NCBI GenBank assembly: GCA_031279975.1
Contig: JAITHL010000082.1
Location: 1 to 35,013 of the forward strand
From: Treponema sp.
GTDB lineage: Bacteria; Spirochaetota; Spirochaetia; Treponematales; Breznakiellaceae
Direction of reading: 5' to 3'
DNA: 35,013 nt
Position numbers and translations under genes: made by a program
Part shown: in pieces, positions 1 to 35,013 of the stretch
Position numbering within the stretch: position 1 is the stretch's first letter
Layout of the letters: every line of letters starts with the position of its first letter
Notes under the pieces: generated by a model
Database searches by the model: none
Seen by the model: the letters and a program-made list of their open reading frames with translations, nothing else
Told to the model about the DNA's origin: nothing

Positions 1-80
1 TTAAAAATAGCCCGCGGATTGCGCTGATTACCGGTAACAAAATCTGTGAAAATCAGTGCTAATCCGCGTTAATCCGCGGT
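1..80. repeat. Imperfect inverted, dispersed-type repeat (CCGCGGATT...CTGATT...AAATCTGTGAAAATCAGTGCTAATCCGCGTTAATCCGCGG)
   Basis: Left half CCGCGGATTGCGCTGATT is an imperfect reverse complement of AATCAGTGCTAATCCGCGTTAATCCGCGG; noncoding. Confidence 0.5.
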
Positions 81-181
81 CTCTTTTGATAATGCCGAAT
101 TATTCAGCGTTGCCCTAGGCGCGTCATGGCGGGGCGTTGATCCCTTGGCCCGCCGGACCCGCCATGGTAGACTAAAGCCCT

Positions 182-1258
182 ATGGCCGATGCGTTTTTTT
201 CCGACATGGTGAGCCCCCGGTTCAATCCCGCGGCGGTATTGGATATTTCCCGGAAGGGGAAGATTCTGATTATCAGCGATTTCCACATGGGGGAGGGTGG
301 CCGGGGGGATGATCTGGAATTTCACGGCCCCCTCCTTGCGGCCTTCCTGGAGCGTTACTACCTCAAGCATGATTGGTTTCTCATTTTGAACGGGGATATT
401 GAGGAGTTGCAGCGGTATTCCCTCAAAAAGATTCAGGCCCGGTGGCGCGATCTGTACCGGCTCTTCGACCGTTTCGCGGAACAGGGCAGGCTCTTCAAGA
501 CCCTGGGGAACCACGACGCGGAACTGCTCTTTGAAAAAAACTATCCCTACCCGGTATATAACGCGATCCGCGTTGAAACCGGGTTTATCCCTATTTTCAT
601 ATACCACGGCCATCAATCTTCCAAGGTGTATACCGATTATAACCACCTCATCCGGGCAAGCCTCCGGTATTTGCTCAAACCCATCGGCATTCGCAATATT
701 TCCTCAGCCCGCAGCCCCCGCCGGCGTTTCTTTGTGGAAAAGCAGGCATACGCCTTTTCATTGCGGCACAACTGCGTTTCCATTATCGGCCATACCCACC
801 GGGCGCTCTTTGAATCCCTGGGCCGCTTTGATTTTATCAAATATGAGATCGAGCGGCTCTGCCGGGATTATACGGTTTCGCCTTCCCCGGCGCGGGAGCG
901 CATCCGGGATGAGGTGAAGGCCCTGCGGGTGGATTTGGGGAAGCTGAAACGCTCGGAACGGCGGGATGTGCTGCGGGAAAGCCTCTACGGGGATGATCTG
1001 CCGGTTCCCTGCCTCTTTAATTCAGGCAGCGCCATCGGCAGGAAGGGGATCAACGCCATCGAATTGGATGGGGAAACCATAGCCCTGGTCTACTGGTTTG
1101 CCCAGGGCGCGAGCCGGAAATTTATCAACCGGGGCTGGTATCCCCTGGAGCGGCTGGGGGACACCCCCTACTGCCGGGCGGTTTTGAACCACGACCGGAT
1201 GGACTATATTAACGCCCGGATCGAGCTTTTGGGAAACAACGATACGGAGAACCGGTAA
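182..1258 (+). CDS. Metallophosphoesterase (calcineurin-like; UDP-2,3-diacylglucosamine hydrolase-like fold)
   Basis: Motifs ISDFHMG, LNGDIEE, TLGNHDAE, IYHGH, IIGHTHRA in order. Confidence 0.85.
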   Translation: MADAFFSDMVSPRFNPAAVLDISRKGKILIISDFHMGEGGRGDDLEFHGPLLAAFLERYYLKHDWFLILNGDIEELQRYSLKKIQARWRDLYRLFDRFAEQGRLFKTLGNHDAELLFEKNYPYPVYNAIRVETGFIPIFIYHGHQSSKVYTDYNHLIRASLRYLLKPIGIRNISSARSPRRRFFVEKQAYAFSLRHNCVSIIGHTHRALFESLGRFDFIKYEIERLCRDYTVSPSPARERIRDEVKALRVDLGKLKRSERRDVLRESLYGDDLPVPCLFNSGSAIGRKGINAIELDGETIALVYWFAQGASRKFINRGWYPLERLGDTPYCRAVLNHDRMDYINARIELLGNNDTENR

Positions 1259-1313
1259 CGCCCCGCCCGCTTCTTCTCCGCCGCGCTTTCTTCCTCACCT
1301 CTTGCCGGTCTTG

Positions 1314-1321
1314 GCCGATAA
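1314..1321 (+). promoter_or_regulatory. Possible sigma-28 (FliA) -10 element GCCGATAA
   Basis: Exact match to sigma-28 -10 consensus upstream of flbB; no good -35 (TAAA) 15 nt upstream. Confidence 0.25.
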
Positions 1322-1363
1322 TAGGGAAAAACGCACAGAGTGCTAAAGGAAGGAGCGCGAGAA

Positions 1364-1996
1364 GTGGCCAGGTACGGGAAGCAGCATATTATAGGCAGGG
1401 TGATAGTTCTATTACTTCTGATTATCGTTATGGCCGGCGGCGGAATAGTTTGGTTTGATTATCTTAATGTGATTGACGCGAAGACGGTCCTGGCCCCCCT
1501 CTACCGGCTTATCCGCCGGGAAGGGCGGTCCCAGCCGCCGGCGGCGTCTGATGAACTGCTTGTTTTGGACGCCGAGCGCCTTGCGGTTCGCCTTGAGGCT
1601 TTAGAATTGCGGTCCTTAGAGATGGACCGGCGGGATCAGGACCTGCAAACCCGTGAGGGATCGATAGAACAGAAGGCCCAGGAGTTGGAGGAACGGCAGA
1701 AGGCCCTGGACGAGCGGGAGAAATCCATCAATGACCAGGTGGATCAAGCCGAAACTAAACAGAGAAACGTCGAACAGAATGCCCGTTATTTAACCGGTAT
1801 GCCGCCGGATCAAGCGGTGGCTATTATTGCCGCGATGGATGATCAGGACGCAATCGATGTGTTCCGGGTGACCGAAGCTATTGCCCAACAGGAAGGCGCC
1901 GTCTCGCTGGTGTCCGTTTGGCTGTCCCGCTTGCCTCCCCAACGGGCCGCGGTGTTACAGACCAAAATGAACAACCAGCCCGCGTCCCTGTATTGA
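1364..1996 (+). CDS. flbB: FlbB-like flagellar protein (TM + coiled coil + MgtE-N/MotE-like C-terminus)
   Basis: N-terminal TM, long EERQKALDEREK coiled coil, C-term 'MPPDQAVAIIAAMDDQDAIDVFR'; GTG start preceded by AAGGAAGGA (ORF track starts at 1340); directly upstream of fliK. Confidence 0.65.
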   Translation: MARYGKQHIIGRVIVLLLLIIVMAGGGIVWFDYLNVIDAKTVLAPLYRLIRREGRSQPPAASDELLVLDAERLAVRLEALELRSLEMDRRDQDLQTREGSIEQKAQELEERQKALDEREKSINDQVDQAETKQRNVEQNARYLTGMPPDQAVAIIAAMDDQDAIDVFRVTEAIAQQEGAVSLVSVWLSRLPPQRAAVLQTKMNNQPASLY

Positions 1997-2041
1997 GCAG
2001 GTCCGGCCTCTGGAATAATACGGCGAAGAGGAGGCCGGGCG

Positions 2042-3550
2042 GTGATGCAAATATCCCCTCCCATACAAGATGGTTTTGAGCCGTTTCAAACGGCCGGTAT
2101 GGTTTCCCCCAATCCCAAGGGAGAATTCGCAAAACTCTTAGAAAACCCAGCGCGGGACCCGCAGCCCCTCTCTGACCGGGAAGACGGCGGCGGGGCTGAA
2201 TCGCTTGTTCCGGCGTCCGGCGCTGTGAACCCCGCGCCTGATCGTCCGGACCTAAGGCTCCGGGAAGTATCCGGCGAAGCGAGCGTTGAGCGTCCGGGGA
2301 AACGGCGAGACCCGCATGGGGCGAAGGCCCGGCCTCCCGGCGGGGAGGGGAAGGGCGGCCCGGGAAAACCGGCGGTTAAAGAACCAATCGTAATACAAGA
2401 CGCGGCTCCGCGGGAGCCGAAGGCGGATATTCCTGAAACGGCGCTCCTTGCGCTCCCCCCTGAAGGAGCGGTTTCGGCTCCCGAACCGGCCCTTGCCCAA
2501 GCGGGGCAGGGCGGGGCTGAAACCCCGGAGTTTCCGGCGGCGGAGGCCAGGGCCGCAAGGAGCCGGGGGCTGGAAACGGCGGACCGGGAAACGCCGGTTC
2601 TGAAAACGCCCGGACTCAAGGGGGAGGCCGCTCCGGCCTTGGAAGGGGCGCGCGGGGCTTCAGCAGGTCCGGCAAGCCGGGAAGAGGCCGGGGAAGCCCC
2701 CCGGCGGGGGACCGCGAAAGAGGCCCTTGCCCAAGGAAGGCCCCGTTTAACGGAAGGCCCAAACCCCGCGTTCCATCAGGGTCTTGAGAGCGGGGGCCGG
2801 GAGCAGCCGGGGCTTCCCGGTCCGGCGGGGGCTTTGGAGCGGGAGAACGGAAAAAACAGCAAGGCCGAAACGTCCAAGGACCGGGATAAACGCAGGGAGC
2901 GCATTGCCCTGGCGGTGCGGGATTACCGGGCCGGCGGAGCGGGAACGGCGCAAAACGCGCCCCTTCCGCTGGTGGAAACCGGGCCGGCGGCCGCCCGTGA
3001 GCCGGAGCTTCCGGCGGACTTCCGCGCGCCCGGGGGGAAGCCCCTGGGGGGCGGCGGGGACCGGGAAGCCAAGCCCGCCCTGGGATTGCGGGACCCGCCG
3101 GCCCTGGAATTCGCCGAAAACCTCAATGGGGACATTGTGCGCCATGCGTCGGTGATCCTGCGTTCCGGCGGATCGGGAACCATACGGCTTGCCTTAAAGC
3201 CCGAAACCCTGGGAAATATAAAGATACGTTTGGAAATGACCGAAAACAAGGTAATGGGCCATATTATCCTGGAAACCAAGGAAGCGTTGCGGGCCTTTGA
3301 GCGGGAGCTTCAGGGGTTGGAGCAGGCGTTCCGGGATTCAGGCTTTGACGGCGCCGACTTTGAAATGGCTTTAACATCCGGCGGCGGTGAAAACAGCGGG
3401 GACGCGCCGGGGAACGGGGAGAATTTTCCCTTCGTTGCCGGACGCCTTGCGGCTTCCACCTACGACGCGGCCTTGGAAAGCGCGGAGGAATTTCCCTTCT
3501 GGGATATCCCCGCCGGGGAGGGGCGGGTTTTCGTCAATGTGTTGGTATAA
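2042..3550 (+). CDS. fliK: Flagellar hook-length control protein FliK
   Basis: Long Pro/Glu/Gly/Ala low-complexity region and C-terminal Flg_hook domain 'GSGTIRLALKPETLGNIKIRLEMTENKVMGHIILETKEALRAFE'; upstream of flgD. Confidence 0.85.
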   Translation: MMQISPPIQDGFEPFQTAGMVSPNPKGEFAKLLENPARDPQPLSDREDGGGAESLVPASGAVNPAPDRPDLRLREVSGEASVERPGKRRDPHGAKARPPGGEGKGGPGKPAVKEPIVIQDAAPREPKADIPETALLALPPEGAVSAPEPALAQAGQGGAETPEFPAAEARAARSRGLETADRETPVLKTPGLKGEAAPALEGARGASAGPASREEAGEAPRRGTAKEALAQGRPRLTEGPNPAFHQGLESGGREQPGLPGPAGALERENGKNSKAETSKDRDKRRERIALAVRDYRAGGAGTAQNAPLPLVETGPAAAREPELPADFRAPGGKPLGGGGDREAKPALGLRDPPALEFAENLNGDIVRHASVILRSGGSGTIRLALKPETLGNIKIRLEMTENKVMGHIILETKEALRAFERELQGLEQAFRDSGFDGADFEMALTSGGGENSGDAPGNGENFPFVAGRLAASTYDAALESAEEFPFWDIPAGEGRVFVNVLV

Positions 3551-3576
3551 CGTACTAAGAACAGGAGAAAAAGGGA

Positions 3577-4014
3577 ATGGCAGTTGAATCGGTTCTGAGC
3601 GCGAAAGAAATGACCGGCCTTGCCAAGTTGGTGAAGGACCATAACGGCGCCGTAAACGGGGGAAGGCATCCCCAGCAGAATTTAGGCAAGGATGATTTCT
3701 TGAAGATCCTGATTACCCAATTGAGTTACCAGGATCCCACCGCCCCCATGGAGGATAAGGAATTTATCGCCCAGATGGCCCAGTTTTCCACTCTGGATCA
3801 AATGACTTCTATGGCCGATGATTTTAAGCGGCTGACCAATCTGCTGGCCGGCAATGAGGCCGTCGCCGCCTTGGGGAAGTCGGTGGAATTGGTTGAGGGG
3901 GAAACGGTAGTCCAGGGGGCCGTAAAAGCGGTAACCCGGGGCGGCCCTGCCGAGATATTGGTTAACGGCAATTATTATCCTTGGGAAAAAGTTACCAAGG
4001 TTTTTGAGGAGTAA
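3577..4014 (+). CDS. flgD: Flagellar hook assembly protein FlgD
   Basis: 'LGKDDFLKILITQLSYQDPTAPMEDKEFIAQMAQFSTLDQM' FlgD signature. Confidence 0.95.
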   Translation: MAVESVLSAKEMTGLAKLVKDHNGAVNGGRHPQQNLGKDDFLKILITQLSYQDPTAPMEDKEFIAQMAQFSTLDQMTSMADDFKRLTNLLAGNEAVAALGKSVELVEGETVVQGAVKAVTRGGPAEILVNGNYYPWEKVTKVFEE

Positions 4015-4020
4015 TGCGAT

Positions 4021-5421
4021 ATGATGCGATCTTTGTATTCCGGCGTGTCGGGACTGCAGAACCATCAAACCCGGATGGATGTGGTGGGCAATAACCTCGC
4101 GAATATCAATACCACCGGCTTTAAGCGGGGCCGGGTGAATTTTCAAGACCTGCTCTATCAACAGATGTCCGCCGCGGCGCGGCCTGCTGAGGATGTGGGG
4201 GGGGTAAATCCCAAGGAAGTGGGTCTGGGTATGTCTATCGCCTCAATCGATACCATACATACCCAGGGTTCCCTCCAGGCCACGGGCATCGGCACGGACT
4301 TGGCGATACAGGGAATGGGCTTTTTTGTTTTGAAGGATGGGGAAACTACCTACTATACCCGCGCGGGGAATTTTACCCCGGATGAGAACGGGACCTTGGT
4401 GAATCCCGCCAATGGGATGCGGGTGCAGGGATGGATGGCCAGAACCGTTGACGGGGCGCAGGTTATGGACGTTTCCCGGGATACGGAAAACCTGGTTATC
4501 CCGGTAGGCGGGAAGGACGCGGCCCGGGCTACCACCGTGGTGGACTTTGCGTGTAATCTGGATAAACGGACCCCCTATATCGAGGAAGGGGCGAGCGCGC
4601 TGGATGTTATTCAGGGAACCTGGGGCACGGAGATCAAGATATTCGACAGCTTTGGGGAGGCCCATATTTTGCGGGTTGAATTTGCCCGGGTTCCCGGCGA
4701 AAACAATTCCTGGACCGCCACGGCGCAGGTGGACCCCCAGAGCGTGGAGCCTACCAATACCGCTGTGGGCCTGGGGGAGGAGGCTCCCGCCGCGGGGGCG
4801 GGAAACGCCTTTACGGTGAATTTCTCCAACCTGGGGAATTTGGCGGGGGTTGCGGACGCCGCGGGCAACGCTTCGCCTGAAACGGGGAATGTAACGATGC
4901 GGGTGGCCTTTGACGCGCGGAACGCTACGCCCGGCGAGGGGGGCGAAATGATCCGCCAGGAATTCGCCTTGAATCTGGGGACCGTGGGCGGTTTGGTGAA
5001 CACCATTACCCAGTACGCGGAGGCCAGTACGACCAAGGCGTTTACCCAGGACGGCTATACCATGGGCTATCTGGAGAACTTTAAGATCGATACCAGCGGC
5101 ATCATCACCGGGGTATTTACCAACGGGACCAGCCGGACCCTGGGCCAGATAGCCCTGGCCAGTTTTGCCAACCAGGGGGGCTTGGAAAAGGCGGGGGAGA
5201 CGAATTTTGTGGTGTCCAACAACTCAGGGTACGCCAATATCAGCCCCGGCAACATCCAGGGAAAGGGGAAGATCGTGGCCGGCGCGCTGGAAATGTCGAA
5301 TGTGGATATGGCCGAGCAGTTCACCGATATGATCGTTACCCAGCGGGGTTTTCAGGCTAATTCCCGGACTATACAAACCGCGGATCAGCTCTTGCAGGAA
5401 CTTTTGACGCTGAAACGGTAA
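4021..5421 (+). CDS. flgE: Flagellar hook protein FlgE
   Basis: '[42 protein letters not shown]' N-term and '[41 protein letters not shown]' C-term. Confidence 0.97.
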
Positions 5422-5438
5422 TATGCTATAAAGGAAGA

Positions 5439-5463
5439 GGGGGAATGGAGCCGCCATTCCCCC
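5439..5463. repeat. Perfect 10-bp intergenic hairpin flgE-flbD
   Basis: GGGGGAATGG-AGCCG-CCATTCCCCC; followed by a second nested hairpin CCGGA..GCCGGC/GCCGG..TCCGG. Confidence 0.8.
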
Positions 5464-5497
5464 GGATTGCCGGCGGGCGCCGGTCCGGGATGACAGC

Positions 5498-5695
5498 ATG
5501 ATACAAGTAACCCGTTTAGACGGGAAGGAATATTATATCAATCCCCATCAGATAGAGTCCATTGAGGTCCGCCCTGATACTACGTTGCTCATGCTTTCAG
5601 GGAAATATGTGGTGGTCCGGGAAAAAATATCCGAAGTTATTGAGAGGATTATCGATTACCGCAGGCAGATCGGGGCTTTTAAAAATGAGGAGTAG
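5498..5695 (+). CDS. flbD: FlbD family flagellar protein
   Basis: 65 aa 'MIQVTRLDGKEYYINPHQIESIEVRPDTTLLMLSGKYVVVREKISEVIERI'; position between flgE and motA. Confidence 0.93.
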   Translation: MIQVTRLDGKEYYINPHQIESIEVRPDTTLLMLSGKYVVVREKISEVIERIIDYRRQIGAFKNEE

Positions 5696-5702
5696 GTAAG
5701 GC

Positions 5703-6485
5703 ATGAATATAGCAACCATTATTGGATTGGTCGGGGCCTTTGCTATGGCGATCATGGCAATCTTTACATCCGGCGGCACGCCGCTCACGTATATGGACCT
5801 TCCCTCATTTCTTATGGTCGTGGCGGGCTCCTATTTCGGCCTGTTTGTATTCGGGAATATGTCCGACGCCCTGGGGATTTTCGGCACCCTGGGGCTGACC
5901 ATGAAGCTCCCGGATTACAATGAAAAGGGGATCATCCTCAAACTGATGGCCTTTTCGGAAAAAGCCCGCCGGGAAGGGCTTTTAGCCCTGGACGAGGAGC
6001 TGGAAGACCTGGATGATGAATTTATGAAGAAGGGGCTGCGCCTGGTGGTAGACGGGACGGACGCTGAAATAGTCCGTATGCTTATGGAAACCGAGTTGAG
6101 CCAGATACAGGGGCGGCACGCCACTAAATTGGCGACGGTGAATATGTGGGGTACCCTGGCCCCTGGTTTGGGTATGTTAGGAACCGTCATCGGCCTTATC
6201 GCCATGTTGAAAAACCTGGAAGACAAGAGCGCCCTGGGCCCCAACATGGCCGTCGCGCTGATCACCACCCTCTACGGCGCCATTATGGCCAACCTCGTGC
6301 TGATCCCCCTCAGCGGCAAACTGCGGTCCCGGGATGAGATGGAAGCCCAGGTCAAGGAAATGGTTATTGAAGGGGTCCTCTCGATACAGGCCGGGGACAA
6401 CCCTCGCATCCTGGCTATGAAGCTCCTTTCCTATTTGACCCCGGGGGACCGGAAGTCTGTGGAAGCGGAAGTATTAAAGGATTAA
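5703..6485 (+). CDS. motA: Flagellar motor stator protein MotA
   Basis: TM-rich, 'GTLAPGLGMLGTVIGLIAML' and 'MAVALITTLYGAIMANLVLIPLSGKL'. Confidence 0.95.
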   Translation: MNIATIIGLVGAFAMAIMAIFTSGGTPLTYMDLPSFLMVVAGSYFGLFVFGNMSDALGIFGTLGLTMKLPDYNEKGIILKLMAFSEKARREGLLALDEELEDLDDEFMKKGLRLVVDGTDAEIVRMLMETELSQIQGRHATKLATVNMWGTLAPGLGMLGTVIGLIAMLKNLEDKSALGPNMAVALITTLYGAIMANLVLIPLSGKLRSRDEMEAQVKEMVIEGVLSIQAGDNPRILAMKLLSYLTPGDRKSVEAEVLKD

Positions 6486-6497
6486 GGGAAGCCCGTC

Positions 6498-7226
6498 ATG
6501 GCGAGAAAAAAGAAAGAGGCCGAAGGACCAAAGGGAGAGTGGATCGTAACCTATTCTGATATGGTTACCCTGTTGCTTTGTTTTTTTGTCGCCCTCTTTA
6601 ACCCAAGCGATGTAGACGTGTCCCAGTTGGCCGCCATGATATCCACCTTTACCAATGCGGGTATGGGGGCGAATTCCGGGGGGAATACCCTTTCCGCGGG
6701 GAAGAGCGCCGATCTGGGGAATACCATCATGTCCCTGCCTTCCATGGAGAAGGGAAGAACCCTGGGCACGGCCTTAAAAAAGGCGATGAGCCTATTTGAG
6801 CCTGAATTGCGGTCGAGCAAAGTGCGCGTTACCCCGGAAGAGCGGGGCTTGGTTATAACCCTTGCCTCAGACGCCTTCTTTGAGCCCGCCAGCGCCCAGA
6901 TCAACCTTGAAGAGGCCCGGGAGATACTGTTTAGGCTGGGCAAGCTGTTGAACGACGAGGAGTTGCGGGGCCGGAAGTTCCGCATTGAGGGCCATACGGA
7001 TAATACGCCGGTGGACCCCGCCGGGCCGTGGCCTTCAAATTGGGACCTTTCTGTCCAGCGGTCTATCAGCGTTTTACGTTTCCTGACCGATATTGGGGTA
7101 GAAGAAAAGCGGTTTCAAGTGGCCGGGTTTGCCGATACCATGCCCCTCAGCAGGAACGATTCTCCCGAAGGCAGGGCCTATAACCGGCGGGTGGATGTGG
7201 TCATCCTGGATGACGGGCATTTATAA
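6498..7226 (+). CDS. motB: Flagellar motor protein MotB
   Basis: N-term 'GEWIVTYSDMVTLLLCFFVALF' with channel Asp; C-term OmpA-like 'IEGHTDNTPV...NWDLSVQRSISVLRFL'. Confidence 0.96.
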   Translation: MARKKKEAEGPKGEWIVTYSDMVTLLLCFFVALFNPSDVDVSQLAAMISTFTNAGMGANSGGNTLSAGKSADLGNTIMSLPSMEKGRTLGTALKKAMSLFEPELRSSKVRVTPEERGLVITLASDAFFEPASAQINLEEAREILFRLGKLLNDEELRGRKFRIEGHTDNTPVDPAGPWPSNWDLSVQRSISVLRFLTDIGVEEKRFQVAGFADTMPLSRNDSPEGRAYNRRVDVVILDDGHL

Positions 7227-7391
7227 AAGCCTCCAGGGGCCGGGGGCGGACCGTCTGCCTTCGCCAGGAAGCGGTTTGGAATAGGTATGTTTGCCGCGTA
7301 AGGTAAATGTATATACAGAGGGGCGCCGCGAAACCAGGCGGGTTGCGCGGCCCCTTCCCATAAGAATACTAATTAAGCGGAGGTACTTGGT

Positions 7392-7949
7392 ATGTCGGAC
7401 ACTGATGATATTGATCTTGAAGGTGGAGATAGTCCAGGTATAGAGGGATCGAAGAAAAAAGGCGGTCTTGGGAATTTGTTGCCGAATTTGCTCAAGTTTA
7501 TCGCCATGGGGCTGGGGGCGCTGGCGTTTATCGTTACGGTGGCGGTGATCACCTACCAATTTATGAGCGGCGGGGGGAAGAGCCAAACCATGCCCGCCGG
7601 CAGCGCCATCGTTTATGAGGGGAAGCAGCCTGAGTATTCCATGTTTACCTCCATAAACCAGGTAATGACCCGGACTAAGGATGTTACCCCCTATTCGGTC
7701 GTGGTGGATATGGTGATCGGCTATGATCTGAACGATAAAAACGCCCAAACCGAGCTGACCAGCCGTTTATACCAGCTTCAGGATTTTGTCCGGTTTTTTT
7801 TCAGCGGCAAGACCCGGGCGGAGCTCCTTCCGCAAAACGAAGACCGGTTGAAGCAGGAGATCGTTGAGCATCTGAATACCCGGTTGCTCAACTCATCCAA
7901 GGTGCGGATCATTCTGTTTAGAAAGCTGGATGTGATGGAAATGATGTAG
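7392..7949 (+). CDS. fliL: Flagellar basal body-associated protein FliL
   Basis: Single N-terminal TM, FliL-like periplasmic domain; SD GGAGG; between motB and fliM. Confidence 0.85.
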   Translation: MSDTDDIDLEGGDSPGIEGSKKKGGLGNLLPNLLKFIAMGLGALAFIVTVAVITYQFMSGGGKSQTMPAGSAIVYEGKQPEYSMFTSINQVMTRTKDVTPYSVVVDMVIGYDLNDKNAQTELTSRLYQLQDFVRFFFSGKTRAELLPQNEDRLKQEIVEHLNTRLLNSSKVRIILFRKLDVMEMM

Positions 7950-8055
7950 GCTCCCTTACCCGGCGCCGCGCTCCCGCTTAGGCGGGGCGGATGCCGCCGG
8001 GGCGGGATGGGGCGCGCCGGCGGCGATTTAATGAAACAAGGCGGGAAAAGGGAAA

Positions 8056-9087
8056 ATGACGGAAGTTCTGTCCCAGGATGAAATCGATCAGCTTCTCACG
8101 GCGATAAACGCGGGGGACACTCCTGAACATGAGGAGTATAAACCGCCGGTGGAAACCCGGAAGATCAAGATATACGATTTTAAGCGTCCCGATAAATTTT
8201 CAAAGGAACAGATACGCACCATTTCGATAATGCACGAGACCTTTGCCCGCCTAACCACCACCGCCATGTCCGCGAATCTGCGGAGCATGGTGCAGGTGCA
8301 TGTGGCTTCGGTGGATCAGCTCACCTATGAGGAATTCCTCCGGTCCATTCCGACCCCCACAACCCTGGCGATTATCAATATGGACCCCCTCAAGGGGAAC
8401 GCCATACTGGAAATAGACCCGGCCATTTCCTTTTCCATTATCGACCGGCTTTTCGGCGGCGTGGGGGAGGGGACCAAGGGCCAGCATGAGTTGACGGACA
8501 TCGAAAGCGCGGTTATGGAGGGGATCATCGTCCGCATCCTGGGGAATATGCGGGAGGCATGGGCCCAGGTCCTCGATCTGCGGCCCCGGCTGGGGCAGAT
8601 TGAAACCAACCCCCAGTTTGCCCAGATCGTGCCCCCCACGGATATGGTGGTGCTGGTTACCCTGGAAACCAAGGTGGGGGAAGTGGAGGGGATGATGAAT
8701 TTTTGTATCCCCTATTTAACCATCGAGCCGATTATCGGGAAACTTTCCGCTCAATTTTGGTATTCCTCGGTACGCCGGGGGACCACGGCGGAAAATCTTA
8801 ATATTCTTAAGGAAAAGCTGGAAACGGTCGATGTAAATGTAGTAGCCGAAATTGGAAAGATACAGGTTCCTATTAAGGATGTGCTTTCCTTGCGGATCGG
8901 CGATATGATACGCTTGTATAATGTACGGGTAGGGGATCCCTTTGCGCTGAACGTGGGGAACAAGAATAAATTTCTTTGCCGCCCCGGGGTTATCGGCAAA
9001 AAGATGGCGGTTCAGATCGTTAAAAAAACCGCGGAGCTTGAGCAGGATGAATTTGAGGAGCTCGCGGAAGGGGAGGATTTGCTATGA
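8056..9087 (+). CDS. fliM: Flagellar motor switch protein FliM
   Basis: 'LSQDEIDQLLTAI', 'YDFKRPDKFSKEQIRTISIMHETFARL', FliN-like C-terminus. Confidence 0.97.
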   Translation: MTEVLSQDEIDQLLTAINAGDTPEHEEYKPPVETRKIKIYDFKRPDKFSKEQIRTISIMHETFARLTTTAMSANLRSMVQVHVASVDQLTYEEFLRSIPTPTTLAIINMDPLKGNAILEIDPAISFSIIDRLFGGVGEGTKGQHELTDIESAVMEGIIVRILGNMREAWAQVLDLRPRLGQIETNPQFAQIVPPTDMVVLVTLETKVGEVEGMMNFCIPYLTIEPIIGKLSAQFWYSSVRRGTTAENLNILKEKLETVDVNVVAEIGKIQVPIKDVLSLRIGDMIRLYNVRVGDPFALNVGNKNKFLCRPGVIGKKMAVQIVKKTAELEQDEFEELAEGEDLL

Positions 9088-10148
9088 GCGACGGCGCTCT
9101 TTCTCAGGATGAACTTGACGCCCTGTTGTCCGGGGTGGATACTCCAAATACTGCTTCCGAGGCGCGGCCTGCGGGGGATCTACAGGCGCTTGAGGATTTT
9201 CTCGCCTCAACGGTGGAATCCCTGTCTTCCAATTTATCCGCCATGACCGGCGCCGCGGCGGTCATGCGGGGGCCCAAGGTGGTTTCCACCAACCGGGATA
9301 CCCTGCTGGAAGCCCTTCCCGATACGATTACCGTTGTTAAGGTTGATTTTAGTTCCGGGTTTCCGGGGGAACACCTGTTCTTGATGGCCGAAGGCACCGC
9401 GAAGCTGATCGCCAGCCTCATGAATAAAGAGGAGAATATAACCCTTGATGAGATGGCCCTGTCGGTTATCGGCGAGGCGGTTTCCCAAATGGCGGGTACC
9501 CAGATAACCGCGTTGACCAATAAAACCGGCAATAAATCGATTGCTTCCGTCTCGCCGGAGGTAACGAATGTAACCAAGGCCGTTGCCGCCCTGCCCGGGG
9601 GGGATTTCTTGGAAGCCACCTACGATCTGAGTTTGGGGGAAGAAGCCCATCAGGTATGGGAGGTATACGGTCCAACCGTTTCCGCCGGCATAGTCCAGGC
9701 ATTAAGCGGCGGAACGGCGGCGGAGGCTAGAGCCAGCGCAAAAACTTCGGGCGGCGTGGCGCCCGGCATGGGAGGGATGCAAGGCATGGGTGGTATGATG
9801 GGCGGCGGTATGCCGGGTATGGGGCAACCCACCAATGTACAATCGGTTCAGTTTCCCGGTCTGTCGCCGCAGGCGGCGCCCCAGGAACAGGGAAATATCG
9901 GTCTTATCATGGACGTATACATGGAAATGACCGTGGAATTGGGCAGGACTAAGAAATTAATTAAAGAAATTCTGGGTATGGGGGAGGGGACTATTATCGA
10001 ATTGGATAAACTGGCTGGAGAGCCGGTGGATATATTGGTGAACCATAAACTTATCGCCAAGGGCGAAGTGGTGGTCATTGATGAAAATTTCGGCGTCCGG
10101 GTTACGGAGATCGTTTCCCCCATCGAAAGAATGAGCGATATGGGCTAG
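9084..10148 (+). CDS. fliY: Flagellar motor switch phosphatase/FliN-type protein FliY (CheC-like middle + FliN C-terminus)
   Basis: N-term 'LSQDELDALLSGV', middle CheC-like region, Gly/Met linker 'GMGGMQGMGGMMGGGMPGMG', C-term 'IMDVYMEMTVELGRTKKLIKEILGMGEGTIIELDKLAGEPVDILVN'; ATGA overlap with fliM. Confidence 0.93.
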   Translation: MSDGALSQDELDALLSGVDTPNTASEARPAGDLQALEDFLASTVESLSSNLSAMTGAAAVMRGPKVVSTNRDTLLEALPDTITVVKVDFSSGFPGEHLFLMAEGTAKLIASLMNKEENITLDEMALSVIGEAVSQMAGTQITALTNKTGNKSIASVSPEVTNVTKAVAALPGGDFLEATYDLSLGEEAHQVWEVYGPTVSAGIVQALSGGTAAEARASAKTSGGVAPGMGGMQGMGGMMGGGMPGMGQPTNVQSVQFPGLSPQAAPQEQGNIGLIMDVYMEMTVELGRTKKLIKEILGMGEGTIIELDKLAGEPVDILVNHKLIAKGEVVVIDENFGVRVTEIVSPIERMSDMG

Positions 10149-10218
10149 GAAGCGCCGCGTAAGCGGCAGGGAATTGGCGCTTCCCCCGGTTGCGGGTCTT
10201 CCCGCGGCGGGGAAGCGC
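10148..10218. promoter_or_regulatory. Mutually exclusive hairpins between fliY and fliO
   Basis: GGAAGCGCC (10148-10156), GGCGCTTCCCC (10076-frame: 10176-10186), GGGGAAGCGC (10209-10218). Confidence 0.5.
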
Positions 10219-10295
10219 GAAAAAACAAACGGCCTGCGAGAGGTTCGCGGCAGATCACTGCATAGACGGTTAGTTTGTACTTGGGAGGGGCAACA

Positions 10296-10940
10296 CTGAA
10301 TCGAATTTATACCATTATTATTCTATTAGCCGTTACGGGGATTAGGTTTACCGGGGGGATGGTATTCGCCCAGGAAGCTCCCGCAGGGGAGGCTTTGGGC
10401 CGGGAAGAAACCGGCGGAGCGGTGAGCGGGGAGGCCGGTCTTGTCTTGGAAGAAGGGGCGGACGGGGGAATCCCCCAGGGCGGCATTTCGGTCTTTCGGG
10501 TGATCCAAATGGTTCTGGCCCTTGCCTTGGCCGCCGCCGCCGTATACGGGGTGGTGTACTTTTTGCGCCGGGCGGCCCGGCCCCAGGACCGGCGGAATCC
10601 GCATCTGAAAATTCTCAACGCCGCCCATTTGGGTTCCAACCGTTTTGTGTATATTGTCGCGGTAGGCGACAGGGCCTGGCTCCTGGGCGCGGGCGAAGGG
10701 GGCATAGCCCCGATAGCCGAGATCGCCGACCGGGAGCTCATCGACGCGATGCTCTTGGATGATTCCCGCCGGGGGGCCGAAACCGGGGGCTTTTTGGATT
10801 TCAGAACCCTGTTCAGGCGGTTCAGCGGCGGCGGCCCGTCCGGGAACCGCGATTCCCCGAATAGGGGCCCTTCTGTTGAGGACGCCGCTTTTTCGGCGGA
10901 TAATCTGCGGAAAAACCGGGAACGGATTAGGAGGTTGTAG
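10296..10940 (+). CDS. fliO: Flagellar biosynthetic protein FliO/FliZ
   Basis: Signal-peptide-like N-terminus 'NRIYTIIILLAVTGIRFTGGMVFAQE', TM 'MVLALALAAAAVYGVVYFLRRA', then 'LGSNRFVYIVAVGDRAWLLGAGEGGIAPIAEI'; precedes fliP. Likely CTG start after GGGAGGGG (ORF track start 10275). Confidence 0.8.
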   Translation: MNRIYTIIILLAVTGIRFTGGMVFAQEAPAGEALGREETGGAVSGEAGLVLEEGADGGIPQGGISVFRVIQMVLALALAAAAVYGVVYFLRRAARPQDRRNPHLKILNAAHLGSNRFVYIVAVGDRAWLLGAGEGGIAPIAEIADRELIDAMLLDDSRRGAETGGFLDFRTLFRRFSGGGPSGNRDSPNRGPSVEDAAFSADNLRKNRERIRRL

Positions 10941-10942
10941 CG

Positions 10943-11770
10943 ATGAACCGCGCCGGCCCGCTGGTAATCGGGATAGTAACCCTTGCGAGTTTCCTCATCC
11001 CCGTTGCCCCCCTTGCGGCCCAGAACGGCCCCTTCCCCTCTGGAGCCTCCCAGGGAACCATGGGCATCCCCCGGCCCCCCTCGGATCCCGTGGTGCCCTT
11101 TATTGATTTAACCATTCGGAACCCCGAATCGGGCCGGGAAGTCGCCTTTTCCCTCAGGCTCCTCCTCCTGATTACGATACTCTCCCTGGCCCCGGGCTTT
11201 ATCATACTGACCACCAGTTTTCTGCGGATCGCCATTGTCTTTGATTTTATTAAGCGGGCCTTGTCCCTCCAGCAGGTTCCGCCCAACCAGGTCATCATGG
11301 GCATATCCCTCTTTTTAACCGTCTTTATTATGTGGCCGACCTTTGAGACCGTGTATGATAAGGCCCTTAAGCCCCTGGCCGACGGGAATATATCGGTGGC
11401 CGGGGCGTACCGGGAGGCGGAAACCCCGCTGCGGCTCTTCATGTACCGCCAAATGGCGGGGAAGCCCGGCACTATCCGGCTTTTTATGGCCATGCGGGGC
11501 CTTGATAAGCCGAATACCCTGGCGGATGTGCCGACCTATGTGCTGATCCCCGCGTTTATTCTGAATGAGCTTACCGTGGCTTTTAAAATAGGCATTTTGC
11601 TTTTTATTCCCTTTATCATTATTGACATGGTGGTGGCCAGCGCCCTCATGTCTATGGGTATGATTATGCTGCCCCCGATTATGATTTCCATGCCCTTTAA
11701 ACTCATTCTCTTTATTCTGGTTGACGGGTGGGGGCTTTTAACGGATCAGCTGGTTCGTTCCTTTGTATAG
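10943..11770 (+). CDS. fliP: Flagellar export protein FliP
   Basis: 'LLLLITILSLAPGFIILTTSFLRIAIVFDFIKRALSLQQVPPNQVIMGISLFLTVFIMWP'. Confidence 0.97.
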   Translation: MNRAGPLVIGIVTLASFLIPVAPLAAQNGPFPSGASQGTMGIPRPPSDPVVPFIDLTIRNPESGREVAFSLRLLLLITILSLAPGFIILTTSFLRIAIVFDFIKRALSLQQVPPNQVIMGISLFLTVFIMWPTFETVYDKALKPLADGNISVAGAYREAETPLRLFMYRQMAGKPGTIRLFMAMRGLDKPNTLADVPTYVLIPAFILNELTVAFKIGILLFIPFIIIDMVVASALMSMGMIMLPPIMISMPFKLILFILVDGWGLLTDQLVRSFV

Positions 11771-11780
11771 GAGCCGGGAA

Positions 11781-11860
11781 ACGTTGCTGAACGTCAAGGC
11801 GGGCAGCGCTTCCCTTGGGAAGCGCTGAATAATTCAATCGGGATTGCGGACCTAAGGTCC
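11781..11860. repeat. Intergenic hairpin cluster fliP-fliQ
   Basis: ACGTT-GCTG-AACGT (11781-11794); CAGCGCTTCCC-TT-GGGAAGCGCTG (11804-11827); GGACCT-A-AGGTCC (11848-11860). Confidence 0.8.
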
Positions 11861-11922
11861 CGAAGTCCATTTAATCAGCGTTGCCGAGGGGAGGGCAGGT
11901 TGGGTCCCCTAGGAGGTGTAGG

Positions 11923-12192
11923 ATGAGTATTGGCGAGATTACGGCGCTGCTCCGGGGGGGCATACTGGAGGTTCTGTTTTTAGCCGCGCCCTTACTGCTT
12001 TCCGCCCTCCTGGTGGGGCTTATTGTGGCTATATTTCAAGCCACCACCTCGATCCAGGAGCAGACCTTGACCTTTGTGCCGAAAATTATCGCCATATTGC
12101 TGGTGTTGGGATTCCTGGGGGGATGGATGTTCACCTCCCTGGGGGATTATACGGTGCAGCTTTTTAAAATGATCCCCCGCATGGCCCGGTGA
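11923..12192 (+). CDS. fliQ: Flagellar export protein FliQ
   Basis: 89 aa 'MSIGEITALLRGGILEVLFLAAPLLLSALLVGLIVAIFQATTSIQEQTLTFVPKIIAIL'; SD AGGAGG before ATG 11923. Confidence 0.96.
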   Translation: MSIGEITALLRGGILEVLFLAAPLLLSALLVGLIVAIFQATTSIQEQTLTFVPKIIAILLVLGFLGGWMFTSLGDYTVQLFKMIPRMAR

Positions 12193-12235
12193 CCGGGCGG
12201 GGATGCGGTTATGCTGGGGGCGGGGAGGATGATGC

Positions 12236-13057
12236 GTGGAAACTGAGGCGGTCCGGGAGATACTTGCCGCGGCGCCTGTTTTTCTCTTGCTTGCGGTCCG
12301 GGCCTTGGGCATGATCGAAACCGCCCCGCTCCTCTCCTCTGAAGCGGTTCCCCAGACGGCAAAAATCGCCTTGGCGGGCTTCGCGGCCTATACGGCCTTT
12401 CCCACCGCCCTCGGCGCCTTCCCCCCCCTGGACGAGGCTTCCCTGTTCAACGTTCATTTTCTCTTGCTGATTATCGGCGAGGGGGTTATCGGCGTTATCA
12501 CCGGCTTTTTTATGAGCCTGGTGTTTGCCGCTTTTTCCACCGCCGGCCAGTTCTTTTCCCTGCAAATGGGTTTTGGTGCGTCAGAAACCTATGATCCCCT
12601 TTCCCAGGTGGAAAACCCCTTGATGGGCCAGTACCTGAACCTGGTGGCCATGCTGGTATTCCTGTCCATCGGGGGGTTACAGGAGCTGTTCTTGGGAGGC
12701 TTTTGGCGGTCCGCCCAATCGTTGAACATCCTTTCCCTGGTGGCGGGGCGGGAAGCCCTGGGGAAGATGCTGTTTTCCGGCCTGGGAAGGCTCTTTCTGG
12801 ACGCCATTATCATTGCCATGCCCATATTGGCGACCCTGTTCCTGACCTCCCTGTCCACCGGCCTGATTTCCAAGGCGGCGCCCCAGATCAATCTCCTGTC
12901 CGAAGGGTTTCCCATATCAATTACGGTGGCCTTTATCCTCATCGCCGTTACCATGCCCTTTATGATCCAGGCGTTTATGCGGGTCATCGAGGCGGGCTTT
13001 CAGTCCTTTGCCGCCCTCTATACGCGGATCGGCGCGCAAATCGGGGCGCCCCCGTGA
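12236..13057 (+). CDS. fliR: Flagellar export protein FliR
   Basis: Multi-TM, 'FSTAGQFFSLQMGFGASETYDPLSQVENPLMGQYLNLVAMLVFLSIGG'. Confidence 0.95.
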   Translation: METEAVREILAAAPVFLLLAVRALGMIETAPLLSSEAVPQTAKIALAGFAAYTAFPTALGAFPPLDEASLFNVHFLLLIIGEGVIGVITGFFMSLVFAAFSTAGQFFSLQMGFGASETYDPLSQVENPLMGQYLNLVAMLVFLSIGGLQELFLGGFWRSAQSLNILSLVAGREALGKMLFSGLGRLFLDAIIIAMPILATLFLTSLSTGLISKAAPQINLLSEGFPISITVAFILIAVTMPFMIQAFMRVIEAGFQSFAALYTRIGAQIGAPP

Positions 13058-14238
13058 TCCCCGGTTCCGCGGGGCCCGGTTTGCGCCCTGAACTATTCGA
13101 CGCCCCCTACCGTAACGCCCTTGCCATGGACCTCCAGTGGTTTGCCGCGGAGGATGAGGGGCGTACCGAGGATCCCTCGGAGTATAAGATACAGAAGGCC
13201 CGGGAAGAAGGGCGGGTGGCGAAGAGCCAGGAACTGATAGGCGCCCTGGTGCTCCTGCTCCCCGCGCTGGCCGTCCTGTTCTTGGCCCCCTATCTCCTGC
13301 GGACCTGCGTGGAAATGCTCCGGTTCTTTTTTACCCGGGTTACGGAGCTTGACCCGGTGAAGGACCGGAAGATATTTGGGATACTGGTGGGGTATTTTAT
13401 CCGCCTGGGCCTTCCCATCGCGGGGGTGTCCATGGTTGCGGCGGTTTTTGCCAATGTGGTCCAAACCGGGTTCCTCTTTACCGTTAAACCCCTGATCCCC
13501 AACTTCTCCCGGATCGTCCCCCGGTTTGGGCAGTACTTTCAGCGCACCCTGTTTTCCCTGGACGGGCTGTTCAATTTCGCCAAATCTCTGGTAAAAATGG
13601 CCGTCATCGGCGGGACGGCCTTTTTCTGCATCCGGTCGAAGTTCGAGCGGCTGGTGAATCTGCAAACCATGTCTCTTTGGCAGGGGGTGTCCCTGACCGG
13701 CTCCCTGGCGGCAAGCATGTTGATCATCTGCGCCCTGTTGCTTATCCTCCTTTCCATTCCAGATTACCTGTTCCAGCGCTGGCGCTACCGGGAATCCCTC
13801 AAGATGAGCAAGGAGGAAGTGAAGGAAGAGCGGAAGATGTATGAGGGGGACCCCCAGATACGGGCGCGGCTCCGGCAGCGGATGCGGGAGATCATGACCC
13901 GGAATATGATAGCCAATGTGCCCAAGGCGGACGTGCTCATTACCAACCCGACCCATTACGCGGTGGCCTTGGAATACCGCGCGGAAACCATGCGGGCGCC
14001 CCGGATAAGCGCTAAAGGGGCGGACGCGATGGCCTTCCGGCTCCGCCGTATCGCCGAAGAGCACGGGGTTCCCTGGGTGGAAAACCGGCCCCTGGCCCGG
14101 GCCCTGTACGCGGAAACCGAGGTGGGGGACGAAGTCCCCATGGCCTATTGGAGCGCGGTGGCCGCTGTCTTGAGCAAGGTAATGAAGATCAACGAGGAAC
14201 GCCGGAACGCGGCGGCCCGGATGGAAGCCGGGGGATAG
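13054..14238 (+). CDS. flhB: Flagellar export protein FlhB
   Basis: 'MDLQWFAAEDEGRTEDPSEYKIQKAREEGRVAKSQEL', autocleavage motif NPTH ('VLITNPTHYAVALEY'); start at GTG 13054 (GTGA overlap with fliR) or ATG 13126; ORF track extension to 12703 is spurious. Confidence 0.95.
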   Translation: MIPGSAGPGLRPELFDAPYRNALAMDLQWFAAEDEGRTEDPSEYKIQKAREEGRVAKSQELIGALVLLLPALAVLFLAPYLLRTCVEMLRFFFTRVTELDPVKDRKIFGILVGYFIRLGLPIAGVSMVAAVFANVVQTGFLFTVKPLIPNFSRIVPRFGQYFQRTLFSLDGLFNFAKSLVKMAVIGGTAFFCIRSKFERLVNLQTMSLWQGVSLTGSLAASMLIICALLLILLSIPDYLFQRWRYRESLKMSKEEVKEERKMYEGDPQIRARLRQRMREIMTRNMIANVPKADVLITNPTHYAVALEYRAETMRAPRISAKGADAMAFRLRRIAEEHGVPWVENRPLARALYAETEVGDEVPMAYWSAVAAVLSKVMKINEERRNAAARMEAGG

Positions 14239-14249
14239 GAGTATAAGGT

Positions 14250-16352
14250 ATGGCGGATATTGCCCAATCAAACCGGATGAACAACCTATTTGGAAACCGG
14301 CGGGATATTTTTCTCGCCGCCGCGGTGGTGGCGGTGGTGATCATGCTGATTGTCCCCCTGCCCACGGTGCTGCTGGACGCCTTCATGGCCCTCAATGTGG
14401 TCCTTTCGCTCCTTATCCTCCTCATCGTCCTGTACACCAGGAAGCCCACCGATTTCAGCGTTTTTCCCACGCTCCTCTTGGTGGTTACGGTGTTCGGCCT
14501 GGCTCTGAATGTTTCATCCACCCGGCTCATCCTAACCCAGGGGGCGCGGTTTAACGGGCGGATGATCCGGGCCTTTGCCACCTTTGTGGTCGGTTCCGGG
14601 GGGACCGACGGGCTGGTGGTGGGGTTCATCATCTTTATCGTGATCATCGCGGTGCAGGCCATCGTGATAACCAAGGGGGCCACCCGCATTGCCGAGGTTG
14701 CCGCCCGCTTTGCCTTGGACGCCATGCCGGGCAAACAGATGGCGGTGGAAGCGGAGTACAATTCCGGGGCCATTACCGAAGAAGAAGCCCAGAAACGGAA
14801 GAACGATCTCCAGCGGGAGGTGGATTTTTACGGGGCCATGGACGGTTCCAGTAAATTCGTTTCCGGGAACGTAAAGGTCGGCATTTTGATCACCGTGGTG
14901 AATATCCTGGGGGGCGTCATCATCGGCATGGTCTTACGGGGGGAACAATTCTCCGCCGCGGCGCTGACCTATATCAGTTTTTCCATCGGCGACGGGCTCC
15001 TGTCCCAATTTCCCGCCCTCCTGGTTTCCACCGCCACGGGCATCATCGTTACCCGCTCGGTCTCCAACGGAACCTTCTCGGATGATGTAAGCGCCCAGTT
15101 TGCCAAGGATGAGCGGGTGTTCTGGATCGGCGCCCTGGTGCTGGGGGGCTTTGCCCTGCTTCCGGGCTTCCCCTGGTATGTGCTCATCCCCCTGGCCCTG
15201 CTCCTGGCTTTCACAGCCTTCCGCATCGGGCGGGACAAGAAGGCCAAAGCGGAGTTTGCCGAGACCCAGGCGGCGAAAACCGCGGACGCCAAAAAGTCCA
15301 AGGGGGAAAGCGGCGATATACCGCCCATAGAGCCCCTGGACCCCCTGTCCCTGGAGCTGGGGTACGGCCTTATCCCCCTGGTGGATAAGGACAAGGGGGC
15401 GGAACTGCTGGATCGTATCCAGCGGATACGCCGGGAATCGGCCCTGGACTTGGGGCTGGTCATACCGCGGATACGGATTATTGATAATATGCGCCTTGAA
15501 CCTTCGGAGTATTGTTTTAAAATCAAAGGGGTTGATATGGGCCGGGGTAAGATACGCATGGGGTACTACCTCTGTATTAATCCCGGGGGGGTGCAGGAGG
15601 AGCTTTCCGGGGAAAAAACCAAGGACCCCGCCTTCGGCCTTCCCGCCCTGTGGGTAAACGAAGACCGGCGGGATGAGGCGGAACGGGCCGGGTATACGGT
15701 GGTTGATCCCCCGTCTATTATCGCCACCCATTTAACGGAGATCATTAAGCACTACGCGCCGGAAATTCTGGGGCGGCAGGAAACCCAGAAGGCGCTGGAA
15801 AACCTCAAGAAGGATTATCCCGCGGTGGTGGAGGAAACTCAGAAGCATCTGAGTTTGGGCGAAATCCAGAAGGTGCTCCAGGCGCTGTTGCGGGAACGGG
15901 TGTCCATCCGCAATATGGTGGCTATCCTGGAAGCCCTGGCGGACTTCGGCCCCGTTACCCGGGATACGTCCTTCCTCGCCGAAAAAGCCCGGCAAGCCCT
16001 GGGCCGGCAGATATGTTTGCAGTATGCGGACGACGACCGGGTCCTGCGGGTTTTGACCTTGGAACAGTCCCTGGAACAGAAGATCATCGACAGCCGGCTG
16101 GAGACAGCCTCCGGGGTTATCGCCGCCTTGGACCCCCCGCTCCAGCGGACGTGGATCAAGGCCCTGTCCCGTTCGGCGGCCGCGGTGCATGAACAGGGGT
16201 GGATACCGGTTATTCTCTGTTCTGAACAGGCCCGCGCCCTGGTAAAAACGTCCTGCGAACGGGAATTGCCGGATCAGGCGGTGCTTTCGGTGCCGGAAAT
16301 CGTGCCGGATATTACGGTTGAAGCGATTGGGGAAATACGGCTTGATAAATAA
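14250..16352 (+). CDS. flhA: Flagellar export protein FlhA
   Basis: 700 aa, 'LPTVLLDAFMALNVVLSLLILLIVLYTRKPTDFSVFPTLLLVVTVFGLALNVSSTRLIL' and FHIPEP-type sequence 'ARFALDAMPGKQMAVEAEYNSGAITEEEAQKRKNDLQREVDFYGAMDGSSKFVSGN'. Confidence 0.98.
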   Translation: MADIAQSNRMNNLFGNRRDIFLAAAVVAVVIMLIVPLPTVLLDAFMALNVVLSLLILLIVLYTRKPTDFSVFPTLLLVVTVFGLALNVSSTRLILTQGARFNGRMIRAFATFVVGSGGTDGLVVGFIIFIVIIAVQAIVITKGATRIAEVAARFALDAMPGKQMAVEAEYNSGAITEEEAQKRKNDLQREVDFYGAMDGSSKFVSGNVKVGILITVVNILGGVIIGMVLRGEQFSAAALTYISFSIGDGLLSQFPALLVSTATGIIVTRSVSNGTFSDDVSAQFAKDERVFWIGALVLGGFALLPGFPWYVLIPLALLLAFTAFRIGRDKKAKAEFAETQAAKTADAKKSKGESGDIPPIEPLDPLSLELGYGLIPLVDKDKGAELLDRIQRIRRESALDLGLVIPRIRIIDNMRLEPSEYCFKIKGVDMGRGKIRMGYYLCINPGGVQEELSGEKTKDPAFGLPALWVNEDRRDEAERAGYTVVDPPSIIATHLTEIIKHYAPEILGRQETQKALENLKKDYPAVVEETQKHLSLGEIQKVLQALLRERVSIRNMVAILEALADFGPVTRDTSFLAEKARQALGRQICLQYADDDRVLRVLTLEQSLEQKIIDSRLETASGVIAALDPPLQRTWIKALSRSAAAVHEQGWIPVILCSEQARALVKTSCERELPDQAVLSVPEIVPDITVEAIGEIRLDK

Positions 16353-16353
16353 C

Positions 16354-16383
16354 GTTGCCCGGAAATTGAAGTTTCCGGACAAC
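16354..16383. repeat. Intergenic hairpin flhA-flhF
   Basis: GTTGCCCGGAAA-TTGAAG-TTTCCGGACAAC, 11/12 bp paired. Confidence 0.75.
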
Positions 16384-16417
16384 CCTAATAAACAGGCCCG
16401 CAGGAGCGTATATACAA

Positions 16418-17677
16418 ATGGAGTATTTTAAGGAACAAGCCTATACCGCTTCCGAATGTATAAAAAAGATACGGGAAAAGTATGGGGAGGGCTATACGAT
16501 CCTGATACAAAACTCGATACGCCTGGGGGGGATATTCGGCCTTTTTTCCCGGGAAGGGATAGAAATGCAGGGCTACGTAACCGGCGCGGCCCGGTATGCT
16601 CCTCCCCCCCCGGCGGCAAGCCGGCCCTTGGACCCGGAGGCGGATAAGAAACGGATGGAGGAGGAAAAAAAGAAAATACTTGCCCAGGCCGGCAAAACCG
16701 ATCCGGCGATGATTAGCCTCTTGCGCGAGGTCCGCGCCGATGTCCGCGTCTTGAAAGATAAACTGGAAACCGGCGGCCAGTCCGGCGGCCAGCCGGCGCG
16801 ATCCGCCCCGGGGGATCATCAAACAATAGTTGCCATAGGGGAGCTCCTCAGCCGGAACGATTTTACCCCCGAATACCGCGCGGCCATACTCAGCCGGATG
16901 CGGAAAGAATTCTCCCTGGAAACCTTGGAACACTATGACTCCGTGCAGGATGCGGTTTTGGAATGGATAGGGGGGAGCGTCAAGCTCTATAAGGACGCGG
17001 AATACCATAAACTTCCCCGGATCATGGTTTTGGTAGGCCCCACGGGGGTGGGCAAGACCACCACCATCGCCAAATTGGCCGCCCTTTTCGGCCCCGCCAG
17101 CAAGACCCCCTGTTCGGTGCATCTGATCACCATTGATAATTACCGTATCGGGGCGGAACAGCAGATAGAAAAATACGGCGATATTATGCAAATCCCCGTT
17201 TCCAGCGTAAAGAGCTATAATGAACTCAAGGAAACTATTGATATGAACGCGGAACAGGCGGATATGATCCTCATCGATACCATCGGGAAGAGCCCCCGGG
17301 CTTCCAGCGAACTGGGGGAGATGAAGCAGCTGCTTGACGCCTGCGGCGGCTCGGCGGAATACCACCTTGCGCTCATGGCGGCCACCAAATCCAGCGATAT
17401 TACCGAGATACTCCAGCAATTTGAGCCCTTCGGCTACCGTTCGGTCATTATTACCAAAATAGATGAAACCATGCGCATCGGCAATGTGATCAGCGTCTTA
17501 GCGGAGCGGGGGAAGGCCGTTTCCTATATTACCACCGGCCAGGTGGTGCCCCGGGACATTCAAAAAGCGGATGTGATGCGTTTTTTAATTAATCTGGATG
17601 GTTTTAAAATTAACCGGAAAAAATTTGAAACCCTATTTCCCAGCGGCGAATCTGAAAACATTCAATGGAGACCATGA
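16418..17677 (+). CDS. flhF: Flagellar SRP-type GTPase FlhF
   Basis: '[21 protein letters not shown]', '[26 protein letters not shown]', 'LIDTIGKSP'. Confidence 0.96.
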
Positions 17678-18567
17678 TGGAAGATCAAGCGGAAATATTG
17701 CGGGAGATGATGCAAAAAAAAAATCCGGCGGATAAGCCGCCGGTAAAACCCCAGGAAGCGAAGAAGACCCGGATCATTACGGTAACCAGCGGCAAGGGCG
17801 GGGTGGGCAAAACCAACATTTCCGTGAATATGGCCCTTGCCTATGCCCGGCTGGGGAGGAAAGTGGTGGTCATGGACGCGGACCTGGGCCTTGCCAATGT
17901 GAACGTCATGCTCAATATGATCCCGAAATTCAACCTCTATCATGTGATCCGCAATCAGAAGACCATGCGGGAAATTATGGTGGAAACCGAGTACGGCATT
18001 TCCATAGTCGCCGGGGCCTCGGGTTTTTCCAAAATAGCGAACCTTTCCGAAGCGGAGCGGCAGAATTTTATCCACGAACTGGACACCCTTTCCAACGCGG
18101 ACATCATCATCATCGACACCAGCGCCGGGGTCTCCAGCAACGTCATGGACTTTATCGCCGCGGCGGACGACGCGGTTATTGTAACCACCCCGGAGCCTAC
18201 CGCCATAACCGACGCCTACGGCATTATCAAGATCATCGCCACGGAAATTGACAACCTGAATATGGGCCTGAAATTGGTGGTCAACCGGGTTAAGTCCGTA
18301 ACAGAGGCGAAAAAGGTCGCGGACCGGATGACCAGCATCGCGGGGCAGTTCCTCAACCTGAAGGTTGATTATCTTGGGTTCATTTATGACGACGCCATGG
18401 TTTCCCAAGCGGTGCTCCGTCAGCGCCCCTTTATGGTGATCGATCCTAAGTGTAAGGCTTCAATATGCATCCAGCATATCGTCGGGCGGATGGAACGGAA
18501 TAATCTCCAGGATAACGCGGGGCTGGGCAGGATGATTAAACGGCTTTTTGGCCGAAACTATGAATAG
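17674..18567 (+). CDS. flhG: MinD/ParA-like ATPase FlhG (FleN/YlxH)
   Basis: '[46 protein letters not shown]'; ATGA overlap with flhF (alternative start 17665). Confidence 0.94.
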
Positions 18568-18568
18568 G

Positions 18569-18685
18569 GCTGGTCTGAAACTTCAGTTTCAGACCAGCTT
18601 CCACTTAAAAACGCGGTTTCGCAAGGCTTTAGCCTGAGAAACCGCAAGACTTGTTCCGAAACCAACCGGGTTTTGGAACAAGTCT
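18569..18685. repeat. Three consecutive hairpins after flhG
   Basis: GCTGGTCTGAAACT-TC-AGTTTCAGACCAGC (18569-18598); GCGGTTTC..AGGCT-TT-AGCCT..GAAACCGC (18613-18645); AGACTTGTTCC..AAACC/GGTTT..GGAACAAGTCT (18647-18685). Confidence 0.88.
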
Positions 18686-18699
18686 AATGAGGGAAGCGG

Positions 18700-19371
18700 A
18701 TGCTAAATATGCGGTGGAGTAGTATAGCGGGGGGGGGCGCGTTTGTCCTGTCCTTCCTGATCGGCCTTATCAGCGGAGCCGGCGTCTTTGCGCTGGTCCG
18801 GGCGCTCGTGTTCGGGGCGGTTTTTTTCGGTTTGGCCGCGGGCGTTTACTGGCTTATCAATCAATTTTTTCCCGAGTTTTTGGCCGGGGCATCCCCAGGG
18901 GGAAGCGGCGGCGAGGGGGCCGCGGGATCCCAAGTCGATATTACCGTGGAAGGGGATGACGATTTTGCCGCCGCCGGCCTTTTTCGCCCCCCGGCGGCGG
19001 GGCGGGCTGAACCGGACGGCCTGGACGGTCCGCCGGAGCCGGCTGGGGGCGGGGCTTTGGATACGGCCCTGGATCAGACGGATGAAGAGGGCTATACTGC
19101 TCCGGAGCCCCAGGGAGCCGCCGGCGGCGCGGCGCGGGGGGCGGCGATTCCCTCCGAAGGGGATGACGCGGTGGATACGCTCCCCGATTTGGAAGGGATA
19201 AGCGGCGGGTATCAGCCCATGATAGTGGAGGATACTATGGATATATCGACCGAACCGCCTAATCCGGCCAGGAAACCCTCGATGAATTCCGCGAAACCCC
19301 TGGAATTAGACGGCGATTTTAGGCCGAAGGAAATAGCGGCGGCCATACAAACATTATTAAAACGGGAATAA
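18700..19371 (+). CDS. Hypothetical membrane protein, flagellar-operon associated (two N-terminal TM, acidic/Gly-rich tail)
   Basis: 'GGGAFVLSFLIGLISGAGVFALVRALVFGAVFFGLAAGVYWLINQFFPEF' then disordered; between flhG and fliA. Confidence 0.75.
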   Translation: MLNMRWSSIAGGGAFVLSFLIGLISGAGVFALVRALVFGAVFFGLAAGVYWLINQFFPEFLAGASPGGSGGEGAAGSQVDITVEGDDDFAAAGLFRPPAAGRAEPDGLDGPPEPAGGGALDTALDQTDEEGYTAPEPQGAAGGAARGAAIPSEGDDAVDTLPDLEGISGGYQPMIVEDTMDISTEPPNPARKPSMNSAKPLELDGDFRPKEIAAAIQTLLKRE

Positions 19372-19406
19372 GGATTATACTATGGGGAATGTCCTTCTGG
19401 AGCAGA

Positions 19407-19456
19407 AACAGAAGAGGAACGTTGGCATGAAAACAGAAGAGGAACTTTGGCATGAA
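19407..19456 (+). repeat. 25-bp tandem duplication over the fliA start
   Basis: AACAGAAGAGGAACGTTGGCATGAA / AACAGAAGAGGAACTTTGGCATGAA, 24/25 identical. Confidence 0.9.
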
Positions 19457-20194
19457 TACCGGCAAAACAGGGACCCAACGGTTCGGGAGGCTTTTATCAA
19501 GCAGTACGCCCCGCTGGTGAAGTATGTGGCCGGGAAAGTGGCGGTCGGGATGCCCCATAACGTGGAATTTGATGATCTGGTGGGATTTGGCGTCTTTGGG
19601 TTATTGGACGCGATCGATAAGTTTGATCCCGAAAAGAATGTAAAATTTAAAACCTATGCGGTTACCCGTATCCGGGGGGCTATTTTCGATGAACTGCGGT
19701 CCATTGACTGGGTCCCCCGGTCGGTGCGGCAGAAGACCCGCGAAGTGGAAGAGGCTGTCGGTTCCCTGGAAGCCCATCTGGGGCGGACCGCGACGGATCA
19801 GGAGATTGCCCGTTCCCTGGGGATGAATGAATCGGAATTCCTGAAAACCATGATGAAAATATCGGGAACTTCCATACTCTCCTTGAACGACGTGTGGTTT
19901 TCAGGGGATGAAAATGATAAAGTATCCATAGGGGACAGCATTGAGTCTCCTGAAAGCCTCAATCCGGATATCATCGTGGAAAAGGATGAAATCCGCCGGG
20001 TTATTATCAACGCCATCAATGAACTGCCGGATAAAGAAAAGAAAATTTTGGTGCTCTATTACTATGAGGATCTGACCCTGAAAGAGATAGGACAGGTGTT
20101 GGAGGTTACCGAATCCCGGGTTTCCCAATTGCATACCAAGGCCATACTGAGGCTCCGGGCAAAATTGACAAATATCCGCAAAGGAATTGTATAG
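19427..20194 (+). CDS. fliA: RNA polymerase sigma factor for flagellar operon FliA (sigma-28/WhiG family)
   Basis: 'LVKYVAGKVAVGMPHNVEFDDLVGFGVFGLLDAIDKFDPEKNVKFKTYAVTRIRGAIFDELRSIDWVPRSVR'; region 4 'LTLKEIGQVLEVTESRVSQLHTKAILRLR'; start ATG 19427 preferred over 19382. Confidence 0.96.
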   Translation: MKTEEELWHEYRQNRDPTVREAFIKQYAPLVKYVAGKVAVGMPHNVEFDDLVGFGVFGLLDAIDKFDPEKNVKFKTYAVTRIRGAIFDELRSIDWVPRSVRQKTREVEEAVGSLEAHLGRTATDQEIARSLGMNESEFLKTMMKISGTSILSLNDVWFSGDENDKVSIGDSIESPESLNPDIIVEKDEIRRVIINAINELPDKEKKILVLYYYEDLTLKEIGQVLEVTESRVSQLHTKAILRLRAKLTNIRKGIV

Positions 20195-20203
20195 GGGCTG
20201 TAT

Positions 20204-22165
20204 ATGGTTGATTTCGCTCAGTTGCGGCTTGTGCTGAAAGACCGGTTGGAACAAGACCGGAATATCCATTCTATCAACGCCGAGGGTCCCACCCTGGAAG
20301 CGGCGGTCGCCCAGGCCGCCGCCTTGCTGAACCTTCCCGTCCGGCGTATCGAATACGAGGTTACCCAGTGGGGCTTTGGGGGAATCTTGGGCGCCGGGAA
20401 GAAGGGCTGGAAAATCCGGGCCTATGAACGGACGCAGGTTAAAAAGCAGGACCCCGCGGCGGTTCAAACCGAAGAAACCGAGGAGGTGAAGGCGCCGGTT
20501 ATTGCCGATAAGGACGGGGATGTTTTTGTGCAGTTAAGCCAGGACGGGGCCTTCCTCAAGGTTATCCCCCCGTCCGGCAAGGGGAAACGGGCTACCGAGG
20601 CCATGGCCCTGAAAGCCCTGGAGGATAAGAACGCGCGGGATATTGACCGGCAGGTAGTCAGCGCGGCGGTAAAAGAGGCGGACGGCTCCTATGTGCTGGC
20701 AGGCCAGTTCGACCATAACCTGATGCACGACGCCTTTGTTTCGGTGGAACTCTCGGATCAGGAGATGAAGGCATTCATCCAGATAAGCCCCCCGGGAATC
20801 GGGGGCTGCGATATTTCCTACGAAACCTTTATCAGCGTCCTCAGAAATAACAAGGTTGTCCACGGGATCAAAGAAGAGTTCCTGCGGGAATTCGCGGACC
20901 GCCCGGTGTATAAAGAAAAAGTCCTGGTCGCCGAGGGGACGAAGCCGGTAAACGGGCGGGACGCCTGTATGCAATACAATTTTGAAACCGATCAATCCCA
21001 GGTGCGGCTCCGGGAAGGGGCTAACGGCAAGGTTGATTTTAAGGACCTTAATATCATTCAGAATGTGGTGGAAGGCCAGCCGCTGGCAAAAAAAATCCCC
21101 CCCGAAGAGGGCGTTATGGGGAGGACCATCACCGGGAAGGCCATACCCGCGAAAAACGGCAAGGATATTTCCCTTCCCTTGGGTAAGAATGTCCATGTGG
21201 GGGATGACGGCGGCACCATCGTCGCGGACATGAACGGCCAGGTGGTGGAGGTTGGCGGGAAGATCAATGTGGAACCGGTGTATATGGTGCAGGGGAATGT
21301 GGACCTCAAAACCGGAAATATTATTTTTTTGGGCACGGTGGTCATTACCGGCAATGTGGAGGACGGATTTTCGGTCAAGGCGGCGGGGAATATTGAAGTG
21401 AACGGAACGGTGGAAAAAGCGGAACTGGACGCTGAGGGGGATGTCATCGTGCATCAGGGTATTACCGGGAAAAACGCCGGTTCCGTCAAGGCCGGCAAGT
21501 CCATTTGGGCCCGGTTTATCGAGAACGCCACCATTGAGGCGGGGAATATGGTGGTCGCATCCGACGGCATCATCAATTCCCAGGTAGACGCCTTTAAACG
21601 GATCATCTGTCAAGGGAAGCGGGCCCATATCGTGGGCGGACGCCTGCGGGCCACCGAAGAGATAAACGCCAAGATCATCGGCAGCCCCACCAGCGGCACC
21701 GAAACCATCTGCGAGGTCGGGTTTGATCCCAAGAGTAAGAGCCAGTTGGACCTCCTTATCGCTAATAAGGAAGCGTCGGAAAAAGAGCTGGAGGACATCC
21801 AGCTTAATATCCAAACCCTCGTTACTATTAAAAAACAGCGGATGTCCCTGCCGGAGGATAAGGAGGCGTATTTGAAGGAGCTCATGGACCGTCGGCAGGA
21901 ACTGGTATCGGAATTGCAGAATATCAATGAGGAGCGGGAGAAAATTCAGGTATTCCTGAGCGGTTTGCAGAGCCGCGGACGGGTTTCGGCCTCCGCCAAG
22001 GTGTATCCAGGGGTAAAAATCGTGGTCAAGGATTGTAAAGAAGACATACGGAATGAATACAAAGCGGTTACCTTTGTCCTTGAAAACGGCCTTATCCGGA
22101 GCGTTAAGTATGAGGAGCCGGACGAGGAAGCAAAGAGAGGGCCCGATGGCTATACAACCACTTGA
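20204..22165 (+). CDS. DUF342/FapA family protein with N-terminal Jag_N-like domain
   Basis: N-term 'EGPTLEAAVAQAAALLNLPVRRIEYEVTQWGFGGILGAGKKGWKIRAY' Jag_N-like; middle 'VVEGQPLAKKIPPEEGVMGRTITGKAIPAKNGKD' and beta-helix-like 'GNIEVNGTVEKAELDAEGDVIVHQGITGK' DUF342. Confidence 0.85.
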   Translation: MVDFAQLRLVLKDRLEQDRNIHSINAEGPTLEAAVAQAAALLNLPVRRIEYEVTQWGFGGILGAGKKGWKIRAYERTQVKKQDPAAVQTEETEEVKAPVIADKDGDVFVQLSQDGAFLKVIPPSGKGKRATEAMALKALEDKNARDIDRQVVSAAVKEADGSYVLAGQFDHNLMHDAFVSVELSDQEMKAFIQISPPGIGGCDISYETFISVLRNNKVVHGIKEEFLREFADRPVYKEKVLVAEGTKPVNGRDACMQYNFETDQSQVRLREGANGKVDFKDLNIIQNVVEGQPLAKKIPPEEGVMGRTITGKAIPAKNGKDISLPLGKNVHVGDDGGTIVADMNGQVVEVGGKINVEPVYMVQGNVDLKTGNIIFLGTVVITGNVEDGFSVKAAGNIEVNGTVEKAELDAEGDVIVHQGITGKNAGSVKAGKSIWARFIENATIEAGNMVVASDGIINSQVDAFKRIICQGKRAHIVGGRLRATEEINAKIIGSPTSGTETICEVGFDPKSKSQLDLLIANKEASEKELEDIQLNIQTLVTIKKQRMSLPEDKEAYLKELMDRRQELVSELQNINEEREKIQVFLSGLQSRGRVSASAKVYPGVKIVVKDCKEDIRNEYKAVTFVLENGLIRSVKYEEPDEEAKRGPDGYTTT

Positions 22166-22478
22166 TTTACAGATTCTTTTTTCCCAACTCGATAAGGTTG
22201 GGAAGGATCAGGCGACCCAGAAAGAGGGCGCGCAAATGCAGGCCGCCTTGCAGGGTATGCATATTCAAAAAAAAACGGATGAACATTTTCACGCGGTAAA
22301 TGAACTCCAGGACATTGGAAAAGAAGCCGAGCGGATAAAGGATAAAAACGCCCGGCAGCAGCAGCAGGGAGGGAGCGCCGCGCAGGAAGACGGGGACGGT
22401 GAAACGCGGGAATCTGACGGTGAAACCGCGGTTATCAGAGATCCGGCCTTGGGTAAGAATATCGATGTAAGCGGATGA
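22146..22478 (+). CDS. Small charged conserved-hypothetical protein
   Basis: 'MAIQPLDLQILFSQLDKVGKDQATQKEGAQMQAALQGMHIQKKTDEHFHAVNELQDIGKEAERIKDKN'; overlaps end of the DUF342 gene by 20 bp. Confidence 0.7.
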   Translation: MAIQPLDLQILFSQLDKVGKDQATQKEGAQMQAALQGMHIQKKTDEHFHAVNELQDIGKEAERIKDKNARQQQQGGSAAQEDGDGETRESDGETAVIRDPALGKNIDVSG

Positions 22479-22481
22479 GGC

Positions 22482-23273
22482 ATGACGGCAGCGCTTGTTT
22501 TTTCCACCGCCAGCTTGCTCGTATCGGGATTTTCCTTTCTTTTTTTTCGGAGCTACCTGAACCGCCGTACCGGCCATAAGCGTATTCTCGTGGAATTCCA
22601 AGAAGAGGCGCGGCAGATCATTGCCGGTATTGATGAAGCCGCCGATAGGGACCTCTTACTGGTAGAAGAGCGGGTAAAGGCCCTTAAGATCATGCTCCAG
22701 GATGTGGATAACCGGATCAATGAGTTAAACCGGCGGATAGGGGTTTTTATCCGGGAAGAGGAGCGGCAAAAGGCCCAGGAATACGCCTATGCGGAACTGG
22801 GGGCCCGCCGGGGCGGGAATGTTCCGGCGGGGGCGCAGGCCCGGAAGTCCCCGCCCCTGGCATCCCGGTTTACGCTCCCGGATATTCCGGCACAGTCTTC
22901 CTCCACCGGCTTTTCCGCCTCCCCGCCCGCCGCTCTGGATACGCCCTTGCCGGCTGAGACCCCCAGGCCGCTGGAGCCGCTTGCCGCCCCCCCAGCGGCG
23001 TCCGCCGATAGGCGGAGCCGGAGCGTTCCGGCGTCTGAAGGTTCCCCGGGCGGCCTTCCGGCAAAACCCCTAACCGGAACCGCTGAAGAGCCGGTCCGCC
23101 CCCGGTTCGCGCATCCCAAGAAGCCTATTAAACCGAAACCCGCGCCCTTTGCGGAACGGGTACGGGAACTGCATCTTGCCGGATTCTCCTCCGATTTAAT
23201 CGCTTCCCATCTTAACGCCACGGTAAGCGAGGTGGACCTGGTTATCGCCTTGGGGGAATGGCATGTTCCATAA
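22482..23273 (+). CDS. Hypothetical membrane protein: N-terminal TM, coiled coil, disordered linker, C-terminal HTH-like segment
   Basis: TM 'LVFSTASLLVSGFSFLFFRSYL', coiled coil, C-term 'AERVRELHLAGFSSDLIASHLNATVSEVDLVIALG' HTH-like. Confidence 0.7.
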   Translation: MTAALVFSTASLLVSGFSFLFFRSYLNRRTGHKRILVEFQEEARQIIAGIDEAADRDLLLVEERVKALKIMLQDVDNRINELNRRIGVFIREEERQKAQEYAYAELGARRGGNVPAGAQARKSPPLASRFTLPDIPAQSSSTGFSASPPAALDTPLPAETPRPLEPLAAPPAASADRRSRSVPASEGSPGGLPAKPLTGTAEEPVRPRFAHPKKPIKPKPAPFAERVRELHLAGFSSDLIASHLNATVSEVDLVIALGEWHVP

Positions 23274-23295
23274 AAACCATAGTATTACAGCCCCC

Positions 23296-23324
23296 TTGAC
23301 CTTTTTTTCAAAAATAGCTACTAT
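23296..23324 (+). promoter_or_regulatory. Sigma-70 promoter of tRNA-Phe
   Basis: TTGACC (23296-23301) - 17 nt - TACTAT (23319-23324), 14 nt before the tRNA. Confidence 0.75.
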
Positions 23325-23337
23325 AGATACATAAGCA

Positions 23338-23410
23338 GCCGCTGTAGCTCAGTTGGTAGAGCAAAGGACTGAAAATCCTTGTGTCGAGAGTTCGATTCTC
23401 TCTGGCGGCA
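23338..23410 (+). tRNA. tRNA-Phe (anticodon GAA), CCA not encoded
   Basis: GCCGCTG acceptor pairs TGGCGGC; AAGGA-CTGAAAA-TCCTT anticodon arm; GAGAG-TTCGATT-CTCTC T-arm. Confidence 0.97.
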
Positions 23411-23658
23411 AAAGGCGTTTCTTATTCATGTAGTCCGCTCTAACGGTAAAAGGCATTGCTTGCTTATCCGGCGTTTTCTAATGGTAAAAGATATTGCTTG
23501 CTCATCCGGTATTCTCTGATGGTAAAGGGCTTTTCTTGCTTGTCCGGCGTTTTCTAACGGTAAAAGGTATTGCTTACGGTGATCTCTGATGGTAAAGGGT
23601 ATTTTTTGCTCATCCGGCGCTTTTTGACGGCAAGGGCATTGTTCGCCCGCCCGGCGCG
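23407..23658 (+). repeat. Degenerate 38-bp tandem repeat array starting in the tRNA-Phe 3' end
   Basis: Units at 23407, 23445, 23483, 23521, 23559 (32 bp), 23591, 23629; core GGtAAAaGGyATTgCTTGCTyaTCCGGcgTTtTCTraY. Confidence 0.85.
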
Positions 23659-23718
23659 TCCGGGGAAATTTGTCAACTATACATAGGACGGCGGGGAAAA
23701 GTATGCTATGATTAAGGC

Positions 23719-26700
23719 ATGTGTGTAAGAATCAAGGCATATCCCGCAGTTATTGTTTTTTTATCAGTTTTATTGGTTTTACCGGTTTCCTGCTTTGCCC
23801 CAAGGGCGCCGGAGCCGGACCCCAGGGCCGTCGCCGCGGTTTCCCGGGGCATTATTCTGAGAACCGCTCCGGTTTCAGTGGTTTTTACCCAGGAACAAGA
23901 TACTTCCCGGCCTGTTCCCAAGGATTGTTTTCGTTTGATACCCCGGGTCCCAGGGAAAGCGGCATGGCAGGATGCGCTTACCCTGGTTTTTACCCCCGAT
24001 GAACCCCTCGCCCCGGGGAAGCGCTACCGGGCGGTGGTGGATGGGACCTCCCTGGGGGACGGTATCGGGGTCTTTGGTTTTGAGTTTGAGACCCAGAGCC
24101 CGGTCGTCCAGGTGGAACTCGATCCGGTCCGGCTTGATGAGAACGGATACGCCCTGGTGGGGGGAACGGCGCGGCTTGAACCGGGGGTTCCCCATGACCG
24201 TATTGAGCGGATCATCCGGTCCGGGGAACTGGGCAAACCCCAGTGGACCCACGAACAGGGAATACACCGTTTTGTATTTCCGCCGGTTAAACAGGAGGAA
24301 GGGGCGCGGACCGTAGCGGTGAGCTGGTCCGGACGTCCGGCGGGAATTCGGGACCAGGGCTTTACCACCGTCCTGATTCCCGGTTATGAAACCTTTGAGG
24401 CGGTGCGGGTCAGCCGGCCTAGCCGGGGTTTTTTGGAGGTCCTCTTTTCCGCTCCCCTCAAGCCTGAGCAGGACCTGCGGGGTTTTATTTCCCTATCCGG
24501 GGATACCAATATCCGCTATTCCGTTCAAGGCAATGTGGTGCGGATATTCGGCTCCCAGGAACATGAAGGGATTACGCCGGGCAGCCGGCTCCTTATTCAG
24601 GATTTGGAGGATATTCGGGGGAAGGGCCTGGCAAATCCGGCGAGCTATACGGTTCCCGAACATTGGGAATTGCCTGAGGTCCGCTTTACCGGCAAGGGGG
24701 CCGTCCTGCCCACCACCCAAGGCGCCGCCATGGCCATAGAAACCCGGAATCTCTCTGGAGTTTTAGTTGAGGCATTTCAGATATATGGAAACAGCATGAT
24801 CCAGTTCCTCCAGGTGAATAACCTTTCAGGCGTCCAGGAATTGGATAGGGTGGGGGAGCCGGTATGGAGCCGGGCCTTTGATTTTTATCCGGAGCCTTCC
24901 CCTGAGGCGCTGCGGGGGGATATAAACCGTTGGGTCCGCCGGGGGCTTGATCTTTCCGATCTGGCCCAAAAGTATCCTGATGGGATGTTCCATATCCGGC
25001 TTAGTTTCCGGCCCCGGCATGTGGTCTACCAATGCGGCGCTGGGCATGAGGATTTTTCCCAGCTTGCGTTTCCCGATGATTCCTTCCCCCGTTTTGACCG
25101 GCGGGAAGGGGAAAGCAGTTTTTGGGATACCTATGAAAATAAGTGGTCCTATACCTGGAGCCAGTACCTGAACGATCCATGCCATCCCGCCTTCTATATT
25201 CCCACAGGGGATCATACGATCACCGTGGGCCGGAATGTCCTGGTTTCAGACCTGGGGCTTATGGCAAAGCGTTCCATCGATGGAAGCTGGCTGGTGGCGG
25301 CGAGTAATATCAGGACGGCGGAGCCGGCGGCCCAGGGGGAAATCCGGGTCCTCAACTACCAGGGCCGCGTATTGGCCAGCCTGCGTACCGGGCCGGACGG
25401 TATGGCGGTGATTCCCAATCTGGAGGGCGGCTCTGGGGGAAGTCCCGCCGGGACGCCGGGCATACCCGCCTTTCTCTATGCGGAATCGCCCCTGGGCAGG
25501 GCCTATCTGAAGCTCAACGAATCCCTGGCTATGGCTGTAAGCCACTTTGATGTGGCCGGGGGCGCCCCGCTTCAGGGAATACGGGGGTTGCTCTATGGGG
25601 AACGGGGGGTCTGGAGGCCCGGTGACCCTATCTATTTGACCTTTCTCCTCTCAGACCCGGGGGGGACTATGGGACCGGATCATCCCATAACCTTTGAACT
25701 GGAGGACCCCCGGGGCGGGGTAACAGGCCGGCAGACGCTTGCCGCCCCGGTGGACGGCTTTTACGCGATTAAGACCGCCGTTGCCCCGGACGCCTTGACG
25801 GGCAATTGGACCGCCCGCGTCCGGGTGGGGGGGAAGGTTTTCCATAAGCCCCTCAAGATAGAAACCGTCATCCCGAACCGGCTCAAGCTGAACCTGGATT
25901 TCGGGTCCAGCCCCTATCTGGACAGCGCGGAAACGCCGGTTTTTCTGGAGGCGGCCTGGCTCTACGGCGCGCCCGCATCGGGCCTGAAGGCGGACGTTTC
26001 CGTTTCCCTGGGGGACCAGGAAACCGCGTTTCCCGGCTTTGGGGACTATGTTTTCCGGGACCCCTCCCGGTCCGTCCGCGGCGAACGGCAGGAGTTGTAC
26101 CAAGGCGGCCTGGACGGGGAGGGCAAGGCCGCCTTTACCATGGAACTGAATCCCGGCGATGCGGCGCCGGGGAAACTTACCGCCCGCTTTATGACCCGGG
26201 CATTTGAGCCTTCCGGGGCCGCTTCAGTTGAACAGATAAGCCGGGAATACTCCCCCTATTCCCGGTATGTGGGCATTAAACTTCCCCGGGGAGACGCCTC
26301 CCGGAACATGCTCCTTACCGATACGGAGCACCAGGCGGATATTGTGCTTCTTGACCGGGACGGGAAGCCCGTGGCCGGCAAGGTTGCCGTGAACTGCGCT
26401 GTTTACAAACTCTCCTGGCGCTGGTGGTGGGAAAAGGGCGCGGGGGAAGCGGCGGAATTCGCCTCCGCCCTGTCCCGCAACCCGGTCATGCGGGAAACCC
26501 TCACGGTTTCTGACGGGAAGGGGGGCTGGAAATTCCAGGCGCGCTACCCTGACTGGGGGCGCTACCTGATCGTCGCCCAGGATGCTTCCGGGGGCCACAG
26601 CGCCGCCGCCATCGCCTATATCGATTGGCCCGGCTGGGCCGGGAGGGCCCAGGAAGGAGGGCCGGACGCTTCAGCCATGCTTGCCTTGACCGCCGGCAAG

Positions 26701-29298
26701 CCCGGTTATAAGACCGGGGAACGGGCGTCGGTGAGTTTCCCTTCCAACAAAGAGGCCGCCGCCCTGGTGGTGTTGGAGCAGGGGGGCCGGGTGCTGAGGC
26801 GGGAGTGGGTTTCCTGCCAGGATACCGCAACCCGTTATGAATTCCTCGTCGAGGCTTCCATGGCGCCCAATCTCTATGCGCATGTTACCCTCCTCCAGCC
26901 CCACCTGCAAACCCGGAATGATCTTCCCCTCCGGCTCTATGGGATAGTCCCGGTCATGGTGGATGATCCTATTACCCGGCTTACGCCCCAGATTGACGCG
27001 CCGGAGCGCTGGCAGAGCGAATCGACGGCTTCTTTTACGGTGAGCGAGGGCAACGGGCGGGCCATGGCCTATACGGTGGCGGTGGTGGACGAGGGCCTGC
27101 TGGGGCTTACCCGGTATACCCTGCCGAATCCCCATGATACCTTTTACGCCCGGGAAGCGTCATTCTTGAAGTCCTGGGACCTCTACTCGGATATTATGGG
27201 CGCCTATGCGGGGAACCTTGAAACCCTGCTGGCCATAGGGGGCGGCGATGAGGGCCTTTTGGATGGGGGAAAAACGCCTGAACGGTTTAAGCCGGTGGTC
27301 CGCTTCTTTGGCCCCTATGAACTCAAGGCCGGGGAAAAGCGGCGGGAGGTCTTTGAGCTTCCCCCCTATGCCGGGTCCCTGCGGATCATGGTCCTGGGGG
27401 CCTCTTCAACCAAAGGGCCTCCGGCGCCCTATTCCTATGGCCGGGCCTATGGCGCGGCGGAACGGACGGTCCGGGTTTCCTCGGATATTATGATCTTTCC
27501 CACCCTGCCCCGGACCTTCTCGCCGGGGGATGAGGCGGTCGTTCCCGTTACCGTGGTTTCTTACACGCCGGTCAAACGGAAAGTCCGCCTCTCCATGGCC
27601 GTGGAGGGCGGGCGGCTTTTAGAGCCGGAAATCCGGGAACTCGATTTTGATAAACCCGGGGAACAGACGGTCCGCTACCGGGTCCGCGCGCCGGACCTGG
27701 CCGGTTCGATGGGCTTTGCGATCCGGGCAGAGTCTCCCGGCGTCAAGACCGCGGCGCATACCGCGGAGCGGGAGGTCCGTTCCACCGCCCTGCCGGTGAT
27801 CGTGGGCAGTTTCCGCCTGCTTGAGCCTGGAGCGTCCTGGACCGGAACCCTGCAATTTCCCGGGGTTCCGGGTTCTAACCGGGGCAAGGCGGAATTCTCC
27901 CGGCTGCCGCCCCTCAATGTGGAATCCCGGCTGGGGTATCTTATCACCTATCCCCACGGCTGTTTGGAACAAACCGCGAGCGCCGTGTTTCCCCAGCTCT
28001 ATTTGCACAAGGTCCTTGCCTTGGGGGAAGCGGAGCGCCGCGCTATACGGTCAAATGTGGCCGCCGGCATTACTAGGCTTGAGGGGTTCATGGTTCCCGG
28101 CGGCGGCTTTTCCTATTGGCCCGGAGCGGATACCGCCCATGCCTGGGGCAGTATCTATGCGGGCCACTTCCTGTTGGAGGCCCGGCGGGCCGGATATACG
28201 GTAAGGCCGGAACTGCTGGAATCATGGCTCCGTTTCCAGAAGGCGCAGGCATCCCAGTGGAACCGGGAGGATGCTCCGGCGGATCAGGCGTACCGGCTTT
28301 ATATCCTGGCCTTAGCGGGAGAGCCGGACCTGGGTTCCATGAACCGGCTGCGGGAGACGCGGAACCTGGACGGCCTTGCCGCCTGGCGTTTAGCCGCGGC
28401 CTATTGGTATGCGGGGCAGCGGGATATAGCCCGGACCATGGCGGAGGCTTTGCATACCCAGGTTAAGGATTACCGGGAATTGAGCGGCTCCTTTGGTTCC
28501 GCCCTGCGGGATAAGGCCGTGCTATTGGAAACCCTGCTCCTCCTGGGGGATGGGGCGCGGGCGCGTCCCCTGTACGAGGACCTGTCGGCGGCCCTCTCCG
28601 GGGAATCTTGGCTTTCCACCCAAGAAACCGCCTATGCCCTCATCGCCATGCTGCCCTATACAGCCCAGAAGGCCGGAACCGGACCTATCACCGTGGACTG
28701 CGCGTTTGGGGGCCCCGCTCAGACCTTGCGCTTTGATACTCCCGCGGCGGGGCTTGATGTGGGGAGCCTGCCGGGGTCTTCCGCCGGATTTAGCATACGC
28801 AATACCTCCGCCGTCCCCTGCTATGCCAAGATCACCGTCCAAGGACTGCCGGAGGAAGGCGCTGAAAGCGCCCTGGCCCAAGGGCTTTCCCTTTCGGTGG
28901 AGTACCGCCATGCCGGACGGGGTACGGCGGTGGACCCTGATGCTCTTGCCCTGGGAGCGGATATGGAAGTGCGGGTAACCCTGCGGAATACCGCTTCCCA
29001 GTCCATACCGGAAATAGCCCTGGCGCATCCCCTTCCCGCGTCCTGGGAGCTTGTCAATTACCGGCTTGGCGGAGCCGCATCAGGGGGATCGAACCCTTCC
29101 GGCGCTTCCTTTACCTACCAGGATATCCGGGACGACCGGGTGCTGACCTACTTTAACCTGAACCGGGGGGAACAAAAAACCGTGAGCTTCCGGGTTACGA
29201 AGGCCTATGAGGGGAGCTTTTTCCGGCCCGCGATCCATGCCTATGCCATGTACGACGAGTCCATCCGGGCCCTTGAACCGGGGGTGCGGCGCCGGTGA
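23719..29298 (+). CDS. Bacterial alpha-2-macroglobulin family (lipo)protein (YfhM-like)
   Basis: 1859 aa; thioester motif 'YPHGCLEQTASAVFPQLYL'; bait/A2M region; signal peptide ending 'LVLPVSC' (lipobox-like); adjacent to pbpC. Confidence 0.93.
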   Translation: MCVRIKAYPAVIVFLSVLLVLPVSCFAPRAPEPDPRAVAAVSRGIILRTAPVSVVFTQEQDTSRPVPKDCFRLIPRVPGKAAWQDALTLVFTPDEPLAPGKRYRAVVDGTSLGDGIGVFGFEFETQSPVVQVELDPVRLDENGYALVGGTARLEPGVPHDRIERIIRSGELGKPQWTHEQGIHRFVFPPVKQEEGARTVAVSWSGRPAGIRDQGFTTVLIPGYETFEAVRVSRPSRGFLEVLFSAPLKPEQDLRGFISLSGDTNIRYSVQGNVVRIFGSQEHEGITPGSRLLIQDLEDIRGKGLANPASYTVPEHWELPEVRFTGKGAVLPTTQGAAMAIETRNLSGVLVEAFQIYGNSMIQFLQVNNLSGVQELDRVGEPVWSRAFDFYPEPSPEALRGDINRWVRRGLDLSDLAQKYPDGMFHIRLSFRPRHVVYQCGAGHEDFSQLAFPDDSFPRFDRREGESSFWDTYENKWSYTWSQYLNDPCHPAFYIPTGDHTITVGRNVLVSDLGLMAKRSIDGSWLVAASNIRTAEPAAQGEIRVLNYQGRVLASLRTGPDGMAVIPNLEGGSGGSPAGTPGIPAFLYAESPLGRAYLKLNESLAMAVSHFDVAGGAPLQGIRGLLYGERGVWRPGDPIYLTFLLSDPGGTMGPDHPITFELEDPRGGVTGRQTLAAPVDGFYAIKTAVAPDALTGNWTARVRVGGKVFHKPLKIETVIPNRLKLNLDFGSSPYLDSAETPVFLEAAWLYGAPASGLKADVSVSLGDQETAFPGFGDYVFRDPSRSVRGERQELYQGGLDGEGKAAFTMELNPGDAAPGKLTARFMTRAFEPSGAASVEQISREYSPYSRYVGIKLPRGDASRNMLLTDTEHQADIVLLDRDGKPVAGKVAVNCAVYKLSWRWWWEKGAGEAAEFASALSRNPVMRETLTVSDGKGGWKFQARYPDWGRYLIVAQDASGGHSAAAIAYIDWPGWAGRAQEGGPDASAMLALTAGKPGYKTGERASVSFPSNKEAAALVVLEQGGRVLRREWVSCQDTATRYEFLVEASMAPNLYAHVTLLQPHLQTRNDLPLRLYGIVPVMVDDPITRLTPQIDAPERWQSESTASFTVSEGNGRAMAYTVAVVDEGLLGLTRYTLPNPHDTFYAREASFLKSWDLYSDIMGAYAGNLETLLAIGGGDEGLLDGGKTPERFKPVVRFFGPYELKAGEKRREVFELPPYAGSLRIMVLGASSTKGPPAPYSYGRAYGAAERTVRVSSDIMIFPTLPRTFSPGDEAVVPVTVVSYTPVKRKVRLSMAVEGGRLLEPEIRELDFDKPGEQTVRYRVRAPDLAGSMGFAIRAESPGVKTAAHTAEREVRSTALPVIVGSFRLLEPGASWTGTLQFPGVPGSNRGKAEFSRLPPLNVESRLGYLITYPHGCLEQTASAVFPQLYLHKVLALGEAERRAIRSNVAAGITRLEGFMVPGGGFSYWPGADTAHAWGSIYAGHFLLEARRAGYTVRPELLESWLRFQKAQASQWNREDAPADQAYRLYILALAGEPDLGSMNRLRETRNLDGLAAWRLAAAYWYAGQRDIARTMAEALHTQVKDYRELSGSFGSALRDKAVLLETLLLLGDGARARPLYEDLSAALSGESWLSTQETAYALIAMLPYTAQKAGTGPITVDCAFGGPAQTLRFDTPAAGLDVGSLPGSSAGFSIRNTSAVPCYAKITVQGLPEEGAESALAQGLSLSVEYRHAGRGTAVDPDALALGADMEVRVTLRNTASQSIPEIALAHPLPASWELVNYRLGGAASGGSNPSGASFTYQDIRDDRVLTYFNLNRGEQKTVSFRVTKAYEGSFFRPAIHAYAMYDESIRALEPGVRRR

Positions 29299-31619
29299 TT
29301 TCCAGAACCTTCCGGCGGCGGATAGGGGTATCGGGCCTTGCGGTCCTGGCCCTGATCTTTGCCCTGTCCCTGCCGGACCCCTTGGTTGCCCCGGATTATT
29401 CCCCGGCGCTCTATGACCGGGAGGGGCGGCTTTTGGGCGCCATGGCCGCCCGGGACGGCCAGTGGCGTTTTCCGCCGTCGGGAAAGACGCCTGAAAAATT
29501 TGCCGCGGCCCTCATCGAATTTGAGGATCGCCGTTTTTTCTACCACCCCGGGGTTGACCCCATAGCCCTGGTCCGGGCTTGCGTTATGAATTGGAAGGCC
29601 GGGCGGGTGGTTTCCGGCGGTTCTACCATTACCATGCAGACCCTGCGGCTCATACGGCGGGGCCGCCGGAGGACCCTGTTTGAAAAGGGGATGGAGGCGA
29701 TCCTGGCCTTGCGGCTGGAGATGGGAAGGTCTAAGGAGGCTATTCTGGCCCTCTACGCCGCCAACGCGCCCTTTGGGGGTAATGTGGTGGGCCTGGACGC
29801 AGCCTGTTGGCGCTGGTTCGGCCGTTCGGCCCAAGAATTCTCCTGGGCCGAGGCCGCCCTCTTGGCGGTGCTTCCCAACAGTCCGGCGCTGATAAATCCA
29901 GGCCGGAACCGGGACATCCTGCGGCGGAAACGGGACGCCCTGTTGGAACGGCTTCACCGGCGTTCTTATTTTGACGGGGAAACGCTCCGCCTGGCCTTAC
30001 AGGAGGAGCTGCCCGAAGAACCCCGGCCCTTGCCCCGGCTGGCGCCGCATCTCCTGGCCCGGCTGGTTCAGAAACCTGCCATCCCCCCAGGGCCTATACA
30101 GACGACCTTGGACCTGGCCGTGCAGGAGCGGGCCCGGGCCATCCTGAACCGGGCGTCAGAGCGCTTTGCCGCCCAGGGGATCATGAACGGCGCGTGCCTC
30201 ATCCTGGATACCCCTACCGGAGCGCCGGTCGCCTATGTCGGCAATACCAGGACCCCGGCGGCGGGGGATGTGGACCTGATTACCGCTCCCCGCAGTTCCG
30301 GCAGCCTCCTCAAACCCGTGCTGTTTGCCGCCATGCTCGATTCGGGGGATATACTCCCCGCCGCGTTGGTAAGCGATATTCCCACCAGGGTGGGAAGTTA
30401 CAGCCCGGAGAACCTCAGCCGGAGTTATCAAGGGGCGGTCCCGGCCAATGAAGCCCTCGCCCGGTCCCTCAATATTCCCGCGGTCCGTTCCCTCCGCCGC
30501 TACGGGGTGGACCGTTTTGCCCGGCTGCTCCGGTCCCTGGGTTTGAGCACCCTGTTCCGTCCGGGGGACGCCTATGGGCTGCCCCTGATCCTCGGCGGCG
30601 CGGAGGTAACTCTGGAAGAAATAACCGGCCTCTATGCCCGGCTTGCCCGGACCGCCGATCCCGGACGCTTCGGCGCGGACGGGCCGGGGCATATCTCCCC
30701 TGGGGCCGCGTGGCTTACTCTGGAAGCCTTGATCGACGCGGTCCGCCCGGGCGAAGAGGCCCAGTGGCAGGACTATGCCGGCTCCCGGCGCATTGCCTGG
30801 AAGACCGGCACCAGTTTCGGCTTTCGGGATGCCTGGGCTGTCGGAGTTACCCCCCGCTGGACCGTGGGGGTCTGGATAGGGAACGCCACCGGCGAGGGCC
30901 GGGCGGAACTGCGGAGCGCCCTTACCGCCGCGCCGGTGCTCTTTGATCTGTTCTCGGCCCTGGATTCCTTTGGTTCCCCTGGCGATCCGGGGGGCGGGTG
31001 GTTTTCCCAGCCCGCGGAATTCCTGAAAAGCCAGGAGGTATGCGCCTTTTCAGGCTTTCCCCCCGGTCCTGACTGCCGCTCCCTGCGGATTTCCCTGGCC
31101 CCCCGGTCCGCGCCGCCCCACCGGCCCTGCCCCTTTTGCCGTACTGTTTTGGTGGATGAACAGGGGCAATACCGGGTTGTTCTGGAATCCGGGGAGGGGA
31201 AACCGGTCCGGGAAAAGCAATGGTTTGTCCTTCCGCCGGCGGAGGAGTGGTATTACCGGAAGCGGCATCTGGACTATAAGCCCCTGCCGCCCTGGAGCCG
31301 GGACGTTTTGGCCGGCGGAAGGCCCGCGGGCGAAGCGTCCTCCGCGGCCCTGGCCCTGTTTAACCCGAATCCGGGCTCCCAGGTCTATATTCCCCGGGAA
31401 CTTGACGGCGGCGAAGGCCGTATCGTGTTTTCCGCCGCCCACCGGGATCCCCGGGCGCTGATCTACTGGCATCTGGACGACGCCTATCTGGGCAAGACCG
31501 GGGTATTTCATGAGTTGGAAGCCCGGCCTGGCCCGGGCCGGCATACCCTTACCCTGGTGGACCGGATGGGAAATACCATAAGCCGGGCCTTCGAGGTACT
31601 GGAAAAACCCGGCCCTTAA
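29295..31619 (+). CDS. pbpC: Penicillin-binding protein 1C
   Basis: Transglycosylase 'EFEDRRFFYHPGVDPIALVRA', 'GGSTITMQ', transpeptidase 'SSGSLLKPVL' and 'WKTGTSFGFRDAW', C-terminal BiPBP_C-like region; GTGA overlap with A2M. Confidence 0.95.
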   Translation: MISRTFRRRIGVSGLAVLALIFALSLPDPLVAPDYSPALYDREGRLLGAMAARDGQWRFPPSGKTPEKFAAALIEFEDRRFFYHPGVDPIALVRACVMNWKAGRVVSGGSTITMQTLRLIRRGRRRTLFEKGMEAILALRLEMGRSKEAILALYAANAPFGGNVVGLDAACWRWFGRSAQEFSWAEAALLAVLPNSPALINPGRNRDILRRKRDALLERLHRRSYFDGETLRLALQEELPEEPRPLPRLAPHLLARLVQKPAIPPGPIQTTLDLAVQERARAILNRASERFAAQGIMNGACLILDTPTGAPVAYVGNTRTPAAGDVDLITAPRSSGSLLKPVLFAAMLDSGDILPAALVSDIPTRVGSYSPENLSRSYQGAVPANEALARSLNIPAVRSLRRYGVDRFARLLRSLGLSTLFRPGDAYGLPLILGGAEVTLEEITGLYARLARTADPGRFGADGPGHISPGAAWLTLEALIDAVRPGEEAQWQDYAGSRRIAWKTGTSFGFRDAWAVGVTPRWTVGVWIGNATGEGRAELRSALTAAPVLFDLFSALDSFGSPGDPGGGWFSQPAEFLKSQEVCAFSGFPPGPDCRSLRISLAPRSAPPHRPCPFCRTVLVDEQGQYRVVLESGEGKPVREKQWFVLPPAEEWYYRKRHLDYKPLPPWSRDVLAGGRPAGEASSAALALFNPNPGSQVYIPRELDGGEGRIVFSAAHRDPRALIYWHLDDAYLGKTGVFHELEARPGPGRHTLTLVDRMGNTISRAFEVLEKPGP

Positions 31620-31639
31620 CGCGGGGGGGCCGGGGGGCG

Positions 31640-31787
31640 GGCAATCCGGCGCCGCCGGATTGCCTCGGAGTTTTGCCAAAGGCAAAACTCCACTCGGCCT
31701 GGAGTTTTGGGCGCTGCCCAAAACTCCCTAATGGTTCCGCTGCGCGGAACCACCCCGGCGGGGGCGTTACGGGGGAAGATCCCCCGT
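31640..31787. repeat. Tandem array of five (possibly six) perfect short-loop hairpins
   Basis: GGCAATCCGGC-GCC-GCCGGATTGCC; GGAGTTTTGCC-AAA-GGCAAAACTCC; GGAGTTTTGGGC-GCT-GCCCAAAACTCC; TGGTTCCGC-TGC-GCGGAACCA; CCCC-GGC-GGGG; ACGGGGG-AAGAT-CCCCCGT. Confidence 0.92.
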
Positions 31788-31837
31788 TGAGGGGAGGGGC
31801 CGCCCGCGTCCGCCTGAAAAAATTAGCATTGCCGGTA

Positions 31838-31866
31838 TTGACATAAGAATAAGAATATGGTATAAA
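31838..31866 (+). promoter_or_regulatory. Near-consensus sigma-70 promoter
   Basis: TTGACA (31838-31843) - 17 nt - TATAAA (31861-31866), upstream of ATG 31918. Confidence 0.8.
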
Positions 31867-31917
31867 CAAGGTAAGCCGCGAAGTGCCGCGGACTACTATA
31901 CAAGTAAGGAAAAACCC

Positions 31918-33642
31918 ATGGCAGAATCACAAAAAACACCTTCCCTGGTTCCCGATTACGATGACCGCGTGGAGACGCTTAATCTATCCAACCGTTCCAC
32001 CAACGCCCTCAAGCTGGCGGGTATTAGGGACATAGAACAATTTTTAAATATTAACGAGCGCGATGTTTGCGGCATAAAAAACATTGGCGCGAAGAGCGCT
32101 GAAGAAATATTGCAATGCCAAAAAAGGCTGCTGGGCTACGGGCTGCAAAAGCAGAACGCGCTGTCCGCTCTGGAGCAGCCGGTATATGAGCTTAATATTT
32201 CCGTCCGCGCCGCGAATGTTCTGGCGAAGAACGGCGTCAATACTATTGATAAACTGGTGAACATGCGGGATGAAGATATTGAGCAATTGAAAAAAATCGG
32301 GAAGAAAACGGTAAAAGAAATAATGTATTGCAAAAGGGCCCTGTCCGCCTTGCCGGTTAATAACGCCGCCCCTGAAACAAGGATCGATATACGCAAGCAC
32401 CGGCTTTTAAAACTCCAGAACGCCTATCAGATGATACCCGGACACCGCCGGGACAGGGCTGTTCAGGATTATTTATCCGCGGTTTCAGGCATTGAGGCAA
32501 GCCTCATCATAAAGGAAAGCGGGAATTTCTTGCCGTCATTACACAGCGTCAGCGATATTGTTTCAGTCTTTGAGGAAGCGACGAATAATACTTCCAACAC
32601 GCAGAAAGTCCTGTTCCTCCTGGGCATCTTTGCTTTTGATGTACGGGCGAGCCTTGACCGGGCCTTCGGCGCCCTGTTAAGCGAAGAAAGTTTCGGGCGT
32701 TTTTTGAACATATTGGAAAAACGCATAGCCGGGCAGGTTTTGCAGGAGATAGCGGACTCCCTGGGGCTTACCCGCGAAAGGGTAAGGCAGCTTGAATGCA
32801 AGGGAATAAAGCTGTTAAATGAGCATTTAATGCCCCTATGCGTGGATATTATCGCGTTTATCGACATGGAAAACAACTTTGAAAAAATAATAACCCATGA
32901 GGAGCTGCGCCGGTGTATTGGAGACGCGAAGTATTTCGATCTGTTTTTATACGCCATGAAAACAAACGGCCCCTGGGATGCCTATCAATACCATAAGCGG
33001 TTTCACGTCTTCTGCCGCCGGGACCTGTATGATCGAATCGACGCGCTTTCGGGATATATGAACGCTTTGCCGGCGATTATCGACAGGGACCAGAAAGACG
33101 CGGCGCTTGAGTCCCTGGGCGTCCAGCTTGAACTGCCCTTAAAAATTATCATGATGGAATTCGTGAACGCCTATAAACCGGCGGGAAGGGTATACTACCG
33201 GGGAAAACTATCCTTGGCGAGAATGTACGATTATGTCCTTGAAAAGTATTACCCCGAGGGGATTAAACTATTTGACGACGCCATCATAGAATCCTTTAAG
33301 AAGCAGGTTGTTGACGTTTTCGGAGAGATTGACGTTTCTGAAAATAATCACGCGATTTATTCAAGAATCACCAGCGTTTCCGTCTTGTGCGACCGGGGCA
33401 CGTATATACACCCCTGTTTTGTAACGATAGACGCCGGGTTAATCGACGAGATAGCCTCCCACATTCTCATCTCCCCCAAGGGCGGCCTTTCCTTCGGCGA
33501 GTTATTTGAGGATTTTAGGCAGAAACTGGCCCTGCGGTCGAACATCAACAATAAATATTTCCTGCACGGCGCGCTTGAGCTGCGCTTAAAGGACCGGTTT
33601 TTGTTTACCAGGGACGCCATTGTCAAGAAGACGAAAACATGA
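31918..33642 (+). CDS. Protein with two RNAP alpha-CTD-like domains, a sigma-70 region-4-like HTH and a long C-terminal region of unknown function
   Basis: 'LNLSNRSTNALKLAGIRDIEQFLNINERDVCGIKNIGAKSAEEI' and 'LNISVRAANVLAKNGVNTIDKLVNMRDEDIEQLKKIGKKTVKEI' (alpha-CTD); 'VLQEIADSLGLTRERVRQLECKGIKLL' (sigma r4). Confidence 0.85.
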   Translation: MAESQKTPSLVPDYDDRVETLNLSNRSTNALKLAGIRDIEQFLNINERDVCGIKNIGAKSAEEILQCQKRLLGYGLQKQNALSALEQPVYELNISVRAANVLAKNGVNTIDKLVNMRDEDIEQLKKIGKKTVKEIMYCKRALSALPVNNAAPETRIDIRKHRLLKLQNAYQMIPGHRRDRAVQDYLSAVSGIEASLIIKESGNFLPSLHSVSDIVSVFEEATNNTSNTQKVLFLLGIFAFDVRASLDRAFGALLSEESFGRFLNILEKRIAGQVLQEIADSLGLTRERVRQLECKGIKLLNEHLMPLCVDIIAFIDMENNFEKIITHEELRRCIGDAKYFDLFLYAMKTNGPWDAYQYHKRFHVFCRRDLYDRIDALSGYMNALPAIIDRDQKDAALESLGVQLELPLKIIMMEFVNAYKPAGRVYYRGKLSLARMYDYVLEKYYPEGIKLFDDAIIESFKKQVVDVFGEIDVSENNHAIYSRITSVSVLCDRGTYIHPCFVTIDAGLIDEIASHILISPKGGLSFGELFEDFRQKLALRSNINNKYFLHGALELRLKDRFLFTRDAIVKKTKT

Positions 33643-33643
33643 G

Positions 33644-33664
33644 GCGCCGCCGCGTCAGCGGCGC
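33644..33664. terminator. Hairpin between convergent genes (possible bidirectional terminator)
   Basis: GCGCCGC-CGCGTCA-GCGGCGC; only 12 bp between the two stop codons; no long T-run. Confidence 0.4.
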
Positions 33665-34830
33665 TGTTTGCCCGGCCTGGCCTGACAGGAGCGAAACAGG
33701 GGCTTAAAATGTTCCCAGGGCATTTCCCGCGCCCCAAGGCTGATTTTGTACGGATAGCCTCCGGGGCCGAAGTCCCAGAAAGCGTATCCCTGTTTTTCAA
33801 GATACCGGGCCGTGAGGATAATCTGCGCCGTTCCCGCGGAAGATACGTCGTGGTAGCCGGTGTAGCTGGTGTATATCCGCCCTACCGCCGCCCCGATTTC
33901 CCCGGCGGCCAGGGCGCCGTCTTGATACAGGGCGAACGAGACCGGCCTTGCCGGCCCCCCGGCGCCGCGGAGTATCGAAAAATAGTATTGGAACGCGGCG
34001 GTCAGCCCCATATCGCCGTGGACAGCGACGCAGCGTTTCATAACCGCGTCAAAATCCGCGCCGTAACGCAGCGTATAGCGCCGCCCGTTCTTTTTCAGAT
34101 GGCGGCCTATGGTTTTCCCAATATGGAGATTATGAAAGAAAAGAACGGACCGTCCGGGGCGGAAGTGGGGGGTAATAATGACCGCCTCTTGGGGGTTTCC
34201 CTTGATATCGATATAAAAACCGCGGCGCAGCAGCCGCTGTATAAGCCCCTCCCCTTCGGGCAGCCGGTTAGGGGGGATAAGCGCCGCGAGACTGGCCGCG
34301 TCTTCCCCTGGATAGCGGAGCCGCAGCATGGTTAGCAAGTCGCTCATGGCCTGGGCGTAGGCTCCCTGTTGGCAATAGAGCATGCCCCGGTTATGCAAGG
34401 CGTTGGCATTGTCCGGCTCAAGGCGTATGGTCTGGGAATAATCCTGGCCCGCTAAACCCGGGCGGTTCTGCCGGAAATAAACATTTCCCCGGTTGTGGAA
34501 TGCCCCGGCGTTGCCCGGCTCAAGGCGTATGGCTTGGGAATAGTCCTGGACCGCCTCATCGTAGCGGCGATTCCGGTCATAGGCCATGCCGCGGTTATAA
34601 AAAGCGCCGGCATTTTCAGGCTCTATGCGTATCAGCGCCGTGAAGTCCCGCGCCGCCGCGTCGAATAGGCCGAGGTCGTAATAGGCGCAGCCCCGGCCGC
34701 TATAGGCGCCGCCGTGTTCTGGGTTAAGCCGCAGGGCGTTGGTAAAGGCTTCAACAGCCGGGCGGAGCAGGCCCTCTTGTTGCAGTCTTAGGCCCTTAAT
34801 ATACCAAATTTCGGCGCTTAATGGTTTCAT
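33655..34830 (-). CDS. TPR-repeat protein fused to a C-terminal leucyl/phenylalanyl-tRNA--protein transferase (Aat)-like domain
   Basis: About 5 TPRs ('GAFYNRGMAYDRNRRYDEAVQDYSQAIRLEPGNAGAFHNRGNVYF...'); C-term 'NLHIGKTIGRHLKKNGRRYTLRYGADFDAVMKRCVAVHGD...VSFALYQDGALAAGEIGAAVGRIYTSYTGYHDVSSAGTAQIILTARYLEKQGYAFWDFGPGGYPYKISLGAREMPWEHF'. Confidence 0.82.
   Translation of the reverse strand: MKPLSAEIWYIKGLRLQQEGLLRPAVEAFTNALRLNPEHGGAYSGRGCAYYDLGLFDAAARDFTALIRIEPENAGAFYNRGMAYDRNRRYDEAVQDYSQAIRLEPGNAGAFHNRGNVYFRQNRPGLAGQDYSQTIRLEPDNANALHNRGMLYCQQGAYAQAMSDLLTMLRLRYPGEDAASLAALIPPNRLPEGEGLIQRLLRRGFYIDIKGNPQEAVIITPHFRPGRSVLFFHNLHIGKTIGRHLKKNGRRYTLRYGADFDAVMKRCVAVHGDMGLTAAFQYYFSILRGAGGPARPVSFALYQDGALAAGEIGAAVGRIYTSYTGYHDVSSAGTAQIILTARYLEKQGYAFWDFGPGGYPYKISLGAREMPWEHFKPLFRSCQARPGKQRR
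34415..34549 (-). repeat. Two near-identical segments 102 bp apart within the TPR coding region
   Basis: GGCTCAAGGCGTATGGtcTGGGAATAaTCCTGG and GGCTCAAGGCGTATGGctTGGGAATAgTCCTGG; 34-codon TPR period. Confidence 0.8.
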
Positions 34831-34848
34831 CCTTGCGGTACCGGGGAA

Positions 34849-34877
34849 ACTATGATATACTAGCCGCGTCTTGTCAA
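34849..34877 (-). promoter_or_regulatory. Sigma-70-like promoter for the TPR-Aat gene
   Basis: Minus strand TTGACA (34877-34872) - 17 nt - CATAGT (34854-34849). Confidence 0.55.
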
Positions 34878-35013
34878 GGGGCCGAATTGCCTAAAAAGTT
34901 TTCTAGCCGAAAATGGGTTAATGACTAATAACCAAAACCTAGCCGAAATCAAACCGCCTCCGCTTCCATGGCGGGCTCGCGGCAACCGTCTTCAGTGTAA
35001 ACTTTCTCGCGGT

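Follow-up and report, generated by a model that had tools for sequence, protein, structure and literature searches.

Insertion sequences of the IS4 family have direct repeats of about 10 bp and a transposase with the signature Y(2)R(3)E(6)K, the ends of IS231 being of the form CAT(7N)AA(2N)TAA with repeats of 10-12 bp (PMC2266710). Among dispersed palindromes of another sort, the REPs, there are stem sub-families with alternative complementary residues (PMC3733652), and in plastid hairpins the loop can be found reversed on an unchanged stem (PMC3351433). A search of the literature for a hairpin-string repeat in treponemes found none, and a paper on termite spirochaetes (PMC13067680) carries no mention of palindromes. 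The window analyzed here is a 35,013-nucleotide stretch of DNA from Treponema sp. (contig JAITHL010000082.1 of assembly GCA_031279975.1) in which such a string lies between two genes.

A palindrome scan of 31640-31787 gives four near-adjacent perfect stems of 9-12 bp and one of 8 bp, all described here on the plus strand. H1 (31640..31664) is GGCAATCCGGC-GCC-GCCGGATTGCC, with 11 bp and the loop GCC, or 12 bp with a 1-nt loop; H2 (31667..31691) is GGAGTTTTGCC-AAA-GGCAAAACTCC, with 11 bp and the loop AAA; H3 (31701..31727), GGAGTTTTGGGC-GCT-GCCCAAAACTCC, has 12 bp and the loop GCT; and H4 (31732..31752), TGGTTCCGC-TGC-GCGGAACCA, has 9 bp and the loop TGC. The scan then gives the short stem CCCC-GGC-GGGG (31753-31763) and finally H5 (31769..31787), ACGGGGGA-AGA-TCCCCCGT, whose 8 bp with the loop AGA can equally be written as 7 bp with the loop AAGAT. 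Between 31620 and 31799 the four stems of at least 9 bp (loop of at most 5) compare with a mean of 0.018, and never more than 2, when the same stretch is dinucleotide-shuffled 2000 times. The row of perfect short-loop hairpins described in the initial annotation thus stands at its positions, far above the frequency in shuffled sequence, and chance palindromes are ruled out by the shuffles. Equally borne out are the sharing of GGAGTTTTG by stems 2 and 3 and the exclusion of ordinary intrinsic termination, no T-run following any stem in the window and the scanner listing 0 intrinsic-terminator-like sites. The predicted RNA fold of the hairpin stretch is at -137.7 kcal/mol (z = -5.4), and no Rfam covariance model matches over the hairpin element.

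Upstream is a gene for a pbpC-type penicillin-binding protein (29295..31619, plus strand; Pfam PF00912, PF00905, PF06832) whose TAA stop is 3 bases 5' of the repeat's G-run, its relatives ending at about the same residue. Downstream, on the same strand, the gene for an RNA polymerase alpha-CTD / sigma-70 region 4 protein (31918..33642; Pfam PF03118, PF04545) is preceded, beyond the repeat, by a promoter-like TTGACA-17-TATAAA read in the sequence at 31838..31866, a site unlisted by the scanner, whose rule requires a final T. Because relatives have other genes downstream of pbpC, the search there for an orthologous empty site gave none. Further along, on the minus strand (33655-34830), is a gene for a TPR protein fused to a leucyl/phenylalanyl-tRNA-transferase / GNAT-like domain. 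Elsewhere in the window, and outside the hairpin-string repeat, two more long perfect hairpins (5439-5463 and 11804-11827) lie between flagellar genes.

With 31618-31800 as the blastn query against the assembly of the window's genome (2.62 Mb, 249 contigs, 78% complete), the whole string of about 165 bp is found at about 40 places, with 78-97% identity and unrelated flanks; the copy in the window, of the hairpin-string form and with both TIRs missing, occupies 31620..31800 on the plus strand. The recurrence for which the initial annotation proposed a genome-wide search is thus there, and its view that the palindromes all differ and form no single repeated unit holds inside the window and fails across the genome, where the string itself is the dispersed unit. 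Several contigs end within copies, as expected of a repeat. Might the strings then be artefacts of assembly, or accidents of composition? The genome is fragmented, with contig ends inside copies, and a few copies at such ends (L021, L024, L025, L027) look low-quality, but the excess over shuffles, the independent flanks of the copies and the presence of related strings in named records of other assemblies leave that notion with a negligible probability. Of 38 copies, 22 have the same strand as the left neighbour and 16 the opposite. Strict insertion specificity at stop codons, hinted at by several copies, was rejected as only 8 of the 38 begin 14 bp or less from a stop on the same strand. In variant copies H2 is absent, or the alternative hairpins CTATCCGGC, AGAGTTTGCGC and GCCAAAGCCGC replace part of the string.

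Aligned copies of the string have a common outer motif, TCAACAACTTAA, with its reverse complement on the far side. This TIR core has 174 occurrences in the window's genome with at most one mismatch, where its reversed control has 4, and the TIR 18-mer has 152 matches with at most two mismatches against 0. The full TIR of complete elements is 18 bp, CACTGTCAACAACTTAAG, at both ends, and the elements bounded by such pairs are 90-424 bp long. Directly outside the TIRs are exact 10-bp target duplications (GATGAAGCCC, GGCGGGACGC, GGAGAAACAG, GGTCAATGTT and GCAGCCGCTC are examples), found with 7 of the 37 complete elements in the window's genome and 8 of 20 in relatives; duplications matching at 9 or more of the 10 positions number 10 and 13 respectively, against 0.43 and 0.73 in permuted pairings. 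At other lengths there is one exact duplication, of 9 bp, and none at 8, 11 or 12 bp. In the copy within the window no TIR is seen even at three mismatches and the target duplication is also absent; assigned by homology of its internal sequence, it is therefore called a relic and not an intact member. Among 202 genomes of the taxonomic family searched at up to two mismatches, 86 have the TIR; they belong to 30 of 59 genera, and controls are near zero. In a few genomes the TIR is expanded: the related genome G074 (e.g. L226, L232 and L238), with 415 TIR matches, has a greatly enlarged set of elements bounded by these ends.

How is the string placed within the element? A simple element (L131) reads CTTAAGGGGGGACCGGGG-GGCCTTTCGGCC-CCCCGGCGGGGGCGTT..., and in the string form (L013, L015) GGCCTTTCGGCC is replaced by GGCG and H1-H4, between the same CCGGGG and CCCCGG. 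These common flanking arms imply that four hairpins have been put into the apical loop of the first G/C hairpin of the element. By-eye alignment of the window with the simple element CCGGGGGGCCTTTCGGCCCCCCGG places the left arm CCGGGG of the outer stem at 31630..31635 and its right arm CCCCGG at 31753..31758, both on the plus strand, and H5 is common to the simple and the hairpin-string forms of the mini-transposon.

A partner was found solely through TIR pairs about 1.35 kb apart in two relatives. One (L218, in genome G033) is an intact IS of 1347 bp with the TIR at both ends and a perfect 10-bp duplication, GGAGCGCGCC; its 430-aa transposase matches the NCBIfam IS4 family at 150.5 bits (cut-off 115) and Pfam DDE_Tnp_1 at 6e-19, and carries Y(2)R(3)E(6)K. 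The other (L219, in G049) is similar, about 1.35 kb, with no visible duplication, and the TIR of both, CACTGTCAACAAGTTAAG, is one base off CACTGTCAACAACTTAAG. In the window's 78%-complete assembly no intact transposase was found, only broken copies, some of them directly inside a TIR: relics next to the TIR are at C195:28524 (TIR at C195:28498), C31:2698 (TIR at C31:2671) and C51:25320-26226, the TIRs at such relics being CACTGTCAACAACATAAG / CGCTGTCAACAACTTAAG. A DDE_Tnp_1 family search alone turned up just two weak fragments there, without TIRs. An intermediate is provided by L269, an IS reduced to a TIR, the last transposase codons and the MITE end. The TIR, CAC(7N)AA(2N)TAA, matches the IS231 consensus at every conserved position but the third, where C and not T is present, and by its ends the family accordingly falls outside the IS231 subgroup. 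Very probably, then, the string in the window is a degenerate copy of a MITE mobilised in trans by a DDE transposase of the IS4 family.

Of the roles offered in the initial annotation, 'REP-like element' and 'transposase substrate' came nearest the truth, with the IS4-type MITE supported and the RAYT-type REP disfavoured. That the palindromes are of REP/BIME type, mobilised by a RAYT (a Y1 tyrosine transposase acting on single-stranded hairpins), might be thought from the four Y1_Tnp genes in the genome and from the dispersed, intergenic, hairpin-forming nature of the string, REPs often being downstream of genes (PMC3733652). Against this, none of the four Y1_Tnp loci (L040-L043) has an adjacent copy of the string, and the only trace of the family there is a TIR/MITE fragment on the far edge of one locus; H1-H4, in 31640-31752 as in the copies, are not accompanied by an unpaired GTAG or CGTC tag as defined in PMC3733652; and TIRs with exact 10-bp duplications fit a DDE transposase and not Y1 transposition. 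We regard mobilisation by a RAYT as very unlikely. A perfect palindrome elsewhere in the window, GCTGGTCTGAAACT-TC-AGTTTCAGACCAGC at 18569-18598 after an flhG-like gene, is a possible REP of this genome: its core TCTGAAACT has 11 occurrences in the genome DNA examined and also borders a broken Y1_Tnp gene (L040 1484-1515).

An exact-pattern scan of 85,462 genomes for H2 gave 54 stretches, most of them in spirochaete MAGs titled Treponema or Spirochaetaceae, which are taken to be from the termite gut, where two papers place spirochaetes of this kind (PMC13067680, PMC7024585). In the 54 stretches, which had been selected for one hairpin (H2), there are 257 perfect hairpins and 16 strings of at least three, numbers that fall to 10 and 0 when complementarity is broken by C<->T swapping. 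About 20 further spirochaete records have the H2 stem GGAGTTTTGCC, the strings that contain it being different. One MAG, Cd354_bin69, has a four-hairpin string, CAATCCGGC / GGAGTTTCCGC / GGAGTTTTGCC / CAATGTGC, which shares H1- and H2-type stems with the window and lies within an element of 332-344 bp (L098 89-422, L091 5629-5960, L095 2226-2569) with TIRs, GTTTTGGCnAAATCAAA..., unrelated to the IS4-type TIR, so that similar strings ride in two different mini-transposon families. In another record, from a Spirochaetia bacterium (MS502-93; L089 4115-4915), two hairpins, one of them with the H2 stem, stand in frame inside a gene which from its reading we take to be truA, as about 16 extra codons, RFSCLTEFCRGQNSLR. 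A contig assigned to Bacteroidales (Iy174_bin98; L080 435-459) also has the H2 hairpin, amid G/C-rich sequence of a similar kind, by transfer or mis-binning. In a Cyanobacteria MAG, RA.bin105 (L073, L100, L105, L117), a GGAGTTTTGCC hairpin of its own is repeated, always in one context, which is a different one.

Is the four-hairpin string perhaps an autonomous palindromic module, RPE-like and entering other elements and genes by a route of its own, for which the IS4-type MITE is just one carrier? Such a module is compatible with an IS4-type MITE as the explanation of complete elements and competes with it solely over the string. A recognisable left TIR is kept in only about 16 of the 38 hairpin-string copies, and several TIR-less copies have the same left edge and stems identical or nearly so to the consensus; with many such copies, some may be bare-string copies, or homogenised by conversion, and not have been transposed with TIRs. 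To these near-identical copies, which may reflect decay, deletion, conversion or bare copying, the module reading adds the recurrence of the H2 stem in different strings, the Cd354_bin69 element with its unrelated TIRs and the hairpins inside the apparent truA. Nevertheless neither a boundary duplication nor an enzyme was found for the bare string, and H2 is just 25 bp, so that the sharing could come from element exchange together with convergence. We hold an autonomous module to be a tentative possibility.

Across 27 aligned copies 95.5% of stem cells pair, and for H1 the figure is 99.3%, with three pairs having changes on both sides. Two-sided changes affect 13 pairs, where shuffles give 3.9, and 28 cells, where they give 5.1 (0/500, which is not a probability since the shuffle leaves relatedness in), and sliding the partner arm, a control that keeps relatedness, abolishes the compensation signal. 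Mean pairwise difference per site is 0.083 in arms, 0.181 in spacers and 0.551 in loops. In copies with a recognisable left TIR, changes are at 34/187 in the TIR and 36/921 in the arms (Fisher p 1.7e-10), some of the TIR variation predating insertion. The loops of the same 27 copies come in two orientations: GTT in 12 and AAC in 8 for H1, and AAA in 11 and TTT in 11 for H2; the loops of H3 are GTT 10 / AAC 1, AAA 3 / TTT 2 and CTT 3 / AAG 2, and those of H4 TGC 13 / GCA 2 and TAC 2 / GTA 2. Such reverse-complement pairs are what inversion of a hairpin tip gives, and they point to at least some fold-back events. Fold-back template switching, another of the origins suggested initially, may in that way explain the inverted loops, but accounts neither for the spread to about 40 copies with common ends nor for the 10-bp target duplications in complete relatives.

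The paired changes are expected whether the fold is under selection or arms are repaired from one another as templates. A role for the string as a conserved cis-regulatory or structured RNA, in mRNA 3'-end protection, processing or termination and kept by selection at many genes, would accord with the compensatory changes, with stems diverging more slowly than spacers and with those copies that start close to a same-strand stop codon. It is unlikely given that copies are found in both orientations with respect to the left neighbour, that there are neither T-runs nor an Rfam match, and that mobile-element anatomy explains the dispersal without an RNA role.

The mini-transposon origin of the hairpin string is well supported; the cause of stem preservation we infer. 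On the IS4-type reading the element would have spread by cut-and-paste transposition into intergenic DNA. Its stems may have been kept by selection for an RNA fold, or for harmlessness through insulation of neighbouring transcripts, and/or by palindrome-directed repair in which one arm would template the other and which would also flip the loops. If the copy in the window acts at all, it would most likely do so as a structured but passive spacer within the 3' UTR of pbpC, before the promoter-like site of the next gene. More speculative, and rather doubtful, is a wider scheme in which four-hairpin strings would be the interchangeable cargo of unrelated mini-transposon families in gut treponemes, partly copied without ends and kept as perfect palindromes by arm-templated repair that would also invert the loops so often that the two orientations approach 1:1.

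What began as an odd string of palindromes has become an identified mobile family with its ends, target duplication, enzyme family and dead partner, and its TIR occurs in 86 of 202 genomes searched, in a bacterial group on whose repeats no paper was found. As a selfish element of a gut spirochaete the string belongs to a known kind, what is unusual being its cargo of hairpins, and the more interesting part is the maintenance of the palindromes and the sharing of cargo between unrelated elements. Paired stem changes and two-way loops over about 40 paralogues are a natural data set for RNA selection versus self-templated repair and, were the latter reading true, a palindrome-keeping mutational process would be visible in natural sequence.

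With IS4-family insertion sequences near IS231 and their non-autonomous derivatives the family has in common the 10-bp duplication, the TIR tip CA with AA at positions 11-12 and TAA at 15-17, and a DDE transposase with the YREK signature in an autonomous partner, here in a related genome; it differs in that the element is 90-424 bp, geneless and almost wholly G/C hairpins. Like bacterial MITEs it is short, non-coding, bounded by TIRs, flanked by duplications, present in many copies and derived from an IS end (L269), whereas the nesting of four different perfect hairpins in place of an apical loop, kept intact by paired changes, sets it apart. REPs and BIMEs resemble it as dispersed intergenic palindromes in mosaics, with stem sub-families differing by complementary residues (PMC3733652), but have GTAG/CGTC tags and a linked RAYT where this family has a TIR and a 10-bp duplication. 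Rickettsia palindromic elements, likened by description only, share palindromes between genes and sometimes in frame inside them, as in the apparent truA, the copy in the window being intergenic. The small inversions of chloroplast hairpin loops share the reversed loop on an unchanged stem (PMC3351433); the difference is that here they recur among the paralogues of a bacterial mobile element.
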